Below are positions 1-64,000 of a stretch of 64,000 nt of DNA, piece after piece. The DNA is taken from positions 124,001-188,000 of the forward strand of contig NZ_LR593887.1 in assembly GCF_901538355.1 (NCBI RefSeq). The letters are read 5' to 3'. A program made the position numbers and the translations under genes. Each line of letters starts with the position of its first letter. Position 1 is the stretch's first letter. The notes under the pieces were generated by a model. It saw only the letters and a list, made by a program, of their open reading frames with translations, did not search any database and was not told where the DNA came from. This stretch comes from Tuwongella immobilis. GTDB taxonomy: Bacteria > Planctomycetota > Planctomycetia > Gemmatales > Gemmataceae.

Positions 1-150
1 CAGGAACAGCACCAACAGCCCTGCCAGAGTGGCCAAAATGAGCACGACGACGAGGATGTTGGACTGCCCCTGCGATGCGTTGCTCGGTTCCTTGCTCGGT
101 TTGTTCGTCGGTTCGGAAGACGAAGAATGGGCATCCTGCGATGGATTCAT
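1..150 (-). CDS. N-terminal fragment of a single-pass membrane protein
   Basis: The first 50 residues of a minus-strand protein whose remainder lies left of the window. The ATG at 150 is preceded by a GAGAAG ribosome-binding site. The N-terminus is a 30-residue Ser/Pro/Glu/Asn-rich cytoplasmic-type tail, followed from about residue 31 by a hydrophobic segment (NILVVVLILATLAGLLVLFL) that looks like a membrane anchor still open at the window edge. The tail is too polar for a cleavable signal peptide, so a type II membrane anchor is inferred. No catalytic domain is visible and the function is not recognised. It points the same way as the small accessory genes that follow. Confidence 0.6.
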   Translation of the reverse strand, partial: MNPSQDAHSSSSEPTNKPSKEPSNASQGQSNILVVVLILATLAGLLVLFL

Positions 151-902
151 GTCTGCTTCTCATGGGCCACAGATGGGATCGACCCCGCCACTACTCTACA
201 AAGTTGGTTAGTTGGTTGGGCGTTGAATTTTGAGGATTTCCGAAGAATTTTGCGCGAACCGATTCTGGAGTACCATTCGATTGGTCGCCGTCATGATTGC
301 ACCCATTTCTCGAAGAATCGCCCCGGGTGTTGTGCCAGCGCCCCAGTTGGGGTTACGCATCAAATGGGGATTGTGACGATGAATCCGACAGAAAATCTTG
401 CGAGAATTCCGAGCAATGACGACGGAAACGATATCGCCCAGGGGAATGCCCTGGGCGGTGCGGGGTGTGCGCGAAGTGGTGCGCGAAGGGATGTCGCGGC
501 GGCGTGCTTGCAGCGATCGCGAGGTTCCTGCCGACCAGACCAACGATTCCGCACGCGAGTCGGAGAGCGAAAGAATCCGCTTAGCCGTCGCTACCTTCGT
601 GGTGAGTCGGTGGGGTGTTTGCATGGGGATCTGGGGCTTCTGCTCCTTCGGTCAGGGGCCGACCGAAGAAGGCGTTCCAGTCAACGACTTCGATGCCAGC
701 GACGAACTGCAGCACTTCCCGCAGTTCGCCGGTGTCTTGGTCGGTTTGCTAGAAGGTTCCCGATTGGCTCCGGGGTGATGAGCATGATCGGGATGTTCGC
801 AAGGATTGGTCTTGGCATGCTGGGTGAGCTCCGAATCTGGGAGAGTTTCACGCCCCGACATCAGGTGCAGCGTTTGGATCTGCGTGTCTGAAGTTTTACT
901 CA
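151..902. other. Stretch without a convincing gene
   Basis: About 750 bases in which no reading frame has a credible start, codon pattern or recognisable domain. The candidate frames are Arg/Ser/Pro-rich translations typical of non-coding high-GC DNA. A short divergent copy of the spacer repeat found twice further right lies at about 753-806. The stretch may be a decayed remnant of a cassette similar to its neighbours. Confidence 0.5.
753..806 (-). repeat. Divergent partial copy of the 244-bp spacer repeat
   Basis: This segment resembles the right end of the repeats at 2471-2714 and 3190-3433 around the words CCCGATTGGCTC and GATGAGC. Similarity is imperfect and limited to about 50 bases, so it could be an old third copy. 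Confidence 0.45.
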
Positions 903-1268
903 TTACCAGATCGAGAATTCTTTGTCGTACCCCTGCGGGTGGAAGATGGTGTAGTCTAACCATTCGTGGTTGTCCGTCTCCCACGAAATGCTTCGCACGA
1001 CGACGGCCGCGTTCAACAATCGAAGGCTGGCTAGCTCGCTCAAGACCAAGTCAAAGGCCCGCTGCCAGTCGTCGTCCCGGATGTCGAACACAAACAAGTT
1101 GATTTTTCCGCCGCCGTAGTCGTGGCCGTCATACTGTCCCAGCCCGTTCTCGGATAGCAGCGGTGCGAGCATGTCGGCGGCGTGCATGGCTCCGTGGATC
1201 CGCTCTGCCGGGAACTGCACGATCATCGCGACCGTGTCACGAACGCGTTGTCCTTGCTCATGTTCCAT
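903..1268 (-). CDS. Small soluble hypothetical protein, possibly immunity-like
   Basis: A 121-residue acidic protein. The ATG at 1268 is chosen over an upstream in-frame start because GGAGGGC lies 7-8 bases before it, and the upstream extension (MDRSATEGFR) is encoded by a duplicated spacer. Predicted content is mixed alpha/beta: a helix around residues 20-40, a strand-like INLFVFDI segment around 68-75, and an amphipathic helix DWQRAFDLVLSELASLRLL. There is no signal peptide or membrane segment. The family is not recognised. Its size, solubility and position in a row of unrelated small genes with duplicated 5' spacers, downstream of a type VII-like cluster, are what orphan immunity genes tend to look like, but that is inference only. 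Confidence 0.72.
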   Translation of the reverse strand: MEHEQGQRVRDTVAMIVQFPAERIHGAMHAADMLAPLLSENGLGQYDGHDYGGGKINLFVFDIRDDDWQRAFDLVLSELASLRLLNAAVVVRSISWETDNHEWLDYTIFHPQGYDKEFSIW

Positions 1269-1363
1269 CCGAAAGCCCTCCGTCGCTGAACGATCCAAAC
1301 TCAGCAGCCCGATTCGTTCGGCGACTGCCCGGAACGACGATTATCTGCAGTGCCTGATTGGGC
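1265..1363 (-). repeat. Direct repeat R1, copy a (99 bp)
   Basis: Nearly identical to 1783-1881 (offset 518 bp), with only a few mismatches, clustered at the right end. Each copy carries the GGAGGGC ribosome-binding site and the region just upstream of a small gene. This copy also encodes the last residues and stop of the next gene (1301-1786). Confidence 0.9.
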
Positions 1364-1786
1364 GTCTGTCGGCTCGCCTGTGCAGACGAACGGGGGCGCA
1401 CCACTCGCCGGCCATATCACGATTGGCCCGCACTCGGCGGCGATTCGCTCCGCGACCGACGCCACGAGGGTAGCGGTACCGCCCCGGAACTCCAACTGAC
1501 ACGGCGAGTCTTCGGTGGTTACCTCAACCAGGCTGATCTCTGTCCCCGACCCAGCCGGGCGGGTGTTGCCGGTGCCCGGCGGGCTGAGGTCGATGCGAAT
1601 GAGTTGCTTCTCGGGCCGCCGCCGCACCGTGGCCTCCAGCCCTGGCACACTGCGAACGGCCAACAGCACTTGTCGGGGAGTCAGTGGCCGCGGCATGCCA
1701 AGCTGGGCCGGGGGCCGCACCCCGAACGACGCCAGTTCGGCGATGTTGTCGGCGGAGAGTGGCATCACAAGGTACAATTCCGCCAT
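1301..1786 (-). CDS. Small hypothetical protein in duplicated-spacer array
   Basis: A 161-residue protein starting at the ATG at 1786, 7-8 bases after the same GGAGGGC site that serves the neighbouring small gene. The first half looks like a folded alpha/beta domain (AELYLVMPLS at the start; PLTPRQVLLAVRSVPGLEA around 38-56). The second half contains ISLVEVTTEDSPCQLEFRG. The last ~15 residues are encoded inside copy a of repeat R1 and may be a junction-derived tail rather than an original C-terminus. There is no signal peptide and no recognised family. It shares no obvious sequence with the preceding gene beyond the duplicated leader. Confidence 0.65.
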   Translation of the reverse strand: MAELYLVMPLSADNIAELASFGVRPPAQLGMPRPLTPRQVLLAVRSVPGLEATVRRRPEKQLIRIDLSPPGTGNTRPAGSGTEISLVEVTTEDSPCQLEFRGGTATLVASVAERIAAECGPIVIWPASGAPPFVCTGEPTDAQSGTADNRRSGQSPNESGC

Positions 1787-1881
1787 CCGAAAGCCCTCCG
1801 TCGCTGAACGATCCAAACTCAGCAGCCCGATTCGTTCGGCGACTGCCCGGAACGAGTATCATCTGTAGTGCCTGGTTGGGC
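1783..1881 (-). repeat. Direct repeat R1, copy b (99 bp)
   Basis: Second copy of the spacer described at 1265-1363. It begins exactly at the start codon of the 1301-1786 gene and ends at the base before the last base of the 1882-2460 stop codon, so it fills the whole intergenic space. This is what recombination between cassettes sharing a common spacer would leave. Confidence 0.9.
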
Positions 1882-2460
1882 CTACTTTTTTTCTTCCCGG
1901 AATGGGCGACCGAGCAGGGTGTACCCCGCCTTGGCGCGACTCAATTGAGCTGGCGATACCCGCTGTTCGCATGCCTCCAGGAATGCGTTCAGCCCAGGTA
2001 TCATCGCTGACACACGGAACTTGCGGCCTCCGTCCGCGCGGATCACAAACCATCCGAGTAGGGAGCTGTACGACACTTGCTCGACTTCTTCCCACCGGAT
2101 GAACTGCTGGCCCCGCCAAGGGGAGTGACAGTCGAGCCCTTCGGGACTGACCACCAAGGCGAACCGCATGGATTCCCACAAGAGTGGGGCACTCAGAACT
2201 CCGAACATTGCGTAGATGCCGAGGATGGCGATGGTGTCGCTCTGGTTCTCCGGCGGGTTTGCGATGACCAAAGCGGTAAGCACGAGTGGGATGCCGAACG
2301 CCGCGACGAGGGAAAACAAACGGAGCAGGATGTGGTGACGAAAAACGAGGAAGCCGGTGCTGCGGTCAGTGGTTGGCTTCCCGCGCTGGGCAGCCCCCAT
2401 GAGGATGGCCAGGAAGGTGACTACCACCACCCCTACAATTGCCGAGATGTACTGCTGCAT
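1882..2460 (-). CDS. Membrane protein with PH-like cytoplasmic domain
   Basis: A 192-residue protein starting at the ATG at 2460, with a GGGAG site 9 bases upstream. Three hydrophobic segments are visible: residues 4-24 (ISAIVGVVVVTFLAILMGAA), about 47-67 (LFSLVAAFGIPLVLTALVIA) and about 78-95. After the third comes a soluble C-terminal region whose pattern (FALVVSPEGLDC, IRWEEVEQV, WFVIRADGGRKFRV) resembles bacterial PH-like domains fused to membrane anchors, in which a Trp-Glu-(Asp/Glu)-Val segment follows the second strand. Such proteins are usually of unknown function. It ends against repeat R1b and begins next to repeat R2a, so it is one unit of the accessory array. Confidence 0.8.
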   Translation of the reverse strand: MQQYISAIVGVVVVTFLAILMGAAQRGKPTTDRSTGFLVFRHHILLRLFSLVAAFGIPLVLTALVIANPPENQSDTIAILGIYAMFGVLSAPLLWESMRFALVVSPEGLDCHSPWRGQQFIRWEEVEQVSYSSLLGWFVIRADGGRKFRVSAMIPGLNAFLEACEQRVSPAQLSRAKAGYTLLGRPFREEKK

Positions 2461-2470
2461 GAATCACGCT

Positions 2471-2714
2471 CCCGCCGAACGCATCCTTCAGCAGAAGGCG
2501 TATCTGCCGATAGGGTGTTGCGATTCAGTCGATTTCGGATCGACTGATCATGTGGGTTGGGCGAATCACCCCGTTGTGTCAGGATATTAATGTTTTGAGA
2601 AGTGGATTGTCAAACAGAATCGTCGTGACATGCTTCAACAGATCGTGCGTGGATTCCTCATCTGGCTCAGTGTAAGGCTCCCGATTGGCTCTGGGGATGA
2701 GCGCAATCGGGAGG
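2471..2714. repeat. Direct repeat R2, copy a (244 bp)
   Basis: Aligns with 3190-3433 at a constant offset of 719 bp, at roughly nine-tenths identity by eye. It contains a short inverted motif (GTCGATTTCGGATCGAC). Both copies keep a minus-strand reading frame reading PIALIPRANREP ... DEESTHDLLKHVTTILFDNPL, with mostly conservative changes, so the repeat may carry the end of a former coding sequence. It occupies most of the gap between the genes at 1882-2460 and 2823-3176. Confidence 0.9.
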
Positions 2715-2822
2715 TTTGCGAGGAGCGGCTCGAATGGATGCGACCGCCCTCGGATTGTCACAGCGACTGTACCAGCCAGCGGTCCGAGGACGAATGAACC
2801 ACTTAACAGATCCCTACGGCTG

Positions 2823-3176
2823 TCATCGGTGTGCCCTCTGCCGCCGAAGCCATCGGTCGATCCGTCGGCCGACCAAGCCACCGACGAGGCTGCCCAGCAC
2901 GATGACAACGAAGGGAGCCCATTTCCAGAACTCCACCTCGGCAGCAAACGCGGACGCATCCGGGGCCGACCGCGTGTAGCCGTCGTAGCCAAAGAACGTA
3001 ACTGTCAGCGTGGAATCAATCACCGGCGTGGCGGGCTGCATGATGGAAGTGACGGTGAAGGCGTTTGGCCCGCCCGAGCTGATCAGGAACCAGAACAGGC
3101 CCACCGATAGCCCGATCAGAGCGAACATTCCGGTCCACAGATGATCGCATCCTCGGACACGAATGCTTCTCGCCAT
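2823..3176 (-). CDS. Small two-pass membrane protein
   Basis: A 117-residue protein. The ATG at 3176 has a strong GGAGGTG site upstream, so the longer upstream start is rejected. A basic N-terminus (MARSIRVRG) leads into a first hydrophobic segment at about residues 17-36 (MFALIGLSVGLFWFLISSGG). A polar loop of about 50 residues follows, then a second segment at about 86-103 (FVVIVLGSLVGGLVG), ending in a very basic tail (RRIDRWLRRQRAHR). The arrangement suggests both ends inside and the loop outside. The family is not recognised. It sits between two copies of repeat R2, like a cassette. Confidence 0.75.
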   Translation of the reverse strand: MARSIRVRGCDHLWTGMFALIGLSVGLFWFLISSGGPNAFTVTSIMQPATPVIDSTLTVTFFGYDGYTRSAPDASAFAAEVEFWKWAPFVVIVLGSLVGGLVGRRIDRWLRRQRAHR

Positions 3177-3189
3177 CGTTGCACCTCCG

Positions 3190-3433
3190 CCCGCCGAACG
3201 CATCCTTCAGCAGAAGGCGTATCTGCCGATTTCGGATTGCGAATCAGTCGATTTCGGATCGACTGATGATGTGGGTTGGGCGAATCACCCTGTTGTGTCA
3301 GGATATTAATATTTTGAAAAGGGGATTGTCAAACAGAATCGTCGTGACATGCTTCAACAGATCGTGCGTGGATTCCTCATCTGGCTGACTGCAAGGCTCC
3401 CGATTGGCTCTGGGGATGAGCGCAATCGGGAGG
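3190..3433. repeat. Direct repeat R2, copy b (244 bp)
   Basis: Partner of 2471-2714. It lies between the 5' end of the 2823-3176 gene and the 3' end of the large FtsK-like gene at 3470, and forms nearly the whole of that gap. Confidence 0.9.
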
Positions 3434-3469
3434 GGATGCCGGGATTCGGTGGGCGGGTGGCGGTCCGTC

Positions 3470-6400
3470 TCAGGGAGTTGAGTCGATCGCACAGCGGCGA
3501 GCGAGGGCGGCGGCGACTTCGGCGAGCCAGGATTCGCTCGGCGGGCCGTAGGGGCGGAATTTTTCCGGGTGTTCCAATTCGTCGTGGGTGAACAGTGCCC
3601 GGTTGCGGCCCAATCGGCTGGCGATTGGCGAATCGACCAAGTTGCTCGAATCTCCCGCGCTCATCTGGAACAGCACACGCTGCCCCAGGTCGCGGAGTGT
3701 TGAGCGATCCATGGTGCGATTCAAGTTGGTCAACGAATCAATCCACAGCAGCACATGCACCCCCACCGGCGGGCCATCTCGCAGCAGGGTGACGAGTTGA
3801 TCGCCGGGGCTGGCCGCGCGATCGCCGCGCCGACCGAAGCTGTAATCATCGTCCGCCTTGCGAACTTCTCGGAATCGCTGAATGCCGTGAATCACCAAAT
3901 ATCGCGGGGCGGAATCGGTGCTGTCGCCCTTCAAGCGGCGTTGCACTTCGTCGCACAACTCGGTGAATGTCGTGCCCAGCGCGGTGCGGTTGACCAGCGT
4001 GGCCATGGGGCGAAGTGCGGTTGTAACTTGCGGCAGCACCATGGCTTGCGAATCGTCGGCATTTGAGCCATCGAACACGAATAATCGGGCATCGGGGCCT
4101 TGCTGCAAGCCAATGCTGACGATGGCGCTGGCCAGGACGGATCGAGCGGATTCTTCGTCTTGGCCGATGAGCAGCAGGTTGGAGCCGGATTGCCGTCGGA
4201 AGATGGCCGCTGTGGGGTCTTTGATCGCAATGGCTTCGCCCAGCCAGGCTTGCGCCAATGCGGTGGCCCCCTCGTTGCGATTCTGCCGGGCGGTCCAGGT
4301 GGCGGAATCCAACAATTGGGCCAACTGCCGATTCTTTTCCAGCGCGGCGGCGGCGTTCCCCTCGAAGGTCAGCGGTCGCATGTGGGCATAGCGGGGATCA
4401 GCGTCGGCCTTGGCGCGAATCGATTCGAGAATTTCTTCGCGCTGATCGTCTTCCAGCCAAACGACTTGGAATAAATCGTTGCCTTCGATCAACCCCCCGG
4501 CATCGTTGTAAATCGCTTCGCCGGGGCGGGAGAGCAGCCGGGCGGCGTAGTTGTCTTTGTTCAGAATCAATTGGGCATCGGTTTCGCTGCATTGAAGGGC
4601 GATGCGGACTGCCATCTGATCGATGGTACTGCGGGCGAGCGTGTAGGCACCGCCGAGGGTTTGCGAGCCGAGCAGCACATGCAGACCGAACGCCCGACCT
4701 TGCCGCACCAAGCGATCCAGCAGCAGCGCGGAATCTTGGGCGATGCGATCATCGGCGACGAAAAACTCCTGGAATTCGTCGACGATGAGCAGAATTCGCG
4801 GCAGCGGCTCATTCGGGGCGGCTTCGCGGTAGCTGGCCACATCGTTGACGCCCAAATTGCGGAAGCGATCACCGCGTTCCCGCAACTCCGCATCCAAGCG
4901 TTGTAGCACGCTCAGGCCGAACTCGCGTTCGCTCTCGATGGCCACGACTTGCGCGTGGGGCAAGCCGAACGCCGCATATGGTTTGAATTCGACGCCCTTT
5001 TTGAAGTCGATGAGATACAACACGACTTCATCCGGACGATAATGCAGCGCGACATTGCAGATTAACGCATGCAGAAGCGTCGATTTTCCGGAGCCGGTCT
5101 TCCCGGCGACCAGAACGTGTTGCGAGGTGCCTTTGCCCAGCGACATGAACTGCCGTTTGGTGGCCCCCGCTCGGCCCAGGGCGACCATCACACCGCTGCG
5201 GCTGTCGCTGTGCCATTCCGCCTCGGGACGCGGGGCGACGAAGCTAAACGGCACTTGCACCCGGTTCGCATCCAGGCTGCGTTCGCCGACCATCTGCACC
5301 AGCCGCGTCATCATGCCATCATCGGGCGGTGTTTCCAATTTGAGCGGAAAATTGCCCAAATCGTTGTCTTTCCAGGCGAATCCATCATCCTTCCAATTCA
5401 GATGTGTGCAGAGTTGTTCTAGGTCGTTCAGTGTGAATCCCTGCGGCAGTGGCGAGCGCGTATCAACGCTGAGCAGCGTATACACCCCACAACTTCCGCC
5501 GGTTTGAACGATGCTGACCAATCGGCGGGCGGCTTCCGGGGTGAATTGGGCCGGGAAGTTCGCCACCACCAGCACGCGAAACGGCTCGGCGACTTCGCCC
5601 GCGTGGCTGTTGTATTCGACAATGCTGCGGTATTGGTTTCGCAGGTATTTTTGGATGACCGTTTCCATGTGCGCGGTCAAATCGGTCAGCCGTTGTTCGA
5701 TCTGATGCGGCTCGGTCCAGATACGGCCGTTGATGAGATTTTCATCGTAATCGGCCAAGTGCATGAATGCGGCGAAATTGTCGCCCAGCCCGACGGGGTC
5801 GATGATGGTGAAGCGGACCTTGCCGGGGGGCAATGCGGTGAGGAAACGCAGCATCAGCGATTGCAGCGATTGAATCGCCACCGTGCGGCCTTCATCGCGA
5901 GCCTTCAGCAGTACGGAACAGCGATCCGGGAACGGCAAAAACGCGGGCATGCGAATGGGGCCATCTTCCGGCATCGGCAAGCGATCATCCAGCGGCTGTT
6001 TCGGTTTGAGCAGATTCCAATTCAGCGTTAATGTGCCGAATGGAATGCCGCCGGGCACCGACATCGGCACCGGTCGCTTGCTGTCGAGCAGTTCGGACCA
6101 GGCGGGAAAGGACGCATCGCGGGCTTCGAACAGATCGGCGAGCGTCGATTCGAGATTTTCGAACACGCTTCGCCAGCGTTCGGCCATTGCGTTCCATTTG
6201 TTGTCCCGTTCGGTGCGCAGCAGCGTCAGGCGGCGGTCGCAAATCGATTCGGCGGCGGCGATGAGTTCGTCCAACTCGCGGGTTTTGGTCGAATGGGCGA
6301 TGGAGTATTCGGCGGTGGCTTTCCCCAGGGCGGAATCGTGTTCTTTCTGGGCGGATTCGCTGGCGGTGCGGAGCGTTTCTTCCAGTCGGGCGCGTTCCAT

Positions 6401-7246
6401 CGATTCGTTGCGATCGATTTGTTCCAGGGCGGGTTCGTATTTGTCGCGGGCTTCCTGGTTGGCTTGCGATTCCTGCACGACCGCGCGACGGCGGGCGGCG
6501 TCGTGTTCCAACTCGGTTTCCTTGACGAGTTGATCGCACCAGCGTTTGCCCAGGGCGACTCGCGCGAGGACGGCAGCTCCGTGCCCGGCGATGCGACCCC
6601 GACCCAGGCCGAGCATCCGCTTGAGCATGATCCACGGTCCGCGCCGCAGCCATTGCACATCCAGAATGTGCTGGGCTTCTTCGATCATGGCTTGCAGGTT
6701 GGCGCGGGTGGGTGGCTCGGTATCTTGCGGCAATTTCGGGCGAGCGGCGGGATCGGAGACACGGAAGTGCCGCAGCATTTCGCCCGCTTCGGCCTGGAGA
6801 TCATCGAGTTGTCCGCGCAGTTTCTCCAACTGACGCAGCCCTTGATCGCGATCGCGATCGGCTTGGCGTTCGTTGGCCTCGCGCATCGATTGGATGGTCC
6901 ATTTTTTGTCATCGTACCGCGTTTGGATATTCTCGCGGGCTTCCTCCGCTTGATCGGAGACGCGTTCGAGCGCCTCGGTGCAGCGGGCTTTGAACGAGGC
7001 TAGATTTTCTTTTAAGCGTTGGGCCAAGGCATCGCGGCGGGCGAAAAAGGTGGCATCGATTTCGCCAATTTCGGATTCCCGACGTTCGAGCAGTTGTTTC
7101 TTGGCCTTGTTGCGATCGCGTTCGGCGGTTTCGCGGCCGTTTTCGTAATTGCTGGCCAGGGTTTGCTCGAGTTGGCTGCGTTCGGCGATGAGTTGGGTCA
7201 AATCGCGCAGGGCAACTCGCTGACGTTCCGCGAGCAGTTCGGACAT
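3470..7246 (-). CDS. FtsK/SpoIIIE-family ATPase, EccC/EssC-like, with coiled-coil N-terminus
   Basis: A 1258-residue protein starting at the ATG at 7246 (GGGAG 8 bases upstream). Residues 1-160 and 240-380 are highly charged coiled coil; a basic patch with little true membrane character lies between. Residues about 430-640 look like a degenerate ATPase module (FTIIDPVGLGDNFAAF, no P-loop). Residues about 680-930 are the canonical FtsK domain, with Walker A GKTGSGKS at 715-722 and Walker B ILLIVDEF at 818-825. Residues about 1000-1240 form a third module with a degraded loop (LLLIGQDEESARSVL). Three tandem FtsK modules are the hallmark of EccC/EssC, the motor of type VII secretion, but the usual membrane segments and FHA domains are absent. 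Upstream genes include a WXG100-like protein, supporting a substrate-motor pair. A DNA-pumping role cannot be excluded. Confidence 0.88.
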   Translation of the reverse strand: MSELLAERQRVALRDLTQLIAERSQLEQTLASNYENGRETAERDRNKAKKQLLERRESEIGEIDATFFARRDALAQRLKENLASFKARCTEALERVSDQAEEARENIQTRYDDKKWTIQSMREANERQADRDRDQGLRQLEKLRGQLDDLQAEAGEMLRHFRVSDPAARPKLPQDTEPPTRANLQAMIEEAQHILDVQWLRRGPWIMLKRMLGLGRGRIAGHGAAVLARVALGKRWCDQLVKETELEHDAARRRAVVQESQANQEARDKYEPALEQIDRNESMERARLEETLRTASESAQKEHDSALGKATAEYSIAHSTKTRELDELIAAAESICDRRLTLLRTERDNKWNAMAERWRSVFENLESTLADLFEARDASFPAWSELLDSKRPVPMSVPGGIPFGTLTLNWNLLKPKQPLDDRLPMPEDGPIRMPAFLPFPDRCSVLLKARDEGRTVAIQSLQSLMLRFLTALPPGKVRFTIIDPVGLGDNFAAFMHLADYDENLINGRIWTEPHQIEQRLTDLTAHMETVIQKYLRNQYRSIVEYNSHAGEVAEPFRVLVVANFPAQFTPEAARRLVSIVQTGGSCGVYTLLSVDTRSPLPQGFTLNDLEQLCTHLNWKDDGFAWKDNDLGNFPLKLETPPDDGMMTRLVQMVGERSLDANRVQVPFSFVAPRPEAEWHSDSRSGVMVALGRAGATKRQFMSLGKGTSQHVLVAGKTGSGKSTLLHALICNVALHYRPDEVVLYLIDFKKGVEFKPYAAFGLPHAQVVAIESEREFGLSVLQRLDAELRERGDRFRNLGVNDVASYREAAPNEPLPRILLIVDEFQEFFVADDRIAQDSALLLDRLVRQGRAFGLHVLLGSQTLGGAYTLARSTIDQMAVRIALQCSETDAQLILNKDNYAARLLSRPGEAIYNDAGGLIEGNDLFQVVWLEDDQREEILESIRAKADADPRYAHMRPLTFEGNAAAALEKNRQLAQLLDSATWTARQNRNEGATALAQAWLGEAIAIKDPTAAIFRRQSGSNLLLIGQDEESARSVLASAIVSIGLQQGPDARLFVFDGSNADDSQAMVLPQVTTALRPMATLVNRTALGTTFTELCDEVQRRLKGDSTDSAPRYLVIHGIQRFREVRKADDDYSFGRRGDRAASPGDQLVTLLRDGPPVGVHVLLWIDSLTNLNRTMDRSTLRDLGQRVLFQMSAGDSSNLVDSPIASRLGRNRALFTHDELEHPEKFRPYGPPSESWLAEVAAALARRCAIDSTP

Positions 7247-7288
7247 GGATCAGGCTCCCAGGTCGGGCGGAGGGGGCACGCAGGCGAA

Positions 7289-7519
7289 TTATTCGTCGCG
7301 GCCACGACCTTCACATTCGTGACGCATCTCGGCAAAAATCTGGGCGAGTTGATCGATGGCTTGCAGCGTATCGACGCTCATTCGGTTGAGCGGCTCCCAG
7401 ATTTGTTCTTCGAAGTCTTGGCGCATGGGGTCTTGCCAGCTCTCCTCGAAGGCGTCCCACTGGTGGCGGACGGTCTTGAGGGCGGAATAGAGTTTGCCAC
7501 GGCCAGCATCGACTTTCAT
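7289..7519 (-). CDS. Small helical protein of the WXG100/FtsK cluster
   Basis: A 76-residue protein whose ATG at 7519 lies 3 bases after the stop of the preceding gene. Its AAGGA site overlaps that gene's end, so translation is probably coupled. The sequence is almost wholly helical: a basic first helix, then HQWDAFEESWQDPMRQDFEEQIWEPL and DTLQAIDQLAQIFAEMRHECE. The W-x-D-x-x-(R/Q)-x-x-F pattern (SWQDPMRQDF) is reminiscent of the turn region of WXG100-type proteins with WXD instead of WXG. It may therefore be a second ESAT-6-like partner. Exact family membership is uncertain. Confidence 0.8.
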   Translation of the reverse strand: MKVDAGRGKLYSALKTVRHQWDAFEESWQDPMRQDFEEQIWEPLNRMSVDTLQAIDQLAQIFAEMRHECEGRGRDE

Positions 7520-7522
7520 GGC

Positions 7523-8062
7523 TTATCCTTGTGGGGGAGCAGGGGGGGAACCTGCCTCGGCGGCACCGGCGCTGGAGGGCGGCGCTTGGTCGAGGTATTG
7601 TTGCAGTGCCCCAATCTGACGAGCCAGCAGTGCCAATCCCCGGGCGACATCCGCATCCAGGAAGTGATTCAGCCGACGCGAGGGGCCTTCGTACAGTTCC
7701 AGAACCATTTGGCGCATCCGCAATTTCCAGCGGCGGACCACCTCTTGTTGATCCTGGGCGAATTCCAATCGGGCTTTCGCTCGCCGAACTGCACGCTCTT
7801 GCAGCGTGGTATCCGGCATGCGACCCGAATAATCCGGATACCGCCGATTGCGAAGTTCCGTCAGTGCTTCGTGGACTTCTTCCTCGGCATCGCGGGCGGC
7901 TTGCACCCAGAACCGGGCCTTTTCGTCTAGCCACGATTCCGCCCGATGGATTTCGAGCTGAATCGCTGCCAGCGCATCCAACGCCTCGGTTCGGTACACG
8001 TCCAATTGCCCCCGCCAGGTGCGGAGTGCTTCCAGGGAATTCACACCGGCACCGGAATTCAT
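7523..8062 (-). CDS. Coiled-coil protein of the WXG100/FtsK cluster
   Basis: A 179-residue protein with the ATG at 8062 preceded by AAAGGAG. It is nearly all helical and charged (LDALAAIQLEIHRAESWLDEKARF; RAVRRAKARLEFAQDQQEVV; RWKLRMRQMVLELYEG), ending in an Ala/Pro/Ser-rich disordered tail. No membrane segment, signal peptide or catalytic motif is seen. Its end is separated from the next small gene by 3 bases, so the two are very probably co-transcribed with the WXG100-like gene and the ATPase. A structural or chaperone role for the secretion substrates is plausible but not shown. Confidence 0.8.
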   Translation of the reverse strand: MNSGAGVNSLEALRTWRGQLDVYRTEALDALAAIQLEIHRAESWLDEKARFWVQAARDAEEEVHEALTELRNRRYPDYSGRMPDTTLQERAVRRAKARLEFAQDQQEVVRRWKLRMRQMVLELYEGPSRRLNHFLDADVARGLALLARQIGALQQYLDQAPPSSAGAAEAGSPPAPPQG

Positions 8063-8080
8063 CGGCGGGGTCTCCTTTGC

Positions 8081-8353
8081 TTACCGCTGCGAGAGATATT
8101 CTTCGATCCGCTCGGCTTTACGCAGCAGAAACGGAATATGCTCCGCGGAAAGTTCCAAAAAGCGATCAATCACCGTGAGCGTATTCTCGAATTCCGCGAG
8201 AAATCGCTCATGTTCTTGATCGCGCCAGGTTTCGCTGAGCGTGCGCATCTGCCCGTGGAGTGCGGACAGTTCGCTATGAAGATCGCCGTTGAAGCGTTTG
8301 AGCAACGCGGCAAATCGCCGCAGTTCGTTCGGATCGACAATCGCCTGCGCCAT
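8081..8353 (-). CDS. WXG100-like (ESAT-6 family) protein
   Basis: A 90-residue protein with the ATG at 8353 (GAGGG 7 bases upstream). Size and layout match WXG100 proteins: an N-terminal helix (DPNELRRFAALLKRFNGDLHSELSALHGQ), a turn containing TWRD in place of the canonical WXG near residue 43, then a second long helix (ERFLAEFENTLTVIDRFLELSAEHIPFL) of the type that forms the four-helix dimer. WXG100 proteins are small secreted substrates or partners of EccC/EssC ATPases. The presence of such an ATPase three genes downstream on the same strand supports this call. The altered Gly is the main reservation. Confidence 0.8.
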   Translation of the reverse strand: MAQAIVDPNELRRFAALLKRFNGDLHSELSALHGQMRTLSETWRDQEHERFLAEFENTLTVIDRFLELSAEHIPFLLRKAERIEEYLSQR

Positions 8354-8374
8354 GCGAAGACCCTCACTGTTTGG

Positions 8375-8911
8375 TCACTTCTTGGGGCCGACCAGTTCGA
8401 CAAAGTTGCCATCCGGATCCCGCACCACGATGATGCCCACGCCGGTGGCCAATTCCTTGGGCAGACTGACTGCGCCATCCGTGACGGGTTTGATTTCCAG
8501 CTTTTCCAGCCGCTTCAGGGCTTCATCCACATCTTTGACCATGATCGTCAAATAGCGGAAGCCCAATTGCGAATGGATGAAGGTATTGTTGCCCGCGGCG
8601 GGTTTGGTCGCCGGCAATTGCATCAATTTCAGCTTGGTCGCTTTGGCATCTTTGCCCAGCACCAGCACGCGCACATCGAGCGGCTGCTTGTCGGTCAGGC
8701 CCAATTTGGCGGAAAATTCCCCGTTCACCGAAAAGCCTCCCGCTTCGGTAAAGCCGATCGCTTGCGTGTAAAACTGGACCGACTTTTCGACATTGCTGAC
8801 CACCATGCCCAGATCGATGGTGGTGCTGGCAATGGGACTTTCCGGTTCAGCCGCTGACACCGATGGGACAATCGCCAGCATGCCGAGCAGAACCAAGGCG
8901 CGAATGCGCAT
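8375..8911 (-). CDS. Secreted VOC-superfamily (glyoxalase/dioxygenase-like) protein
   Basis: A 178-residue protein. The ATG at 8911 is chosen because it begins a clear signal peptide (MRIRALVLLGMLAIVPSVSAA, cleavage after the Ala-Ala) and has an AGAGGG site upstream. The mature part has the paired beta-alpha-beta-beta-beta pattern of the vicinal oxygen chelate fold: IDLGMVVSNVEKSVQFYTQ near the start and IIVVRDPDGNFVELVGP at the end, which is the typical closing motif with its metal-ligand Glu. VOC proteins include glyoxalase I and ring-cleavage dioxygenases; the substrate cannot be told. Only 21 bases separate it from the WXG100-like gene downstream, so it may be co-transcribed, though the functional link is unclear. 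Confidence 0.85.
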   Translation of the reverse strand: MRIRALVLLGMLAIVPSVSAAEPESPIASTTIDLGMVVSNVEKSVQFYTQAIGFTEAGGFSVNGEFSAKLGLTDKQPLDVRVLVLGKDAKATKLKLMQLPATKPAAGNNTFIHSQLGFRYLTIMVKDVDEALKRLEKLEIKPVTDGAVSLPKELATGVGIIVVRDPDGNFVELVGPKK

Positions 8912-9182
8912 GAGAAACCCTCTTCCGAACAGATTATACGGGAACCACCCTTGCTCCGTTGGCAAGTTCTGCCGAATTGTACTTCCTTTCCGGGGGCGTC
9001 CGCAATCATCGGGTCGGGGGCGAGGCGGGATCGGCCTTCCCGAGTGGGCCACACTCGGGGGCGATGGATGCGAAATCATGGATGGGTGAACGACGGAAGC
9101 CTCGAGAAACCCACTGCAATTCCAGGGATTTTTCGAGGCATGCCCGATCAGCCGCGATTGCGCCCACGCATGGGCATCCGGC

Positions 9183-10634
9183 TTAGGCATCGCGCAATTG
9201 CATGGAAACGTATTTGGTTTCCAAGTAGGCTTCGAGTCCCTCATGGGCCAATTCGCGCCCATAGCCGGATTCTTTCATCCCGCCGAATGGACACTGCGTG
9301 GTGGCGGGCACCGGGTCATTGATGCCGATGATGCCGGCTTCCAAGCCCTCCGCCATCTTCCAACTCACGCTGAGGTCGTTGGTGAACACATACGCCGCCA
9401 GCCCATAGGGAGTGTTGTTCGCCTGAGCGATCACGTCTTCGATCTTGGAAAAATCCAGAATCGGCATCACCGGGGCAAACGGTTCATCGGTCAGCACTTT
9501 GGCATCGGGCGGTAGGTCGCGCAGAATCGTCGGCTCGAAGAAATAGCCGCGATCGAACGTCGAGCAGCGCTTGCCGCCGGTCAGCACGGTGGCGCCGCGC
9601 TGGGTGGCATCGCCGATGAGGTTGATGGCGTTATCCATCGCTCGCTTTTCAAACATTGGGCCGATTTCTGTGCCGGAATCCAACCCGTTGCCCAGCTTCA
9701 GGCTGCGCGCGGTTTCAATGGCCACTTCGGTGAATCGGGCGGCGATCTTTTCATGCACAAAGAAGCGGCTGGGCGAAATGCACACTTGGCCGTTGTTGCG
9801 GAATTTGCCCCGCACGGCGGCCTTGGCGACGACTTCCGGGTCGGCATCCGGGAAGACGATAAACGGGGCATGGCCACCCAATTCCAGGCTGAGTCGCTTG
9901 ACCTGATCGGCTGCGCCGCGCATCAGCAGCTTGCCGACTTTGGTGCTGCCGGTGAAGCTGATCTTGCGGCAAATGCGGTTGGTGAGAAATTCCTGGCCGA
10001 TCATCTCGGCATCGCCGGTGACAAAGTTGGCCACCCCCGCGGGCACACCCGCATCAATCAGACACTCGAACAAGGCGATGAGCGAAAGCGGCGTTGATGG
10101 CGCGGGTTTGCAGACAATCGTGCAACCCACCGCGAGCGCGGGGGCGATCTTGCGGGCTTGCAGCATAATCGGGAAATTCCACGGCCCGATACCGCCCACC
10201 ACACCCACCGGGTGCTTGATGGTCATGTGCCGTTTGCCCGGCACCGAATTCGGAATTACTTGCCCGTAGGCGCGCTTGCCTTCCTCGGCGAACCATTCAA
10301 ACGTATCTGCCGATGCCAGCACTTCGCCTTTGGCTTCGGGCACCGGTTTGCCTTGTTCCATGGTGATGGTGCGGGCCAGCGAATCGGCACGCTCGCGCAT
10401 CAGGTCGGCGGTTTTCTTCAGCACCTTCGCCCGATCCCAGGCGGTCTGCTTCATCCAGGTTTTCATCGCCCGCGAGGCGGCTTCCAACGCTCGTTTGACA
10501 TCCGCTTGCGTGCCGTAAGTCATTTCGCGGATGGTTTCTTCGGTCGCCGGATTGACCACCGGCACCCGCTTGCCATCCGAAGATTCGCACCATTGCCCGT
10601 CGATGTACATTTTGCCCAGAGAGTCGGTCGACAT
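9183..10634 (-). CDS. gabD: NAD(P)-dependent succinate-semialdehyde-type dehydrogenase
   Basis: A 483-residue aldehyde dehydrogenase; an in-frame ATG two codons upstream (10640) is less likely because GAGG sits at the right distance only from 10634. Family signatures are complete: TMEQGKPVPEAKGEV, the GPWNFPIML substrate/cofactor motif, the catalytic Glu in LELGGHAPF and the nucleophilic Cys in NNGQVCISPSRF. The C-terminal CPFGGMKESGYGRE motif is typical of the succinate-semialdehyde dehydrogenase group, which oxidises succinate semialdehyde to succinate in GABA or related degradation. Length is normal for the group. There is no GABA transaminase nearby, so the exact substrate and pathway are inferred from family resemblance. 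The gene stands alone and is divergent from fabH. Confidence 0.88.
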   Translation of the reverse strand: MSTDSLGKMYIDGQWCESSDGKRVPVVNPATEETIREMTYGTQADVKRALEAASRAMKTWMKQTAWDRAKVLKKTADLMRERADSLARTITMEQGKPVPEAKGEVLASADTFEWFAEEGKRAYGQVIPNSVPGKRHMTIKHPVGVVGGIGPWNFPIMLQARKIAPALAVGCTIVCKPAPSTPLSLIALFECLIDAGVPAGVANFVTGDAEMIGQEFLTNRICRKISFTGSTKVGKLLMRGAADQVKRLSLELGGHAPFIVFPDADPEVVAKAAVRGKFRNNGQVCISPSRFFVHEKIAARFTEVAIETARSLKLGNGLDSGTEIGPMFEKRAMDNAINLIGDATQRGATVLTGGKRCSTFDRGYFFEPTILRDLPPDAKVLTDEPFAPVMPILDFSKIEDVIAQANNTPYGLAAYVFTNDLSVSWKMAEGLEAGIIGINDPVPATTQCPFGGMKESGYGRELAHEGLEAYLETKYVSMQLRDA

Positions 10635-10890
10635 TCGCATGCCTCGGCGAGAGAAGCGGATCGGAACTTTCGGTTTATCGTAGGTGGTTCGGCAAGGTCA
10701 GTCTACAGCCCCCCGCGATTCCCGCAGACGGAACTGGGACGCGAGTTTGTGACGGAAGACGCGAAAAACCGTTAGGTTCCGAAACAAATGGGGAATTCGG
10801 AGAAGGTGGGTTCCATTTTTGCCCTGGCGGATGCCGAGGGGGATTCCTAAAATTGCCCCAGACGATGCTTCCTGATGAACCCCCTGGAAT

Positions 10891-11922
10891 ATGATGAGAA
10901 AGACGGCGAGCATGACCGGGCCAATCCGCGTGGTCGTGAGCGGGACTGGGAGCGAGGTACCCACCCGCGTGATGGCCAATGCCGCGTTTGAATCCATGAT
11001 CGATACCTCCGATGAATGGATTCGCACGCGAACCGGCATCCGCGAACGCCGTTTTATCGAGCCGGGCGATACCTCCGCCACGCTTGGTGTGCGGGCCAGC
11101 CGCAAGGCCATCGAGTCCGCTGGCATTTCGCCCGATGAAATTGATCTGATTATCTGTGCCACCATCACTCCGGCGATGATGTCGCCCACCAATGCCTGCA
11201 TCATTCAGGCCGAATTGGGATGCCGACCCGTCCCCGCGTTCGATCTCGCGGCCGCTTGCACGGGATTTGTCTACGCCCTCTCGGTGGCCGATGCCATGAT
11301 GCGGTCTGGCACGGTACGGCACGCCCTGGTGGTGGGGGCCGAAGTGCTGAGCAAGGCGCTCGATTTCACCGATCGCAACACCTGCATTCTGTTCGGCGAT
11401 GGGGCGGGGGCGGTGGTGCTCAGTCGCGTCGACGATGCCAATGCCGAGGCTTCCAATCGCGGGTTGTCGTGCTTCCAATTGCATAGCGATGGCCGCCGCG
11501 GCGATCTGATCCAGATGCCCAGCAGTGTCACCGATCAAACGCCAAATGCCGAAGGGCAATTGCACCCCGGCCAACAATATCTCTGGATGCATGGCCGCGA
11601 AGTGTTCAAATTCGCCGTGCAGCGATTAACCGACATTCTCCGCCAAGCCATGGCCGAATGCGAAGCCCGTGGCGTGACCCTCGATTGGGTGGTGCCGCAT
11701 CAGGTGAATCAGCGCATCATCGATTCCGCGCTCGATCACACGGGATTCCCCGGCGAGCGCGTGATGGTCAATCTCGATCGCTACGGCAACACGTCGGCGG
11801 CGTCCGTTCCCATTGCCTTGGATGAATTGCTGCGCACGGGACGGGCATCCACCGGACAAACTCTGTTGCTGGTTGCCTTTGGCGGTGGCCTGACCTGGGG
11901 AAGTGCCTTGCTGGGACTTTGA
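10891..11922 (+). CDS. fabH: 3-oxoacyl-ACP synthase III (FabH)
   Basis: A 343-residue KAS III enzyme, which condenses acetyl-CoA-type primers with malonyl-ACP to start fatty-acid synthesis. The Cys-His-Asn triad is visible: Cys123 in AACTGFVYAL, His in VVPHQVNQRI and Asn in YGNTSAASVPIAL. The N-terminal SDEWIRTRTGIRERR motif that shapes the CoA tunnel and the C-terminal GGGLTWGSALL are also typical. Starts at 10891 (ATGATG) and 10912 (MTGPIRV) are both possible; neither has a strong ribosome-binding site and the second better matches family length. No other fab genes adjoin, so this is either the housekeeping FabH placed alone or a paralogue for a special acyl chain. Confidence 0.92.
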   Translation: MMRKTASMTGPIRVVVSGTGSEVPTRVMANAAFESMIDTSDEWIRTRTGIRERRFIEPGDTSATLGVRASRKAIESAGISPDEIDLIICATITPAMMSPTNACIIQAELGCRPVPAFDLAAACTGFVYALSVADAMMRSGTVRHALVVGAEVLSKALDFTDRNTCILFGDGAGAVVLSRVDDANAEASNRGLSCFQLHSDGRRGDLIQMPSSVTDQTPNAEGQLHPGQQYLWMHGREVFKFAVQRLTDILRQAMAECEARGVTLDWVVPHQVNQRIIDSALDHTGFPGERVMVNLDRYGNTSAASVPIALDELLRTGRASTGQTLLLVAFGGGLTWGSALLGL

Positions 11923-11982
11923 TTGGTGGGCACGCCGCCGGAATGGATTTCGGCAGGTGACATCCTGGTGGACAAAACGATT

Positions 11983-12022
11983 CAGCCCGAGAGACGATCG
12001 CAATTGATCGTCTCTCGGGCTG
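11983..12022. terminator. Strong bidirectional terminator hairpin
   Basis: A perfect 17-bp inverted repeat (11983-11999 and 12006-12022) with a 6-base loop lies between the convergent ends of fabH and the small secreted-protein gene. Flanking A/T-rich bases exist on both sides. Placement and symmetry suit termination from both strands. Confidence 0.85.
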
Positions 12023-12053
12023 AGATTCGTTTCAACATTCACGAGCCGGCGAT

Positions 12054-12392
12054 TCAATCTTCCATGAAGAAGTCGCGGGGGCTACGAGCGAACGGATGAT
12101 TCGGGAACACCAAGGTGCCTTGGCCGGGCATCGGGCCGACCGGGCCGCGTCCCATGCCGTAACCAGCCGGCACGCCACCTTCGCAATCGGAGCAGGTGCT
12201 GCATCCGGACTTCTTCCAACTGAAGCTGAACAGCTTGCGGAAGAATGGAGCGGAGCCGTAGGGCGATCCGGTTTGGCCGATGTCGTGTTTGACACCGCTG
12301 CGGAAATCCGCGGGGGGATATTCGGCTTTGGCTTCGCTGCCGAAGCTGGTCATCACCACCAACGCCGCCAAGATCATCGTGATCCGTTTCAT
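12054..12392 (-). CDS. Small secreted Cys-containing protein
   Basis: A 112-residue protein starting at the ATG at 12392 (AAAGGA upstream). It opens with a signal peptide (MKRITMILAALVVMTSFGSEAKA). The mature part is Gly/Pro/Phe-rich and has a CSTCSDC cluster, which could bind metal or form disulfides, followed by GMGRGPVGPMPGQG. The overall look (short, exported, Gly/Pro-rich with a GYG segment) is common among planctomycete exported proteins of unknown function. It lies 166 bases downstream of the cellulose-synthase-like fusion on the same strand and could be co-transcribed with it. No family is recognised. Confidence 0.78.
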   Translation of the reverse strand: MKRITMILAALVVMTSFGSEAKAEYPPADFRSGVKHDIGQTGSPYGSAPFFRKLFSFSWKKSGCSTCSDCEGGVPAGYGMGRGPVGPMPGQGTLVFPNHPFARSPRDFFMED

Positions 12393-12558
12393 GGAAATCC
12401 TTTCACACCCAATCGGTTGTCGTTGCTCGACACACTGACAACATAACCGACCGAATCCACCCGCGGGGAAAATCAAGCTGAAAACTCGAATTTTCCCATC
12501 ACAAGCGGGGGAATCCCTGGCGATTGTGCCGAATGCGCCGCGCGCAGAGTCGGGCGGC

Positions 12559-15500
12559 TCAGTCCGGCAACTTTGGCTCCCGGGGTGGGGTTTTGAATCG
12601 CGATGGCGGCACCGGCTTCGGCTTCTCGATGAGTTCCTTGAAGTATTGTTCCGCCTCTTCGTACTTACCCTGCGCGTACAGCGATTCCGCGATTTGCAGC
12701 CGAATCTGCCGCGAATCCGGCTTCAGCTTCAACGCGGTGCGGAACAATTCCATGCTCTTGTCCCGCTCCCCGATGCGCCCCATGATGTACCCCATTCTCG
12801 CCAGATAGTCCGGGTCTTTGATTTGCTTGACGCTGCGGGTGTAAATGGTTTGCACGTTGCGGCGAACTTCGGTCGAAAGCTCATCTTCGCCCACAGCGGC
12901 GATGGTGTCGATGAACACTTTCCAGAATTCGGGATTGTCGCTTTCGGTCTCCATCAACACCGGCAGTCGGGCCAGCGCCGTGGGATGGTCACCGCTCCAC
13001 AAATAGCATTGCGTTAATTTGAAGGCGATTTTCACATTCCGCGGATCTTCTTCCTGCAACGATTCGTACAGTTCAATCGCCTCGGCGTACTTCTTGCTCC
13101 AGGTCAGCACATCCGCCAGTTGCAGCCGCACCACTTTGTCGCTGGGCTTTTCCTTGAGAATGATTCGGAGCTGTTTCTCGGCTTCCTCGAATTTGAAGAT
13201 GGCCGAGTACAGATTCGCCATCGTTTGACGATCCGCGAGCGTCAGCGCTTTGATGCCATCGAACATCGCCAGCGCTTCGGTAAAGCGTTCGTTCCCGGCC
13301 AGCGTCCCGGCCAGTTCCCGACGAATGTCTTCCTCGACAATCGTTTGCTTCATGGCCCGATTGAGCAACTCCGTGGCCCGCTTCTTGTCATTGGCCTTCA
13401 GCAGCACCCAACTCAACCGCGACAGCCGACCTGGATCGTTGAAATCTTCTTCCAAGACGCGATCCGCCACATCCTTGGCCATTTGCGTTTGGCTGGCGGA
13501 AAGGCTCGTGGTGCTGGACGCCGCATCAATGAATCCTTCGTACAATTCGGCTCGATCCAGCGATTCACGCAGCAGCGATTCAAACACTTTCAGCGATTCG
13601 GGATAGTGTCGGCTCCACAGATTGACTTCCGCAATCCGCAGCAGAATATCCTCATTCGTCGGTTGCGATTCGAGCAATTCCTGGAACAGCGACAATGATT
13701 CGTCGTAGTCTTTCTTCCAACTCAGCACGTCGGCCAATTGGCGCTGGGCGATTTTGTCATCGGGCCGATCGAGCAATTGCTGACGGGCCAATCGCGCGGC
13801 CAATTCGTAATCCTGGGCCGCCGATGCCATGCCGATCAACTGCCGGCGGTCGTTCATGTCCAACTTCAGGCCGTCGTACAGGGTAATGGCTTCGCTGTAG
13901 CGTTTCAGCAGCGACAACGTCCCGGCCAATTCGCGGCGTTGTTGCGGATCGGTCGGTTTGAGCGCCAGTGCCCGATCGATCAGCATTTCGGATTTCCCGG
14001 TTTCCTTCAGCCGGTACATCACCCACCCCAACCGCGACAGCATGCCCGCATCTTTGTTGTTGGTGAGCATGACAATATCAAACAGCTTGCGGGCCATTTT
14101 TTCGTTGCCCGGCGTGAGCGCCCGAGCGCTAGATGCCGAGCTGACCCACCCGGAAATCAGCCGCGGATTCGGTGTTTCGGTGGGGTTGGCCTCCAGCATC
14201 GTCTGGAATCGCAACAGCGCCCGATCGAACGCGGTGCGGTCGCTTTCCCCGGACCAGAGAATCACCTCCGCAATGCGAATGGGAATTTCGGGATCTTCGG
14301 GATAAATTTGCAGCAGCCGTTGGAATTGCTCCAGCGATTCGGAGAAATTCCGCCGCCAACTGGCGACATCCGCCAAGAAGAACTGCGCCTTGCGGTTGTT
14401 CGGCTCTTTTTCGAGCACTTTGCGCATGGTCACTTCGGCTTTGTCGAAGTCTTTGGCACCGGAGTAGAATTCCGCCAGACGGATCATCCCATCCGTGTCG
14501 AGTTTGTCGGTTTCGATCAACTTGATGGCATCCGGGAAGCGATCCGCCCGCGCCAACACGCCTGCCATTTCGGAGCGGATCTCCGGTTCGGTCGGCTTGA
14601 GCGCGAGTGCCCGGTCGAGCAGGCCGTTGATGCGCACCCGGTCGGGCGTATTTTTCTGCTCCGACAGCAGTAAAATCCACGCCAAGCGCGACAGGCTGAC
14701 GGCGTTCAATTTCAGCGTCATATTCGCCAATCGCTTGTCGGCGATTCGTCGCGCCAGTTGCGATTGGGTTTCGGTCAATTCTTTGACCCCGGCGGCGGCA
14801 TCAATGAAGCCTTGCACCAATGGGGGATCGTCGGGCTTCTTCAGCAGCAATTTCTCGAATGCCGCCACCGACCGCGTGAAATCCTTGCTCCAGAGCAGAA
14901 TTTCCGCCTGGCGAACTTGCAATTCCAGGTCTTCCGGTGCGGCCTGGATCATGTCGGCGAACATCGTTAGCGCCGGGCCATAATCGCCCTTCCAACTCAA
15001 AATATCCGCCAGCAGTCGCCGCGTTTTGCCGTCCCCTGGCTCGGCATCCAACACCCGGCGACATTCCTTCTCTGCCTCATCATATTTCTGATCGCGCAAG
15101 TACATGGCGATAATCAACTTGCGGGCTTCCATGCTGTTTTCATCGCCCAGCAAATTGAGTGCATCTTCAATTTTGCCCACCGATACCAGCACGCCGAAAT
15201 ACTGCTTGCGGAAATCCGCATCCTTCGGATTCATCTGCAACGCCCGTTCGATCAGCACCAAACTGGGCTCCAGTTCTTTCACCCGTTGCAGCACCCAGCT
15301 GAGTCGGGCCAGGAACCACGGCTCGATATCGGATTGCGTGATGATTTTGTTGTAAATCGATAGCGCAGTCTTGCGGATCTTCTCGTCCAGCAGTCGATCC
15401 TCGACACTGGCGGCGGCATCGACATACGCATGCACCAATTCGGTATTCGGATTGGGATTGTCGTCAAATAGTTGCTGCAACTGCGTCATCGCAGTTTCGT

Positions 15501-18500
15501 ACTGCTTGGCGGCCAGCGCATTGCGGGCGAGCTTGATTCGCAGCGTGGGATTCTTCGGATCGGCGGCGATGAGCCGTTCGTAAATCGCTCGCGATTGGCC
15601 GTACCCCTTCTTGGCGCTTAGCACATCCGCCAGCATCTGCTCGGCTTTGCGGTCGCCGGGCCGCATCTGCAACAATCGGCGGCACTCGATTTCCGCTTGC
15701 TCGTAATTTTGTTCCAGCGAATAGATGGAAATCAGCCGAATTCGCCCATCGAAATCGGGGTCGATATCCGTGTACAACTGCCGGGCTTCCTGCAATTGGC
15801 GGGCCGTCACCAGCACCCCGGCAAACTCGTTTCGCAGCGCCATATCCAGCGGATTTTCTTTCAGCAATTCCCGGAATTGCTCGAATGCCTGCGTGTATTT
15901 CTTGGCGTGGACCGATGACCGGGCGGCGGCCAAGCGCAGTTCCCGCTGTTTCTCGGCGGGCAATAATCCCCGACGGGACAGATCCAACATCCGCTGGAAT
16001 TCGACTTCCGCTTGTGCGTATTCTTGCGTGTCGTCGAGTGCCTGCGCCAGCGCGATTTGCAGGTCGGTATTGCGACGGTCTCGCGGAGCAATCAGCTTGG
16101 TAATTTCGTCGATTTCTTGCGTGCGTTGAATGCGGTTCAACGCGGACATCAGCAGCACCAGGCGATCCGTGCTGGGATATTTTTCCAAGAATGTCGCCGC
16201 GTAAATCGTCTCGACTCGCTCGACTTGATCTTCTGAAAGATCCATGTCGGCAGGTGTGCGGACAATGTCTCGCAGGTAGAATTCTTCCCGATAAATCAGG
16301 TAGAACGCCAGTTGCTGAGCGGCCAACACGGGCACGGTCAGCATCGCCCCCATGGCAATGCGATTGAACATTTTCACGGGCAACGGCTGGCGATCCGGCG
16401 ACAGCACCGAGCCGTAGCTGGTGTTCTCTCGCGGGTTGACCAGCGATTGCAGCGTGGTGCGGCCCGAGGCGGTGAAGTCTTTGAATTCAAAGACAATGCG
16501 ATGATATTCTCGCGCTGCGTAAATCACCTTCGAGCCGAACAGCACCTTCGCGGTGCCTTTCACTTCGCCCAGCGGGGAGGGGAGCACATAATTGACGACG
16601 CTGCCGGGAATCAGCGGCTCATCCAGCAAACACGCAAACGCAACGCGGCTCAGGTCTTCCGTCGCGGAATAAATCCGCTGCGCTGCCTGCAAGCCATCCG
16701 TGCGATTGGCCCCCGACAGCGAGATGGAACTGCGAAACGCCCCCGTGCCCGATTGCAGCATCTCTTGCGCGGTCGCCCCGCTCGATCCGGCGGGTTCCGA
16801 GGTGATGGTGCCGCTATTGCTGGTGCGGACGGTGCCCGAACTGCTGGAATGGCTGCCGCTGGCGGTGAGTGCGCCGGCTTGTTGCAGTCGCAATTCGGTG
16901 GAATCCAAGAAATCGCCGCCGACATCGGCCAAGCCGCTATCGGATTGATCGTACACGCGAGGCAGTCCCGCCGCCGGTGTTTTGATCGCTGCGACGGACT
17001 GCGTGCGATTGGCAGCCATCGGCTTTTCGATAATCACCGGCAGATTGTACGGGTATCGAAAGGCCGTGCGGCGCTGCACCATGCCCCGTTGCCGCCAATT
17101 CAGCATGCGATTGAGCCAGTTGCTCGCATTCCCACGATCATACACTTCGTACATTCGCGGGACGGCATAATGCAAGCAGATGCGATTGAGCGCATCAATG
17201 TCGTTGGGTGACAAATTGTGGAACAAGCAGCCATAGCGATAGCCGTGCATGGTGCCAGACACGCGCCGATTGAGCGGAACGACGCCGCGCACTTCGGATT
17301 CGCAGACGAGTTCCACCCCCGCTCCGCGAATGACCGTGCGCAGCCGCGTCCCCTGCGGAATCACCTCGTAAGCGATCAGCGCCATGCCGTTTTCGTTGAG
17401 ATCCAACGTCACGCCAAATCGATGATTGGGGTTGGGATCTTCGTGCAAGAGTCGATATTCAACGGGCAGATGCACCACATGCCGCGAGTTGAAGCGGCGG
17501 TCTTCCGGCCAGAATGCCCGCTTGAGTGTCAGGTAAATGAGCAGGCCGTGCAGCACTACCCAAATCGTCGGCAGCACCGGCTTGAACCAGTCGTCGGAGA
17601 TGCCGATAATCGGCCGCCCCCAGCCCCACACCAGGGCCATAATGCTCAGCAATCCCAAGATGAGCTGCGGACGAATGTACGGCCAGATACTCTTCGCCTG
17701 TCTGCCGCGCTTGCTGGTCACCACAAATTGCTGGAACTTCCGCCAGAAGGTGGCCCGCGAGACACCCCGCACTTGCGTCCAGAAATTGACCATGCAAAAC
17801 AGTTCGGAATTGATGATCGATGCGTGGCCGTTCCCCGCAGCTTTCAACCCCCACAGACTAATCACCATGTATAAAAAGGTGATAATCACCAACGTCCAAC
17901 TAAATTGATTCACCGGCGGCACCCCGGTGAACAACATGAAGATGGGCGTGAGATAGATTGGCAGTTTGAACAATCCGCCGGCCCAGTTCAGCATCGATCC
18001 CAGGTAGCAAAAGCGCTGCGACCAGGTCAACCCGCGAGTGGTCATCGGGTTGTCGTAGGCCATAATCGACAGATTGCCTTCGCCCCAGCGCAGTCGTTGC
18101 GTGTGGAAGGTGGTGATATCCGGCGCGGCTTGTCCGCAGACGAGTCGGTCGCTAATGGCCAGCGATTTCCAGCCCAGCGCGTGCATGCGCAAGCCGGTGT
18201 GCATATCTTCGGTGATGGTTTCGACGGCAATGTAGCCGACCTGCCGCAATGCTTCGCGGCGGAAAATCGCTGCCGACCCCGCGAAAATCGGGCAGTTCCA
18301 GCGATTTCGGCCGGTCTGGATGACCTTGTAAAACAAGGCACCTTCGTCCCAGTATTTGCGGGCTTTGTGATCGAGTCGGGCTTGGAACGATTCGAAATTG
18401 TAGAATGCGTGCGGAGTTTGCACCCAGGCCATTTTCGGATCGCGGAAATATCCCAATGTGCGGGTGATGAAGTTGGGTTCGGGTACGTGATCGGCATCGA

Positions 18501-18996
18501 AAATGATGATGAATTCGCCGTTGGTCTTCTCAAAGGCGTGATTCAAATTCCCGGCCTTGGCATGACGATTGTCGGGGCGAATGATGTAATGCACGCCCAA
18601 TTCTTTGGCCAATTCCGCCATCGCGGGCCGCTTGCCGTCGTCGCAGACATAGGTATTGTGCGGATAATCCATGCGGATGCAGGCTTCCAGCGTGGCGCGC
18701 AGCATCGCCGGGTCTTCGTTGTACGTTGGCACGAAGACATCCACGGTCACGCCGTCCAGCACGGGCTGTTCGGGTGGCTCGAACGGATCCCACACTTGCA
18801 GGAAAAACAGCAACAGAACGATGAGTCCGTAGACTTCGCCAATATACAGAAACAGCGAGGCGAATGTGGCCCACGGTGTGGCGAGATTCAGCGTAAACAA
18901 TCCACGATACACCACATACGCAATGCTAATCAGCGATGCGAGAATGATGAGCGTTTGCCGAAAGCGGCTCTGATTGTGACTCGTCGTCTGAATCAT
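12559..18996 (-). CDS. Giant BcsA-like cellulose synthase - PilZ - TPR fusion protein
   Basis: A 2145-residue protein. Residues 1-70 hold two membrane segments. Residues about 82-310 are a family 2 glycosyltransferase with DDG (119-121), DAD (167-169), TED (262-264) and QRLRW (300-304), the set used by processive synthases such as BcsA. Further membrane segments follow (about 330-400, 440-495). Residues about 497-620 are a PilZ-like domain (R501xxxR505, then DLNENG at 532-537, in which the usual Ser is Asn), suggesting c-di-GMP control if still functional. A Ser/Thr/Gly-rich linker, a second beta-rich PilZ-like region and one more membrane segment near 900 precede about 1200 residues of TPR-type helical repeats. 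In enterobacteria TPRs for cellulose export reside in a separate protein, BcsC; the covalent fusion here is unusual. The product may be cellulose or another beta-glucan. Confidence 0.9.
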   Translation of the reverse strand: MIQTTSHNQSRFRQTLIILASLISIAYVVYRGLFTLNLATPWATFASLFLYIGEVYGLIVLLLFFLQVWDPFEPPEQPVLDGVTVDVFVPTYNEDPAMLRATLEACIRMDYPHNTYVCDDGKRPAMAELAKELGVHYIIRPDNRHAKAGNLNHAFEKTNGEFIIIFDADHVPEPNFITRTLGYFRDPKMAWVQTPHAFYNFESFQARLDHKARKYWDEGALFYKVIQTGRNRWNCPIFAGSAAIFRREALRQVGYIAVETITEDMHTGLRMHALGWKSLAISDRLVCGQAAPDITTFHTQRLRWGEGNLSIMAYDNPMTTRGLTWSQRFCYLGSMLNWAGGLFKLPIYLTPIFMLFTGVPPVNQFSWTLVIITFLYMVISLWGLKAAGNGHASIINSELFCMVNFWTQVRGVSRATFWRKFQQFVVTSKRGRQAKSIWPYIRPQLILGLLSIMALVWGWGRPIIGISDDWFKPVLPTIWVVLHGLLIYLTLKRAFWPEDRRFNSRHVVHLPVEYRLLHEDPNPNHRFGVTLDLNENGMALIAYEVIPQGTRLRTVIRGAGVELVCESEVRGVVPLNRRVSGTMHGYRYGCLFHNLSPNDIDALNRICLHYAVPRMYEVYDRGNASNWLNRMLNWRQRGMVQRRTAFRYPYNLPVIIEKPMAANRTQSVAAIKTPAAGLPRVYDQSDSGLADVGGDFLDSTELRLQQAGALTASGSHSSSSGTVRTSNSGTITSEPAGSSGATAQEMLQSGTGAFRSSISLSGANRTDGLQAAQRIYSATEDLSRVAFACLLDEPLIPGSVVNYVLPSPLGEVKGTAKVLFGSKVIYAAREYHRIVFEFKDFTASGRTTLQSLVNPRENTSYGSVLSPDRQPLPVKMFNRIAMGAMLTVPVLAAQQLAFYLIYREEFYLRDIVRTPADMDLSEDQVERVETIYAATFLEKYPSTDRLVLLMSALNRIQRTQEIDEITKLIAPRDRRNTDLQIALAQALDDTQEYAQAEVEFQRMLDLSRRGLLPAEKQRELRLAAARSSVHAKKYTQAFEQFRELLKENPLDMALRNEFAGVLVTARQLQEARQLYTDIDPDFDGRIRLISIYSLEQNYEQAEIECRRLLQMRPGDRKAEQMLADVLSAKKGYGQSRAIYERLIAADPKNPTLRIKLARNALAAKQYETAMTQLQQLFDDNPNPNTELVHAYVDAAASVEDRLLDEKIRKTALSIYNKIITQSDIEPWFLARLSWVLQRVKELEPSLVLIERALQMNPKDADFRKQYFGVLVSVGKIEDALNLLGDENSMEARKLIIAMYLRDQKYDEAEKECRRVLDAEPGDGKTRRLLADILSWKGDYGPALTMFADMIQAAPEDLELQVRQAEILLWSKDFTRSVAAFEKLLLKKPDDPPLVQGFIDAAAGVKELTETQSQLARRIADKRLANMTLKLNAVSLSRLAWILLLSEQKNTPDRVRINGLLDRALALKPTEPEIRSEMAGVLARADRFPDAIKLIETDKLDTDGMIRLAEFYSGAKDFDKAEVTMRKVLEKEPNNRKAQFFLADVASWRRNFSESLEQFQRLLQIYPEDPEIPIRIAEVILWSGESDRTAFDRALLRFQTMLEANPTETPNPRLISGWVSSASSARALTPGNEKMARKLFDIVMLTNNKDAGMLSRLGWVMYRLKETGKSEMLIDRALALKPTDPQQRRELAGTLSLLKRYSEAITLYDGLKLDMNDRRQLIGMASAAQDYELAARLARQQLLDRPDDKIAQRQLADVLSWKKDYDESLSLFQELLESQPTNEDILLRIAEVNLWSRHYPESLKVFESLLRESLDRAELYEGFIDAASSTTSLSASQTQMAKDVADRVLEEDFNDPGRLSRLSWVLLKANDKKRATELLNRAMKQTIVEEDIRRELAGTLAGNERFTEALAMFDGIKALTLADRQTMANLYSAIFKFEEAEKQLRIILKEKPSDKVVRLQLADVLTWSKKYAEAIELYESLQEEDPRNVKIAFKLTQCYLWSGDHPTALARLPVLMETESDNPEFWKVFIDTIAAVGEDELSTEVRRNVQTIYTRSVKQIKDPDYLARMGYIMGRIGERDKSMELFRTALKLKPDSRQIRLQIAESLYAQGKYEEAEQYFKELIEKPKPVPPSRFKTPPREPKLPD

Positions 18997-19302
18997 GGTT
19001 GGAATAACCTTGGCGGCATTGGCCTTTCCGGTTCACTCGACGCGGCGAATCTCCCGTTCGCAGATGCGAATCGCGCTTGGTCGCATGGTGGGGAGAGCGT
19101 TGCGAACCAAGCGGGTCAACATCGTCGGATCATTCGTTCCGATCATCCATCCATCCCGGCAAATGCAACGCGCTAGTTCGATCGTAATTCACGGACCTGC
19201 AAAGCGAACAGGCATTTTGCAGGCCCCGGATGAAAAACCAGCGAACCTCTTCGGATTATAGCAAGGATGCGTTTCGGCGGGATTGTTCGGACATTGCTGA
19301 GG
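18997..19302. other. Intergenic region upstream of the synthase fusion
   Basis: About 300 bases between the start of the synthase-TPR gene and the end of the small membrane-protein gene upstream. An 8-bp hairpin (19196-19203 with 19216-19223) is present but has no clear T-run. No convincing gene or promoter motif is seen. Confidence 0.5.
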
Positions 19303-19770
19303 TTACGATCCGCCACCCGTCGCGAGTTGGTAGATGCCGTACACCATCCCAAAGAATGCCAATGTCAGCACGACCAATGCGACGGTCGCCAGAATGCCCA
19401 ACGAATCGGAGAGCGACTTCATCCCTTCCATCAGATTCGTTTGATCTTTTCCGCGAAAGTCGACAATCTTTTGGAACGAGTGGGCCGTGCGGCGGAACCA
19501 CACCCCATGCACAAACAGCAGCAGTGTGAGCAATCCGAACAGAATCAAGTTGGCGTTGAGCACCAGTTTGCTTTGCAACACCTGCACAGTGCCATAGGCC
19601 AGGGCGATCACGGTGCCCAGCACAATCGCCGTGCCGATTCGCCCCAACTGCGTGGCGAGCTTTTGAAAGACGGCATTTTCTTCTTTGCCGAATTCGTATT
19701 GCGCCGGTTGGTACGGATCGGGTGTTCCGGAGGTGGGGCTGCCAGAAGGATTCGGGGGCACGGTGGCCAT
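19303..19770 (-). CDS. Three-pass membrane protein of unknown function
   Basis: A 155-residue protein with the ATG at 19770, chosen because TTGGAG precedes it and because the longer alternative adds a low-quality leader. A Pro/Ser/Gly-rich N-terminal tail (about 25 residues) is followed by an amphipathic helix and three hydrophobic segments, around residues 49-64 (TAIVLGTVIALAYGTVQVL), 73-90 (LILFGLLTLLLFVHGVW) and 127-150 (LGILATVALVVLTLAFFGMVYG). There are no catalytic residues of note. It lies 75 bases downstream of the MetB-type gene on the same strand, with the synthase gene after it. The function is not recognised. Confidence 0.78.
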   Translation of the reverse strand: MATVPPNPSGSPTSGTPDPYQPAQYEFGKEENAVFQKLATQLGRIGTAIVLGTVIALAYGTVQVLQSKLVLNANLILFGLLTLLLFVHGVWFRRTAHSFQKIVDFRGKDQTNLMEGMKSLSDSLGILATVALVVLTLAFFGMVYGIYQLATGGGS

Positions 19771-19845
19771 GGGCACTCCAAGGAGAGTCAAACAGTTGTA
19801 ATCGTGATCGGGAACGACGTCCACCCCGCGAATGCGGGATCATGA

Positions 19846-21015
19846 CTATTGTGGGGACCCCGTCAAGGCTTGCTCCAAGTCGGCTTGCAGGTCGGCGACT
19901 TCTTCGATGCCAACGCTCAGCCGGATCAAGCCGTCATCGACTCCCCGTTTGAGCCGAATTTCAGCGGGAATGCTGGCGTGTGTCATCGTGGCGGGGTGGC
20001 AAACCAGCGATTCGACTCCGCCCAGCGATTCCGCCAGGCTGAACAATCGCGTGTGGGTAACTAGGTGTCGAGCCGCCGCCGCTCCACCGCGCAATCGCAG
20101 GGAGATCATGCCGCTAAAGCCCCGCATCTGTCGCGCGGCAATCGCATGATTGGGATGCGTTGGCAACCCCGGATAATAGACGTGCTCCACCTGCGGATGA
20201 TGCAACAACCATTGGGCCAATTCCGTGGCGTTGGCGCTATGCTGCTGCATGCGAATCGCCAGCGTTTTGATTCCGCGAAGGGTCAGATACGCATCAAAGG
20301 GACCGGGCACACCCCCAGCCGCATTCTGATAGAACGCGATGGGATCGACCAGCGATTTCGGGCCAATTACCGCTCCCCCGACCACATCCGAATGCCCGCC
20401 GAGATATTTCGTGGTGCTGTGTACCACCAGATCCGCCCCAAGTGTCAGCGGCTGTTGCAGATACGGCGAGGCAAACGTGTTATCCACCACCAGAATCGCC
20501 CCATTTCGATGAGCGACTTCGGCGACGGCGGCAATGTCGATGATTTGCAGCAACGGATTGGTGGGCGTTTCGATCCAGACGATTTTCGTCTGCGGAGTCA
20601 TCACCGCCGCAAACCCTTCCGGGGCCGCATCTTCGGTATACTGCGTGGCAATGCCCCACGGCTTGAAGACTCGTTCCAACAGGCGAAATGTGCCGCCGTA
20701 CAGATCCGCCGAGGCACAGACGGCATCCCCCGGTTTGAGCAGCGCCGCCAGCACTGCCGTGGTCGCGGCCAACCCGGATGCAAAGGCCAGGCCGCGTTCG
20801 CCCTGTTCCAGCGATGCCAGGCAGGTTTCCAGCGCTGCACGGGTGGGATTGCCACTGCGGCTGTATTCGTACCCCAGATGCTCGCCAGGGGCCGATTGCG
20901 TGAAGGTCGATGTCGCGTAAATCGGCACCACCGTGGCACCCGTCGCGGGGTCGGCATCCTGGCCAACGTGAATCGCTCGGGTGGCAAAGCCTGGTTTGTC
21001 ATCTCCCGACATCAT
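19846..21015 (-). CDS. metB: Cystathionine gamma-synthase / gamma-lyase family PLP enzyme
   Basis: A 389-residue Cys/Met-metabolism PLP enzyme. The ATG at 21015 (an adjacent in-frame ATG at 21012 is equivalent) has AGGGG at good distance and gives the normal family length; longer starts add an unlikely leader. Family features: YEYSRSGNPTRAALE near the N-terminus, SGLAATTAVL, the EtPTNPLLQ substrate loop, the pre-Lys Asp in VVDNTFASPYLQ, and the PLP Lys in HSTTKYLGGHSDVVGG. Members make or cleave cystathionine in methionine and cysteine metabolism; sequence reading alone cannot separate synthase (metB) from lyase or O-acetylhomoserine sulfhydrylase. It is divergent from the calpain-like gene. 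Confidence 0.85.
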   Translation of the reverse strand: MMSGDDKPGFATRAIHVGQDADPATGATVVPIYATSTFTQSAPGEHLGYEYSRSGNPTRAALETCLASLEQGERGLAFASGLAATTAVLAALLKPGDAVCASADLYGGTFRLLERVFKPWGIATQYTEDAAPEGFAAVMTPQTKIVWIETPTNPLLQIIDIAAVAEVAHRNGAILVVDNTFASPYLQQPLTLGADLVVHSTTKYLGGHSDVVGGAVIGPKSLVDPIAFYQNAAGGVPGPFDAYLTLRGIKTLAIRMQQHSANATELAQWLLHHPQVEHVYYPGLPTHPNHAIAARQMRGFSGMISLRLRGGAAAARHLVTHTRLFSLAESLGGVESLVCHPATMTHASIPAEIRLKRGVDDGLIRLSVGIEEVADLQADLEQALTGSPQ

Positions 21016-21219
21016 CGGCACCCCTGCAGGAAAATCGGGTTTCAGGAAGACGGCTGTAGCGTGCAAAGTCTTCCCCATCAAGTCAAGCATATTCGTGGCA
21101 AAGTTCGAGTGAAATTTCGGAATTCCAGATCGGTTTCTCAATTCTGACCTCGGGATTGCGATTGGGGCACCCGTTTTGCTACGCTGACGGCATCGATCGA
21201 TTCCGGGGGGAGAACCCAC

Positions 21220-22470
21220 ATGCAGCGGGCAACGCGATTGCTTCTGGCCAGCGGATTGACGTGGTTATTGGTCGCCTATTGGGTGGCCGATCCGGTTGCC
21301 CATTTGGTCGCCGATGGGGGAGCTCAACCCGTCACGCTATCGTCGGGTGAACAATTCTGGCGCGTGTTGGATCGCGAATTCGCCCGGTGGGATGAAAATT
21401 CCAATGGTATGCTGGAATCCGCAGAATTATCGCGGAAATCGATTGATCCGACGATCGAGGGGCCATCGGCGGCCGCGCTGGCGACATTGATCCGTCTCGG
21501 GCGATCCAAGACGTTCGCTGCTCCACCGTTCACGCGGGCCAATCTCAAGCGACTCCTCACCGAGAAACGCGACGACAAACAGCCCGATGTCTCGAAATGG
21601 TATGCCCAAGGCGTGGCCAAACTCGCCGCACTCAAGCGCTCCGTGTTCGAGAGTGACCCACCGCGATTGGAAACCATCCACCAGGGCCGCATGGGCAACT
21701 GCTTTTGTCTGGCACCGCTGGGGGCGATGCTCGCACGCGATCCGCAATCGGTGGTGCGCTGCTTCCGCCAACTGCCGGATGGCCGATACGAATTGCAATT
21801 GGGCCAATTTCGGGAATCCGTCGCGCTGCCAACCGATACCGAACTGCTGCTCTCCGCCAGCACCGAACAATCGGGCGTCTGGGTGAATTTGTACGAAAAG
21901 GCGATCGGCAATCTGGTCAACCGATTCAAACCCGAAGACAAGCAGGCCGAAACCGCACTGGATGCCATCGCACGCGGCGGATCGAGTTCGCGGGTGTTGG
22001 AGTTGCTCACCGGGCATTCTGTCGAGCGGGTTTCGCTCCAATTCCTGCACGAAGGCGGCGATTCCGTACCCGACCGCGCGAAAAAACTCGCCGAATTGCG
22101 TGCCCAACTGCGGCAAGCCATCGCCGATCGGCGATTGGTCACCTGCGGCACGCGCGCCTTGCCCACCGGAGTCACCGGCACGCCCGGCATCACTCCCAAA
22201 CATGCCTATGCGGTTCTGAATTTTGATCCGAAACGCGATGTGGTCACGATTTGGAATCCGCACGGGAGTTCGTTTCGACCCAAGGGAAAGCCCGGCATTG
22301 AGAATGGCTATCCGCGGAAAGATGGGCAATTCGAGGTGCCCTGGAATGATTTCGTGCGGATCTTTTCGAGCGTGACCTGGGAGACCAATCGGGCATCAAC
22401 CCTGAAACCGATGACCGAATCCGGAGCATCCCCAGCGACGAATCGCAAGCCTACCCCGAACAAACCGTGA
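21220..22470 (+). CDS. Calpain-like cysteine protease (C2 family) with EF-hand and N-terminal anchor
   Basis: A 416-residue protein with a GGGGGGAG site before its ATG. Residues about 7-30 are hydrophobic and act as a signal or membrane anchor. An EF-hand loop fits residues 58-69 (D58xN60xN62G63xL65xxxE69), implying calcium binding outside the cytoplasm. The protease core has the calpain signature QGRMGNCF with Cys161 as nucleophile, His328 in TPKHAYAVLNF and Asn346 in IWNPHGSS, so the triad is complete. Calpains are calcium-dependent proteases best known from eukaryotes; bacterial members are scattered, and planctomycetes are among the carriers. Here calcium sensing and protease are on one exported chain. 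The C-terminus is a disordered Pro/Thr/Asn tail. It converges with the kinase gene downstream. Confidence 0.85.
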   Translation: MQRATRLLLASGLTWLLVAYWVADPVAHLVADGGAQPVTLSSGEQFWRVLDREFARWDENSNGMLESAELSRKSIDPTIEGPSAAALATLIRLGRSKTFAAPPFTRANLKRLLTEKRDDKQPDVSKWYAQGVAKLAALKRSVFESDPPRLETIHQGRMGNCFCLAPLGAMLARDPQSVVRCFRQLPDGRYELQLGQFRESVALPTDTELLLSASTEQSGVWVNLYEKAIGNLVNRFKPEDKQAETALDAIARGGSSSRVLELLTGHSVERVSLQFLHEGGDSVPDRAKKLAELRAQLRQAIADRRLVTCGTRALPTGVTGTPGITPKHAYAVLNFDPKRDVVTIWNPHGSSFRPKGKPGIENGYPRKDGQFEVPWNDFVRIFSSVTWETNRASTLKPMTESGASPATNRKPTPNKP

Positions 22471-22503
22471 TCGTTGGACGATCCGCAATGGATCGCCGAA
22501 TGG

Positions 22504-24519
22504 TTATTGTGGCGGCACCAACACGACGCGGAATCCGACATCGGCCCCCTGATATTCCGGGGGGCGGCCCGCGCGGGCGGCGCTGCGGCACTGGGCACCG
22601 CCGGTCTGCCAGGAGCCGCCGCGAACGATGCGCAGTTTGCCCGATTCGGGGCCGACGGGGTCGCTCACCGGGGCAGAATCGGGGTAGCCCTTCTCGGAGA
22701 ACCAATCCAGGCACCACTCCGCGACGTTGCCATGCACATCGTGCAACCCCCACAAATTCGGGGAATAGCGACCAACTTGACTCGGGCCTTTGGGCGTGAA
22801 TGGAATTGGTTCCACCCCCGCGAGTGGTTGTTTGCCATCGTAGTGCCCGCGAACCCAATCCCCGCTGCAAAATCGGGTCTGTGTCCCGGCGCGGGCCGCG
22901 TATTCCCACTCGGCTTCGGTCGGCAGTCGATAGCGCCAGCCCTCGGGCTTTTGCTTGTCGAATTCGGTCAGTTTCCGGCAGAATTCCACGGCATTTTCGT
23001 AGCTGACATGCTCGACCGGCCAATCGGCCGCGCCACGCACCGGCTTGGTGAGTGACGGGCTTTCCCCGGTGACGACCCGATATTGCCCCTGTGTGATTTC
23101 GTTGATCGAGATGTAGTACGCATTCGTAAGCGTGACTTCGTGCGTGGGGCCTTCGCACGGGTCGCGGTTCGCCTCATCGTCCGGGGAACCCATGCGGAAG
23201 CTGCCGGGTCGAATCAGCACCATCGTCATGGTGGCGTCGTTCTCGAATCGGCTGGGAACATCGAGCGGCTTGGGGCCACTGCTCAGGTATAGCACCCCGC
23301 CCAGCACCAACGCCAAGCAGGTGGCGGCGGCTCCCAGCGCAATCGGCAGCGGATTACTCGGCTTACTCGTGCGGCTGGTTCGGGAACTGGAAGCTGAAGG
23401 CTCGCTGGGATCGTCATCGAGTCGAAAGCGAGTCTCGGTCGATCCTTCGCCGGGCGGCGGAAGCAACTGGCCCAGCGGCTCAATGGGGCCACCTTCCAGG
23501 CAATATGGCTCCAAGGCCTGGGCGACTTCCAGCGGCGTCTGGAATCGGTCGGCTGGTCGTTTGGCCAACAGTTTCGCCAGGAGCCGTGCGAATCCCGGCG
23601 AGACATCCGGTCGCAGCACGCGGATATCCGGCGCGGGCACGGTCGCATGATGCACCAACTTTTCGGTGGGCGTTCCACCCGGATAGAGCGGCTGACCCGT
23701 GAGCGCAAAATAGAGCGTGCAGCCCAGCGAATAGATGTCGGCACGAATATCGACATTCCGGGCATCAATCGCTTGTTCCGGCGAGAGATAATCTGGCGTG
23801 CCGACGAGGAAGCCTTCCTGCGTGACCCGCGTTTCGACGGAGCCTGTCGGGACCGTATTCACACGCGCCAGCCCGAAATCGAGAATCTTCAGCGTGCGGC
23901 CCAGTTTCGTGATGATGAGATTGCCCGGCTTGATGTCCCGGTGAACCAATTCCTGCTCGTGGGCGTGTTGCAGGCCCAAGGCCGCCTGTCGGATGTAGTC
24001 GCAGGCTTCGTGCAGTGGTAGGCGTTCGCGGGATTTCACCAATCGGGTCAGCGTGAGACCATCGATGTATTCCATGGAGAGAAAGTGCAATTCCCCTTCC
24101 TGGTGGGCGTCGAATGCCATCACGATATTCGGGTGTTGCAATTTGGCGGCGGCTTGCACTTCGAATTTGAATCGGCGGATCGTCTCGGGATTGTCCAGCC
24201 GTTCCTTGCGAATGACTTTGACGGCGACAATGCGACCCAATCGGCGGTGTCGGGCCTTGAAGACTTCGCCCATGCCGCCGGCGCCGAGGCGATCCAACAA
24301 GACGTATTGATCCAAGACGAGATATTTGCCGCGTTCGGCGAGAATGGCGTCGAGTTGGAAGGGGGTCAGCCATTCGCGTTGCTTCAGATCCTCGCAAATA
24401 GATTCGAACGTCGCGGTGGGGGCGACGGCCAAGATGCGAAGCTCCCGCAATTGCTCGGGGGGCAGCAGTTCGTATCGCTCCAACACTTCGACCAGCATCG
24501 GCAAGGATGACAGAGCCAT
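22504..24519 (-). CDS. Transmembrane Ser/Thr kinase with formylglycine-enzyme-like C-terminal domain
   Basis: A 671-residue protein. Residues 1-65 form a small helical region. The kinase domain spans about 70-340: Gly loop GAGGMGEVF, Lys101 in VAVKVI, catalytic HRDIKPGN (193-200), DFG (214-216) and GTPDYLSPEQ in the activation segment, so it should be active. After a Ser/Thr/Pro linker comes one membrane segment (PIALGAAATCLALVLGGVL), then an FGE-sulfatase (SUMF1) type domain: VLIRPGSFRMGSPDDEA, RLPTEAEWEYAARAGT, DVHGNVAEWCLDWF and RIVRGGSW. FGE converts Cys to formylglycine in sulfatases, but most kinase-linked copies are thought to bind ligands. The layout suggests a sensor with the FGE-like domain outside and the kinase inside. 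This combination recurs in planctomycetes. Confidence 0.92.
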   Translation of the reverse strand: MALSSLPMLVEVLERYELLPPEQLRELRILAVAPTATFESICEDLKQREWLTPFQLDAILAERGKYLVLDQYVLLDRLGAGGMGEVFKARHRRLGRIVAVKVIRKERLDNPETIRRFKFEVQAAAKLQHPNIVMAFDAHQEGELHFLSMEYIDGLTLTRLVKSRERLPLHEACDYIRQAALGLQHAHEQELVHRDIKPGNLIITKLGRTLKILDFGLARVNTVPTGSVETRVTQEGFLVGTPDYLSPEQAIDARNVDIRADIYSLGCTLYFALTGQPLYPGGTPTEKLVHHATVPAPDIRVLRPDVSPGFARLLAKLLAKRPADRFQTPLEVAQALEPYCLEGGPIEPLGQLLPPPGEGSTETRFRLDDDPSEPSASSSRTSRTSKPSNPLPIALGAAATCLALVLGGVLYLSSGPKPLDVPSRFENDATMTMVLIRPGSFRMGSPDDEANRDPCEGPTHEVTLTNAYYISINEITQGQYRVVTGESPSLTKPVRGAADWPVEHVSYENAVEFCRKLTEFDKQKPEGWRYRLPTEAEWEYAARAGTQTRFCSGDWVRGHYDGKQPLAGVEPIPFTPKGPSQVGRYSPNLWGLHDVHGNVAEWCLDWFSEKGYPDSAPVSDPVGPESGKLRIVRGGSWQTGGAQCRSAARAGRPPEYQGADVGFRVVLVPPQ

Positions 24520-24708
24520 ATCGCCTCGCGCCAGTTCCGAGAATTCCGGCAGAATGGGAAGTTTGCGACGAATTTTCCGCCGTTGCGGATTGGTTTTCCC
24601 GTGCGGTCCATTGTACAGTCAAATCCGTGATTTGGCCGTGGGTTCCTGACCGGATCGGGCAGACTCTCCCCCCATGACCACTCCCGTTCTCGCAACCTGA
24701 GTTGCCCC

Positions 24709-27700
24709 ATGATGTTCCGCATTTTTGCGTTCTTGGGCTGCAGTGTCTTTTTTGTTCCCACTCTGTTGGCTCAGCCAGCTGCGTTGGGCAAGACACCGAC
24801 TGCCAATCCAGCATTAAAGTCATTAGAATATCGCAATATCGGTCCCGTGACTGGAGGCCGAGTTACTCGCGTCGCCGGAGTGCCGGGCGATCCGCTCACC
24901 TATTATGCGGCGGCGGCCAGCGGCGGCGTCTGGAAATCGACCAACGGCGGGCTGACGTTCTCGCCGGTCTTTGATGACCAATCGACGCAGTCGGTTGGCT
25001 CGATTGTCGTGGCACCGTCCGACCCCAATGTCGTCTACGTGGGTTCGGGCGAGGCCAACATTCGCGGCAATGTGATTCCTGGCAACGGCATCTATCGATC
25101 GACCGATGCCGGCAAAACTTGGCAACATGTCTGGAAGCAATTCGGGCAGATTGGCCAGATTGCCGTGCATCCCACCGATGCGAATATCGCCTACGCCGCC
25201 GTGCTGGGCCACGCCTTTGGCCCCAACTCCGAGCGCGGCATCTTCCGCACTACGGACGGCGGCACCACCTGGAAGCGCGTCTTGCATCGCAGTGCCCATG
25301 CCGGGGCATCGGATGTGGTCATTGATCCGAAGAATCCGCGCATTGTCTGGGCGGGATTCTGGCAGACGCGCCGCCGACCGTGGGAACTGACCAGCGGCGG
25401 GCCGGGCAGCGGCTTGTTCGTCTCGCGCGATGGTGGCGACACTTGGGATGCCCTGCATGAAGAGGCCGACGAAATCGGTCTGCCCAAGGGAACGTGGGGC
25501 AAAGTCTGTCTGGCGATTGCGCCCAGCGACAGCCGCCGCATGTATGCGCTCATCGAAGCCAACGAAGGCGGGCTGTTCCGATCCGATGATGGGGGCGAAT
25601 CGTGGGATCGCATCAACGGCGATCATATTTTGCGGCAACGGGCGTGGTATTTCTCCACGATCACGGTCGATCCGCTCAATCGCGATGTGGTTTATTTCCC
25701 GCAGGTGGCGTTGCTCAAATCGATTGACGGCGGCAAAACCGTGCGGCGGCTTCTGGGCACGCATCACATGGATCACCACGATTTGTGGGTCGATCCGAAG
25801 AATCCCCGTCGCATGATTGTGGCCACCGATGGCGGCGTGGATATTTCCACCAACGGCGGCGAATCGTGGTTTGCGCCGCCGCTGCCGATTGCCCAGTTCT
25901 ACCATGTGGCGGTCGATTCTCGCACGCCGTTCCATGTCATGGGCAACATGCAAGATATGGGCACCGCCTGGGGGCCAAGTCACTCGCTGGCATCCGCCGG
26001 GATTCGCATTTCCGATTGGGAACAAGTCGGCGGCGGCGAAACCGGCTTCACGGTGCCCGATCCGTTCGACCCGGATATTCTCTATTCCGGCGAGTATGGC
26101 GGGATTCTCACGCGGTTTGATCGCCGCACCGGGCAAGCGAATCTGATTACCGCGTGGCCGTTCAATCCGTCGGGATTCGCACCGGCGGAATTGAAGTACC
26201 GCTATCAATGGACCGCGCCGTTGATGGCGTCCAAACGGCAACGCGGCACCATCTATCACGGGGCAAACGTGCTATTTGCCTCGCAGGATCGCGGCATGAG
26301 TTGGAAGGTCATCAGCCCGGATCTCACCCGCAACGATGCCACCAAGCAGCGCTGGAGCGGCGGGCCGATCACCGGCGACAACACCGGCGTGGAAGTGTTC
26401 AACACCATCTTCGCACTCGCCGAGGGGGTGCCCGACCGCGATGGGCAATACGCCCTATGGGTGGGCAGCGACGATGGCCTGGTGCATGTCAGCCGCGATC
26501 AGGGGAAGAGTTGGAAGAATGTCACCGCAGGGATGGAAGATCTGCCCGAATGGGGGACAATCACCTGCATCGAACCATCGCCGACCGATCCGAATACCGC
26601 GTATGTCGTGGTCGATGCCCATCGATTGGATGATTATCATGCGTATCTTTGGGTGACGCGGGATCTCGGGAAGAGCTGGACGCGGTTGGCCGCCGATCTG
26701 CCCGAAGGTGCGTATTTGCAGGTGATTCGGGCCGATCCCAAACAGGCGGGATTGCTCTATTTGGGCACGCAATCCGGGCTGATGATTTCTCGCAATGACG
26801 GTCGCACCTGGGAACCGCTGCGGCTGAACATGCCTCGAGTGCCGGTGAGCGACTTGGCACTGACCGAACATGCGCTGGTGGTGGCCACGCTGGGGCGGGG
26901 CATCTGGATTCTGGACGATCTCACCCCGGTGCGGGAATGGAAGCCGACGTTGGGGCGACAGCCGGTGCATTTGTTCCCGCCGGTGCCCGCGATCCGCTGG
27001 CGACTGCGCGACGAGATTTCGCACCTGACCGAAGGCTACACGATGCCCAACCCCGCAAATGGCGCGGAGATTTTCTACAGCCTGGGGCACAAGACCGAAA
27101 AGCGCTTCATGCTCGAGATTTTCGACGCCCAACAGAAGCTGATTGATCGGTTTGATAGTACGGAGGGCGAAGAACCGGACGAGACGCTGCCGGATGGTCC
27201 GCCGATGATGGAGATCAAAGAGGCACTGACGAATGAGCCTGGGGTGCAGCGATTCGTGTGGAATCTGCGGCATCGCCCGGCGAAAGTGATTCCGGGGGCG
27301 AAGGTCGATGCGGGGAATCCGGCGGAAGGTCCGCTCGTGGCACCGGGCGAATATACCGTCAAATTAACCGTTGGTGATCAGACCCAGTCGGCGGTTCTGC
27401 GGGTGTTGCCCGACCCGCGATTGCGGGACATGGGGCGGGGGACGGTGCCCATGCCGCGACTGCCGGACGGCAACGAACCGGGCAAAGACGCCGCCGCGAA
27501 GCCCGCCGGAAATGCCGTCGCAAATGCCGCCGCGAAAATGTTCCCCGAGGCCGGTCCCAACGTGCCGGAAAAATTATCCGAATCGTTGGCCCTGCGTTTG
27601 CGGGATGGCATTTCGACGCTCACCGGAATGGTCAAGCAGATCCGCTCGTTGAAGCAGCAACTCAACGTCCACGATGACACGTTGGAAGGCGATGACTCCC

Positions 27701-28044
27701 CCGAAGTGGAGGCGTGGCGCAAGTTGGCCAAGCCGCTGCGGGCCGAACTCAACGCGCTGGAAGAGAAGCTGCATAATCCGCGTGCGAAGGTTGTGTACGA
27801 CATTCTGGCGCAAAAGGGGGGTGCGAAGTTGTATTCGCAACTGGCGTATCTGTATGCGTTTACGACGTCTGCGGATGGTCCGCCTGCCCAGGGATTGCTG
27901 GAATTGTCGGAACAAATGCTGGCGGAATTGAAGGAACATACCGCCGCGTTCGCCAAACTGCGCGACGGGGAATTGGCCAAACTCAACCAGCTTGCCCGCG
28001 AGAAAGGCTTGCCGATTTTGCGACTGCCAAAGATCCAAGATTGA
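24709..28044 (+). CDS. Secreted BNR/sortilin-like beta-propeller protein
   Basis: A 1111-residue exported protein; starts at 24709 or the adjacent ATG at 24712 both give a signal peptide (FRIFAFLGCSVFFVPTLLAQP). The first ~750 residues contain many BNR/Asp-box repeats, seen as GGVWKSTNGGLTF, GIYRSTDAGKTWQHV, GIFRTTDGGTTWKRV, GLFVSRDGGDTW and GLMISRNDGRTWEPL. These mark one or two beta-propellers of the sortilin/Vps10 or exo-glycosidase type. The last ~300 residues are different: a beta region and a helical segment with coiled-coil character (SLKQQLNVHDDTLEG). Homologues are commonly annotated as glycosyl hydrolases, but the catalytic residues of a sialidase are not evident. A role in binding or processing extracellular polymers is inferred. 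Confidence 0.85.
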   Translation: MMFRIFAFLGCSVFFVPTLLAQPAALGKTPTANPALKSLEYRNIGPVTGGRVTRVAGVPGDPLTYYAAAASGGVWKSTNGGLTFSPVFDDQSTQSVGSIVVAPSDPNVVYVGSGEANIRGNVIPGNGIYRSTDAGKTWQHVWKQFGQIGQIAVHPTDANIAYAAVLGHAFGPNSERGIFRTTDGGTTWKRVLHRSAHAGASDVVIDPKNPRIVWAGFWQTRRRPWELTSGGPGSGLFVSRDGGDTWDALHEEADEIGLPKGTWGKVCLAIAPSDSRRMYALIEANEGGLFRSDDGGESWDRINGDHILRQRAWYFSTITVDPLNRDVVYFPQVALLKSIDGGKTVRRLLGTHHMDHHDLWVDPKNPRRMIVATDGGVDISTNGGESWFAPPLPIAQFYHVAVDSRTPFHVMGNMQDMGTAWGPSHSLASAGIRISDWEQVGGGETGFTVPDPFDPDILYSGEYGGILTRFDRRTGQANLITAWPFNPSGFAPAELKYRYQWTAPLMASKRQRGTIYHGANVLFASQDRGMSWKVISPDLTRNDATKQRWSGGPITGDNTGVEVFNTIFALAEGVPDRDGQYALWVGSDDGLVHVSRDQGKSWKNVTAGMEDLPEWGTITCIEPSPTDPNTAYVVVDAHRLDDYHAYLWVTRDLGKSWTRLAADLPEGAYLQVIRADPKQAGLLYLGTQSGLMISRNDGRTWEPLRLNMPRVPVSDLALTEHALVVATLGRGIWILDDLTPVREWKPTLGRQPVHLFPPVPAIRWRLRDEISHLTEGYTMPNPANGAEIFYSLGHKTEKRFMLEIFDAQQKLIDRFDSTEGEEPDETLPDGPPMMEIKEALTNEPGVQRFVWNLRHRPAKVIPGAKVDAGNPAEGPLVAPGEYTVKLTVGDQTQSAVLRVLPDPRLRDMGRGTVPMPRLPDGNEPGKDAAAKPAGNAVANAAAKMFPEAGPNVPEKLSESLALRLRDGISTLTGMVKQIRSLKQQLNVHDDTLEGDDSPEVEAWRKLAKPLRAELNALEEKLHNPRAKVVYDILAQKGGAKLYSQLAYLYAFTTSADGPPAQGLLELSEQMLAELKEHTAAFAKLRDGELAKLNQLAREKGLPILRLPKIQD

Positions 28045-28201
28045 TCGGAGGGAATCGTCGCTTGGTTGTGAATGGGCGGCTCCAGCGGGGGGCGATCGAC
28101 CGAATTGGAAGTGGTCGCGTCTCCCGCAAATTCTCCGCCTTGACGTGAAGAAACATTCGCGGTTATGATCCGCTCACTTACTTGATGCAGCACCTGGGAG
28201 C

Positions 28202-28224
28202 TTGAGCCAACGCCCTTGGCTCAA
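28202..28224. terminator. Candidate hairpin terminator after the BNR protein
   Basis: A perfect 9-bp inverted repeat, TTGAGCCAA / TTGGCTCAA, with a 5-base loop lies in the 304-base gap between the BNR gene and ispE. No T-run follows, so it could instead be an operator or RNA structure in the ispE leader. Nothing else is recognised in this gap. Confidence 0.45.
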
Positions 28225-28348
28225 CCCGATTACCAAGGATGGTCCGGGTCATGGTTTGTCCTGCGACTGATACCCATGGATGGGGTTCCCCCTCACGTGG
28301 AAAATCGAATTGGCGAACGAGCCTTCCGGGATATGGAGGGATGTTCGC

Positions 28349-29248
28349 ATGATTCTCGATTTTTCTCCTGGCGGCAACCAACCGAGCGTGCATTTAGCCA
28401 CGCCGGCGAAGGTGAATCTGTTCCTGGAAATTCGTGCCAAGCGGCCGGATGGTTACCACGAGTTGGAAACGCTCATGGTGCCAATCTCGCTGTACGATAC
28501 GCTCCAGTTTCAGATGTCGCCCGATTCGCAGCTCACCCTGCGGTGCAGCCATCCAGACCTTGGCAATCCCGATGAGAATTTGGTTCTCCGTGCCGCCCGA
28601 TTGTTGCGGGACACGGTGGGAATCACAACGGGCGCACAGATCACGCTGACCAAGCGGATTCCGCTGGCGGCGGGGTTGGCCGGTGGTTCTTCGGATGCGG
28701 CGGCAACGCTGGTGGGATTGAATCGGCTCTGGAATTTGGGCCTCTCCCGACCGCAACTGCTTCCGTTGGCCCAACAACTGGGTAGCGACATTGCCTTTTT
28801 CCTGGGCGATGGCGCGGCTTGGTGTACGGGTCGCGGGGAAGTGATTACGCCCTGTCCGGTAGCGATCCCGTTGGAACTGGTGTTGGTGTGCCCGTCATTT
28901 GGCATGTCCACGCCGGCGGTGTATCGAGCGCTGCGGGTGCCCGCATCGCCCATCGATGGCACCGCCATTCGGGCCGCTGTCCAGCAAGGTGACATTGACG
29001 CCATCGCGCAATCGTTGCATAACCGGCTGGAAGAGCCTGCCCAGACGATCAATCCGCTGCTCGCCGATTGGCTGGAGCGGCTGCGAAACACGAACGCAAC
29101 AGGGGTTCGGATGTCCGGGAGCGGCTCCACTCTGTTCGCGCTGTGTCGAGATCGAACGGAAGCCACTCGCGTCGCCTCGGCGATCGCGTCCGAGGCGGGG
29201 TCCGTTGGTGCGATATCTCGGGTATTGCTCGTGCGAAGTTGCGTTTAG
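28349..29248 (+). CDS. ispE: 4-diphosphocytidyl-2-C-methyl-D-erythritol kinase
   Basis: A 299-residue GHMP kinase that phosphorylates CDP-ME in the MEP isoprenoid pathway. The ATG at 28349 is used because GGAGGG precedes it and the protein begins just before the conserved PAKVNLFLEIRAKRPDGYHE motif. The ATP-binding PLAAGLAGGSSDAAATL loop (with its GGSSD) and the C-terminal GVRMSGSGSTLFALC motif are complete. Length is normal. spoVG starts 25 bases downstream, so the two form an operon; ispE and spoVG also lie close together in Bacillus (with purR and yabJ between them), which suggests an old gene association. Confidence 0.95.
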   Translation: MILDFSPGGNQPSVHLATPAKVNLFLEIRAKRPDGYHELETLMVPISLYDTLQFQMSPDSQLTLRCSHPDLGNPDENLVLRAARLLRDTVGITTGAQITLTKRIPLAAGLAGGSSDAAATLVGLNRLWNLGLSRPQLLPLAQQLGSDIAFFLGDGAAWCTGRGEVITPCPVAIPLELVLVCPSFGMSTPAVYRALRVPASPIDGTAIRAAVQQGDIDAIAQSLHNRLEEPAQTINPLLADWLERLRNTNATGVRMSGSGSTLFALCRDRTEATRVASAIASEAGSVGAISRVLLVRSCV

Positions 29249-29273
29249 GTTGCCACAGAACAAGGAGTTCGAC

Positions 29274-29855
29274 GTGGTTATCACCGAAGTCCGCATCAAG
29301 CTAGTGGAAGAGAACAACGAGCGACTGCAAGCATTCTGCTCGGTGACCTTCGACAACGCCTTCGTGGTGCGGGATCTGAAGATTATCGAAGGGACGAAAG
29401 GTTCTTTCGTCGCCATGCCCAGCCGCAAGCTGACGGATCGTTGCTCGCATTGCGGGTGCAAAAATCATCTGCGGGCACGCTTCTGCAACGCCTGCGGTCA
29501 CAAACTGGACGAACACCGCGCCATGCGGGATTCGGACGGCCGCGCCAAACTGCATGCCGATATCGCTCACCCGATCAACTCGGCCTGCCGCGAAATCATT
29601 CAATCGGCCGTCATCAAGGCCTATCAAGACGAACGGGTGAAAGCCAAGCTGCCCGGCTACGTCTGCACCTACGATGACTATGACAGCGACTTTGATGAAA
29701 ACTACCCGCTGCCCGGTGCACCGGTCGAAGCCAAGTTGCCTGCCCAAGTGCGAAGCCACGGCGCCCATGGCCCGCGTTCCACGCACATGAACGGGAACGA
29801 TGCCGCCGCCACGCCCAAGGCCGGGGAAGATCATTTTGGCGCCGGAATCATCTAA
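29274..29855 (+). CDS. spoVG: SpoVG-family regulator with inserted zinc ribbon, GTG start
   Basis: A 193-residue protein that starts at the GTG at 29274, 6 bases after AAGGAG; no in-frame ATG fits. Residues 1-52 match SpoVG (ITEVRIKLVEENNERLQAF, VTFDNAFVVRDLKIIEG, FVAMPSRK). The matching second part resumes at 96-115 (DIAHPINSACREIIQSAV). Between them, where ordinary SpoVG has a few residues, is a zinc-ribbon-like insert with Cys57, Cys60, Cys62, Cys71 and Cys74 (CSHCGC ... FCNAC). An acidic, Pro-containing tail of about 70 residues follows. SpoVG is a nucleic-acid-binding regulator; the ribbon may alter binding. A rho-independent terminator follows. Confidence 0.9.
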   Translation: MVITEVRIKLVEENNERLQAFCSVTFDNAFVVRDLKIIEGTKGSFVAMPSRKLTDRCSHCGCKNHLRARFCNACGHKLDEHRAMRDSDGRAKLHADIAHPINSACREIIQSAVIKAYQDERVKAKLPGYVCTYDDYDSDFDENYPLPGAPVEAKLPAQVRSHGAHGPRSTHMNGNDAAATPKAGEDHFGAGII

Positions 29856-29886
29856 TCATAGACCGATTCCCGTCGATCACTGCACT

Positions 29887-29919
29887 CACCTTGGAATCCC
29901 CCTGATTCCAAGGTGTTTT
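29887..29919 (+). terminator. Rho-independent terminator of ispE-spoVG
   Basis: Perfect 12-bp stem CACCTTGGAATC (29887-29898) / GATTCCAAGGTG (29904-29915), with a 5-base loop and a TTTT run immediately after. It sits 31 bases past the spoVG stop. Confidence 0.9.
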
Positions 29920-30096
29920 GCGTTACCAACTCGACCCATTCCCCAATCCATACCCCAATTCATTTCCCAGGGATCTCCCGCCAACGGCCGCGCTTTGTAA
30001 CAGCCTGCTGGCGATTGCTTGACTTGCAGTCCACGGTTGCGGACAATTCCCAGACCAATCAACTGGGCATTTCCCCGTTCTTATGGGATCAATCGG

Positions 30097-30876
30097 ATGA
30101 AAATCGCGCAATGGCTGGCAGTAGGATTACTCGGAGTGGTGGCTACCACCGCGCTGGCGGATATCGCAATTCCGGGACAGCCGCGACCCCGGCCGCGCCC
30201 GGTGCCCAACCCCGCTCCCAAGTTTGAAATCGAAGTCGATGTGGATCTGAAAGAACCCGTGCTGAGCATTCCCGCTGGCGTTCTGATGCCGGGTGGCAAT
30301 CGCCCAGGCGGCATTCCGGGGGCCGCTCCAGGCGCCGCTCCGGGTGGAATTGGTGCGCCTCCGGGTGGCGGAGCATTGCCCGGCGGACCGGCGAGTCAAC
30401 CACCGCTGGGCCGACCGCAAGTGGGCCAGCCAAAGGAACGCGTGGGCGATGCCGATCCGGAAGCCGTGCATGATCCCATGGCCCAACTCGATGACGAATC
30501 GCGAGCCGCCGTTTTGGCCGCCATCGATGAATCGCTCGATGCCGCGACGATGACCGAATCGCAAACTCCCAAGTCGGCCCGATTGTTCGCCGGGGTGGCG
30601 CTGGCATTGGCGGCGGTGAGCGCGGGATTCTGGGTGGTGCGTCGCAATCGCGGGGCCAGCACCACGCTGCCGGCCATCGCCTTGTCGATGACGCTCTTGG
30701 GCGGGGCCGTGGTGTGGGCGAATGTGCCGCCGCCACCCAATCCCCCGCGTGTGACGTTGGCCAATTCGACGGTGCGCGTGACCATCGTTCCGCGTGGCGA
30801 TACGATCAAGCTGTCGATTCCGCCGGCGGTGCTGCGCGACATGATGAAGAACGCTCCCGCTCGACTGCGAGGCTAA
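30097..30876 (+). CDS. Exported Pro/Gly-rich membrane protein
   Basis: A 259-residue protein starting at the ATG at 30097, which opens a signal peptide (MKIAQWLAVGLLGVVATTALA). The mature N-terminus is rich in Pro and Arg, then KFEIEVDVDLKEPVLSIPA, followed by a Gly/Pro/Ala low-complexity stretch. Two hydrophobic segments lie at about residues 167-187 (RLFAGVALALAAVSAGFWVV) and 196-212 (LPAIALSMTLLGGAVVWA). The C-terminal ~45 residues contain two beta-like strands (VRVTIVPRGDTIKLSIPP) echoing the N-terminal one. It heads a three-gene group with two polytopic membrane proteins. The function is not recognised. Confidence 0.8.
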   Translation: MKIAQWLAVGLLGVVATTALADIAIPGQPRPRPRPVPNPAPKFEIEVDVDLKEPVLSIPAGVLMPGGNRPGGIPGAAPGAAPGGIGAPPGGGALPGGPASQPPLGRPQVGQPKERVGDADPEAVHDPMAQLDDESRAAVLAAIDESLDAATMTESQTPKSARLFAGVALALAAVSAGFWVVRRNRGASTTLPAIALSMTLLGGAVVWANVPPPPNPPRVTLANSTVRVTIVPRGDTIKLSIPPAVLRDMMKNAPARLRG

Positions 30877-30879
30877 GCC

Positions 30880-31905
30880 ATGACGAGCCGCCCCACTCCC
30901 CCCACGGCTGCGCAACTGGCCCGCGTGCAAACGCCCATGCCCCGAGCGTGGCCGCTGTTGGCGTGCAGCTTGGTGCTGCTGGCCGCACTGCTGGCGGGGA
31001 GTGTGCCGGTTGCGTTCTCCATTGCCACCGTCTTTCTGTTCGCCGGGCCGCATAATTGGTTCGAGGCCCGCTACATGCTGGGCCGATTGCCCGCCCGCAC
31101 CGGAAAATTGCGAACCTACTTTGTCACGTCGCTGCTTGGCATTCTGATGCTCATTGCAGCATTTGTCGCCATGCCGTGGCTGATGCGGATGACCGAAACC
31201 ATCCCCGATTCCGCCCATTGGATTCTGGTGGGCTGGAACGCCGCACTGGTGCTGTGGGTGGGGTTGCTGATGACTCTGCGAGCGCGGCAGAATCCGCGTC
31301 GCGATTGGTCGGGCATGCTCCCCGTTGGGCTGATGCTGCTCGCCGGAATCGCCATCCGACCCGATCTGTTCAGCATGGCGCTGATTTATGCACATCCGCT
31401 CATGGCGTTGTGGCTGCTGGATCGAGAAATGATCCGCAGTCGCCCTAATTGGCGACCCACCTACCATCGATTGCTGGCATTGGTGCCGCTGATGCTGCTG
31501 GCCCTGGGCGTGTGGTTGTGGAACGCCCCGGATCTGCCCGGCGACGATTCGCTGACGCTCGCCATCCGCACCCACGCCGGCGGCGAAATCTTCGCCGGAA
31601 TTTCCACGCATCTGCTGGTGGCCTGGCACACGTTTCTGGAAATGGTGCATTACGGCGTCTGGCTGGTGGCGATTCCCGCCATTGGGCTGCGGTCCAAACC
31701 GTGGGAGTTGGCCACCATTCCCGCGGCCCGGCATTCGCCGAATCTCCGCCGCTGGATCGCCGGGCTGCTGCTGGTCGGCGTGCTGATTGCCCTGACCTTG
31801 TGGGCCTGTTTCCTGGTCGATTATGGCACCACGCGGCAAATTTACTTCACCATCGCCCTGGTGCATGTGCTGGCCGAGGTGCCGTTCCTGTTGCGTTCGC
31901 TGTGA
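30880..31905 (+). CDS. Polytopic membrane protein with conserved-looking histidines
   Basis: A 341-residue protein starting 4 bases after the previous gene's stop, so it is co-translated or at least co-transcribed. About eight to nine hydrophobic segments are visible. Histidines are placed within or at the edge of membrane segments: FLFAGPHNWFEARYM near residue 55, ALIYAHPLMALW near 170, and STHLLVAWHTFLEMVHYGVW near 245, where three His fall on one face. Such spacing is seen in membrane metal or heme enzymes, but no specific family is recognised and this is only a suggestion. The downstream neighbour is another small membrane protein. Confidence 0.82.
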   Translation: MTSRPTPPTAAQLARVQTPMPRAWPLLACSLVLLAALLAGSVPVAFSIATVFLFAGPHNWFEARYMLGRLPARTGKLRTYFVTSLLGILMLIAAFVAMPWLMRMTETIPDSAHWILVGWNAALVLWVGLLMTLRARQNPRRDWSGMLPVGLMLLAGIAIRPDLFSMALIYAHPLMALWLLDREMIRSRPNWRPTYHRLLALVPLMLLALGVWLWNAPDLPGDDSLTLAIRTHAGGEIFAGISTHLLVAWHTFLEMVHYGVWLVAIPAIGLRSKPWELATIPAARHSPNLRRWIAGLLLVGVLIALTLWACFLVDYGTTRQIYFTIALVHVLAEVPFLLRSL

Positions 31906-31962
31906 GTCCCCCGAACGACGTGAGCGCATCCCGTCACCCTCCTTCAAGCCGAAGATGACCCC

Positions 31963-32352
31963 ATGATTGACCCCATTTGGCCAATGGTTTTGCTGGGCTA
32001 TCTGGTGACTGTGGCGATGGAAGCCCCGATTCTGCTGCTGGGCCTCAGCCGACAGCATCCGCTGCGACGACGGATCTTCGCCGGATTTTGGCTCACCGCG
32101 TGTACCTATCCCATCGTCGTGATGGTCATGCCGATGCTCTGGGATGCCACGACCGATCGCATGACGTATCTGCTGGTGGCGGAATGCTTTGCGCCAATTG
32201 CCGAGTGCATTCTGTTCGCCCAATTGTGGCCCGCCACCCGCCGCGATTGGCTGGCGATTGCGCTCGCCAATTTTACCAGCTTTCTGGTGGGCGAATGGCT
32301 GCATCTTTCGGGGCAGACCGAGCGCGTGTTGACCGCCTTGGGGTTGCTGTAA
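31963..32352 (+). CDS. Small four-pass membrane protein
   Basis: A 129-residue protein, 57 bases downstream of the polytopic gene on the same strand. Four hydrophobic segments are visible: about residues 7-27 (PMVLLGYLVTVAMEAPILLLG), 39-58, 67-88 and 96-114. Glu residues occur inside two of them (VAMEAPILLL; LLVAECFAPIAECILFA), suggesting a functional rather than purely structural role. The family is not recognised. It converges with the last gene of the capsid module 16 bases further on. Confidence 0.78.
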   Translation: MIDPIWPMVLLGYLVTVAMEAPILLLGLSRQHPLRRRIFAGFWLTACTYPIVVMVMPMLWDATTDRMTYLLVAECFAPIAECILFAQLWPATRRDWLAIALANFTSFLVGEWLHLSGQTERVLTALGLL

Positions 32353-32368
32353 CTTCGCGTGCCTCCGG

Positions 32369-32950
32369 TTATGCCCGTGGGACTTCCACCGGGAATTGCG
32401 CGAGGGTTTCCGCGACTTTCGCCCGCGCTTCGGGGTAGGGGCCGAGTGCCGCCAGCAGTGCCCCCCAGAATTCGTTCCAGGTGGGATCGCGCAGGCGATT
32501 CACGGTGGCGGTGGGGCGTTCCTGCGGTGGCGCGGTGGTGGTCCAACCGGGGAGATCCGGCAAATCGCGCCCCGGGCCGGACTTCAGCCATGTTTTCGGA
32601 TCGTCTTGAAAGACGTGCAATTCGGCGAAAATTCGGGCTTGGGCAATCGCTTGGCGAATCTCGCTGAGCAATTTGGCGATCAATTTCGGCGGTCGCGGCT
32701 GCTGCGCTCGCGCAAGCCACGCCTCGAAGCGATCGCGTGGCACCCCCGCCGCCTCCGCCGCCATCACCGGAAATCCCCCTTTGCGAATGTACGCGGCAAT
32801 TTGCCGAATCATCTCGTCGGTCAGCCGAATCGTGCGGCCACCGGTCGATCCGGTCGCGGTCGCCGAAGGTGCGCTGCCGCCAGAAGTCGATTGCCGGGTC
32901 GATTGTGGGGCGGATGCGGGCCAGGCGGCAGTAGTGCGTTTGCGAGGCAT
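32369..32950 (-). CDS. Terminase small subunit-like / HTH protein
   Basis: A 193-residue protein, last in the capsid module. The ATG at 32950 is used because GAGG precedes it; an upstream ATG at 32986 would overlap the preceding gene and lacks a site. The first ~45 residues are Ser/Thr/Gly-rich and disordered. Residues about 48-95 form a helix-turn-helix (LTDEMIRQIAAYIRKGGFPVMAAEAAGVPRDRFEAW, read as three helices), like the DNA-binding part of phage terminase small subunits or related packaging initiators. A helical middle (AKLLSEIRQAIAQARIFAELHVF) follows; the end is a Pro-rich region. The position opposite TerL in the operon is unusual, so the TerS role is tentative. Confidence 0.62.
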   Translation of the reverse strand: MPRKRTTAAWPASAPQSTRQSTSGGSAPSATATGSTGGRTIRLTDEMIRQIAAYIRKGGFPVMAAEAAGVPRDRFEAWLARAQQPRPPKLIAKLLSEIRQAIAQARIFAELHVFQDDPKTWLKSGPGRDLPDLPGWTTTAPPQERPTATVNRLRDPTWNEFWGALLAALGPYPEARAKVAETLAQFPVEVPRA

Positions 32951-32960
32951 GAACGGAACC

Positions 32961-34199
32961 TCATCCAGAAAAAGGGGTTGTGCCATTCAGAAGCCAGCGA
33001 GCCAGCGTCGGCGGCATCGCCGGGCCGATGTAGCGAAATCCCGCCGTCAGCCGTTGCGTGGCGTGTCGCAGCATGGGCGTCGGGCGTGGCGATTCGACTC
33101 GAGTCGATGGTGGCCGCGGAGTGGACGTCGGGAGCCGACGCGGACGGGCCATGCTCGGTGCTCGCGTGCAGAGCCAGTGCGGGTGGCGGTATCGCGCAGC
33201 AATCAGCCCCGGATGCGTTGTGGTGCTGGTTGCTCGAAAGCCCAACCCGCGCCACATCCCCGCCAGCGTCCCCGCCATCGCCATGCCCACGCCCACCCCT
33301 TGCCAATCGGGCATCACCACCGTGCGATGCTCGCGCTTCCCGCCTTGCGTGCTGAAGTGGTTAATCCATGCCGAAAAGCCGATCGGTTCGCCGCGATGCA
33401 AGGCCAGAAAGCAGACCGCCGCCGGGTTGATGCGGTGGCTTAAATAATGATGCGGTGCGAAGATCGGCCATGCGGCAGTCGTCGTGCGGACCAAGTCGAT
33501 GGCGATTTGTGGGCGGGGTTGAACCGACCTCCAAACGAACGCCGATTCGCTGCCGACATCGGGCCGATTGCCGCTGTCGGATTCCACGCATTGGGCCAAT
33601 TCCGGTCGAAATCGCCACTCCGGTTGCAACCACGTCTCGACATCCGCGTGACAGGTAATGGCGATGAATCGCATTCGCTGGCGTCGCACGGCTTTGGCGA
33701 TGGCCGCGCTGCCGATTTGCGCCACGGTGCGATCGACCACGCTGGTGAATTCATCGCACACGGCGATGCGGCCCTGCTGCTGAGCGGTGGCCAGCAGGCG
33801 GGCCAAATCCGCGCGAAATCGCTGTCCGGTGGAGAGCGTGTGAGCCGGTTGCAGCCACGCCGGCGGACTGGAAAAGCCCACCGTGGAGAGCCATTCGGTA
33901 ATTTCCCGAATCGCCATGCCGGAGGGGAAGCCGTCCACCACCGCCCGCTGACTGGGCCACGGCGGCAGGTCGTCCATCCAGAGAAAGCCGCGCTCGCTCG
34001 GAAAGCAATGCCGCGCGATGCTCGATTTCCCGCTCCCCGATGTGCCGGTAATCAGGCCGATCGACCAATCACGCTCGCTCAATGGCAACGCCACATCCCA
34101 CACGCGGCGCATCTGCGGCTGTTCCGGCAGGTCAAACAGCCCGCGAAGCTGCGCGACGCGCGGCGTGTCGTCGATGCACGTTTCCAGCACCAGTTGCAT
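32961..34199 (-). CDS. ABC-type ATPase fused to GNAT-like acyltransferase (phage type)
   Basis: A 412-residue protein whose ATG at 34199 overlaps the TGA of the preceding gene (TGATG) and follows GGAGGAAAA, so translation is coupled. The N-terminal half (about 20-210) is an ABC ATPase: Walker A GTSGSGKSS, a signature-like LSTGQRFRADLARLLA, Walker B IAVCDEFTSVVD and a switch His in FIAITCHAD. There are no membrane partners. The C-terminal half (about 255-350) has a GNAT-like core: GFSAWINHF, then EHRTVVMPDWQGVGVGMAMA with the acyl-CoA-binding Q-G-x-G-x-G motif. Such ABC-GNAT fusions are known from phages and are sometimes compared with Mom-type DNA-modifying acyltransferases. The role here is inferred, not shown. 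Confidence 0.8.
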   Translation of the reverse strand: MQLVLETCIDDTPRVAQLRGLFDLPEQPQMRRVWDVALPLSERDWSIGLITGTSGSGKSSIARHCFPSERGFLWMDDLPPWPSQRAVVDGFPSGMAIREITEWLSTVGFSSPPAWLQPAHTLSTGQRFRADLARLLATAQQQGRIAVCDEFTSVVDRTVAQIGSAAIAKAVRRQRMRFIAITCHADVETWLQPEWRFRPELAQCVESDSGNRPDVGSESAFVWRSVQPRPQIAIDLVRTTTAAWPIFAPHHYLSHRINPAAVCFLALHRGEPIGFSAWINHFSTQGGKREHRTVVMPDWQGVGVGMAMAGTLAGMWRGLGFRATSTTTHPGLIAARYRHPHWLCTRAPSMARPRRLPTSTPRPPSTRVESPRPTPMLRHATQRLTAGFRYIGPAMPPTLARWLLNGTTPFSG

Positions 34200-34843
34200 C
34201 AATTTTCCTCCGCGAGACCGAAGCCCAGCAAGGCTTTGGCCGATAATCCCGCCGCCGATAATCGATCCAGCCAGTCGGACTGTTGCGATTCGCTTTCGCA
34301 GGTAATCAGGATCAAAAATTGATCGCGTAGCGGTGGTTGATCGCAATCGGCCTCGCAGTCCGCATCGCGGTCGGAATCGGCGTCAACTGGTGCGCCGATT
34401 GGTGCGCCAACTGGTGCGTCGCAATCGGCGACAACGGCATCGAACAACGCCTGCAAAATGGCGGAATCGGTCTGTGCGGCGGCGTGCAATTCCTGAAGCA
34501 CCGCATCATCTCGTCCCGCCAGTGCCGCCAGCGGATCGACGATGAGCAGCAGTTGCTCCGCTTCTGCATCCGTGACGTCGAGAATCTCGACCATCACCTC
34601 CGCATCGGGCGTCAATTCGCGCCGCAAGTGCCCATCGATGAGTTGCAATTGCCCGTCGGCCCGTTGATAGGCCAGCAGCGATCGCGCCATGCCGATTTCA
34701 TCGTAAACCGCTTGCAGCGATTGCCGTTGCGATGCGGGATGGGTCCGCCAGTTGAGCGGATGCGGGAGCAAATCCCGCGCCTGAACCAAACGATGCTCGC
34801 GGATGCGATTGCGCAGTGGCCGCGCAGAGTGGGCTGTAGTCAT
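34199..34843 (-). CDS. ParB-like N-terminal domain protein
   Basis: A 214-residue protein starting at the ATG at 34843 (AGGAA upstream). Residues about 20-80 follow the ParB/sulfiredoxin-like pattern: VQARDLLPHPLNWRTHP, then DEIGMARSLLAYQRADGQLQLIDGHLRRE, where DGHLRRE corresponds to the G-x-x-R-x-x-A-type nucleotide-binding turn. The rest is acidic with a run of Asp/Ala/Pro (VDADSDRDADCEADCD). Phages often carry ParB-like domains next to DNA-modifying enzymes, where they may act as nucleases or CTP/ATP switches rather than in partition. Overlap with the ABC-GNAT gene argues that the two act together. No HTH typical of true chromosomal ParB is seen. Confidence 0.72.
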   Translation of the reverse strand: MTTAHSARPLRNRIREHRLVQARDLLPHPLNWRTHPASQRQSLQAVYDEIGMARSLLAYQRADGQLQLIDGHLRRELTPDAEVMVEILDVTDAEAEQLLLIVDPLAALAGRDDAVLQELHAAAQTDSAILQALFDAVVADCDAPVGAPIGAPVDADSDRDADCEADCDQPPLRDQFLILITCESESQQSDWLDRLSAAGLSAKALLGFGLAEEN

Positions 34844-34881
34844 GGGATCGTTCCTGGAACATTTCGGGGGATGATTCCCGA

Positions 34882-35229
34882 TCAAACCGGGATAAACGGC
34901 CCGCTGGGACGGCTGGACCGCTTCAGATAGCAGAGTCGTTGGCCCCGATGGCGCACGACGGCCAAGACGACGAATTGCGAGCCGCCCGAATCCGGGACAA
35001 ACAGCAAGTCACCGCCGGTGCCGCCCAGTTCGCCGGTGCCATCGCGGATGTCGGTCATCAACGGCACCAGCAGCGCATGCGACGGCACCAGCACCGTGGG
35101 GCGAAACAGTTGCCCGCGTTCGTACATCTCCAGAATTCGCCCCGAACCAGTGAGATCCGCCGGGGAAGGGGGCATATTTGGCGGCCGATAGACCGCGAAC
35201 GGCATCGGCACCGCATCATTCCAATTCAT
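34882..35229 (-). CDS. Small capsid-module protein
   Basis: A 115-residue protein with the ATG at 35229 and GAGGAA upstream. The sequence is rich in beta-type segments (LLFVPDSGGSQFVVLAVVRHRGQRL) and Pro, with no signal peptide or membrane segment. It lies between the head-tail connector gene and the ParB-like gene, where phages usually encode small head-completion proteins, so a structural head-joining role is a reasonable guess. No family is recognised. Confidence 0.72.
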   Translation of the reverse strand: MNWNDAVPMPFAVYRPPNMPPSPADLTGSGRILEMYERGQLFRPTVLVPSHALLVPLMTDIRDGTGELGGTGGDLLFVPDSGGSQFVVLAVVRHRGQRLCYLKRSSRPSGPFIPV

Positions 35230-35265
35230 GCCGGAATTCCTCGCAACCGATGATGAAATCGACGG

Positions 35266-36093
35266 TTACAACCGATATCGCCGATGCGGAAGCAGCAGCC
35301 GACGCACACTCGATGGCGGCGTCACCGGCGACGAGCTGGGATTGGTCTGCGTCTGGTAAAACAGCGACACCGCCCACTGGGCACAGGCTTCCTGCACATC
35401 CGCCGGCACGGTCGCAAACCCCGCCTCGTAGGTGACGCGATACCGCCCCCGGCCATTGGGCCAGCCGATGCCATCGCTGCCGAGTCGGTATAGCCAGCCG
35501 TTGTTGGCATGCAGTTCCCAATCGTCAACGGGTTCGGTGTGCAGCCGCAGCCCCGCCGGGCGATCGCTGCACGCATACGCCCCGCTGGGTGCGAACAAAT
35601 CGGCGGATGCCCACGATTCGTAGCCGGGCACCACGCTGGCCTGCCACCCCGATCCAATCGCCGAAATCGCCGTAACCAGCGATTCCAAAGTGGGATGCGC
35701 CGACCAGGTGATGGTGTCGTCCAACGTGGTGACACCGCCGCTGATGCGCGTCAATCGCAGGCCAGTGCTGCGAATCGCCACGCTTGCCCGAGTGCCGCCG
35801 CTGCTGCCGCCGCTGCTGCCGCCGCTGGTGTTGCGGATCGATACCACAATGCGCGGATTGGTCATCACGCGCTGCACGGCCAAAATCGGATAATGCCGCA
35901 ACAGCAGCACATCGGTATCCGTGCCATCGAGAACTTCATCGAACGTGGACGACGCAAACGCTTGCCCGCAATACGCTTGGATCGCCGCCGAACAGGAGTG
36001 AATCAACGTCGTCAAGGTGGCCTCATCCGTGGGCGACAGCGTGAAATTGGCCAAATTCGTCTTGGCCCGGTCCAAATCAATCAGGTCGGTCAT
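35266..36093 (-). CDS. Head-tail connector-like protein (HK97 gp6 type)
   Basis: A 275-residue protein; the ATG at 36093 follows GGGAG. The N-terminal ~90 residues resemble phage gp6-like connectors: LDRAKTNLANFTLSPTDEATLTTLIHSCSAAIQAYCGQ is the usual opening helices that place such proteins in the head-tail joining ring, with the characteristic late motif RGRYRVTYEAGFATVPADVQEACAQW (read here in pieces) near the C-terminus. A Gly/Ser spacer (about 95-106) divides the two parts and a larger beta insert with a Trp-rich stretch sits between. Longer than typical gp6. The position directly downstream of small genes after the capsid gene fits the role. Confidence 0.75.
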   Translation of the reverse strand: MTDLIDLDRAKTNLANFTLSPTDEATLTTLIHSCSAAIQAYCGQAFASSTFDEVLDGTDTDVLLLRHYPILAVQRVMTNPRIVVSIRNTSGGSSGGSSGGTRASVAIRSTGLRLTRISGGVTTLDDTITWSAHPTLESLVTAISAIGSGWQASVVPGYESWASADLFAPSGAYACSDRPAGLRLHTEPVDDWELHANNGWLYRLGSDGIGWPNGRGRYRVTYEAGFATVPADVQEACAQWAVSLFYQTQTNPSSSPVTPPSSVRRLLLPHRRYRL

Positions 36094-36152
36094 GGCGTTG
36101 GTTCTCCCAATTCGGCGATTCAAGCATCCATTGCGTGAGGGGTGGGGATCGG

Positions 36153-36665
36153 TCAGATGGCCGCAATCAGGGCGTTCATACTGGTGACATCGACATCCCG
36201 AGCAAATTGCAGTTCCAGCTTGGCCACGCCTTTGGTATCCAGGGTGACGTGGCCGATCGTATCATCTGCGGGCGAAACGACTTCCGTGCGAATGGTGCCA
36301 CTGCCCACGGTGAGCGTGAGCGTGTCGGCAAATCGCGTATCCGCGTCGATGATCGCCCCGGCCAGTCCGCTGGTGGTGCCCAGCGTGGCGGTCAGTTTCG
36401 CCAGCGTGGTGGGAATCCACATCGCCGAGCCGCTGCCCATCTGTAGCCGTCGCCAGCCGAGAATGCGCAGGTGAAACGTGCCGTTTTCGTCGCCATACGC
36501 ATAAGGCACAATGACCACTTGCGATCGCACCTCGCCGGTGATTCGGGTGAGGGTGACCACGCCGTCGCCGGTCGGTTCCGTGAGCGTCGGCCCACGGGTG
36601 GGAAAACTGCTGTCCGCAATCAGCGTGCCCGAGACCGGCACCCATTCCGATGATTCTCGCAACAT
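36153..36665 (-). CDS. Capsid-module protein of unknown function
   Basis: A 170-residue protein with the ATG at 36665 and a strong GGAGGG site. It is beta-rich throughout (VVTLTRITGEVRSQVVIVPYAYG; FHLRILGWRRLQMG; TRFADTLTLTVGSGTIRTEV), with many Thr/Val/Gly, and ends in a helix (VDVTSMNALIAAI). This is the look of small phage structural proteins such as decoration or head-fibre proteins. There are no enzymatic motifs. It lies between the 36710-37219 gene and the connector gene in the same operon, but no family is recognised. Confidence 0.72.
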   Translation of the reverse strand: MLRESSEWVPVSGTLIADSSFPTRGPTLTEPTGDGVVTLTRITGEVRSQVVIVPYAYGDENGTFHLRILGWRRLQMGSGSAMWIPTTLAKLTATLGTTSGLAGAIIDADTRFADTLTLTVGSGTIRTEVVSPADDTIGHVTLDTKGVAKLELQFARDVDVTSMNALIAAI

Positions 36666-36709
36666 GGCCGTTGTTCCCTCCGAATCCAAAGTCGTTCAGG
36701 CAGAACTGG

Positions 36710-37219
36710 TTACGCAATTCCGCTCATCATCTGTTCGGGATCGGCGGCGTAGCGTGGTTCGCTGAGCAGGTACAGCACACAGCCCAGTTGTGCCCCGGTG
36801 CCCACGTCGTTGACCGAGCCGCGAACGTGGGTATAGCCGTTGCTGCTATCCAGCGATTCTGCGGGAATTTCCACCACCCAGATGAGTTCATCTTCCGCGG
36901 AAGTGGTGTTGGTGTACGTGTTTGCAGCGGTTTGCCGAGTCCGAGTCCAGCTGTTGACCGTGGCCAGGTCGCTACCCTGTTTGCGATAGATCGTGTCGAA
37001 CAGCAGCGGCTTGATCGCCGTGCCAGCGGCGTCTTTCGCCTGTTCGATGGTGAGTGTGACATCCTCGCCCGCCGTGCCGCCGTCTTTGAACAGCAGAATC
37101 GCCAGCCGACGATAATGCCGCAGCGACACGAAATCCCCGGTGCGTGCCCCGGCGTTGCTAGTGGCGAAATCGACTGGCAGCAATCCCGAGGCCACTTGCA
37201 GCGTTTCCAAGATGAGCAT
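36710..37219 (-). CDS. Capsid-module structural protein, unknown
   Basis: A 169-residue protein starting at the ATG at 37219 (AAGGA upstream), 44 bases after the major capsid gene. A longer in-frame extension is rejected because it would overlap the capsid gene. The sequence has alternating beta segments (FVSLRHYRRLAILLFKDGG; DVTLTIEQAKDAAG; DELIWVVEIPAESL), with an N-terminal LILETLQVASGLLPVDF. Position after the capsid gene and composition suggest a capsid-decorating or head-stabilising protein, as encoded immediately after the capsid in many HK97-like phages. No specific family is recognised. Confidence 0.76.
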   Translation of the reverse strand: MLILETLQVASGLLPVDFATSNAGARTGDFVSLRHYRRLAILLFKDGGTAGEDVTLTIEQAKDAAGTAIKPLLFDTIYRKQGSDLATVNSWTRTRQTAANTYTNTTSAEDELIWVVEIPAESLDSSNGYTHVRGSVNDVGTGAQLGCVLYLLSEPRYAADPEQMMSGIA

Positions 37220-37263
37220 GATATATCCTTGAATAAAGCGGCCATTGGTGACTTGCGGGTGAC

Positions 37264-38628
37264 TTATGCCCGATTTTGCAGTGTCACAAAGCAGGATTGT
37301 GTCTGCGTGCCCTGATATGGTGTCAACGGGGCGGCCCACCACGGCTGGCCATCCATCCGGAAGATCAACCGGAAGGCGGTTTCGTCGTAATCGAAGCGCA
37401 GGTGCATCGACATTGCCGATTCGACCGCTCCCCGGCTGATGGTGACATACTGCGATAAATCGGCGAGAATCAGATCCCCCGCCGTCCCCAGCGTCGAGCA
37501 CCATTCCACCGGCATCAATGGCCGACCCATCAGCGTCGCATACGGTCGCTCGCTCAGCCCGCCCGGCGGCAGATACACCGGCTGACCGCCCGACCCGACA
37601 TTCATGCGCATTGCCCACAATTGCGGCTCAATGTCTTGGTTGTGGAACCAGACCGCGTTGGGGCGGCACGGGGCATACAGGCGGGACCACATTTTCAGCA
37701 CGTTTTCCGTGGTGATGGTCGCCGCCGCCTGGCCGGATTCCTTCGGCACGGTGATCGTCGCCGGGGCGTTGAGCAGGCCCAGCGGCTGGCCGGTGCCGGT
37801 CCCGCGAATGATCGCATCCCCCACCAGGAAGCGGATTTCATCTCCGCCCACCCGCGACAGATATTGGTCCAAGGCATTCCCCGCCGCATCGGAAAGCAGC
37901 TCATCCGTCACATGAATCAGCACGGCAATTTTGTGCAAACTGAGCCGCAATCGCCCGAAACCCGGCTTGCTGGGAGCAATCGCACCGCCTTCTTCCAGCC
38001 AGTAACCACGCACCCCGCCGTGCCGCGAGCCGTTGGCGCGAGACGATTCGCTACTGCGCGGAAACGTCAGCGTGTTGCCCGCCACCGTGTAGCTGTCTGT
38101 CATCGCCAAAAGCGATGGACCGGAGAGAATCCGCTGGAAAATCCGGCGGGAAAACTCCATCGGCACCAGAAACCCACCGTCGCTGCCCACCGAAGTGCCC
38201 AACCCGCTGGGTGCCTTTGCCATCAGCCGACTGAGGCGATCATCCACCCGGCCCGAGGGGTGACACGCGGATTTCACCGCCTGGGCGAAGTCGCCGAAAT
38301 TCGTAAACCCGCCGCGAGACTCCTCATCCGTCCGCAATGTCGCCGGAATCGGGGCAAACGGCGGCGTGGCTTTCGCCGTGAATGGCCCTGCGCCCGGCAC
38401 CATCGACGGCACGCCAAACGATCCTTGCGGCGCGGCCTGCGGCAAACTCGCCAGCGTTTGTGCAATTGCCGCATCCATCGCCTGGTGAATGCCTTGCGTC
38501 AGCGATTGCATCAGGCCATCGGCGCTGCCCACTCCCGTCCCGCTTCCCGTCATTGGTCCCGTGCTGGCACTCGAAGCCGCCCCGAGATTTGTCGTCGCAT
38601 TCGTCGTCGCATTCGTTGTCATGGTCAT
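37264..38628 (-). CDS. HK97-family phage major capsid protein
   Basis: A 454-residue protein; starts at 38628 (MTMTTNATTN) or 38622 are equally possible. The N-terminal ~130 residues are Thr/Asn/Ser/Gly-rich and serve as a scaffold-like (delta) region that is probably removed by the prohead protease. The fold region shows HK97 hallmarks: GGFLVPMEFSRRIFQRI, the spine-helix part around RLRLSLHKIAVLIHVTDELLSDAAG, FLVGDAIIRGTGTGQPLGLL (P-domain glycine motif) and the C-terminal LRFDYDETAFRLIFRMDGQPWWA. It lies 28 bases downstream of the prohead protease gene, the standard order. Capsid integrity looks good: no stop or frameshift. Confidence 0.93.
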   Translation of the reverse strand: MTMTTNATTNATTNLGAASSASTGPMTGSGTGVGSADGLMQSLTQGIHQAMDAAIAQTLASLPQAAPQGSFGVPSMVPGAGPFTAKATPPFAPIPATLRTDEESRGGFTNFGDFAQAVKSACHPSGRVDDRLSRLMAKAPSGLGTSVGSDGGFLVPMEFSRRIFQRILSGPSLLAMTDSYTVAGNTLTFPRSSESSRANGSRHGGVRGYWLEEGGAIAPSKPGFGRLRLSLHKIAVLIHVTDELLSDAAGNALDQYLSRVGGDEIRFLVGDAIIRGTGTGQPLGLLNAPATITVPKESGQAAATITTENVLKMWSRLYAPCRPNAVWFHNQDIEPQLWAMRMNVGSGGQPVYLPPGGLSERPYATLMGRPLMPVEWCSTLGTAGDLILADLSQYVTISRGAVESAMSMHLRFDYDETAFRLIFRMDGQPWWAAPLTPYQGTQTQSCFVTLQNRA

Positions 38629-38656
38629 GGTCACTCTGGGATGAACGGTCTGCCAC

Positions 38657-39409
38657 TTAGCCACAAAACTGCTGCAATCGTTGCCGGGCAATCTGCTGGC
38701 CGATCGCCGTCCAATTCAGCCGAGCAATCGCCGGGGAATCCGATCCCGAATGGGTCGCAACCGCTGCATTGGTCGATACTTGCGGCGAATCGCCACCCTC
38801 GCATTGCGTCACCACCGCATATGGCTGCACCGGCAGCGCACAGCACGCATATTCCAACAGCAACCAGCGCTCGATTCGGTGCCGAACGCGGGCCAGCCGA
38901 GAATCCGCCCGAATCTCCGCCGCCGACGGCGCACGCACCTGCAACGGCAAAAATCCAATCGATTTCCCCCGCAATAACCCCGCTCGCACCAACTCAAAAC
39001 AGTCGTCCGGTGCCCAACGCGGTGCTGTCCAATCCGCCGGCCGACGCGGATACACCGTCTTCGCCAAGACCCCCCGCCGACCACCCGATTCCCCTACCCG
39101 CCACCACGCCGCATACCCCACTGCCGGCAACGCGTAATCGTGATTCCACGTCACCACCGGATTCACCCGATACTGCGAATCGTCCAACCCGCCCGGCTCC
39201 ACAATGTCCCCCTCCCGGTCCGGCTCCTCCGTCGTAATCCACGATATGTCACCCCGTATGTCAGCATCCACCGCCAATGTCGGCTCCAAAATCGTCATCT
39301 TCCGATACCGATATGCCAAGTCACCCGGAAGCGACTTCATCACCGACTCCACCACCCGCGCAACCCCATCCTCCATCGGAAACCCCAACGGCCCCTCTCC
39401 CCATCCCAT
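38657..39409 (-). CDS. HK97-family prohead protease
   Basis: A 250-residue protein (starts at 39409 or 39376 are both possible). It matches the S78-type prohead maturation protease: DREGDIVEPGGLD and VVTWNHDYALPAVGYA hold the catalytic His, and LLRGKSIGFLPLQV holds the nucleophile Ser in its G-K-S-I-G-F frame. The domain closes at YACCALPVQPYAVV. The protease cuts the N-terminal delta region off the capsid protein during head maturation. It is followed closely by the capsid gene. Its 5' side lies against a fold-back repeat element that separates it from the portal gene, so it may have lost its original shared promoter. Confidence 0.88.
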   Translation of the reverse strand: MGWGEGPLGFPMEDGVARVVESVMKSLPGDLAYRYRKMTILEPTLAVDADIRGDISWITTEEPDREGDIVEPGGLDDSQYRVNPVVTWNHDYALPAVGYAAWWRVGESGGRRGVLAKTVYPRRPADWTAPRWAPDDCFELVRAGLLRGKSIGFLPLQVRAPSAAEIRADSRLARVRHRIERWLLLEYACCALPVQPYAVVTQCEGGDSPQVSTNAAVATHSGSDSPAIARLNWTAIGQQIARQRLQQFCG

Positions 39410-39457
39410 CCCTCACCCCCCCCTATCGTGTGTTGTGTTGGTGTGTGTTGTGTGAGT

Positions 39458-39674
39458 GTGGGACGCTGTCCCACGCCCTGGCCAAGGGAACGTGGTCCCC
39501 TTGGCGAACCCCGTCTTCGCTCCGGTCATTTTCCGAGACAGAATTTGTCTGCGACAAATCCCGCCTCGGAAAATGCTCGTCGCGGTGGGCCACTTGGGCT
39601 TCCCGGCGGGAGACTTTCGCTGGCTGACGCCCCGTTTCGGGCACTCTTCAGCCGACTTTGGCGATGTCGCGGAT
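39458..39674 (+). repeat. Solo half-copy of the fold-back element arm
   Basis: A 217-bp unit beginning with the palindrome GTGGGACGCTGTCCCAC (39458-39474). Next comes a GCCAAGGG/CCCTTGGC hairpin, then a long hairpin opening TTTTCCGAG (39529) and closing CTCGGAAAA (39573). The tail encodes no recognisable product. It has the same orientation as the left arm of the full element that starts 25 bases further on. Confidence 0.88.
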
Positions 39675-39699
39675 TGTGTGTGTTGTGCTGTGTGTGAGT

Positions 39700-40317
39700 G
39701 TGGGACGCTGTCCCACGCCCTGGCCAAGGGAACTGGGTCCCCTTGGCGAACCCCGGTTTCGCTCCGATCATTTTCCGGTGCGATCGATTGACTGGCGTCA
39801 ATGCGCTCACCCCGGAAAATGCTCGTCGCGGTGGGCCACTTGGGCTTCCCGGCGGGAGACTTTCGCTGGCTGACGCCCCGTTTCGGGCACTCCTCAGCCA
39901 CACTCGGTGATGCCGGGGAGGGTGCGATTGGAGGCTGTTTGATCCATCTCCGCGAATTGGCTGTCGATGGAATCGCCACGTGAGAATTCGCTGCCAACCG
40001 CATCTCCATCGGACCATCGGCGATCGTCTCCATTCCGCGACTTGGAACCAAAATCGGCAGCCCGCGTGAGTGATGGATCGAGTCACCCCAATCGGCCAAT
40101 CCGCGACATCGTCGAAGTCGGCTGAGGAGCCGCAGAAATGGGGCGACAGCCAGCGATTGCTCCCCGCCAGCAAGCCCAAAGGTGGCCCCCCGCGACGAGC
40201 ATTTTCCGAGGCGGGATTTGTCGCAGACAAATTCTGTCTCGGAAAATGACCGGAGCGAAGCCGGGGATTGCCAAGGGGACCCAGTTCCCTTGGCCAGGGC
40301 GTGGGACAGCGTCCCAC
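39700..40317. mobile_element. 618-bp fold-back element inside the capsid operon
   Basis: Two inverted arms of about 210 bp (39700-39910 forward; about 40115-40317 reversed) flank a core of about 200 bp. Each outer end is the 17-bp palindrome built on GTGGGAC/GTCCCAC, and each arm holds further nested hairpins. Outside the arms GTGTGAGTG-type words on the left mirror CACTCAC-type words on the right. No transposase is encoded, so movement, if any, would need a helper in trans. It lies between portal and prohead protease. A related element is at 49620-50209. Confidence 0.82.
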
Positions 40318-40410
40318 ACTCATCCACTCCTCCACACTCACTCATCGCACACTCACTCGCCCTCCCACTCCCCCAGCACTGACACCTGCCATTTCCACCT
40401 GCAACGGGGG

Positions 40411-41784
40411 TTAGCTGGAGGAGTCGGGGTTTCGGTTGCGGCCGGTGCGTGGGGCGTAGTCGGGGCGGCGTTGCCAATCGATGGGTGCGTGGGAGAGTGG
40501 GAGCCAGGGGGTAGTGCCCCAGGGGACGGGATCGAGGCCGCGATCGGAGCGGATTTCGTTGATGGTTCGGACGCCTTGGCGGAGGTCGTGGTCTTGTTGT
40601 TGGAGGAGGTAGTCGGCGTTTTCATGGAGTGGGTCATCGCTTTGGAAGAAGAGGTTGCCGGTGGGGTCGAAGCGTGGGACGAGTTGTTCGTTGAGTTTTT
40701 GGTCCCGTCGTTTGAGGCGGGGTCGGATGGCGAGGGATGCGTGGAGGGTTTGGGAGGCTTGCAGGTTGGAGAGGTTGGTTTCTTTGGTGAGCATGGCAAC
40801 GGGGACTCCGAAGGCGTTGGCGATTTCTTCTTTGGTGAATGCTTGTTCGGCGAGCAGGGCGAGATCGCCGAGGGATTGCTGGATGATTTCGACATTGAGT
40901 CCGGATTCGGCGACGAGTGCGCGGCCTTGTCCGCCGTTGCGAAATTTCGCGTTCCATTCCTGTTCGATGCGGTGTCGTTCGCGATCGGAGAGCACTTCGG
41001 CGGGTGAGATAATCACGCCAGGCAGACCGACGTTGCCCCAGATGGCTTGTTTGAAGGCGAGGAAATCGCCGCTGAGGGAGATTTGCTCGAAGACGGCGCG
41101 CAGGGGTGACAATCCGGGACCGTAGGGGTCGCGGGGGTGCGGGTAGCGAAAGGCGATGATTTCGCTGGGCGCAAATTGCTGGGTGGTGGTGCCCACGCGA
41201 TATTCGTAGGCATCGACCAGGGCGGTGGATTCGGGTCGCCGGGTGGGGGTGACCAGGTGGGCGGGCAGTGGCCAGATGGCATCGGGATAGCCGTGCGGGC
41301 CATTTTGGATGAGCCAATAGGCGGTGCCATGAATCTCCTGTTCCAGGGTGGTGAGTTCGAGCAAATCGTGCAGGTTATGCACGGGATTGACGCGGTCGAG
41401 CAGGGTGAGTAGCGGGTGGTCGATGACTTCATCGACGCGATCGGCACGGGTCGCGCGGGCCATGGCTTTGGCGATGGCCGGCGGCAGGGCGCGAGTGGTA
41501 CCACCGCCAGGGAGTTTGCCAGGGAGTTGACCGGAGTGGCTGCCAACGCTGCGGAAAAACAGTCGCGGCGGAAACGCGGCACAGACCGATGCATTGATAC
41601 TCGCGCAGGCGTAGGCCGTGTTCTTCAGTTCGCGGAGCAATTCTTGACTGGTCGGCTCGCGGCGTTTGTTGTGGAATTCGCCGGCCCAGGCGGGGCTACC
41701 CAAGGGCGAACCGGATGGACCGGATGCGGAGCCGAGGCGCGAGCGTCGCCAGGATTGCAGCGTTCGAGAAAGCCACTGTCGCAT
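40411..41784 (-). CDS. HK97-family phage portal protein
   Basis: A 457-residue protein directly downstream of the large terminase gene (12-base gap). The start at 41784 gives a Ser/Arg/Gly-rich leader of ~40 residues. Portal signatures follow: ELKNTAYACASINASVCAAF, DHPLLTLLDRVNPVHNLHDLLELTTLEQEIHGTAYWLI (read in parts), EIIAFRYPHPRDPYGPGLSPLRAV, and the C-terminal clip/crown motif EIANAFGVPVAMLTKETNLSN with RTINEIRSDRGLDPVPWG. The portal is the dodecameric ring through which DNA is packaged. Everything needed seems present. A fold-back element separates its end from the protease gene. Confidence 0.92.
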   Translation of the reverse strand: MRQWLSRTLQSWRRSRLGSASGPSGSPLGSPAWAGEFHNKRREPTSQELLRELKNTAYACASINASVCAAFPPRLFFRSVGSHSGQLPGKLPGGGTTRALPPAIAKAMARATRADRVDEVIDHPLLTLLDRVNPVHNLHDLLELTTLEQEIHGTAYWLIQNGPHGYPDAIWPLPAHLVTPTRRPESTALVDAYEYRVGTTTQQFAPSEIIAFRYPHPRDPYGPGLSPLRAVFEQISLSGDFLAFKQAIWGNVGLPGVIISPAEVLSDRERHRIEQEWNAKFRNGGQGRALVAESGLNVEIIQQSLGDLALLAEQAFTKEEIANAFGVPVAMLTKETNLSNLQASQTLHASLAIRPRLKRRDQKLNEQLVPRFDPTGNLFFQSDDPLHENADYLLQQQDHDLRQGVRTINEIRSDRGLDPVPWGTTPWLPLSHAPIDWQRRPDYAPRTGRNRNPDSSS

Positions 41785-41796
41785 ACGGGTGTCTCC

Positions 41797-43236
41797 TTAC
41801 AGGGGGTGCCAATGGTCGTCGTTCTCGAACGGCGGCGGTTGCTGAAATCGCGTGGGATGATCGGGAGTCGATGTTGGCATCGTGGTCGGGAGTGGTCCCG
41901 GTTCGGTCGCATGCTGCGGTTGTGCGGATTCGGGCAGATCCTCCTGGTCGTTCGGGAAACTTCGGGCGGCATCAGCAACTGCATCGGCATGAGCAGGGGC
42001 ATCGGCATCGGAGTGCGGCGGATGCTGTCGCAGGTAGTGCCGGACAAAATCGACATCCAAGCGGCTGACCAAATAGCGCAGGGCGGCGAGTGCGTGATTG
42101 TCGGCATCCACGGGATTTTCGCCGGGTTGTTCGGGGTCGTAGTGGTAGCGTTGCGACTCGGCCAACAGATTCGGACAGGCGGAGCGATCGATTTTCAGGC
42201 GGCCGGTTTCGATGCGTGCCCGCACGGCGGCAATTCCAGCGGCGATGGCGTTGTTCCCCTTGCGAATGCGAAATCCAGCACGGCGCAAGGCATCAATCGA
42301 TTCGGGGGCAGCAGGATCAGCATACCAGAGAACTCCCTGAAGACTGGGTCCACATAATGCGGCGGCATGCGTGTGGATGCTCTGTTCGCTGGCGTAGCGT
42401 TCGCCGGTGATCCAGAGAACATCGTCTCCGTCGCGGTGGCCCCAGATGGCCGCGAACGGGTTGCGGTAGCCAAAATCGATGCCGCCGAGGGTGGCCGGCA
42501 CGAATTGCGGAACGGGGTCGATGGCGCAGCGGGTGACCATTTCCGGGAAGACCAGCCCGGTTTGGCTCTCGAAGCTGCACTCGTATTCCTGGCGAATCCA
42601 GGCGTCGCCGCAAGCGCGGCGTTCGGCATCAATAAACTCCGGGGTTAATCGCGGGCAGTCGTTCCAGGGGATGCGGATGCGCTGCCAATGGGCGGCGGCA
42701 TCGCTCCAGGCTTGCCAAAACCAGCCGCGTTGCCCAAACGGCGTGGAAATGGCGATCATTGCCCCGCGTGACACGCCCAACATGGGGCGGACGCTGCGAT
42801 ACAGCGAATCGCTGACGCGGGCGGCTTCGTCAATGAGTAGCAATTGCACGCCCTGATAGGCGCGGATCGTCTCTTCCGTGCCCGGAAGTGCGAGAATGCG
42901 GCTGCCATTGGCCAATTCCAGAAGCGATTGCGTCTGTTGAATGGCGGGCACCGGGCGTTCGACTGCCGCGTAGCCTTGGAGAATGTACCGGAATAATTCC
43001 TCGCTTTGCCGTTGGGTGCGGGAGGTCACTAAGACCGTGGAGCGTGGCCGAAATAGGGCATAATGCAAGGCTTTGGCGCTGGCGCAGCGGCTTTTTCCGG
43101 CCCCGCGACTGCAACAAAGCAGGGTGTATCGGGATTCGTCGAGTAAGAATCGCTGCTGCCAGGGGTCGGGCTGCATGCCCTGTGCCCGCAAAATCTCGCA
43201 GGGATCACATGCGAGTGCGAGTGTATCGACGGTCAT
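41797..43236 (-). CDS. Phage terminase large subunit
   Basis: A 479-residue protein; the ATG at 43236 follows AGGGG, which is better than the upstream in-frame start at 43305. The ATPase domain carries a Walker A-like CSRGAGKSR, Walker B LLLIDEAAR and the coupling motif AISTPF. The nuclease domain has acidic residues in GGIDFGYRNPFAAIWG, a middle WYADPAAPESIDAL and the closing VDADNHALAALRYL. Together they package DNA into the head and cut it. The last ~75 residues are Pro/His/Asp-rich and disordered. It leads the operon. The terminase small subunit is not upstream, as is usual; a candidate lies at the far end. Confidence 0.93.
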   Translation of the reverse strand: MTVDTLALACDPCEILRAQGMQPDPWQQRFLLDESRYTLLCCSRGAGKSRCASAKALHYALFRPRSTVLVTSRTQRQSEELFRYILQGYAAVERPVPAIQQTQSLLELANGSRILALPGTEETIRAYQGVQLLLIDEAARVSDSLYRSVRPMLGVSRGAMIAISTPFGQRGWFWQAWSDAAAHWQRIRIPWNDCPRLTPEFIDAERRACGDAWIRQEYECSFESQTGLVFPEMVTRCAIDPVPQFVPATLGGIDFGYRNPFAAIWGHRDGDDVLWITGERYASEQSIHTHAAALCGPSLQGVLWYADPAAPESIDALRRAGFRIRKGNNAIAAGIAAVRARIETGRLKIDRSACPNLLAESQRYHYDPEQPGENPVDADNHALAALRYLVSRLDVDFVRHYLRQHPPHSDADAPAHADAVADAARSFPNDQEDLPESAQPQHATEPGPLPTTMPTSTPDHPTRFQQPPPFENDDHWHPL

Positions 43237-43428
43237 GACGGAACCCCTGGCACGCGATTGGTCCGCTGCCGATCGCCGATTCGAGTCGGTGTCGGCAGTT
43301 GGCATCCATTCACTGTGAACAAATGCACATTCGGTGGTTAGCCCGATTTCGCTAGGGGGCCGACGAAAAAAATTGCGGAATAATCGGCGGAAGTGACGGC
43401 TGCCGAGTCAACGAGGTGGGGAAAAGCA

Positions 43429-43468
43429 GCATCCCCCCACCGGACGGGAATCGCCGATGGGGGGATGC
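43429..43468 (-). terminator. Terminator of the YXWGXW protein gene
   Basis: Inverted repeat GCATCCCCCCA (43429-43439) / TGGGGGGATGC (43458-43468) with an 18-base loop. On the minus strand it is followed by GCTTTTCC, giving a T-run. It lies 26 bases past the stop of the gene at 43495. Confidence 0.75.
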
Positions 43469-43494
43469 GTTTCGTTCAGCGAAATTCGCTCGAC

Positions 43495-45759
43495 TTAGCG
43501 CGGTCGCGGAGCTGGAGCCGGTCGTGGCGCGGGGTTGGCCCGAGGAGCCGGAGTCGGTGCCGGATTCACCCGCGGTGCCGGCGTGGGAGCCGGTCGTGGC
43601 GGGGGAGTGAATCGCGGCGTCGGCGCGGGTGTCGGTGCCGGATTCGCTCGCGGAGCTGGCGTGGGTGCCGGTCGCGGCGTCGGCGTCGGCGTCGGGTTGA
43701 CGCGCGGCACCGACGGCGGAGTGAATCGCGGAGCCGGATTGCTTGGCGGCGTCGGCGCTGGGTTCATTCGCGGCGTCGGAGTCGGCGACGGTGTGAACCG
43801 GGGCGTCGGAGTCGGCGTCGGAATCGAAGGCCGCGGCGCGGGCGTCGGTGTCGGGTTGACCCGCGGCGCGGGTGTCGGCGTCGGGTTGCCGCGTGGCACG
43901 GGCACCGGCGACGGAATCGACGGTCGGGGCGTCGGAGTCGGAGTCGGTGTCGGGTTGACGCGCGGCACTGGAGTCGGCGTCGGAATTCCGGGACGCGGAA
44001 TCGGATTCGGGACGACCGGCCGCACTCCCGAGCCGGGATTCGGCGTCGGTGTCGGGGTCGGAGTCGGATTCACCCGCGGCGTCGGCGTCGGAGTCGGCGT
44101 GGGGATTCCGGGACGCGGAATCGGATTCGGCATCACCGGTCGCACGCCCGAGCCAGGGTTCGGCGTGGGAGTCGGCGTCGGCGTCGGATTGACGCGCGGC
44201 GTAGGCGTCGGAATTCCAGGTCGCGGCGTCGGCGTGGGCACCACCGGGCGGACACCGGAGCCGGGATTCGGCGTGGGAGTCGGCGTCGGCACGGCACGCG
44301 GCGTCGGAATGGGCCGGGTGCGATCATTGGTGATCGGCAGCGGCGGCGGTGCAATGCGGGGCGTCGGCACCGGCGTGTTGGCCGCACGGGGCACGGGGCG
44401 CGGCGTCGGCACATTCAACCGCACGGTCTGCGGCGCACTCGGCGCGACGATGCCATTGGGCGTCGGGGTCGAGCGGACGAGCCGCGCTTCCGCCTGGGCA
44501 CGTTGCTGCGAGAATTGTTGGACCGCACGAGCATTCGCTGCATACTGCGTCCGTGATTCCGGCAGCACCGAGGTGAATCGGGTCGGGGCCACTTGTTGTA
44601 CATTGTTCAACGATGTCAGCATCACGTTGTTATTGGTGATATTCGTGACATTGTTGATGATCGTGTTATTCGTGACATTGTTGACAATCACGTTGTTTTG
44701 CTGGATCAGCGTGCGAGGCGGGCGACCGATATCGCCGCGATAGCGTCCCACATAGAGATCGGTGATCCCTGCCGACCAGAAGCGATCGTCGCGGTAGTTG
44801 CAGCGATAGTAGCTGTACAGCGGATCATAATGGTACCCACGTGAGACCGACAGCGAGAAGCCACTGCCCCACGAGTTCACCCACGCGGAAAAGCCAACCG
44901 TGCGGTATCGCGGTTCAAAGTAATCGCCAAAGTAGTAGGTGCCATAGCCCCGGCGGACGAACATCGCACCATAAAGCGATTGTTCGCGGACGACATAACT
45001 CGGGGTATAGACCCACGAGGGTTGAACGTAGACTTCGCGGCGGACCACCACCGGAGCGAACAGCACCCCACGATCGGCCAGCGGGTAGTCCCAATAGCCA
45101 TCGACAAAGACATACCCGGCGGGGGTATAGCGATAGCACGCGGGCATGTAGACCCAGTTGGGCCGGTGAGCGATCCAGAAGCCCGGTCGCCAGACATAGC
45201 GATCGCGCCAGATCCAGCATCCAGGAACGTAAATATGTTCCTGTGTCGGCGGCGGGACCGCGGGGCCGACTTCGACCGGGGCCGGGGGTTGCGGCAGATA
45301 TTGCAATTCCGCTTGTGCTTGCGGCGCTTGGGGTTGCGGATCAAATTGCTGTTGTTGCACGGTCCAAAAACCGCTGGTCCACTGCCAGCCGTTGCCCGCA
45401 CGTTCCCACGAGCCAGGCAACCAGACGCGGCCCGGAGGTGGCACCCGCCAGAATCCACTAATCCAAATAAAATCGTTGCGTTCTTCGTCCCACGACCAAT
45501 AGCCGGGGAGCCACTCGACATCGTCGCCGGCGGGTTTCTGTTCGGGCGGTAATTCTTCAATGGCCGGTGGCGGCTCTTTGGGGATAATCGGATTCGGCGT
45601 CAGATTCGGTTCCACGGGCGTGGCATACGCTTCGTGGATTGGTCCGCGAGCCAGGACTTCCACGCCTTCGGGAGTGGGGTTGGCCAGCAGCGGCGAGGCC
45701 GAGACGCTGAGCAGCAGCCCCAGCCCGATCCGAGTCGTCCATCGCTTGAAGCGGATCAT
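43495..45759 (-). CDS. Exported YXWGXW-type protein with long Pro/Thr repeats
   Basis: A 754-residue protein; the ATG at 45759 has GGAAG upstream and opens a signal peptide ([26 protein letters not shown]). Residues about 70-260 contain repeated Trp/Gly/Tyr motifs ([58 protein letters not shown]) of the YXWGXW kind, seen in many planctomycete exported proteins. An Asn-rich stretch ([21 protein letters not shown]) and a Gln-rich part follow. The last ~330 residues are P-T-P repeats with some Arg, including three copies of a unit beginning NPGSGVRPV. The C-terminus resembles a cell-wall-spanning or extended stalk. The YXWGXW part may bind carbohydrate; this is inferred only. Confidence 0.85.
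43930..44300 (-). repeat. Tandem coding repeats in the P-T-rich stalk
   Basis: Three in-frame repeats of about 110-120 bp, each encoding [24 protein letters not shown]. They are followed and preceded by shorter GTCGGC-type minus-strand codon repeats. The repeats maintain reading frame and probably arose by slippage or unequal exchange. Confidence 0.8.
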
Positions 45760-45939
45760 GATAGTTCTTCCGTAGATTAATTCGTCTCGCATTCCATCGG
45801 GAACCACGATGAGAACGACGCAATGGGCGATGCTTGCGCGACAAATGGGAATTTTCGAGAATTAGCAGATTCAGGGAACAGAATAAACGGGAAAAGTCGA
45901 AATTGAGCGTGATTTGGTGCGGAGAAAAGAAAGAAAGAG

Positions 45940-46012
45940 TGCGCCCGGTGGGGATCGAACCCACGACCACAAGATTAAAAGTCTCGTGCTCTACCTGCTG
46001 AGCTACAGGCGC
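45940..46012 (-). tRNA. tRNA-Lys (anticodon UUU)
   Basis: A 73-base tRNA with a seven-base acceptor stem GCGCCTG pairing with CGGGCGC (one G-U). The T-arm is GTGGGTTCGATCCCCAC and the anticodon loop is CTTTTAA, giving UUU. The discriminator base is A and no CCA is encoded. Sequence at the D-arm (TAGCTCAGCAGGTAGAGCA) is standard. Confidence 0.95.
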
Positions 46013-46194
46013 TCCAGATTGCGGATTAGTCTTCGCAGGGTTGCGAGTGCTAGTCCTTCGTCTGCTCGTATTTTAGGGGCGAATCCGAATCGGTCAAGTC
46101 TGTTCGGCTCGGTTCTTGATCCCTATTTCATCGGAAAGGACACTGACCCGGCGGTCAGGTTCGGATTCCGATTGACCGCGAGAGATTTTCCGAC

Positions 46195-46782
46195 ATGCCA
46201 CGAACCGCAGAATTGCGCCGGAACACAACCGAGACGCAAATTTTTTTATCGGCGAATTTGGACGGCACCGGCAGTCACCGACTCAGCACTGGCGTCGGCT
46301 TCTTCGATCATATGCTCACGCATCTGTCCAAGCATAGTCTCATCGATCTGACTGTGGAAGCTGTGGGCGATCTTCATATCGATGCGCATCATACCGTGGA
46401 GGATGTTGGCATCTGTTTTGGAACGGTACTCAAGACGGCGCTTGGAGATAAGGCGGGGATTCGTCGCTATGGCGATGCCACCGTTCCGATGGATGAAACC
46501 CTGGTCACGGCGGCGGTCGATCTGAGTGGCCGACCGTTTTTAGTCTGGAAAGCGAACATTCCCAACGAAATTTTGGGCACCTTTCAGGCCCAGTTGGGCG
46601 AGGAATTTTGGCGGGCCGTCTCTTCGGCGGGGGCGTTCAATTTGCATGTGATTGTCCACCATGGGCACAATACGCATCATCTTTTGGAGGCGACGTTTAA
46701 GGCGATTGCGCGGGCCTTGCGGCAAGCGATTGAGCCGGACCCCCGATCGACGGCAATTCCATCGACTAAAGGCGTTCTGTGA
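46195..46782 (+). CDS. hisB: Imidazoleglycerol-phosphate dehydratase
   Basis: A 195-residue enzyme that dehydrates imidazole glycerol phosphate in histidine synthesis. The ATG at 46195 has GAGAG upstream. The manganese-binding His clusters are all present: GFFDHMLTHLSKH, DAHHTVEDVG and HHGHNTHHLLEATFKAIARAL; DLSGRPFLVW and EFWRAVSSAGAFNLHV complete the family pattern. Length is normal for the stand-alone bacterial form, with no phosphatase domain. No other his genes are near. The downstream gap contains a candidate -10 sequence TATACT at 46851, in front of the next gene. Confidence 0.95.
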   Translation: MPRTAELRRNTTETQIFLSANLDGTGSHRLSTGVGFFDHMLTHLSKHSLIDLTVEAVGDLHIDAHHTVEDVGICFGTVLKTALGDKAGIRRYGDATVPMDETLVTAAVDLSGRPFLVWKANIPNEILGTFQAQLGEEFWRAVSSAGAFNLHVIVHHGHNTHHLLEATFKAIARALRQAIEPDPRSTAIPSTKGVL

Positions 46783-46944
46783 TCGTTGAAAGATCATTGA
46801 AATGGCTGTCTTGCACAATCCTGGGCTAGGCAGCCGCTCGGGGCGTGGGGTATACTCCCGCCCAACACCTCGCCCGGGAGACGGAACCGGGCTTGGCTCA
46901 TCGACCAGGGATTGGTTGGTGCACTGGATGGAAAGGACGCCGGG

Positions 46945-48249
46945 ATGCGCGTTTGCCTCGTGGAAGACGCCCAAGTTGGGCACCTGGAACCGCTCGCGCT
47001 CGCTCGCCCCGCTTTTGAGCTGCTTTGCGGGACGGACTCACTTCAGCACAAACAATTGCGATATTTTGATGTCGCGTCGGCTGCGGTGCTCCTCCGCTCG
47101 TATCTGGCTCCGCTCTATCGACAAACGCACCCCAATGCGATTGTCAACGATGTCGATTGGCTGAAACAAGGGCCGGTCCTGCTCATCAATGCCCGCTGGC
47201 TTCCGTCGGCCATGGCGGGACGTTCGTTCTTGGATGTGGAGACGCTGCTCAAGCAAGATCCCTTCGTGGCGATGGTCGGCCGCGAGGTGGCCTATGCCGT
47301 CCTGCATCCGCAGCATTTGGCCGACGCCGAGGAAGATTCGCTCGATCTCTGCCTGCATCTGGCCAAAGAGACGCTGCCCAGCATCAGCGTCGAAGGGACG
47401 ATGATCGAATATCTCTGGCAATTGGTGGATCACAACGCCGAGCAGATTACCGAAGATTTTGAACTGTTCGCCAATCGACCGAATCGAACGATCCACCCGC
47501 ACCCGATTCATGTCAACGGTCCATCCGATCGACTCTGGATTGATCCATCGGCCAAGTTGGATCCGTTGGTGGTGGCCGACACGACCAATGGCCCGGTGAT
47601 TATCGACCGCGATGCCGTCGTGCATGCGTTCAGTCGGCTGGAAGGGCCGTGCTACATTGGCCGCGGCACGCATATCCTCGGGGCGAAAGTCCGTGGTGGC
47701 ACCACCTTCGGACCGAACTGCCGAATGGGCGGCGAAATCGAAGTCAGCATCGTGCAGGGCAACAGCAACAAGTACCACGACGGCTTCCTGGGGCATAGCT
47801 ATCTGGGCGAGTGGGTCAATCTGGGGGCCGGCACCCACACCAGCGACCTTCGCTGCGATTACGGCGAGGTGACGCTTACCATCAATGGCGCGCGTGTCAA
47901 TACCGGCCTGCGGAAAGTCGGTGCGTTCATCGGCGATCATACCAAGACCGGCCTGGGAACGCTGTTGAACACGGGGACGAACGTGGGTGTCTTCTGCAAC
48001 CTGCTCCCTTCCGGCGAACTGCTGCCGAAATATGTCCCCTCGTTCTGCTCGGTCCTGCATGGCCGAGTCACCGACACTTCGGAACTCTCGCCGCTGTTCG
48101 GCACCGCCACCGTGGTGATGAAACGCCGCGGATTCGCCTTCAGCATGTTGCACCAATCGTTGTTCCGGCATTTGCTGGAACAGACCAATTCCGTGCGACG
48201 ACAAGCCCTGCGCGAAGCCGATCTGCGGCGACTCCGCGCAAGTGCATAG
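46945..48249 (+). CDS. GlmU-like sugar nucleotidyltransferase family protein
   Basis: A 434-residue protein; the ATG at 46945 follows AAAGGA. The N-terminal ~90 residues lack the canonical G-x-G-T-R-(M/L) nucleotide motif but match the GlmU_N-type fragment annotated as putative sugar nucleotidyltransferase (CLVEDAQVGHLEPLALARPAFELLCG). Residues about 190-400 form a left-handed beta-helix: YIGRGTHILGAKVRGGTTFGPNCRMGGEIEVSIVQGNSNKYHDGFLGHSYLGEWVNLGAGTHTS (read in parts) shows the hexapeptide repeats and the N-S-N-K-x-H-D-G-F-x-G-H-S-Y-x-G motif typical of GlmU-like acyl transferases. It may make or modify a nucleotide sugar. The acetyltransferase motif is well kept; the uridyltransferase role is doubtful. 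Confidence 0.82.
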   Translation: MRVCLVEDAQVGHLEPLALARPAFELLCGTDSLQHKQLRYFDVASAAVLLRSYLAPLYRQTHPNAIVNDVDWLKQGPVLLINARWLPSAMAGRSFLDVETLLKQDPFVAMVGREVAYAVLHPQHLADAEEDSLDLCLHLAKETLPSISVEGTMIEYLWQLVDHNAEQITEDFELFANRPNRTIHPHPIHVNGPSDRLWIDPSAKLDPLVVADTTNGPVIIDRDAVVHAFSRLEGPCYIGRGTHILGAKVRGGTTFGPNCRMGGEIEVSIVQGNSNKYHDGFLGHSYLGEWVNLGAGTHTSDLRCDYGEVTLTINGARVNTGLRKVGAFIGDHTKTGLGTLLNTGTNVGVFCNLLPSGELLPKYVPSFCSVLHGRVTDTSELSPLFGTATVVMKRRGFAFSMLHQSLFRHLLEQTNSVRRQALREADLRRLRASA

Positions 48250-48366
48250 GAATCTAGTTGCCCTTGCGCATGGCTTCTCCTAGCATGCGATTCGATGGAA
48301 GGCGTATCGCATTGCGTTGCGGTCCTCTCCGGTCGGATCGATCGCACCAGCATGGGAGAAGTTGCT

Positions 48367-49560
48367 ATGCCCGTGAATGCTCCGTTGAATCGCAAGCTCC
48401 GCATGGGGCTGATTGGTGGTGGGCAAGGTTCGTTCATCGGTCGCGTGCATGCGACTGCGGCGCTGTTGGATAACCGCGCCGAACTGGTGGCCGGGGCGCT
48501 CTCGTCCGACCCGGTCAAAGCCAAAGCCTCCGCACCGGATTACGATATTCCCGCCGATCGGGCGTATACTTCGGTTCCGGAAATGATCGACGCCGAGCTG
48601 AAACTCCCCGCCGATCAGCGGGTCGATTTCGTCAGCGTCGCCACCCCCAACCATACCCACTTCCCCATTGCCGCCGCCTTCGCCAAAGCCGGCTTCAATG
48701 TCTTCTGCGATAAGCCGCTCACCTTCGATCTCGCCCAGGCCGAACAACTCGCCGAGATCGTCCGCGATTCCGGCGTCGTCTTCGCCGTCACTCATAACTA
48801 CACCGGCTACCCCCTCGTCCGCCAAGCCCGCGAAATGGTCATGAACGGCGAACTGGGCGAAATCAACGCCATTCGCGCCTTCTATATCCAAGGCTGGCTG
48901 CGCACCCGTCTGGAAGCCGAAAACCAAAAACAAGCCGCCTGGCGCACCGACCCCAGCAAGTCCGGCATCGCCGGCTGCTTCGGCGATATCGGCACCCACG
49001 CCTATAACCTGGGCCGATTCATCACCGGACTCATCCCCGAAGATATTTCCGCTCACCTGAAAATCTTCGAACCCGGCCGTGCTCTCGATGACTACGGCAC
49101 CGCCATCATCCGCTTCGGCAACGGCGCACTCGGCACCGTCACCGCCTCGCAAATCTCCCACGGACGTGAGAACGATCTCTGGATCGAAGTCGATGGCACC
49201 AAGGGGTCCCTCGAATGGCACCAAGAAGAACCCAATAAACTCCTCGTTCGCATGAACGGTAAGCCGCACCAAATCTATACCCGAAACGGCGGCCCCTACC
49301 TCGGTGCCCTCGCCGGTGTCTCCACCCGACTCCCCAGCGGACACCCCGAAGCCTTCTTCGAAGCCTTCGCCAATATCTACGCCGCCGCCTACGACGATAT
49401 CGTCAAACGCGCCAACGGCCAATCCTTCGACCGCGAAAAGAGCCTCTATCCCAGCATCGGCGACGGTGTCGATGGCATGAACTTCATCACCCAATGCGTC
49501 GCCAGCAGCCAACAAAACGGCGCCTGGCTCAAACTCAAACACGACCTCTGCCGCAGCTAA
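48367..49560 (+). CDS. Gfo/Idh/MocA-family oxidoreductase
   Basis: A 397-residue NAD(P)-dependent oxidoreductase. The ATG at 48367 has GGGAG upstream and is preferred over 48352 and 48295. The Rossmann motif GLIGGGQGSFIG is at residue ~14, with the downstream VSVATPNHTHFPIA and the catalytic Lys in FCDKPLTFD (the E-K-P motif with D in place of E). The C-terminal substrate domain has GDIGTHAYNLGRFITG, where His is the typical general acid/base, and PSGHPEAFFEAFANIY. Members act on sugars, inositols or related compounds; the substrate cannot be told. No signal peptide. It converges with the DUF1501/PSD1 pair across a fold-back element. Confidence 0.88.
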   Translation: MPVNAPLNRKLRMGLIGGGQGSFIGRVHATAALLDNRAELVAGALSSDPVKAKASAPDYDIPADRAYTSVPEMIDAELKLPADQRVDFVSVATPNHTHFPIAAAFAKAGFNVFCDKPLTFDLAQAEQLAEIVRDSGVVFAVTHNYTGYPLVRQAREMVMNGELGEINAIRAFYIQGWLRTRLEAENQKQAAWRTDPSKSGIAGCFGDIGTHAYNLGRFITGLIPEDISAHLKIFEPGRALDDYGTAIIRFGNGALGTVTASQISHGRENDLWIEVDGTKGSLEWHQEEPNKLLVRMNGKPHQIYTRNGGPYLGALAGVSTRLPSGHPEAFFEAFANIYAAAYDDIVKRANGQSFDREKSLYPSIGDGVDGMNFITQCVASSQQNGAWLKLKHDLCRS

Positions 49561-49619
49561 TCTGCGCGAGTGTGAGTGGGGTGGATCGGGTGTGAGTGGA
49601 GATTGTGGGGATGAGTGGT

Positions 49620-50209
49620 GTGGGACGCTGTCCCACGCCCTGGCCAAGGGACTTGGAAGCCCCTTGGCAATCCCCGTCTTCGCTCCGGTCATTTTCGGGA
49701 CGTTTTTTGACGCTGTCAAAAAGCCGCCCTGAAAATGCTCGTCGCGGGGGCCACTTTGGGCTTTCCGGCAGGGAGCATTCGTTGGCTGACGCCTCTCTTT
49801 GGGCATTCCTCAGCCAGGATGCTCAATGATGCGGAATGGTTATTGGGGTGGATTGATCCCACTCACACGCGGGCTGTCGATTCGGTTTCAATGGATGGAA
49901 TTGGCAGTCGATCGATTCACAATTCTGATGACGAACTCACGTCGGTAGCCCATTTGCAGCAATGGATGAAGGCATCCAATCGCACCATCCGCGACCTCGT
50001 CAAAGTTGGCTGAAGAGTGCCCGAAAAGGGGCGACAGCCAACGAGAGTCCCTCGCCGGTAAGCCCCAGACGTGGCCCCCCGCGAGGAGCATTTATCGGGG
50101 TGAGCGGGGTGACGCAGTCAACCGATCGCCCCGAAAAATGATCGGAGCGAAGCCGGGGATCGCCAAGGGGCTGTCAGTCCCTTGGCCAGGGCGTGGGACA
50201 GCGTCCCAC
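49620..50209. mobile_element. 590-bp fold-back element, second copy
   Basis: Same design as 39700-40317: the end palindrome GTGGGAC-GCT-GTCCCAC at 49620-49636 and its inverse at 50193-50209. Arms of about 200 bp are oppositely oriented around a core of about 170 bp that appears inverted relative to the other element. The inner hairpins differ in sequence from those of the first element but remain paired. It lies between the converging oxidoreductase and DUF1501 genes, where it interrupts nothing. No product is encoded. Confidence 0.82.
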
Positions 50210-50307
50210 ACCACTTCCACCGAGAGCGTCCCACTCTCACAGAGCGTCCCCCATCCATACCCACTTATCCACCCACACCCACACCCACTCACCCACATTG
50301 ATGCGGG

Positions 50308-51765
50308 TTAGGCGATGACTTCGCGGAAGACGTTGCCGTGGACATCGGTGAGGCGGAAGTCTCGGCCGGCGTAGCGGAAGGTGAAGTTTTCGTGGTTGAA
50401 GCCCATGAGAGCGAGGATGGTGGCGTGGAGGTCGTGGACGTGCATTTTCTTTTCGACGGCTTGGAAGCCGAATTCGTCGGTTGCTCCGATGACTTGGCCG
50501 CCTTTGACGCCGCCGCCGGCGAGCCACATGCTGAATCCGTGGTGGTTATGATCGCGGCCGGTGGCGGTTTTGGTGCCGTTGTTATTGGGGAGTTCGACGG
50601 TGGGGGTTCGGCCGAATTCGCCGCCCCAGATGATGAGGGTTTCGTCGAAGAGGCCGAGCCGTTTGAGGTCGTCCATGAGTGCGGCGATGGCTTGATCGCA
50701 GCCTTGGGCGAGTCGGCGGTGGTTGCTTTCGATTTCGTCGTGGTTATCCCAGGGTTGGCCGGCTCCGGTCCAGACTTGGACGAAGCGGACGCCGCGTTCG
50801 ATGAGTCGGCGGGTGATGAGAATTTGTCGGGCTTGGGCACCGTTGCCGTAGCGTTCGCGCACGGATTCGGGTTCTTGCATGATATCGAAGGCATCGGCGG
50901 CTTCGATTTGCATGCGGTAGGCCAACTCGAACGATTGGATTCGGGCTTCGAGTTGCGGGTCGCCTTGCCGTTGGGTTTGGTGTTGGCGATTGAGTTTGGA
51001 TAGCAGGTCGAGTTGTTTGCGTTGATCTTTTCGGCTGGTGGAATGGTTGCGGATATTCTCGATGAGTTTATCGAGTTGGGTATGTTGGGTATCGATGTAG
51101 GTGCCTTGATAGACACCGGGCAGGAAGCCAGCCTGCCAGTTTTGGGATTCTTGGATGGGGTACCCGCCTGGGCACATGGCGATGAATCCGGGGAGATTCT
51201 GATTTTCGGTGCCCAGTCCGTAGGTCATCCAGGAGCCGACGCTGGGCCGAATCAAGCGGGATTCGCCGCAGTTCATGAGCAGCAGTGACGGCTCGTGATT
51301 GGGGACATCGGCGTGAACGGATCGAATGATGCACATGTCATCGATGTGCCGGGCGGTGTTGGCAAAGAGTTCGCTGACTTCGATGCCGCTTTTGCCGTAC
51401 TTTTGGAACTTGAACGGCGATCCGAATCCGGAACCGGTGGGTCGTTCGGTGGGGAGGTTGGGCCGTGGCAGGGCTTTGCCGTGGTATTTGGTCAGCAGCG
51501 GCTTGGGGTCAAAGGTGTCCACATGCGATGGCCCCCCGTTCATAAACAGGTGGATGATTCGCTTGGCTTTGACGGGGAAATGCGGTGCCTTGGGAGCCAG
51601 CGGATTGAGGCTGGTTCCGGCGGGCGCGGCGGCCTGGGCGGTGCTGCCGATCAGCCCGGCATCGCTGAGGACGCCGGCCAATCCGAGCATGCCGAAGCCG
51701 ATGCCGCTCCGGGTGAGCATTTCCCGCCGATTCATCTGCGGAAGATCATTGGAATGCGTTGCCAT
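50308..51765 (-). CDS. DUF1501 exported protein
   Basis: A 485-residue protein of the DUF1501 (sulfatase-like fold) family. The N-terminus MNRREMLTRSGIGFGMLGLAGVL (read after a 10-residue leader) is a Tat-type export signal with the RRE core. Family features include RIIHLFMNGGPSHVDTFDPKP, where the Asn/Gly/Pro/His region aligns with sulfatase metal-binding, and TLIIWGGEFGRTP and GRDHNHHGFSMWLAGGGVKGG near the C-terminus. Function is unknown, but it nearly always accompanies a PSD1 protein, as here, 31 bases downstream of it on the same strand. The pair is abundant in planctomycetes and is often thought to concern polysaccharide use; that remains inference. Confidence 0.92.
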   Translation of the reverse strand: MATHSNDLPQMNRREMLTRSGIGFGMLGLAGVLSDAGLIGSTAQAAAPAGTSLNPLAPKAPHFPVKAKRIIHLFMNGGPSHVDTFDPKPLLTKYHGKALPRPNLPTERPTGSGFGSPFKFQKYGKSGIEVSELFANTARHIDDMCIIRSVHADVPNHEPSLLLMNCGESRLIRPSVGSWMTYGLGTENQNLPGFIAMCPGGYPIQESQNWQAGFLPGVYQGTYIDTQHTQLDKLIENIRNHSTSRKDQRKQLDLLSKLNRQHQTQRQGDPQLEARIQSFELAYRMQIEAADAFDIMQEPESVRERYGNGAQARQILITRRLIERGVRFVQVWTGAGQPWDNHDEIESNHRRLAQGCDQAIAALMDDLKRLGLFDETLIIWGGEFGRTPTVELPNNNGTKTATGRDHNHHGFSMWLAGGGVKGGQVIGATDEFGFQAVEKKMHVHDLHATILALMGFNHENFTFRYAGRDFRLTDVHGNVFREVIA

Positions 51766-51796
51766 GGGTCAAACTCCCTGAAGTCGAATCGGCCAC

Positions 51797-54700
51797 TCAA
51801 TCCGCGAACGCAAATTCATTGGAAAGCAACAACGCCTGCACCAGCAACTCCCACGCGCTCAGCGGCGTGGGGGCGGGGGCGGGGAAATCCCGTCGCGCAT
51901 CGGCGACAATTTTCGGGGTAGCCGGGGTGATGCGCTCGATGGTCGGTGCCCACTGGAAGCCATCCGAGTTGGTGTCGCCGCGATGATCGACGACAAAATC
52001 GAGCGGTTCGCCCGCTTTCAGCACCACTTCGGCCACCGGGGTGGGGACCGCCTTTTGCTCGGCAATAAACTCGGCGACAACTCCGGTGCGGTTGGTAATC
52101 ACCCGCCCACGCACGCCGTTGCCTTGCTTGGCGGTGTGATTGAGCGTCCCCTGCACGCGATAAGTTCCATCCGCCGGAACGATCCAGCGGCGGATCAGCA
52201 GCGCGGTGCCGTCGGGGTGACCGCCGTTGGCGTTCAGCGTCAGCCAGCCGAATTTCGGGTCGGGCAATTTGTCGCTCGCCTGCCAAGCGGTGCCGGTGAA
52301 ATGCGGAAAATGGGTGAAGCCTTCGATGCGCTTGGTACGTTCGTTGAAGCGGCCGTACCCCAATTGCCAGGGGCGATTCGATTTGCCATCATCCACCGGC
52401 GATTGCACAAATTCCAGGGCCATGCGACGTTCATCTGCTGTGGGCCGACGATTGAACAGCAGTTGATAAATCGCATCCAGTTTGGTGCTGGGGATGGTGC
52501 GTTGCGCGATTTCGCGGCGTTGCAGCACCGCGCGGGCTTGCTCGTGAATGAGCGGGCTATTGAGCAGGAACAGCGCCTGTTGCGGCACCGTGGTTTGGAA
52601 TCGCTGCGGCGAGTGCGTGTCTGGCCCGGCGAAATCGAAGGCGCGGTAGACGCCGGGGAGATTCTGCCGATCGATGAATCCGTAGACGGTGCGGCGTTTG
52701 GAGAACGGTGCCTCGAACAGATTTTCGGAGCGCCCATAGATGCGTTGATCCAGCGTGCCGCCCACCGCCAGCAGGCTATCGCGCAGCGATTCGAAATCGA
52801 GTCGGCGACGATTCATGCGGCCCAGGAGGCGATTTTCCGGGTCGATACTCGCCAATTCGGGCCGGAAATCGCTCGATTGGCGATACGTCGCCGAGTTGAC
52901 AATCCAGCGGTGCAGCTTCTTCAGCGACCAGCCTTCTTTCATGAAGCGATGGGCCAAATAATCGAGCAATTCCGGGTGGCTGGGCAATTCGCTGCGGACG
53001 CCGAAATCGCTCGGCGTCGTCACCAGGCCGGCCCCGAAGTGGTTCAACCAGACCCGATTGACCAGCACCCGCGCGGTGAGCGGATTCTCGGGCGAGGCGA
53101 TCCGCTTGGCCATCTCCAATCGACCGCTCCCTTGCGTGAACGGCTTGCGATTCGGGCCGGAAAGCACTTCCAGAAATTGCCGGGGGACATTCGGCCCGCG
53201 ATTGCCCGGATTTCCACGCACGAAAATGTACGGATTGAACGGGTTGGGCGCATCGGCCACGCTCATCGCTCGGGGGGGAGCGGCCGGATTCTTGGCGCGG
53301 AATTCATCGACTTTCTTTTGCAGATTCCGCAGGCGATCTGTTTCTGTTCGCACAAAGATCACTTTGGGATCTTTCGAGAAATCGAACGGACCGCCATTGG
53401 TGAACAGGGCTTGAATGGCGGCATTGTCCGGCGATTGCGGCTCCTTCAGTGCCTGGGCGAAGACGTCGGCATAGACTTTGGCGACGGCGGCTCGATCGGG
53501 CAGCGGTTTGGCCGCGAGCGCTTTGGCCAGACGCGGGTGCAGTCCGTTCTGCCCGGCGAGTGTGGCACTCACTTTGGCGAATTCGTTGGCCGGGGTTGCG
53601 GCGGCAATCAGCCAGGCGGAGAAGATCGCATCCTTGGGCGTTTTCGCCTTGTTTTCCAGCAGATTCTTCCAAGCGTTGAAGATTTGCGGCTGCAACATCC
53701 GTTCGCGCAGTCGGGCCACGGCGTCATTTCGCGGGGCGGCCTTCAGATCGGCGACCGCCAGCAGATAGGCGGCGATCGTTTCGGGGGAGCGCACACGCTG
53801 AATCGCCGTTTGGGCCGTCTGTTGAATGAACGCATCGCGTTCTTGTTCCAATTTGCCCAAGTCGCGCTCGAAGGCGATCAATTCCGGGGTGCGTTCGACT
53901 TCGCCGATGAGCGGCTTTTCGGCGGGTTCCGTGGTCGAGGCAAAGACGCCGTACAGCGAATAATAGTCTCGCGTGGGAATGGGATCGTATTTGTGATCGT
54001 GACACCGCGCACAGGTAACGGTCAACCCTTGCAGACCGCGGAAGGTGACGTCCAAGCGGTCGTCGATAATGTCGTGCGTGTTGTTCAGGAATCGTCGGCC
54101 CAACGTCAGGAATCCGAGTGCGGCCAGGGATCGTTTGTCGTTGCCCAGTGGGAGCAAATCGGCGGCCAACTGTTCCATCAAGAATTGGTCGTAGGGTTTA
54201 TCTTCCAGGAACGAGCGGATCACATAATCGCGGTAGGTGTAGGCATACGGATAGTTGCGATCTTCTTGGAAAACGTAGCCTTTGGTGTCCGAATAGCGGG
54301 ACAAGTCCAGCCAGTAGCGGGCCCAGCGCTCGGCATACGCGGGGGTGGCCAGAAGCCGATCGACCAATTTTTCGTACGCATCCAAAGATGCATCATTGAC
54401 AAATGCTTCGACTTCGGCTTGACTAGGAGGTAATCCGGTGAGATCCATTGATAACCGACGAATCAACGTGCGTCGATCCGCTTCGGGGGCGAAACTCAAT
54501 CCCTTCGATTCGAGCTGATGCAGAATGAACGAATCGACCGGAGTTTGAACGAGTTGCGGCTTCTGCACGGGTGGCGGGGAATAGGCTTTCACCGGCTGGA
54601 ATGCCCAGTGCGTCTTGGTGGGATCGGTCGTCGGCGTGGCATTGCGATCGGCCGGCCAGGGGGCGCCAATCGAGACCCAATGCGTGAAATCGGCGATCAC

Positions 54701-55018
54701 CGCATCGGGCAATTTTCCCTTGGGCGGCATGTCATAATCGCCGGTGTAGCGGATGGCTTGAATCAGCGAACTTTGATCGGGCTTGCCAGGGACAAGGACT
54801 GGGCCAATGTCGGTGCCCTTCATGGCGAATGAACGTAAGTCCAATCGCAGACCGGCCTTCTGCTTGGTTGCACCATGGCAACTGAGGCAGTTATCCACCA
54901 GAACGGGACGGATTTTTTTCTCGAAAAAGTCCAATCCTTCGGGGGTTGCCGTCTCGGCAGACCGAGCCTGGGGGGCGAGAATCACAAGGGCCAGCAGGCC
55001 GAAGGCGGCGTGTTTCAT
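51797..55018 (-). CDS. PSD1/DUF1549-DUF1553 protein with cytochrome-c-like domain
   Basis: A 1073-residue exported protein beginning with a signal peptide (MKHAAFGLLALVILAPQARSAE). A single cytochrome-c-type heme motif LVDNCLSCHGATKQKAG lies around residues 40-56, with a later Met-containing DMPPKGKLPD typical of the distal ligand. DUF1549 follows (FILHQLESKGLSFAPEADRRTLIRRLSMDLTGLPPS, read in parts), and then DUF1553 (LTARVLVNRVWLNHFGAGLVTTPSDFG; FRPELASIDPENRLLGRMNRRRL). The last ~200 residues have a carbohydrate-binding-like beta sheet (GTALLIRRWIVPADGTYRVQGTL). It forms a two-gene operon with DUF1501. Role unknown; a redox/polysaccharide link is often proposed. Confidence 0.93.
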   Translation of the reverse strand: MKHAAFGLLALVILAPQARSAETATPEGLDFFEKKIRPVLVDNCLSCHGATKQKAGLRLDLRSFAMKGTDIGPVLVPGKPDQSSLIQAIRYTGDYDMPPKGKLPDAVIADFTHWVSIGAPWPADRNATPTTDPTKTHWAFQPVKAYSPPPVQKPQLVQTPVDSFILHQLESKGLSFAPEADRRTLIRRLSMDLTGLPPSQAEVEAFVNDASLDAYEKLVDRLLATPAYAERWARYWLDLSRYSDTKGYVFQEDRNYPYAYTYRDYVIRSFLEDKPYDQFLMEQLAADLLPLGNDKRSLAALGFLTLGRRFLNNTHDIIDDRLDVTFRGLQGLTVTCARCHDHKYDPIPTRDYYSLYGVFASTTEPAEKPLIGEVERTPELIAFERDLGKLEQERDAFIQQTAQTAIQRVRSPETIAAYLLAVADLKAAPRNDAVARLRERMLQPQIFNAWKNLLENKAKTPKDAIFSAWLIAAATPANEFAKVSATLAGQNGLHPRLAKALAAKPLPDRAAVAKVYADVFAQALKEPQSPDNAAIQALFTNGGPFDFSKDPKVIFVRTETDRLRNLQKKVDEFRAKNPAAPPRAMSVADAPNPFNPYIFVRGNPGNRGPNVPRQFLEVLSGPNRKPFTQGSGRLEMAKRIASPENPLTARVLVNRVWLNHFGAGLVTTPSDFGVRSELPSHPELLDYLAHRFMKEGWSLKKLHRWIVNSATYRQSSDFRPELASIDPENRLLGRMNRRRLDFESLRDSLLAVGGTLDQRIYGRSENLFEAPFSKRRTVYGFIDRQNLPGVYRAFDFAGPDTHSPQRFQTTVPQQALFLLNSPLIHEQARAVLQRREIAQRTIPSTKLDAIYQLLFNRRPTADERRMALEFVQSPVDDGKSNRPWQLGYGRFNERTKRIEGFTHFPHFTGTAWQASDKLPDPKFGWLTLNANGGHPDGTALLIRRWIVPADGTYRVQGTLNHTAKQGNGVRGRVITNRTGVVAEFIAEQKAVPTPVAEVVLKAGEPLDFVVDHRGDTNSDGFQWAPTIERITPATPKIVADARRDFPAPAPTPLSAWELLVQALLLSNEFAFAD

Positions 55019-55209
55019 GGGTGTGTCCCGGCGTCGAACAATCGGCTGGAAGGAAGGCAGGTGCGAAGCACGAATACCTTGATTTTACGCGATTGGATTC
55101 GGTCTGCCCACTGCTTTCTGACAAACCGAATCGCTTCCGGTAAAATTTCGGATTCCGAACTGCTCCCAAAAGATGGGTGATCTCATCTGGCGGAATTGCG
55201 GTCCCACGC

Positions 55210-55611
55210 TTAGACGGATTTGGCCGAGCGCAGTTGCACCCGGGCATCGCTCAGGGTGGCGGAGGTGGCAATCAACCCGCGATCGGACCCGCTGGGATCG
55301 TCCACAAGCCGGACCAGTTTCAGCATTTCGCCCACCTGCTGAGAAATGTCGCACAGCCGAAGCCCGCGTCGCTGTTCCCGCGCCAAGCGATTCAGGCTGA
55401 GCAATGCCCCGATGCCTTCGCTGGAGATATAGCGGACGTGTGCCATACTGACTGCGATGGGTAATGTGGGATTGTCGCGCAGTGCGTCTTGGAACGCGGC
55501 TTTGAGTGTGCGGGTGTGCTGATCGTAAATCGACGCTTGCAAAATGGTGAGCGTGAGAAGCTCGTCATCCGATTGGACATCCAGGACCGAATCGGCAGCG
55601 GAATAACTCAT
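55210..55611 (-). CDS. STAS-domain protein (anti-sigma-factor-antagonist-like)
   Basis: A 133-residue protein; the ATG at 55611 has GGAGA upstream, and the longer start is rejected. Residues about 15-105 follow the STAS fold: LLTLTILQASIYDQHTRTLKAAF, then PIAVSMAHVRYISSEGIGALLSLNRLA, in which the Ser-Ser-Glu-Gly stretch is the position of the phosphorylatable Ser in SpoIIAA/RsbV-type antagonists. The later LRLCDISQQVGEMLKLVRLVD is the usual C-terminal helix-turn. Such proteins switch sigma factors or kinases by partner exchange. No anti-sigma kinase or phosphatase gene is adjacent. It is divergent from the fused phosphatase/hydrolase gene. Confidence 0.85.
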   Translation of the reverse strand: MSYSAADSVLDVQSDDELLTLTILQASIYDQHTRTLKAAFQDALRDNPTLPIAVSMAHVRYISSEGIGALLSLNRLAREQRRGLRLCDISQQVGEMLKLVRLVDDPSGSDRGLIATSATLSDARVQLRSAKSV

Positions 55612-55721
55612 GGCCTGATCTCCATTCTCGCCTATTCTCCAACGAGCGGATAGGCGTGCCAAGGTGGTAGACGGTTTGCAATCTGTTTTGTCCGGGACCG
55701 ATCCCGGTGGGAAATCTCCCG

Positions 55722-57590
55722 ATGGCTGTAGAATACCATACTTTGTTGCAAATCACGATTGCGACTGCCCAAACCGCAGGAGCCATGCTCCGCGAGGAAT
55801 TTTATCGTCCCGGCGGGCCGCGCGGACAGCATGCGCATGCCGAGATTGATGTTCAGGTGGAACGGTACATTCACGCGCAACTCCTTGCGGCAACGCCGGA
55901 TTGGAATTTTTGGGGCGAAGAAACCGGCTGTAAACGGCGCGATTCCAAACAGCCCTGGTGGGTCGTTGATCCCAACGATGGTACGAGCGATTTTTTGCGA
56001 TTGCGTCGCGGCTCGGCAGTTTCCATTGCGGTTGTCCACCAGGGGCGACCGGTGCTGGGGGTGGTTTACAGTTATGTCGCGCCGGATGATGCGGGCGACT
56101 GCTTTGCCTGGGCGGAAGGCGGCGGACCGCTGCTGCGAAACGGCGTGCCGATTGAGCGACCCGTGCCGGATTTCGGAGATGAGCCGGACGATTCGCCGTA
56201 TCGCGATCCCTGGGTCGTGCTCGTCTCCTCGCGGGCGGATCGCAGTTCGTTGGCCAATGCGCGCTGTGTCGCTCCGGCTCGATATCGCGCCATGCCGAGT
56301 ATTGCCTATCGACTCGCGCTGGTGGCGGCGGGCGAGGGGGTCGCGGCCGTTTCGCTGGGCGGACCAAAGGCCCACGATTTGGCCGCCGGGCATGCCCTGC
56401 TGCGGGCCAACGGCGGCGAACTCATCACCGGCAACGGCCAGCCATTGGTTTATCCCGATTCGATGGAGATTCCGGCGGCTGATTATTTCGGTGGTGGTCC
56501 ACGCTGCATCCAACGATTGGCACGTCGGCCCTGGAATCGTGTGCTGATGCCGGAAACCATGATGGGCACACCATTTACGCTGCAAACACTCTCCCAACTG
56601 CGTCCCGTGTGCGATCGCCCGGCGTTGCAAGCCGCTCAGGGGTGCCTCATGGGGCAAGCCGTCGGCGATTCGCTGGGGCAACTCGTCGAATTTCGCGATG
56701 TCAACGAGATTGCCCAACGGTATCCCGATGGTGGGCCACGCGATTTGCAAGATGGCGGCACCTGGGCACTGCTGGCCGGGCAGCCGACCGATGATACCGA
56801 AATGGCAATCATCCTGGCGCGAACATTGGTGCGTGACCAACGCTGGGATCCGCTTCTGGCGCTGCAGGCGTATCGCTATTGGCTGTCGAGCAAGCCGTTT
56901 GATGTTGGCATGACCACCCGCGCGGGAATTCAAGGCTCGCCGAATTTGCATTCGCAGGCGAACGGCTCGCTGATGCGCTGCAGTCCGCTGGGAATTTTCT
57001 CGGCAGGGAATTCCGACTGGGCGGTGCAGTTGGGCCGACAAGATAGCGCAATCACGCATCCGCACCCGGCTTGTGGCGATAGCGTGGCGGCGTTTCTGAT
57101 TGCGATTGCTTCGGCGATTGGGGCGGCGAACGCGGCGGATCGCACCCCCGAGGCCATCTACCAGCGGACATTGGATGAAAGTCAGCGGCTGAGTCTCTGG
57201 CCCACGGTCATCGCCGCGCTACAAGCCGCGCGATCTGCAGCGCCGGCAGATTATCAATCGAGTATGGGGCATGTGCTGCTGGCACTTCAGAATGCGTTTT
57301 GGCAGTTGCTGCACGCGCCGTCGTTTGAGGCGGCGTTGATCGACACGGTGCGACGGGGGGGGGATACGGATACGAACGCAGCGATTACCGGAGCGCTGCT
57401 TGGGGCGGTGCACGGACTCCCGGCGATTCCCGCGCGCTGGCAGCGTGCGGTGTTATCGTGCCGACCACTGCCGCCGATTCGTCCGCCGCTGTACGAGCGA
57501 GTTCGCCCCATGGAATTCTGGCCGGTGGATCTGCTGGAACTCGCCGAAATGCTGCTCGCCATCAGCCGCCAACCTTGTCCATCACGATAA
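55722..57590 (+). CDS. Inositol-monophosphatase family / ADP-ribosylglycohydrolase fusion
   Basis: A 622-residue protein starting at the ATG at 55722; an in-frame GTG at 55707 is the alternative. Residues about 1-265 are an IMPase/FBPase-type metal phosphatase: the metal site appears as WGEETG and WWVVDPNDGTSDFLR, and the second metal region as SLGGPKAHDLAAGHALL. Residues about 295-560 are an ADP-ribosylglycohydrolase (DraG/ARH type): GQAVGDSLGQLVEF, PTDDTEMAIILA and RRGGDTDTNAAITGALLGA hold the Mg-binding Asp residues. Both halves appear intact. The joined activities could handle phosphorylated ADP-ribose or related nucleotides, for example removing a phosphate and a ribosyl group from one substrate; this is inference. 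It ends in a terminator. Confidence 0.9.
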   Translation: MAVEYHTLLQITIATAQTAGAMLREEFYRPGGPRGQHAHAEIDVQVERYIHAQLLAATPDWNFWGEETGCKRRDSKQPWWVVDPNDGTSDFLRLRRGSAVSIAVVHQGRPVLGVVYSYVAPDDAGDCFAWAEGGGPLLRNGVPIERPVPDFGDEPDDSPYRDPWVVLVSSRADRSSLANARCVAPARYRAMPSIAYRLALVAAGEGVAAVSLGGPKAHDLAAGHALLRANGGELITGNGQPLVYPDSMEIPAADYFGGGPRCIQRLARRPWNRVLMPETMMGTPFTLQTLSQLRPVCDRPALQAAQGCLMGQAVGDSLGQLVEFRDVNEIAQRYPDGGPRDLQDGGTWALLAGQPTDDTEMAIILARTLVRDQRWDPLLALQAYRYWLSSKPFDVGMTTRAGIQGSPNLHSQANGSLMRCSPLGIFSAGNSDWAVQLGRQDSAITHPHPACGDSVAAFLIAIASAIGAANAADRTPEAIYQRTLDESQRLSLWPTVIAALQAARSAAPADYQSSMGHVLLALQNAFWQLLHAPSFEAALIDTVRRGGDTDTNAAITGALLGAVHGLPAIPARWQRAVLSCRPLPPIRPPLYERVRPMEFWPVDLLELAEMLLAISRQPCPSR

Positions 57591-57591
57591 T

Positions 57592-57625
57592 CGGCAGAAA
57601 ATCGCCATCAGCCGACTTTCTGCCG
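57592..57625. terminator. Bidirectional hairpin between converging genes
   Basis: Inverted repeat CGGCAGAAA (57592-57600) / TTTCTGCCG (57617-57625) with a 16-base loop, immediately after the stop of the fusion gene and 55 bases from the end of the opposing hypothetical gene. AAA/TTT at the stem base gives T-rich bases inside the stem rather than a following T-run. Confidence 0.6.
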
Positions 57626-57680
57626 CTTCCGCGACGCCAAATCAGTCCAAGAACCGATCCCACCAGACTTGCGTGCCGAT

Positions 57681-58454
57681 TTAGACATCCGGCTCCATGA
57701 TTCGCATGAGGACGGCTTCCACCACGCAGGCGAGGCCGTCGATGAGTTGTTCGATGGTATCGTCCAACTTCATTTGAATCACTTTGCTGGCGGAGAGTGC
57801 CCCGTGCGCGGTGAGGTGGCGGATGGTCGCGGCCAACTGCACCAGATCGACCCAATTGGTGATGGGTTGCTTCTCCACCAGCCACGCCCGGAACAGTCGC
57901 ACGCCGGTATCGTTGAGTTTGAGAAACTGAAATAACGGGGGATCGCCGCCCTCGCTGGCAATGGTCATCCAGCGTTCGTCGAGTTTGGGCGTGAGTTTGG
58001 GCGGTGCCACCAGCGGGCAGGGGGGCAATCGCAACTGATTGGTCAACTGCCGCAGCAAATCCGAGCGCAAATAGCCCTGTTCCAAGTTCAGCACGCCCCG
58101 GATGAGCAGTTCCACGCCGGCGTATAACATCGTCAATCGCCATTGTCCGCCCCGAGCGCGGTCGGTCTCGGTGGGGGAGTCGGGGTTGCCGCCCGCGATG
58201 GGGGATTCCCACCGCAGTGCGGATTGCACCAATGGCACGGCCCGACGGATGACATCCAGAATCGTGAGAACGTGGTGAATGTCTTGCGGATGATTCGCCA
58301 GCCGACAGAGTGCGCGATGCAAAATCGGGGCATCGCGGTCGGGTTGCGTGTCGAGATCGAGCGATTTCAGAAACCGATTCCAACTTCCATAGGTGCTGGA
58401 ATCGGCGCGCAATTGCGGTCGCGCCGAGAGAATCGCTTTCTTTGGGATTGCCAT
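57681..58454 (-). CDS. Hypothetical helical protein
   Basis: A 257-residue protein; the ATG at 58454 has GGGGAA upstream, and the longer alternative adds an unsupported leader. It begins MAIPKKAILSARPQL. The sequence is largely helical, with a Pro-rich segment (LRLPPCPLVAPPKLTPKL) in the middle and a final helix-rich part (DLVQLAATIRHLTAHGALSASKVIQMKLDD read in pieces). There is no membrane segment, signal peptide or catalytic motif. It lies between the phosphatase/hydrolase fusion (converging) and the ThDP enzyme (diverging). No family is recognised. Confidence 0.75.
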   Translation of the reverse strand: MAIPKKAILSARPQLRADSSTYGSWNRFLKSLDLDTQPDRDAPILHRALCRLANHPQDIHHVLTILDVIRRAVPLVQSALRWESPIAGGNPDSPTETDRARGGQWRLTMLYAGVELLIRGVLNLEQGYLRSDLLRQLTNQLRLPPCPLVAPPKLTPKLDERWMTIASEGGDPPLFQFLKLNDTGVRLFRAWLVEKQPITNWVDLVQLAATIRHLTAHGALSASKVIQMKLDDTIEQLIDGLACVVEAVLMRIMEPDV

Positions 58455-58592
58455 GTGCCGTTCCCCGCGGTTGCCGTGCCCATCCTGGTAAGGCAGTGTG
58501 CTCTTGTATCGTTGATGGGGTAAATCGACAAGCGACGTTGTCGTTCTACAATGACAGCACGGAAAATTGTTCCCCACCATCGAGGCCCGCGC

Positions 58593-60257
58593 ATGCAGAC
58601 CACCGGCATTGGCTCGTTTCTGGAAGTGCTCCACCGCTCGGGCATCTCGATGGTTTTCGGTAATCCGGGGACAACCGAATTACCGCTCAATGATGCGATT
58701 TCGGGCGATTCGCGATTCCGCTACATTCTGGGCATCCACGAGGTGCCGGTAATGGCAATGGCGGACGGCTACGCGATGGCCAGCGGCATGCCGGGAGTGG
58801 TGAATTTGCACACGGCCTGCGGGCTGGGCAACGCGATGGGAATGCTGTTCAACGCCATGCAATCGGGAACGCCGCTGGTGGTGACAGCCGGGCAGCAGGA
58901 TCATCGGCTGCTGTTCGATGAGCCGGTGCTGGCCGGTGAGTTGGTCGATGTCGCCAAACCGTGGACGAAGTGGGCCATCGAAGTGCCCCGAGCGGCGGAC
59001 ATGCCCAACGCGATTCGGCGGGCGATTCAGATTGCGATGACTCCGCCGATGGGGCCGGTGTTTTTGTCGCTGCCGTTGAATGTGCAAAGCGATGCGATTG
59101 CGGATGCAGATGTTTCCGGGGCGTGGCTGCCGGATGTGCGGCTGGCGCCGAGTGTGGCCCGCATCCAGCAGGCAGCGCAGACGATTCTGCGGGCGAAGAA
59201 TCCGCTGATTTTGGCCGGAAGCCGAGTGACGGAGGCGGGAGCCTGCGAAGTGTTGGGGCAGTTCGCCGAGGTAATCGGTGCCCCGGTGTTGGCGGAGTGC
59301 AATACCTCGCATGGCCGACTGCCGATTGCGGCGAATCATCCGCTCTATGCCGGGCCTGCGCCAATCTGGTCGCCGGATGTGCGGCAGCGGCTGGCGGATC
59401 ATGATTTGCTGATTGTTGTGGGGATGAATTTGCTGCGGCTGTATATTCACGCCGAGCCGAGCCGACCGATTCCCGAGGGGATGCCGATTGTGCATCTGGA
59501 CTCGAATCCGGCAGAAATCGGCAAGAATTTCCCCGTTGAGGTGGGGCTTTGGGGCGATCCCCGCACCGGGCTGGAAATGTTGATTGCTGAGTTGGCTCCG
59601 CGGCTGAGTCGGGAGCTGGTGCAGGAGCGACGAACCAGGCATGAGGCGGCGATTGCCCAGCAGGGCACGGAGTTTCGCGGCATGCTGGAAACGCATCGGG
59701 ATGATTCGCCGATGTCGCCCTGGACGATGATGCATGCGATTGCCCAAGTGCTGCCCGGCGATGCGGCGGTGATTCATGAAGCGCCCACGGGGCATCGCAA
59801 TGTGCTGGAAAAATTGGGGGTATTCCGCGATCCCAGCGGATTTTTTGCGCCGCGTGGTTGGGCGTTGGGGTGGGGCGTGGGGGCGGCTGTGGGTGTGAAA
59901 TTGGCGTGGCCGCATCGGCCCACGGTGGCGATTCTCGGCGATGGGTCGGCGATGTATGGCATTCAGGGGCTGTGGAGTGCGGCCCGCGAGCAATTGCCGA
60001 TCGTGTTCATCATCGGCAACAATCGGCAGTATCGCATTTTGCGGGATTGCGGCGTGATGCTCAAACTGGACAAACTGGCGTCGCCTAACTGTCCGGGGAT
60101 GGATCTGAATGCGCCGAATATCGATTTTGTGGGGTTGGCGCAATCGCTGGGTGTGTCGGCGTGTCGGGTGAATTCCCCGAGTGAATTGCAGGCACGATTG
60201 TCGGCAGGATTGAGTGGAAACAGCCCACTTGTGATCGAGGTGCCACTTTCGGAGTAG
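58593..60257 (+). CDS. Thiamine-diphosphate enzyme, benzoylformate-decarboxylase-like
   Basis: A 554-residue ThDP enzyme; the ATG at 58593 has GAGG upstream. N-terminal domain: MVFGNPGTTELPLNDAI and the catalytic Glu region GIHEVPVMAMADGYAMAS. Middle domain: NPLILAGSRVTEAGA. C-terminal domain: the ThDP/Mg motif GDGSAMYGIQGLWSAAREQLPIVFIIGNNRQY (GDG ... NN, read in parts), preceded by RGWALGWGVGAAVG. The GNPGTTELP start and the overall layout favour benzoylformate decarboxylase over acetolactate synthase, but the substrate is not proven. The gene stands without pathway partners. It ends 8 bases before the converging response regulator. Confidence 0.85.
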   Translation: MQTTGIGSFLEVLHRSGISMVFGNPGTTELPLNDAISGDSRFRYILGIHEVPVMAMADGYAMASGMPGVVNLHTACGLGNAMGMLFNAMQSGTPLVVTAGQQDHRLLFDEPVLAGELVDVAKPWTKWAIEVPRAADMPNAIRRAIQIAMTPPMGPVFLSLPLNVQSDAIADADVSGAWLPDVRLAPSVARIQQAAQTILRAKNPLILAGSRVTEAGACEVLGQFAEVIGAPVLAECNTSHGRLPIAANHPLYAGPAPIWSPDVRQRLADHDLLIVVGMNLLRLYIHAEPSRPIPEGMPIVHLDSNPAEIGKNFPVEVGLWGDPRTGLEMLIAELAPRLSRELVQERRTRHEAAIAQQGTEFRGMLETHRDDSPMSPWTMMHAIAQVLPGDAAVIHEAPTGHRNVLEKLGVFRDPSGFFAPRGWALGWGVGAAVGVKLAWPHRPTVAILGDGSAMYGIQGLWSAAREQLPIVFIIGNNRQYRILRDCGVMLKLDKLASPNCPGMDLNAPNIDFVGLAQSLGVSACRVNSPSELQARLSAGLSGNSPLVIEVPLSE

Positions 60258-60265
60258 GCCCAATG

Positions 60266-60706
60266 TCACCAGGTGGGCGGCCAATCCAGCGGGGGATCGG
60301 CTTGCGGCGGCATCTCCAGCGGCGGCCCGGATGGTCGCAGATAGCTGCGGATGGTATCGATGAGATTCGGCAGTTGAAACGGCTTGCGAATTAACGGAAT
60401 GTTGGTCAGTTCTTGCAGCATGTTGGGGCTGTATTTCCCCGATTCGCCGCTGATGAAGATGCACGGCAGATCGGGAGAAATCGTTCGGAGCATTGCCAGC
60501 GTCTTCGGGCCGTCCATGATTGGCATGAGAATATCGATGATCGCCAGCCGAATTCGGTCTTTGGACTCGGTGAGAATGGCCAGCGCTTCGTCGCCCGAAG
60601 CGGCTCCGATGGCGTCGATCTTGGCATACTGCATGGCGAACAGCAGCATCGATCGAACCAAGTCATCATCATCGACAATTAAGACACAATCCGCGACAGG
60701 TTCCAT
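60266..60706 (-). CDS. Single-domain response regulator (CheY-like)
   Basis: A 146-residue protein; the ATG at 60706 is used because the receiver domain begins at once (CVLIVDDDDLVRSML) and the longer start adds a non-conserved leader. The acidic pocket is IVDDDD; the phosphoacceptor Asp lies in IIDILMPIMDGP; the switch Ser is in IFISGES and the Lys in LIRKPFQLPNL. There is no output domain; the last ~20 residues are Pro-rich. Such stand-alone receivers relay phosphate between kinases and other proteins. No kinase gene is adjacent, so the partner must be elsewhere. Confidence 0.92.
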   Translation of the reverse strand: MEPVADCVLIVDDDDLVRSMLLFAMQYAKIDAIGAASGDEALAILTESKDRIRLAIIDILMPIMDGPKTLAMLRTISPDLPCIFISGESGKYSPNMLQELTNIPLIRKPFQLPNLIDTIRSYLRPSGPPLEMPPQADPPLDWPPTW

Positions 60707-60761
60707 GGGGGATCGGTTCCAAGTCGGAAAAACAAGTATCAATGAATTATCGCGTATCGGA

Positions 60762-62540
60762 TCAGTTTTGGTCGAGAGCCGACTCGGAAAACCGCTCGGT
60801 TTCCGGAACGGAATCGGATCCCCGCGGATTATCCGTTTCATTTGATGAAATCAGTATGCCCGCATCATGCCGAACCCCGCCCCAGATTGCAAGGAGGATT
60901 CCGAGACAGATCGAAATTTGAACGAGACTAAGGGCCGCTACGGTGCGGCTGACCCCATAGTGCATCTGATTAAACAATTCTAAAATCAGGCGATCGTGTC
61001 CGGGAATGCTCACCAACTTGCTGGCGGGCAGTTCGGTCATCGCCATGATCATGCTAACCACCGTAGCACGAATCCACGCGGAATGCGCCCACGGCCAAGA
61101 AATTCGTCGAAATCGTTGCCAATTGCTCCAACCTTCCAGGGTGGCCCACTCGTGATATTCGCGGGGAATCTGCCACAACGTCGGGGCCAAAATCAGCACG
61201 CACCACGGGAAGATCCGCAACCCCTGGGCCCACCACACTGGCAGGGGACTTTCGGGCGAATCGTATAACACCGTTCGCATGGGACCGCCAGCGGGCAGAA
61301 GCCGCGCTTCGGTATCCAACGCGATGTCGATGGCTTGCTTGAGTCCTAAGCCAATCAGCGGGCCGGGCATCAGCCAGGCGACGACTGCGACGATCAGCAC
61401 CGCCCCGCGAAGTCGCGGCCGATTGCGCAGCGCATCCAGCAAGCGCAGTGTCCCGGTGGCCACGATGACCGCGACCAGCAGCGATTCGATCAGACTGCGA
61501 ATCCCCAACCAGCCAGCAATCCGGATGGCACGGAATAGCTCGGTGCTGGCAATGCTGACATTCCAAGGGCGATCACCGCCGCCCCCCAATTTCCAGACGA
61601 GTGTCCCGAGTGGGATCAGCAGGCACGCCAGGCCAATTCCGCCGAGCATACCACCTACCAGAATCCGGATCCAACGCCGCTTCACAACCAAAAGCGGAGC
61701 CAATGGCCGGGATTCGCCGCGTGGCAAGTCGGCAAACGCACCGCGCCGCAGCAGCACAACGAATCCGATGGCGGGCAGCACAATGCCGGGCAGACTAACG
61801 GCCATGGCACGGGCCGGGCCGATGGTTTGCAGCACCGCCTGGGTATACACTTCCTCTGCATAAGTACGCACCAGCATCAGATCGGTGACCGTAATTTCGG
61901 TCAGGCATTGCACGGCGACAATGGCCCAGGCGATTCCCAGCATGACTCGGCAGCGGGGCACCGTCACCCGCCAAAGCACTTGCCAGGGGGGCATGCGCAG
62001 ACGGGCGTCTTCTTCCAGAGTGGATTCCACCCGATGGAGCGCCAGCCCCATCAGCAGCACGACCCAGGGGATGCCATGCACGGTGTGAATGAGGATGGCC
62101 GGGAGGATGCCTTGATCCCAGGGTTGATACGGCGAGTCGCACTGGAGCATCAGCCGCAACCACCCGCCGACACCCAGCGAGCCTTGCCAGACAATGGCGA
62201 GAATGGGGAGCGGAATCACCAGCCCCAACCGCAACGCGAATCGCAGGAGCAATCGGCCCGGAAGCGGACTGCGTTCGAGCAGAATCGCGGTGGGCAGGCC
62301 GATCAGCAGTGCCAAGCTGGCGGATGCGGTGGCGAGAAGCAGCGATTGGCCACCCAATCGGGCGAGTCGGCCCCCTTCCAGCAGACTTTGCCAGGCGTCT
62401 GGAGTGCTGAACAGGGTGACAATGGGAAACCACAACGGACTGACCGCAAGAATCAGGGCCGATCCGATGAGCCAAGGAGCCGACCACCGCACGGGGAAAC
62501 TCCCAAAATCGGTGCCCGAAAACGAACTCGAGTGACCCAT
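60762..62540 (-). CDS. Iron(III)-type ABC transporter permease
   Basis: A 592-residue inner-membrane protein with the duplicated permease layout of FbpB/ThiP-type proteins: two binding-protein-dependent transport units, each of about five to six membrane segments. EAA-like loops that contact the ATPase are seen near DARLRMPPWQVLWRVTVPRCRVML and again near EWATLEGWSNWQRFRRISWPWA (each read as E-G-A-type loop). The ATG at 62540 is used; a GTG at 62573 is possible. The last ~30 residues are polar. Neither a substrate-binding protein nor an ATPase gene is adjacent, so the substrate (iron, thiamine or other) is inferred only. The next gene upstream is the PQQ-like protein. Confidence 0.85.
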   Translation of the reverse strand: MGHSSSFSGTDFGSFPVRWSAPWLIGSALILAVSPLWFPIVTLFSTPDAWQSLLEGGRLARLGGQSLLLATASASLALLIGLPTAILLERSPLPGRLLLRFALRLGLVIPLPILAIVWQGSLGVGGWLRLMLQCDSPYQPWDQGILPAILIHTVHGIPWVVLLMGLALHRVESTLEEDARLRMPPWQVLWRVTVPRCRVMLGIAWAIVAVQCLTEITVTDLMLVRTYAEEVYTQAVLQTIGPARAMAVSLPGIVLPAIGFVVLLRRGAFADLPRGESRPLAPLLVVKRRWIRILVGGMLGGIGLACLLIPLGTLVWKLGGGGDRPWNVSIASTELFRAIRIAGWLGIRSLIESLLVAVIVATGTLRLLDALRNRPRLRGAVLIVAVVAWLMPGPLIGLGLKQAIDIALDTEARLLPAGGPMRTVLYDSPESPLPVWWAQGLRIFPWCVLILAPTLWQIPREYHEWATLEGWSNWQRFRRISWPWAHSAWIRATVVSMIMAMTELPASKLVSIPGHDRLILELFNQMHYGVSRTVAALSLVQISICLGILLAIWGGVRHDAGILISSNETDNPRGSDSVPETERFSESALDQN

Positions 62541-62610
62541 CTCTTGTTCGGAAGATGAACAAGCGATGGTCACTCGGGAAAATCCGATTCACCCGAATCG
62601 GGAATCGAGG

Positions 62611-64000
62611 TCAATTATCGTCTTTTTTCGGTTCGGCGTCCATGGGTGCCTCGGCGTCCTTTTTCGGGGCCGCTTCCACTGGCGGTGGCGGAGCCAATCG
62701 CACGGGGTCCAAATAGGTGCGGTCGTGCAGGCTGATGATGGTGCCGTCGTTGGCCGCCAGATACAGTCGATCGTCGTATTCGTTGACCACCGGCACGGGG
62801 AATTGGCCGATTTCCAGCGAGGCGAGATCGACCCCGATCGAACCGACCGAGCGGTTGCGGTCGAGAATGAACAGCTTGCCTCGATTGTTGGCCGCGTAGA
62901 CAAACTTGGGATTGATGGCGCGGATCGATCCGGCAAGCGGGAAACTCCACATTGTTTCGCCGGTGGTGCGATTCAATCGGGCGATGCCGATTCCGTGGCC
63001 GCCCAGGAACAATTCGCGGTCGCTGGCGACGGGTTTTTCCGGATACGGGCCACCGGGTTGCCGCCACAGAATGCGGCCGGTGTTCATTTCCATCGCATAG
63101 GTTTGGGCATTCAGCGTGCTCGTATAGGCCGTGTCACCGTAGCGGCTGAGGGCCGATGGAACTTGCCCGTCGAGATCGATGGAGAAATCCAGAACTCGCT
63201 CGTCCAGCGTCAGGGCGATCATGCGGCCTTCGTTTTCCAGCGCCCCAGTCGAGGTGATCGGAGCGAACAGGTAGATTTCGGTCAGCAGCGGGCTGGAGGT
63301 GACGCGGCGAGGCGAGGCGTATTTCCACACTTTGTCGGCCCCGTAATTGGTGCCGCGAATGTCGTTAAGCGTCTCCGCGCGGGCAATGCTGGGCGGAATG
63401 ACGGCGATGCTGGGCGTGCGCGTGCCCTTGCGGGGGGGCAGATACGGCTGCCGCAGCGATTCGAGAATCACGATCGATTCCGTCCGCGAGCCGGTGTCCA
63501 CCGTATACGGCGGTCGCAGCGATGGCAGCACAGCCAGCGACGGGGACTTGTTCTCGCCTTCGCTTCCCGAGCCGATTGTCCGCATTCGCGTGGGGCGCGT
63601 GTACGAATCAAATTGCGTCGGGCCGCCAATCGGATTCGAGCCGACAAATCGCGGCGAGCGACTTTCCGGGGAGAGGGGCAAATCTTCGGGCTGACTGCTT
63701 TGCTTGCGGCCGTTGCGGTAGGTCGATTGCTTCAAGACCCCGCGCACGGGAAGCCGCAATTTGTAAATTGAATTATCGCCCAGGCAGACGAAGACTTCGT
63801 TGTCTCGTGCGGCAGGGCCGACGATGGGCGTGGAGCCCATGTCCATTTCGAAGAACAGAACGCCGTTCGCGCGGTTGTAGCAATACAACCGGGTGCCGTT
63901 GACCTGATAGACGTAAGCATCGGTTTCGGCGATGGGGAAGATGTTGGTGTACGGCACCCCCACGGAGGCGGCCCAGAGATAGCGGCCATTGCTGGCATCC
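62611..64000 (-). CDS. PQQ-like beta-propeller protein, 5' end outside the window
   Basis: The last ~463 residues of a protein whose start lies beyond the right edge; the reading frame continues to base 64000 (DASNGRYLWAASVG). PQQ-type propeller blades are seen as RLYCYNRANGVLFFEMDMGSTPIVG, NTGRILWRQPGGPYPEKPV and RLNRTTGETMWSFPLAG, each with the typical G-x-x-x-W or equivalent turn. A Ser/Pro/Arg-rich stretch (about residues 90-200 of the visible part) interrupts the propeller. The C-terminus is Pro/Lys/Glu/Asp-rich. Such proteins usually bind in the periplasm or outside the cell, or form scaffolds; a catalytic quinone role is not evident. Confidence 0.82.
   Translation of the reverse strand, partial: DASNGRYLWAASVGVPYTNIFPIAETDAYVYQVNGTRLYCYNRANGVLFFEMDMGSTPIVGPAARDNEVFVCLGDNSIYKLRLPVRGVLKQSTYRNGRKQSSQPEDLPLSPESRSPRFVGSNPIGGPTQFDSYTRPTRMRTIGSGSEGENKSPSLAVLPSLRPPYTVDTGSRTESIVILESLRQPYLPPRKGTRTPSIAVIPPSIARAETLNDIRGTNYGADKVWKYASPRRVTSSPLLTEIYLFAPITSTGALENEGRMIALTLDERVLDFSIDLDGQVPSALSRYGDTAYTSTLNAQTYAMEMNTGRILWRQPGGPYPEKPVASDRELFLGGHGIGIARLNRTTGETMWSFPLAGSIRAINPKFVYAANNRGKLFILDRNRSVGSIGVDLASLEIGQFPVPVVNEYDDRLYLAANDGTIISLHDRTYLDPVRLAPPPPVEAAPKKDAEAPMDAEPKKDDN

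What the first reader, a model, noticed from the sequence alone, without database searches (positions are those of the whole stretch)
3470..8353. Stripped-down type VII-like locus: WXG100-like protein, two helical proteins and a three-module FtsK ATPase
The sequence shows four minus-strand genes with 3- to 42-base gaps: a 90-aa WXG100-like protein (TWRD in place of WXG), a 179-aa coiled-coil protein, a 76-aa helical protein with a WQD turn, and a 1258-aa ATPase. WXG100 proteins with a multi-module FtsK-type ATPase are the known minimum of type VII secretion (EsxA/EssC or EsxAB/EccC). Here EccB, EccD, EssA, EssB and EsaA-type membrane parts are all absent. Whether this is a secretion system, an intracellular scaffold or a DNA-handling system is open.
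Basis: partly seen in the sequence, partly recalled or inferred. Interest (0 to 1): 0.75.

Follow-up and report, generated by a model that had tools for sequence, protein, structure and literature searches.

The report
Stripped-down type VII-like protein machine
Four adjacent genes in a planctomycete encode a reduced relative of the type VII protein-secretion motor (two tiny WXG100-type hairpin proteins, a long helical hairpin and an EssC-type ATPase) that is always inherited as a set in its phylum, yet in this genome the ATPase has lost the membrane anchor that nearly all its relatives keep.

Summary
In detail: four minus-strand genes, g1 (90 aa), g2 (179 aa), g3 (76 aa) and an ATPase (1258 aa). 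g1 is a WXG100 protein; its profile's best PDB match is H. pylori HP0062, which also has WRD for WXG. g3 is a WXG100-fold hairpin by structure prediction, g2 a long helical hairpin. The ATPase is an EssC/EccC relative in which only the middle of three FtsK modules is catalytic (138 of 138 orthologues). The kind is known in outline (Zhang 2012 'solo WXG'; H. pylori HP0062/HP0066; CoCoNuT-associated operons). New here: among 294 planctomycete genomes the ATPase and g2 occur in the same 54, g1 in 53 of those and no others, nearly always single-copy, even where the genes are scattered over the chromosome. The ATPase tree follows taxonomy, so here the system is vertically inherited, not mobile. And 134 of 138 orthologous ATPases carry a transmembrane hairpin between two coiled coils; the window's copy has lost it. 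EssB and YukD are absent genome-wide. Best reading: a minimal T7-like motor, membrane-anchored in most relatives, soluble or peripheral here. Whether it exports anything is unproven.

The parts
8081..8353 (-). g1: 90-aa WXG100 protein, hairpin turn W-R-D instead of W-x-G; relative of H. pylori HP0062 and of EsxA/EsxB
   Evidence: Pfam WXG100 8.8e-8 over cut-off; profile to PDB 3fx7 (HP0062) 7.2e-12, EsxB about 1e-9, EsxA 2e-6; 14 invariant columns in 30 orthologues incl. W43 and D45
7523..8062 (-). g2: 179-aa protein, two long antiparallel helices (residues 9-74, 86-159) and a Pro/Ala-rich tail; adaptor, carrier or former effector slot
   Evidence: AlphaFold2 pLDDT 91.5; 42-row family with invariant Y156 and near-invariant W44, W52, W112; one copy in each of the 54 ATPase-positive genomes of 294 and in no other
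7289..7519 (-). g3: 76-aa second WXG100-fold hairpin, turn W-Q-D (W28 and D30 invariant)
   Evidence: AlphaFold2 pLDDT 93, helices 2-27 and 31-75; Foldseek top hits EsxA:EsxB, CFP10-ESAT6, EsxEF, HP0062 (TMq up to 0.85, E-values not significant); profile match to g1; 4 of 39 members hit PF06013 at E up to 0.05, best 9.3e-5
3470..7246 (-). ATPase: coiled coils plus three FtsK/HerA-type modules, EssC/EccC relative
   Evidence: orthologues at about 50% identity in most of 40 relatives
6539..6649 (-). site of the lost transmembrane hairpin (about residues 200-236); a short basic, weakly hydrophobic segment remains
   Evidence: best 19-residue hydropathy 0.79 here versus 1.5-3.2 in 134 of 138 orthologues; reading frame intact
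5267..5959 (-). ATPase module D1, catalytically dead (no P-loop lysine, no D-E in Walker B)
   Evidence: alignment of 138 orthologues; second PF01580 stretch in own genome
4457..5218 (-). ATPase module D2, the only one with intact motifs: Walker A GKTGSGKS (5081-5104), Walker B D-E (4775-4780)
   Evidence: GK[ST] in 138/138 and D-E in 137/138 orthologues; FtsK_SpoIIIE 677-863
3512..4249 (-). ATPase module D3, degenerate (no GK[ST], no D-E)
   Evidence: 0 of 138 orthologues carry GK[ST] or Walker B D-E there; EssC/EccC models extend over it to residues 1075 and 1219

Best explanation
The locus is a self-contained, vertically inherited four-part machine of the 'solo WXG plus three-module FtsK/HerA ATPase' kind, that is, a reduced relative of the type VII secretion core. 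Shown by sequence and prediction: two WXG100-fold hairpins with W-x-D turns (g1, g3), a long helical hairpin (g2), and an EssC-type ATPase with D2 as the sole catalytic module between degenerate D1 and D3. Inferred: g1 and g3 form an EsxA/EsxB-like dimer that, alone or with g2, is the client or adaptor recognised by the ATPase, which works as a hexamer (from FtsK/EccC knowledge) and uses D2 to pull or remodel these helical proteins. In most relatives a transmembrane hairpin between two coiled coils anchors the motor in the inner membrane, so export across, or assembly at, that membrane is the likeliest job of the family. In this genome the anchor has been deleted while everything else is kept, so here the machine is probably cytoplasmic or only peripherally membrane-bound.
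For: WXG100 and EssC/EccC relationships; g3 fold; four-gene order in Planctomycetota and Verrucomicrobiota; obligate co-occurrence: of 294 genomes the ATPase is in 54, g2 in the same 54, g1 in 53 of them and in none of the rest, g3 in 15 of 15 tested genomes, mostly ones with rearranged genes, even when all four genes are unlinked, as in G116; single copies nearly throughout; ATPase tree follows family labels, 10 changes against a minimum of 9 and a shuffled mean of 42; transmembrane hairpin in 134 of 138 orthologues; D2-only catalysis; H. pylori HP0062 is a solved dimer of the same kind with WRD.
Against: No export data. YxxxD/E and the H-x3-D-x7-H pattern are absent from g1. No EssB or YukD. 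g1, g2 and g3 are single-copy and conserved, more like machine parts than like effectors. Hairpin loss in the window and in L126, L130 and L141 shows that membrane insertion is dispensable. The g1:g3 dimer was not modelled. No outer-membrane partner was sought.
Confidence: 0.5

Rival explanations
1. An intracellular, non-secretory machine: the ATPase remodels a helical scaffold or handles DNA or protein complexes in the cytoplasm, and the membrane hairpin of relatives only tethers it.
For: The window and three other orthologues have no transmembrane segment yet keep intact ATPase motifs. No other membrane protein lies in the cassette and EssB/YukD are absent. T7 C-terminal signals are absent. 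Published coiled-coil relatives lack transmembrane helices and their authors expect a different mechanism.
Against: 134 of 138 orthologues keep the hairpin, so membrane placement is under selection in most lineages; the WXG100 pair and EssC-like ATPase are hallmarks of export elsewhere.
Confidence: 0.27
2. A conflict or defence module: the ATPase and WXG proteins deliver or control a toxin in g2's position.
For: On a Helicobacter plasmid the g2 position holds a helical protein with a Colicin-DNase/WHH nuclease domain followed by a SUKH immunity-type gene; on a Caballeronia plasmid the cassette sits in a vWA/CARF/PP2C/kinase island; Zhang 2012 called such loci mobile; Phycisphaerae g2 is fused to an Imm33-like domain.
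Against: In Planctomycetota the ATPase tree follows taxonomy; no toxin, immunity or defence gene is conserved beside it; window g2 has no effector domain; plasmid matches are only 26-32% identical and phage and viral matches are distant. Sequence homology of window g2 with the Helicobacter toxin's helical part was not detected.
Confidence: 0.15
3. A decaying relic in this genome: hairpin loss is the first step of pseudogenisation.
For: The window copy is the only one of its family, among those examined, that clearly lacks the hairpin.
Against: All four frames are open and all D2 motifs are intact; g1 is 43-69% identical to its orthologues. The same loss is seen in other lineages that keep the partner genes (L126, L141).
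Confidence: 0.08

Closest known systems
'Solo WXG' plus YueA-like three-module HerA/FtsK ATPase (Zhang et al. 2012, PMC3482391, Table 1 note 6)
   Same: Planctomycetes and verrucomicrobia named; small WXG protein; [quoted passage not shown]
   Different: Described there in one footnote as mobile versions of T7SS; here vertically inherited, with g2 and g3 as obligate partners and a membrane hairpin in most copies
EssC-like ATPase/WXG100 operon of type III-A CoCoNuT and TerY-P islands (PMC11090510)
   Same: D2-only ATPase with long N-terminal coiled coil, two WXG100 proteins one of which lacks WxG, and a coiled-coil protein
   Different: There the coiled-coil protein carries a nuclease, a DNA-mimic follows and no transmembrane helix is present; here no nuclease or mimic, and 134/138 orthologues have a transmembrane hairpin
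Helicobacter pylori HP0062/HP0066 'WXG100 secretion system' (PMC4978471, PMC3397514)
   Same: HP0062 is the best PDB match of g1, with WRD in the turn, dimeric, and clustered with an FtsK-type gene
   Different: Only HP0062 was compared here, through its PDB entry; the related Helicobacter plasmid version has a toxin and an immunity-type gene between
Type VII secretion (EsxA/EssC, EsxAB/EccC)
   Same: WXG100 proteins plus EssC/EccC-type ATPase; membrane hairpin upstream of the ATPase modules in most orthologues
   Different: No EssB or YukD; only D2 active; coiled coils in place of FHA domains; W-x-D turn; no YxxxD/E; exactly one g1 per genome

Membership tests
WXG100 family (g1) | Match over the curated Pfam cut-off | tested here: met
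   32.7 bits against 27.3; NCBIfam TIGR03930 26.9 against 44.85, not reached
WXG100 family (g1) | W-x-G motif in the turn | tested here: not met
   W-x-D in 50 of 50, W-x-G in none; HP0062 also has WRD
WXG100 fold (g3) | Two-helix hairpin of about 70-100 aa with the W motif in the turn | tested here: met
   AlphaFold2 model pLDDT 93, turn at W28-Q29-D30; nearest folds are Esx proteins, though E-values are not significant
EssC/EccC ATPase | Tandem FtsK modules aligned to EssC/EccC | tested here: met
   TIGR03928 2.2e-30 over 677-1075, TIGR03925 to residue 1219, PF01580 two stretches; equivalog cut-offs not reached
EssC/EccC ATPase | Catalytic motifs in D1 | tested here: not met
   D1 positions lack P-loop lysine and D-E; D2 intact in 138/138
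EssC/EccC ATPase | Transmembrane hairpin before the ATPase modules | tested here: not met
   Absent in the window copy (hydropathy 0.79), present in 134 of 138 orthologues
Type VII secretion system | EssB/YukC and YukD (T7SSb) in the genome | tested here: not met
   No match; B. subtilis control rings
Type VII secretion system | EccB (T7SSa) in the genome | tested here: inconclusive
   No match, but no control genome rang
Type VII secretion system | C-terminal YxxxD/E secretion signal | tested here: not met
   0 of 50 g1, 1 of 55 g3
Type VII secretion system | ATPase-dependent export of the WXG100 protein | not testable with these tools
   needs cell fractionation in a living strain
Solo-WXG/three-module FtsK systems (Zhang 2012) | Small WXG protein with a three-module ATPase active only in the middle | tested here: met
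Solo-WXG/three-module FtsK systems (Zhang 2012) | Mobile | tested here: not met
   Tree follows taxonomy in Planctomycetota; no close copies in plasmid, phage or viral collections

The most novel reading that the evidence does not exclude
A vertically inherited WXG100/EssC-type machine that does not secrete: an obligate four-protein intracellular motor in Planctomycetota and Verrucomicrobiota in which the membrane anchor is optional. It would show that the T7SS core (WXG100 pair plus triple FtsK ATPase) is, or was before T7SS, a general remodeller of helical proteins.
Probability: 0.27. Interest if true: 0.78.

Novelty: new variant of a known kind. Interest (0 to 1): 0.55.

Why it matters
Type VII secretion is studied almost only in Gram-positive bacteria and mycobacteria, with many membrane parts. 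Here is a four-gene version in diderm bacteria that is inherited as an indivisible, single-copy set across a phylum. That makes the smallest working set of a WXG100/FtsK motor a direct question. The natural losses of the membrane hairpin (window, L126 and L130, L141) offer a ready comparison between anchored and unanchored forms, which bears on whether the ATPase itself has to span the membrane.

Tried and rejected
Conserved genomic neighbours as a clue to function: none beyond the four genes, and none informative around scattered g1 copies. The apparent absence of small partners beside some ATPases was first taken as a counter-example, then rejected: the partners are elsewhere in the same genomes. 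A frameshift as cause of the missing hairpin was considered and rejected: the frame is intact and the segment is simply shorter. Homology of g2 to the Helicobacter toxin's helical part was looked for and not found; the match to a Rhodococcus plasmid protein (1.5e-8) may be coiled-coil bias. Foldseek for g2 gave only generic coiled coils. PADLOC matches are only to the FtsK/HerA ATPase core and a coil. An amphipathic membrane anchor replacing the hairpin was tested by hydrophobic moment and not supported over a coil control.
Full report
CHECK OF THE OBSERVATION. g1 matches Pfam WXG100 over the cut-off (8.8e-8) and is the only PF06013 match in the 6.69-Mb genome. The ATPase is a clear FtsK/SpoIIIE protein (8.8e-39) whose best curated relatives are EssC and EccC (2.2e-30 and 4.8e-30) and whose best solved relative is chain 4nh0, an EccC-type ATPase (7.8e-33). 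The genome's only other FtsK_SpoIIIE gene is an 829-aa protein, presumably the cell-division FtsK. A relative in the same family is titled Gemmata sp. (L070 and L040 lie on one 85,418-base contig), so the host is probably a member of Gemmataceae (inference).

SMALL PROTEINS. A 30-row g1 profile (mean column identity 67%, planctomycetes and verrucomicrobia together) finds H. pylori HP0062 (3fx7, 7.2e-12; 2gts), then EsxB and EsxA in the PDB. HP0062 is reported as a dimeric helix-hairpin-helix with WRD in place of WXG and an FtsK-domain gene in its cluster (PMC3397514). All 50 g1 and 55 g3 sequences carry W-x-D and none W-x-G. g3 is a second hairpin: AlphaFold2 gives helices 2-27 and 31-75 with the turn on W28-Q29-D30, pLDDT 93. 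Its top Foldseek hits are EsxA:EsxB, CFP10-ESAT6, EsxEF and HP0062, TM-scores to 0.85, although none has a significant E-value, as expected for a 76-residue hairpin. The g1 and g3 profiles match each other over 36 columns (P 3e-5, hhalign probability 73%), and 4 of 39 g3 members hit PF06013 at E up to 0.05, best 9.3e-5. g2 is predicted as two antiparallel helices of 66 and 74 residues, pLDDT 91.5, without a specific structural match.

ATPASE. In 138 non-redundant full-length orthologues D2 has GK[ST] in all and D-E in 137; the D1 Walker B position reads A-[DN]-F-P and never D-E; D3 has neither motif (four rows show a GK[ST] string near the D1 site, not at conserved positions). Upstream of D1 lie two coiled coils. 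Between them 134 of 138 orthologues have hydrophobic segments of 19-residue hydropathy 1.5 or more (124 have two), i.e. a transmembrane hairpin; the window copy (0.79), L126, L130 and L141 do not (sequences). Hydropathy is a simple measure; no dedicated topology predictor was at hand. The frame across the site is intact and the segment is shorter than in relatives. The window's nearest clade otherwise keeps the hairpin, so the loss is on its own branch (inference).

GENOME-WIDE LINKAGE. Among 294 planctomycete genomes at least 90% complete, the ATPase is found in 54, g2 in the same 54, one copy each, g1 in 53 of them and in no other, one copy each; the exception, G032, has its ATPase on a 6.6-kb contig. 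One genome, G094, has two full ATPase matches. g3 was tested in 15 of these genomes, chosen mostly because their genes are scattered or rearranged, and found once in each. In G116 ATPase, g1, g3 and g2 lie near 0.23, 0.71, 1.94 and 2.66 Mb of one chromosome; its g2 match runs over one stop, at the end of the profile. So the four genes behave as one functional unit independent of linkage. Where linked, the order g1-g2-g3-ATPase is kept in Planctomycetota and Verrucomicrobiota, g2 and g3 usually overlapping by 4 nt; in G186 and G298 g1 has moved behind g3. The ATPase tree follows family labels: 10 changes where 9 is the minimum and shuffles give 42 (FastTree, several weak deep branches). No fifth gene is conserved beside the cassette. 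The four proteins are thus inherited vertically with lineage-wise losses, rather than as a mobile element, in this phylum.

RELATED VERSIONS. More distant relatives lie on plasmids. On Helicobacter pNHP190012_1 the order is WXG, a 340-aa helical protein with Colicin-DNase/WHH nuclease domain, a SUKH/SMI1 immunity-type protein, a 77-aa protein and the FtsK gene. On Caballeronia pSBC2-5 the cassette stands between vWA, CARF, PP2C and kinase genes. In Phycisphaerae (L071, L104 and weakly L108) g2 is fused to an Imm33-like domain. So the g2 position can hold toxin- or immunity-type domains, but the window's g2 has none, and sequence homology between it and the Helicobacter toxin's helical part was not detected; the parallel is one of position only. 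Searches of phage and viral collections gave only distant FtsK-core matches.

MECHANISM. Shown: parts list, D2-only catalysis, obligate co-inheritance, anchor in most relatives and not here. Inferred: hexameric motor, g1:g3 dimer as client or adaptor, g2 as rigid carrier or lever, export across or assembly at the inner membrane in relatives, a soluble or peripheral form here. Against classical secretion: no EssB or YukD in the genome, no YxxxD/E signal, single-copy conserved partners, and a dispensable anchor. I put an export- or membrane-assembly-type function of the family at about one half, a non-secretory machine at about a quarter, a defence or toxin module at 0.15.

KNOWN OR NEW. [quoted passage not shown] The CoCoNuT paper describes the same ATPase type with N-terminal coiled coil, no transmembrane helix and two WXG100 proteins, and cites a stand-alone mobile form. 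H. pylori has HP0062/HP0066. A 2024 survey of T7SS subtypes treats Gram-positive bacteria only. Additions made here are the obligate four-gene set, vertical inheritance in Planctomycetota, the membrane hairpin in nearly all copies and its loss in this genome, and the identification of g3 as the second WXG100-fold partner in this lineage. Hence: a new variant of a known kind.

Noticed in passing
window 12559-18996 (-): A 2145-aa protein that joins a BcsA-like cellulose-synthase-type glycosyltransferase with PilZ domain to more than 1000 residues of TPR repeats in one chain.
   Followed up: no
window 2471-2714 and 3190-3433; 1265-1363 and 1783-1881: Two near-identical direct repeats (244 nt at 94%, 99 nt at 95%) just downstream of the cassette; recent local duplications.
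   Followed up: no
window 8375-8938 (-): A glyoxalase-fold protein with an apparent signal peptide ends 21 nt upstream of g1 on the same strand and may be co-transcribed; it is not conserved beside the cassette.
   Followed up: partly
L144:3199-3800: Between g2 and g3 of a verrucomicrobial cassette sit two small genes that look by eye like a RelE/HigB-type toxin and an HTH antitoxin.
   Followed up: no
L071:4299-5360, L104:1581-2600, L108:3205-4212: g2 of Phycisphaerae carries an extra C-terminal Imm33-like domain (PF24719, best 1.4e-14).
   Followed up: partly
L147:5489-10919: On a conjugative Rhodococcus plasmid the related FtsK gene is followed by a helical protein, a 73-aa protein and an 87-aa WxD protein, next to TerD genes; the order is reversed relative to the window.
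   Followed up: partly
genome G116, C1 near 0.23, 0.71, 1.94 and 2.66 Mb: All four genes of the cassette are unlinked on one chromosome yet all are retained, a natural test of functional coupling.
   Followed up: yes

What the first reader, a model, noticed from the sequence alone, without database searches (positions are those of the whole stretch)
32369..43236. Tailless capsid-gene module: domesticated phage head or gene-transfer-agent-like system
One strand holds TerL, portal, prohead protease, major capsid, connector and small head proteins, all without frameshifts, but no tail tube, tape measure, baseplate, lysis, integrase, repressor or replication gene is present. Ordinary flanking genes (membrane operon, YXWGXW gene, tRNA-Lys) lie directly on both sides. 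A long-lived remnant should have decayed; intact frames suggest selection for heads or DNA packaging.
Basis: partly seen in the sequence, partly recalled or inferred. Interest (0 to 1): 0.7.

Follow-up and report, generated by a model that had tools for sequence, protein, structure and literature searches.

The report
Tail-less phage-head module kept in chromosome
A planctomycete chromosome carries an intact set of genes for building and filling a virus head, but no tail, and relatives across its family keep the same genes under selection and sometimes scattered, which suggests that bacteria have adopted a tail-less DNA-packaging device.

Summary
Eleven minus-strand ORFs (32369-43305) encode TerS, an ABC-ATPase/GNAT protein, a ParB-like protein, head completion, connector, two small proteins, capsid, protease, portal and TerL, all open, with no tail, integrase or replication gene. 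'Domesticated' is well supported for the family, less so for this genome. A third of 95 family genomes carry this 'type A' module, usually once. Its distances track rpoB, dN/dS is 0.06-0.24 in close pairs, and the genes stay intact even where packaging and capsid halves lie apart (46 kb on one contig in one genome). Another third carry a different tail-less module ('type B'), fixed in place and without a terminase in Gemmata-like genomes; no genome has both. Against a simple GTA story: this genome falls inside the type B clade, the module changes address between close species, and metagenomic contigs hold the same tail-less head genes with an integrase and a Prim-Pol/helicase. Best reading: the head-and-packaging half of a tail-less, capsid-encoding integrative element (like a capsid-forming satellite), now host-resident and selected. 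Tail source and cargo are unknown; no particle has been shown.

The parts
41797..43305 (-). TerL, terminase large subunit (likely start 43236)
   Evidence: phrog_7579 3.6e-55; ATPase and nuclease columns kept in a 20-row alignment
40411..41784 (-). portal protein
   Evidence: PF04860 1.2e-45; phrog_2662
39439..40341 (.). palindromic repeat array filling the portal-protease gap
   Evidence: 141-nt inverted arms, 96% complementary, plus direct copies
38657..39409 (-). prohead protease (by position and relatives)
   Evidence: 40-53% identity to the gene between portal and capsid in family relatives; no Pfam hit
37264..38691 (-). HK97-type major capsid protein
   Evidence: PF05065 2.3e-41
36710..37219 (-). 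p169, conserved beta-rich small protein after the capsid gene (head decoration guessed)
   Evidence: homologues in relatives and in tailed prophages of the class; AlphaFold pLDDT 73, matches uncharacterised phage proteins
36153..36689 (-). p178, orphan protein
   Evidence: no homologue in any fetched locus other than its own; fold not predicted, pLDDT 35
35266..36123 (-). head-tail connector/adaptor
   Evidence: phrog_442 8.9e-27
34882..35229 (-). small head-completion-type protein (assigned by position)
   Evidence: homologues after the connector in relatives; no library hit
34199..34885 (-). ParB-like protein
   Evidence: phrog_498, phrog_620
32961..34346 (-). ABC-ATPase plus GNAT protein
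   Evidence: phrog_11143 3e-85; similar proteins in named phages, beside a ParB-like gene in Gordonia phages
32369..32986 (-). TerS, terminase small subunit
   Evidence: phrog_4102 5.7e-9

Best explanation
The locus is the head-and-packaging half of a tail-less, capsid-encoding integrative element that became a resident of Gemmataceae-type chromosomes and is kept by selection. Mechanism: capsid and portal assemble a prohead, the protease matures it, TerS/TerL pump DNA in through the portal, and connector and completion proteins close it (inferred from gene families). Without its own integrase or replication genes it would package host DNA or another element's DNA, and delivery would need a tail supplied in trans, for example by a resident tailed prophage (inferred; this genome has one near 4.33 Mb). 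Shown: gene content, intact frames, purifying selection in relatives, co-divergence with rpoB, dispersal with retention, existence of integrase-bearing tail-less relatives. Not shown: particles, cargo, tail, transfer.
For: Gene content. Type A portal in 33 of 95 family genomes (41-65% identity; G003, G004 and G096 are fragments), type B portal in 33 of 95, overlap 0 (my sorting of the table). Distances against corrected rpoB: ABC/GNAT r 0.87 (16 genomes), connector 0.86 (23), ParB-like 0.86 (17), protease 0.79 (28), portal 0.73 (27), TerL 0.60 (28), p169 0.56 (23), capsid 0.43 (29), all Mantel p 0.001. The TerL+portal+protease tree repeats the rpoB clades. dN/dS in the six closest pairs per gene: TerL 0.13-0.16, portal 0.06-0.20, protease 0.10-0.24, capsid 0.06-0.21. 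Packaging and capsid genes apart: about 46 kb on one contig in G096; about 11 kb on one contig in G110; different contigs, both away from ends, in G012, G022, G023, G026, G029, G094, G097. G012, G094 and G096 share the neighbours of the capsid half. 22 of 35 type A genomes have TerL, portal, protease and capsid at 90% or more of the profile; several of the 13 shortfalls are contig ends. Element-bearing tail-less relatives. Module GC3 0.64-0.76 against 0.72 +/- 0.03 for other window genes.
Against: The window genome lies in the type B clade, and with viral contigs in the tree its TerL+portal join two metagenomic contigs, so its copy may be horizontal. G082 and G083 have about 90% identical modules at unrelated addresses although about ten genes beside one of them stay syntenic between the two genomes. 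Some genomes lost or broke it: G016, G092 and most of genus g19 gave no portal match; the portal is interrupted in G084, split in G104 and truncated in G003. Low dN/dS and rpoB congruence would also arise in a host-restricted element that is still mobile. Splits across contigs could be binning errors, except in G096 and G110.
Confidence: 0.5

Rival explanations
1. Still a selfish tail-stealing satellite (capsid-forming satellite type): the module packages itself, takes tails from a helper phage, and is moved by an integrase or recombinase supplied in trans or recently lost.
For: Head, terminase and connector set without tail is the published cf-PICI pattern (PMC10690885, passages). Related contigs carry a tyrosine integrase (L534, L536) or a large serine integrase (L289, L542), or Prim-Pol/AAA_25 (L295, L328), beside the same head genes. 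Different addresses in G082 and G083. A tailed prophage is present in this genome.
Against: No tyrosine integrase in any of 68 chromosomal loci searched; the two weak serine-recombinase hits sit at an insertion inside the portal (L101) and at a truncated portal (L104). In nine genomes the genes are not contiguous, so they could not be packaged as one unit. No HNH gene here, no attachment repeat. Clear tape-measure hits in only 2 of 33 type A genomes, G000 and G023.
Confidence: 0.25
2. An ordinary defective prophage remnant whose frames have not yet decayed.
For: Intact frames alone are compatible with recent acquisition; the window genome is the only type A carrier inside the type B clade; several relatives have broken or partial copies. 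Time since arrival is unmeasured.
Against: Same gene set in about a third of 95 family genomes, dN/dS far below 1, codon GC3 equal to neighbours, a repeat array inside the module. Against the nearest contig (L245, 64-66% identity in TerL and portal) dN/dS is from below 0.10 to 0.22, though dS is near saturation.
Confidence: 0.15
3. Heads used inside the cell or released without tails (storage compartment, DNA or protein container, or transfer by vesicles or lysis).
For: No recognisable tail companion in most type A genomes. Type B keeps portal, protease, capsid and connector without a nearby TerL in 16 of 16 loci, which fits a use other than DNA transfer.
Against: Type A keeps TerL with its motif columns, TerS and connectors, which serve DNA packaging and tail attachment. 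No example known to me of such a use for a portal-bearing HK97 head.
Confidence: 0.1

Closest known systems
Capsid-forming PICIs (cf-PICI)
   Same: Own capsid, protease, portal, connectors, TerS and TerL; no tail genes
   Different: Here no integrase, no HNH, no replication gene; genes dispersed in several relatives; family-wide co-divergence with the host; sequence kinship to cf-PICIs was not tested
MulchRoom/MiniFlayer satellites of Streptomyces phages
   Same: Encode capsid and packaging genes; no tail homologues found in the tailed-virion case (MulchRoom)
   Different: Virion-producing, tied to virulent helpers; direct terminal repeats; host of another phylum
Gene transfer agents (RcGTA, BaGTA, BhGTA)
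   Same: Phage-derived, endogenised, sometimes at multiple loci, vertically inherited, intact frames
   Different: Known GTAs have tails; packaging of random DNA and delivery not shown here
Tailed planctomycete-type phages and prophages (L037/L038, L547-L549)
   Same: Related capsid (50%) and p169 (L037/L038), or TerL, portal, capsid, p169 and connector in the same order (L547-L549)
   Different: They carry tail or tape-measure-type genes after the head genes

Membership tests
Gene transfer agent (criteria of PMC9662315, Introduction read) | Caudoviricete-derived proteins | tested here: met
   PHROG/Pfam hits
Gene transfer agent (criteria of PMC9662315, Introduction read) | Forms caudovirion-like particles | not testable with these tools
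   No particle data; no tail gene at the locus
Gene transfer agent (criteria of PMC9662315, Introduction read) | Fully endogenised, often at multiple loci | tested here: met
   One locus here; several loci in G012, G022, G023, G026, G029, G094, G096, G097
Gene transfer agent (criteria of PMC9662315, Introduction read) | Vertical inheritance, congruence with host phylogeny | tested here: inconclusive
   Met for the family; the window genome is out of place in the rpoB tree
Gene transfer agent (criteria of PMC9662315, Introduction read) | Packages random host DNA, cannot package own genome, delivers DNA | not testable with these tools
   Needs purified particles
Capsid-forming PICI (definition in PMC10690885, passage) | Own capsid, protease, portal, connectors, TerS, TerL | tested here: met
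   protease by position
Capsid-forming PICI (definition in PMC10690885, passage) | HNH endonuclease with the packaging genes | tested here: not met
   No HNH hit in the window; found in 15 of 90 viral loci
Capsid-forming PICI (definition in PMC10690885, passage) | Integrase and mobility | tested here: not met
   None among module proteins or tested neighbours; no match of four related integrases in the window
Capsid-forming PICI (definition in PMC10690885, passage) | Uses helper tails | not testable with these tools
   A tailed prophage exists in the genome; no link shown
Complete temperate tailed phage | Tail, lysis, integrase and replication genes | tested here: not met
   None at the locus

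The most novel reading that the evidence does not exclude
A whole bacterial family has adopted tail-less phage heads, in two mutually exclusive versions (A with terminase, B without), as a stable cellular DNA-packaging or container device: the first GTA-like or compartment system built from heads alone, descended from tail-less capsid-bearing integrative elements.
Probability: 0.25. Interest if true: 0.88.

Novelty: new variant of a known kind. Interest (0 to 1): 0.62.

Why it matters
Known GTAs have tails, and known capsid-forming satellites are mobile. A head-only set kept by selection across a family, scattered but intact, would link the two and show that a satellite's capsid half can be taken over by its host. 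It is testable in cultured members: look for DNase-resistant particles and for the phenotype of a terL or capsid deletion.

Tried and rejected
The first scan of genome contigs with the capsid alone found nothing; a portal alignment did better. The first rpoB comparison and tree were spoiled because my longest-ORF rule picked antisense frames for some genomes; redone with rpoB-matched frames, and only those are used. I first took TerL of G084 as separated from its portal; one search shows a contig break, so G084 is not counted as a split. G013 and G101 were not counted either, since a contig break could explain them. A shared address between this module and type B was considered: the two genes left of TerS (30880, 31963) match (54% and 47%) a pair beside type B in G069, but the methyltransferase that marks the type B address lies at 2.56 Mb in this genome, so this stays a hint. 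Insertion at tRNA-Lys was rejected. Fold of p178 failed. Fold of p169 matched uncharacterised phage proteins (PDB none at E 0.001). Gene calls come from a codon-usage script of my own; they failed on two very GC-rich records (G504, G502), which are not used for statements on gene content. The dN/dS figures are pairwise NG86 for the closest six pairs per gene; TerS (up to 0.52) is saturated and not used. Tape measure was searched with two models only; PF10145 missed the prophage tape measure of this genome, so absence of tails elsewhere is not proven. In one search at most three candidates per genome were scored. Paper searches gave no listing that describes this feature; 'Gemmataceae' plus 'phage portal protein' returned 0 papers. 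Papers seen: PMC9662315 (passages and Introduction), PMC10690885, PMC11389934 and PMC12987554 (passages), the rest as search listings. Subscription papers, including the original cf-PICI paper, were not seen. The name Tuwongella immobilis is a recall from genome size alone.
Full report
OBSERVATION. The window is G000:C1:124001-188000 of a single 6,690,754-base contig. On the minus strand, from 43305 down to 32369, lie TerL, portal, protease, capsid, p169, p178, connector, a small head-completion-type protein, a ParB-like protein, an ABC-ATPase/GNAT protein and TerS, all open. No integrase, tail, lysis or replication gene is among them, and the tested neighbours are housekeeping or unassigned. 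In 20 TerL sequences, the window's included, the nuclease motif positions are conserved, and the ATPase motif is kept where the start of the protein was called (motif names recalled). The portal-protease gap is filled by a palindromic repeat array.

DISTRIBUTION. A portal search of 95 family genomes matched 70. Sorting that table by hand, 33 genomes carry a type A portal (41-65% identity, fragments in G003, G004 and G096) and 33 a type B portal (29-32% identity, from about residue 116 on). No genome has both. TerL of type A (about 49-57% over full length) is in the same genomes; type B genomes gave only shorter or more distant TerL matches or none. In 392 genomes drawn from the phylum the best TerL outside the family is 36% over more than half the query, with one 52% partial match; only up to three candidates per genome were scored. 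A profile of type A capsids found it once, with an open frame, in nearly all type A carriers; G017 has two and G036 a second, weaker one.

DISPERSAL WITH RETENTION. In G096 the capsid gene ends at C101:66464 and TerL starts at C101:112172, about 46 kb apart on one contig. In G110 they lie about 11 kb apart on one contig. In G012, G022, G023, G026, G029, G094 and G097 packaging and capsid genes are on different contigs, both away from ends; a binning error cannot be excluded for these seven. In G012, G094 and G096 the capsid half has the same neighbours on the TerS side. Of 35 type A genomes examined, 22 have TerL, portal, protease and capsid at 90% or more of the profile in one frame; the other 13 are listed, several cut by contig ends, and G003, G084 and G104 with truncated, interrupted or split portals.

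SELECTION AND INHERITANCE. Pairwise dN/dS of the six closest pairs per gene is 0.13-0.16 (TerL), 0.06-0.20 (portal), 0.10-0.24 (protease) and 0.06-0.21 (capsid); type B gives 0.05-0.11 (portal) and 0.02-0.13 (capsid). Distances correlate with rpoB distances at r 0.43-0.87, all Mantel p 0.001 (capsid lowest). The TerL+portal+protease tree repeats rpoB clades. Against strict fixity: G082 and G083 modules are about 90% identical but lie at unrelated addresses, although about ten genes beside one of them are syntenic between the two genomes. The window genome is nested in the type B clade of the rpoB tree, next to G005.

TYPE B. In 16 of 16 type B loci examined no TerL was found with the type A TerL profile at E 1 or by clustering. 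In 12 of 16 the same methyltransferase gene lies beside the module, and in 7 of those the genes on the other side (an ECF sigma factor and two more) also match. This is a second tail-less head set, apparently vertically kept in Gemmata-like genomes. A terminase of another family elsewhere in those genomes was not searched for.

MOBILE RELATIVES. IMG/VR gave 76 loci for the portal, 62 of them at 45-62% identity. Of ten longer records searched with one tape-measure model, only G501 (portal 37%) matched, and it looks like a tailed phage with the head genes in the same order. G500 (35.6 kb) and G503 (49.5 kb) carry the type A head genes with a tyrosine integrase and AAA_25 or AAA_24 proteins, and I saw no tail gene in them. 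L289 and G505 (same record) carry a large serine integrase, and L295 and L328 a Prim-Pol/AAA_25 fusion near TerL. In 68 chromosomal loci no such tyrosine integrase was found; in 90 viral loci 3 had one, 2 a serine integrase, 11 the Prim-Pol/AAA protein and 15 the HNH protein (some viral loci overlap the same record). In a TerL+portal tree element-bearing contigs and chromosomal copies are interspersed, and the window copy joins L245 and L247 (quick tree). L245 looks chromosomal by its neighbour; L247 has an HNH-like match and a TerS-like gene before TerL.

MECHANISM. Head assembly and packaging are inferred from gene families. TerS, TerL, connector and completion proteins argue for DNA-filled, closed heads able to take a tail. 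I saw no tail gene with the module in chromosomal relatives. Tape-measure models hit clearly in only two type A genomes, G000 and G023, so a resident helper is not a constant companion as far as these two models can tell. This genome has a separate tailed prophage with TerL, portal, capsid and a tape-measure hit.

COMPARISON. By the GTA criteria of PMC9662315 (Introduction read) phage-derived proteins and endogenisation are met, vertical inheritance is met for the family but not clear for this genome, and packaging and delivery are untested. By the cf-PICI description in PMC10690885 (passages) the head and packaging set is met, HNH and integrase are not. That paper says that integrase-less satellites in chromosomes likely point to inactivated ones, which is the main published alternative. 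So the locus is filed under neither; it works most like the head half of a capsid-forming satellite, kept like a GTA.

VERDICT. A real, intact, tail-less head-and-packaging module with family-wide relatives under selection. New variant of a known kind. Confidence 0.5 in host-resident, selected use; 0.25 in a still selfish satellite; 0.15 in a plain remnant; 0.1 in a non-transfer use of heads.

Noticed in passing
L047, L048, L107, L109, L113-L115 (Gemmata-like genomes): Second tail-less head module (type B): portal, protease, capsid, small beta protein, connector, no nearby TerL, at a conserved chromosomal address beside a methyltransferase and an ECF sigma gene.
   Followed up: partly
L105:8516-19777 and L106:1-5141 (G000:C1, about 4.326-4.343 Mb): A tailed prophage in the same genome with TerL, portal, capsid and a 1127-aa protein matching tape-measure PHROGs.
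   Followed up: partly
L534/L535 (IMG/VR record of 35.6 kb) and L536-L538 (49.5 kb): Integrase-bearing contigs with type A head genes and no visible tail genes; candidate new satellites or tail-less viruses.
   Followed up: partly
L101:872-13926 (G084): A 13 kb insertion with a large serine recombinase gene interrupts the portal gene; portal residues 270-283 of the query match on both sides.
   Followed up: partly
L104, near 1984-2440 (G003): Portal gene truncated at a place where a serine-recombinase match lies.
   Followed up: no
L136, L138, L139: A second TerL class beside an AAA-type protein, without a portal, in type A genomes.
   Followed up: no
L489-L523 and others: Many Chloroflexi, Dehalococcoidia and SAR202 genomes hold a portal about 24-31% identical; possibly another widespread resident module.
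   Followed up: no
window:39439-40341 and about 49596-50091: Palindromic repeat sequence in the portal-protease gap; translated ORFs suggest a similar copy near 49.6-50.1 kb.
   Followed up: no
window:3470-8353: A 1258-aa ORF beside small ORFs that look WXG100-like by eye (type VII secretion-like); not tested.
   Followed up: no
window:30880-32352: Two-gene membrane operon next to TerS matches a pair lying beside the type B module in G069 (L109:12732-14104).
   Followed up: partly

Follow-up and report, generated by a model that had tools for sequence, protein, structure and literature searches.

Two fold-back elements and a half copy in the genome of Tuwongella immobilis raise the question of why nested hairpins whose inner stems differ from arm to arm should remain paired. 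They lie in a window of 64,000 nucleotides, the whole stretch of DNA analysed here, which corresponds to bases 124001-188000 of a single 6,690,754-base contig. All motifs that the original prediction had named for elements A and B and for the half copy were found at their positions: the end palindrome GTGGGACGCTGTCCCAC, the hairpin GCCAAGGG/CCCTTGGC and the bounds CATTTTC/GAAAATG, with the right arm of element B having CATTTAT in place of CATTTTC. The three inner stems quoted as examples (ATTTGTC-TGC-GACAAAT, ATTGAC-TGGC-GTCAAT and TTTGAC-GCT-GTCAAA) were confirmed in the window sequence. Read from outside inwards, an arm of the family consists of H1 (GTGGGACGCTGTCCCAC or AGGGGCTCTGCCCCT), H2 (GCCAAGGG...CCCTTGGC), H3, for which we assigned three types by eye in T. 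immobilis, and a fourth inverted stretch. The features of the window are the following.

39458-39674, plus strand: solo (extra) arm, the half copy, with H3 of type i; complementary to the right arm of element A at 96% over 141 nt
39528-39575, plus strand: H3 hairpin of the solo arm (CATTTTC...ATTTGTC-TGC-GACAAAT...GAAAATG); folding z of -3.9
39700-40317, no strand: fold-back element A, from H1 to H1'; z of -24, predicted four-way junction
39769-39821, plus strand: H3 of the left arm of element A, type ii
40200-40248, minus strand: H3 of the right arm of element A, type i
49563-49619, plus strand: GT-rich outer flank of element B, upward from the end of the left gene
49620-50209, no strand: fold-back element B; inverted arms and predicted four-way junction
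49690-49737, plus strand: H3 of the left arm of element B, type iii
50089-50140, minus strand: H3 of the right arm of element B, type ii, its inner stem bearing unpaired changes
50210-50307, minus strand: AC-rich outer flank of element B with GGGACGCT units, reaching the end of the right, convergent gene

The inverted arms extend over 141 nt at 96% (39453-39593 / 40182-40322), 102 nt at 89% (39676-39777 / 40240-40341) and 40 nt at 100% (49614-49653 / 50176-50215). Folded as single-stranded DNA, element A reached -249.9 kcal/mol vs. -124.8 ± 5.2 kcal/mol for 20 shuffles (z = -24), and the inner hairpins of the window taken alone gave z values from -2.9 to -4.1. A tRNA gene is located between elements A and B (45940-46012, minus strand).

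The family is not limited to these copies. About 40 arms at about 25 places, including elements A, B and the half copy, were found in the 6.69 Mb T. immobilis genome. A profile search of fetched loci recovered 33 full arms at a score of at least 70, and a covariance model built from them gave 70 matches at about 25 places, many of which are antisense echoes of H3. Ten elements, nine of them short, have H3 of type ii in one arm and of type i or iii in the other; the four other gene-size units (L035, L037, L038 and L039) have type ii in both. Tested against random pairing of arms, the ten elements alone gave p = 0.005 and all fourteen together p = 0.08. H1 and H2 are frequently unlike between the two arms of an element. 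Irregular arrays of about 24-nt GTGTGGGACGCTGTCC units were seen outside H1 (e.g., at L030, L035 and L038), inverted on both sides, and private variants of these arrays are common to both sides of an element. Extra arms also stand beside complete elements, as a direct copy in L030 and as an inverted copy at window positions 39458-39674.

A structure model of the arm (R1), run over 102 genomes of the order, matched two of them, T. immobilis and G032, a 12.4 Mb genome from another genus of the same taxonomic family, which carries these arms too. The model made from G032 itself gave 73 matches in that genome, two of which are weak antisense echoes, and none in two congeners. A profile search of G032 yielded 71 arms, i.e., 34 inverted pairs and three single arms. 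One pair, L173, was left out as a probable assembly duplicate, since it repeats the L172 stretch, flanks included, at 99.9% over 893 nt; 33 pairs and 69 arms are left. By eye, H1 and the H3 flanks are recognisably alike between the two carriers, and H2 and the H3 stems are not. Model R2 gave one match over 397 genomes of the class. In the large scans, with stricter filters at which weak copies may be lost, exact patterns had no matches in 84,980 named genomes apart from two taken as chance, with no paired arms beside them; viral contigs gave no matches to the fold-back arm patterns and plasmids none for either genome's element. A plain DNA search of 59 relatives returned, beyond the own genome, a single 29-nt match in G040, taken as chance. 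As for a known RNA family, no match reached the Rfam gathering threshold, either in 14 loci or at the window elements. A literature search found no description of the fold-back family, which is not proof of its being unpublished.

The claim that changes on both sides of the inner stems preserve pairing was examined in both carriers. For the 33 arms of T. immobilis (31 distinct rows), 98.3% of 1143 cells were paired, and 95 cells were changed on both sides, compared with 33.1 ± 4.4 in shuffles (0/500 as high) and at most 16 when the partners were slid by 1-3 columns. Nine pairs had a change on both sides, which is not above shuffles (8.6; 323/500 reached that number), few stem types being responsible; the test in this genome is positive for cells and score, not for the number of pairs or of types. 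For 22 arms of G032, 98.9% of 832 cells were paired, 99 cells had changes on both sides, compared with 28.3 ± 4.9 in shuffles (0/500 as high) and at most 10 on sliding, and 14 pairs had a change on both sides vs. 8.8 in shuffles (0/500 as high), the number of pair types not being above shuffles (180/500). The reading as fold-back elements whose nested hairpins retain their pairing is supported in two genomes. Unpaired changes in the inner stems do occur in a minority: columns 90/107 are unpaired in 5 of 31 T. immobilis rows and columns 91/106 in 2 of 31, the latter pair being a wobble in ten rows.

The H3 stems of G032, of which 67 out of 69 arms could be parsed, comprise 44 distinct 5′ stems and 1117 Watson-Crick pairs in 1129 cells, with 12 mismatches and no G.T. 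Since G.T is absent from all 1129 cells, single-stranded or extruded DNA is favoured over RNA, despite the T. immobilis wobble at one pair. The family is paired at the DNA level, and of the folded RNA or single-stranded DNA proposed originally, it is the DNA that gains by these counts, an RNA function not being supported. When the H3 mismatches of G032 are read from outside inwards, A.C accounts for 7 of the 12 and G.T for none, which is a strand-polar bias.

How the two arms of an element relate to each other could be analysed in the 33 G032 pairs, of which 31 were usable for H2, 31 for the H3 loops and 29 for the H3 stems. H2 is identical between arms in 21 of 31 elements (1.9 by chance). 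The H3 stems within an element are less alike than random ones (p = 0.0006), and the H3 loop classes differ between arms in 23 of 31 elements vs. 15.2 expected (p = 0.004). The GCTCCC that precedes one H3 pairs with the GGGAGC that follows the other, just as the GCTCGC following the first pairs with the GCGAGC preceding the second; as the H3 flanks of one arm pair with those of the other arm, four stems meet. Both arms carry these pairing flanks in 24 of 33 elements. H1-H2 of one arm can pair with H1-H2 of the other, and each arm has at the equivalent position an H3 that differs and pairs with itself, so that the strand is predicted to fold into a rod broken by a four-way junction of outer stem, left H3, inner stem and right H3. 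Such a junction is predicted in 27 of 33 G032 elements, in 22 without any unpaired base. The exceptions are L161, L166 and L170, with a three- or five-way branching, and L109, L117 and L168, with no branch point there (L117 and L168 have a fold without the junction, L109 none in the tested zone). It is predicted also in all nine short T. immobilis elements, in five without unpaired bases. In this genome the branch point can slide by a few bases because H3 starts with similar bases in the two arms. In the folding model, a junction of this kind follows automatically wherever a long inverted repeat contains, at one point, two palindromes that differ; that it acts as the recognition signal is what we infer.

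The reading that we prefer, with a probability of roughly 60%, is that the family represents non-autonomous mobile DNA elements of the fold-back type, on whose folded DNA an enzyme acts in trans, and that pairing is kept by the need for the fold together with templated copying. The family is real and in all likelihood mobile. Some units hold a gene in what would be the apical loop, encoding a DUF1559 pilin-like protein, a WG-repeat protein or a product of unassigned kind. The enzyme would recognise this fold while the DNA there is single-stranded or extruded, the junction or the H3 hairpins being its most likely targets. Pairing may be maintained both by the requirement for the fold and by hairpin-templated copying in replication, and the same copying may spread changes from arm to arm and duplicate arms and outer units. 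A more far-reaching version is that this is a new sort of bacterial mobile DNA, in which the signal is a four-way junction formed in one strand (the arms pair except at the self-paired H3), the stems are free and are rewritten by hairpin-templated copying, entry occurs from one fixed end with the other left open, and a gene may sit in the apical loop. We regard this version as speculative and rather doubtful.

The alternative that survives best treats the paired changes as a by-product of mutation: forks switch template at hairpins and one side is copied onto the other, which would keep the stems perfect even if the fold had no function. We consider it a tentative possibility. In five G032 arms (L161+, L166-, L170+, L172+ and L178+) the 3′ base of H3 has changed from GCTCGC to GGGAGC, the exact inverted copy of the arm's own 5′ base GCTCCC, and similar clustered changes perfecting the stem base are present in both arms of L039 in T. 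immobilis. The left arm of L172 (L172+) has an H3 loop that is the reverse complement of the usual one, with the stem base perfected. Clustered stem-perfecting changes and an inverted loop are what template switching at a hairpin leaves behind according to parts of a published description of this mechanism (PMC8794818), and the match of the outer arms within an element and the absence of wobble intermediates in G032 fit the same origin. Hairpin-templated copying is implicated, alongside selection, by the perfected stems and the one inverted loop, and the original statement that the changes point to selection is upheld only in part. What still suggests selection is that the H3 loops and junction flanks are conserved while the stems vary and that the two H3 within one element resemble each other less than expected by chance; both argue against a by-product, as does the recurrence of the arms in a second genus.

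Evidence of movement comes in part from the ends of the G032 elements. Direct repeats of 9-12 nt lie just outside L146, L163, L164, L169, L171 and L174. When 11-nt repeats were tested in the 13 elements whose right terminus could be recognised, five scored higher than every one of the 52 control flanks and the other eight did not; exact repeats of at least 10 nt were present in 5 of 33 elements vs. about 2% of mismatched pairs. The direct repeats of about 11 bp at the ends of some copies therefore indicate insertion by a staggered cut. No target duplication was found in T. immobilis, where 14 elements were not above mismatched pairs. The right terminus in G032 is constant (AGGGGCTTGCCCTCTG), and the left one varies in sequence and distance; a fixed end, a variable end and a duplication together fit six elements. 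In the left flank of L120 the outer end and H1 occur about three times in tandem. Flanking genes were identified in five of six relatives, and no empty site at base resolution was obtained, as the matches stop in coding sequence.

Such duplications could also be expected if a miniature element was moved in trans by an ordinary DDE transposase (e.g., IS4-like) acting on its ends. Trans-mobilised cassettes are known, which counts for this explanation, and the G032 duplications of about 11 bp are of like size to those of the IS4 family, for which a portion of the rows in PMC2266710 gives about 10 bp, with a range of 8-13. On balance it is unlikely: the two true ends in G032, one constant and one variable, have by eye no common terminal inverted repeat, and no short one adjoins the duplication. 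The constant right outer end was found only beside the elements, with no autonomous copy bearing it. The helper transposase recognising the ends, which the original prediction proposed to look for, was not found in the Y1 search of T. immobilis, in the right-end search of G032 or among the genes between the arms. The Y1 (HUH) transposase family PF01797 had no matches in T. immobilis and matches in 5 of 14 control genomes, and no Foldback-, P- or Mutator-type transposase gene was seen between the arms.

A retroposon, whose RNA is copied into a nicked target, would likewise leave one end fixed, the other variable and the target duplicated, which is the pattern in G032 (fixed right end, variable left end, duplication of approximately 11 nt), and reverse transcriptases are encoded in both carriers (3 and 16 matches). 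These enzymes, however, do not discriminate because they are present in 9 of 10 family genomes searched, and the fact that G032 lacks G.T pairs speaks against a stage of structured RNA, which makes this origin improbable. Bidirectional transcription terminators that sit at the ends of genes and have spread by local duplication alone are a very improbable explanation. With neighbour genes assigned by a simple base-composition rule, 11 of the 14 T. immobilis elements for which both neighbours were called have convergent ones, as terminators would have it, but 0 of 32 elements in G032 do, nine of them lying between divergent genes, and passenger genes and target duplications do not agree with terminators either. 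A structured regulatory RNA family, in spite of the strong covariation and the wobble at one pair (91/106) in 10 of 31 T. immobilis arms, is extremely unlikely given that the G032 H3 stems have no G.T and that the Rfam searches at 14 loci and at the window elements were negative.

Among known systems, the preferred fold-back mobile element has counterparts in the Foldback-like transposons (FB, Galileo), which, as outlined in parts of PMC3573991, have long inverted arms, internal tandem repeats, variable loops, arm-only copies and target duplications. Our family resembles the Drosophila representatives (FB, Galileo, Tetris) in its long fold-back arms and variable loop, and also in the tandem repeats of the arms (the GTGTGGGACGCTGTCC units outside H1 and the triple unit in L120), in having copies that consist of arms alone and in its target duplications. 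It differs from them in being bacterial, in the lack of a transposase copy among those found, in a duplication that lies outside non-matching ends and in having, at equivalent points of the two arms, hairpins that pair with themselves and differ from each other. With bacterial MITEs and mobile insertion cassettes, such as MIC231, it has in common non-autonomous, intergenic, non-coding or passenger-only units, presumably moved in trans, and a target site duplication (in G032; not found in T. immobilis). Unlike those, it has true ends without a short terminal inverted repeat (G032) and hairpin arms of about 140-220 nt, and no parent IS was found. The fold-back anatomy and the cargo place the family near Foldback elements and mobile insertion cassettes, and its G032 ends set it apart from MITEs.

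Palindromes or long inverted repeats associated with RAYT (REP) and TIRYT proteins have been noted in Planctomycetes too, according to sections of PMC3733652. Our elements are likewise a family of palindromes and long inverted repeats; the absence of a Y1 transposase from T. immobilis and the target duplications in G032 separate them from REP/RAYT, TIRYT and IS200/IS605 systems. Single-strand HUH insertion is not known to make target duplications. Integron attC sites bound gene units by folded single-strand sites whose sequence varies and whose structure is kept (as described in passages of PMC8946536), and the gene units here have comparable boundaries, variable in sequence and constant in structure. 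In contrast to attC cassettes, they stand singly and dispersed and have inverted arms and target duplications, with no array seen and no attI.

With two genera and more than 100 arms, the family is a naturally replicated system for dating and dissecting covariation at the DNA level, in which selection vs. template switching as the source of compensatory changes becomes testable. In the distant relative G032 the hairpin sequences have been rewritten repeatedly without loss of pairing. The family also points to a mobilising enzyme, perhaps a reader of DNA junctions, and to gene cassettes spread by such an enzyme.

As to cargo, three units of about 1.58 kb in T. immobilis (L037, L038 and L039) have one common 299-codon reading frame for a DUF1559 protein with an N-terminal methylation motif, the family assignment having been run on the L038 copy. 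The three sequences are almost the same between H1 and H1' and show no relation beyond these bounds, which counts in favour of mobility. The ends and leader of this gene are nearly identical among them and its interior is patchily variable, as if paralogues were mixed. One 2 kb unit encodes the WG-repeat protein. L035 is nested, and its two outer arms are identical in the alignment. Two G032 units hold the reading frames of unassigned kind, as judged by a family search on one of the two, and no recombinase-like gene was found among the cargo of either genome. Finally, the elements concentrate near the replication origin: the T. immobilis contig starts with dnaA, and 12 of 17 well-kept loci are within 510 kb of it (p = 5e-7), or 12 of 25 when degenerate copies are counted (p = 1e-4); the 510-kb width was picked after seeing the data, and 0 of 20000 random sets reached 12 in any 1.02-Mb arc.
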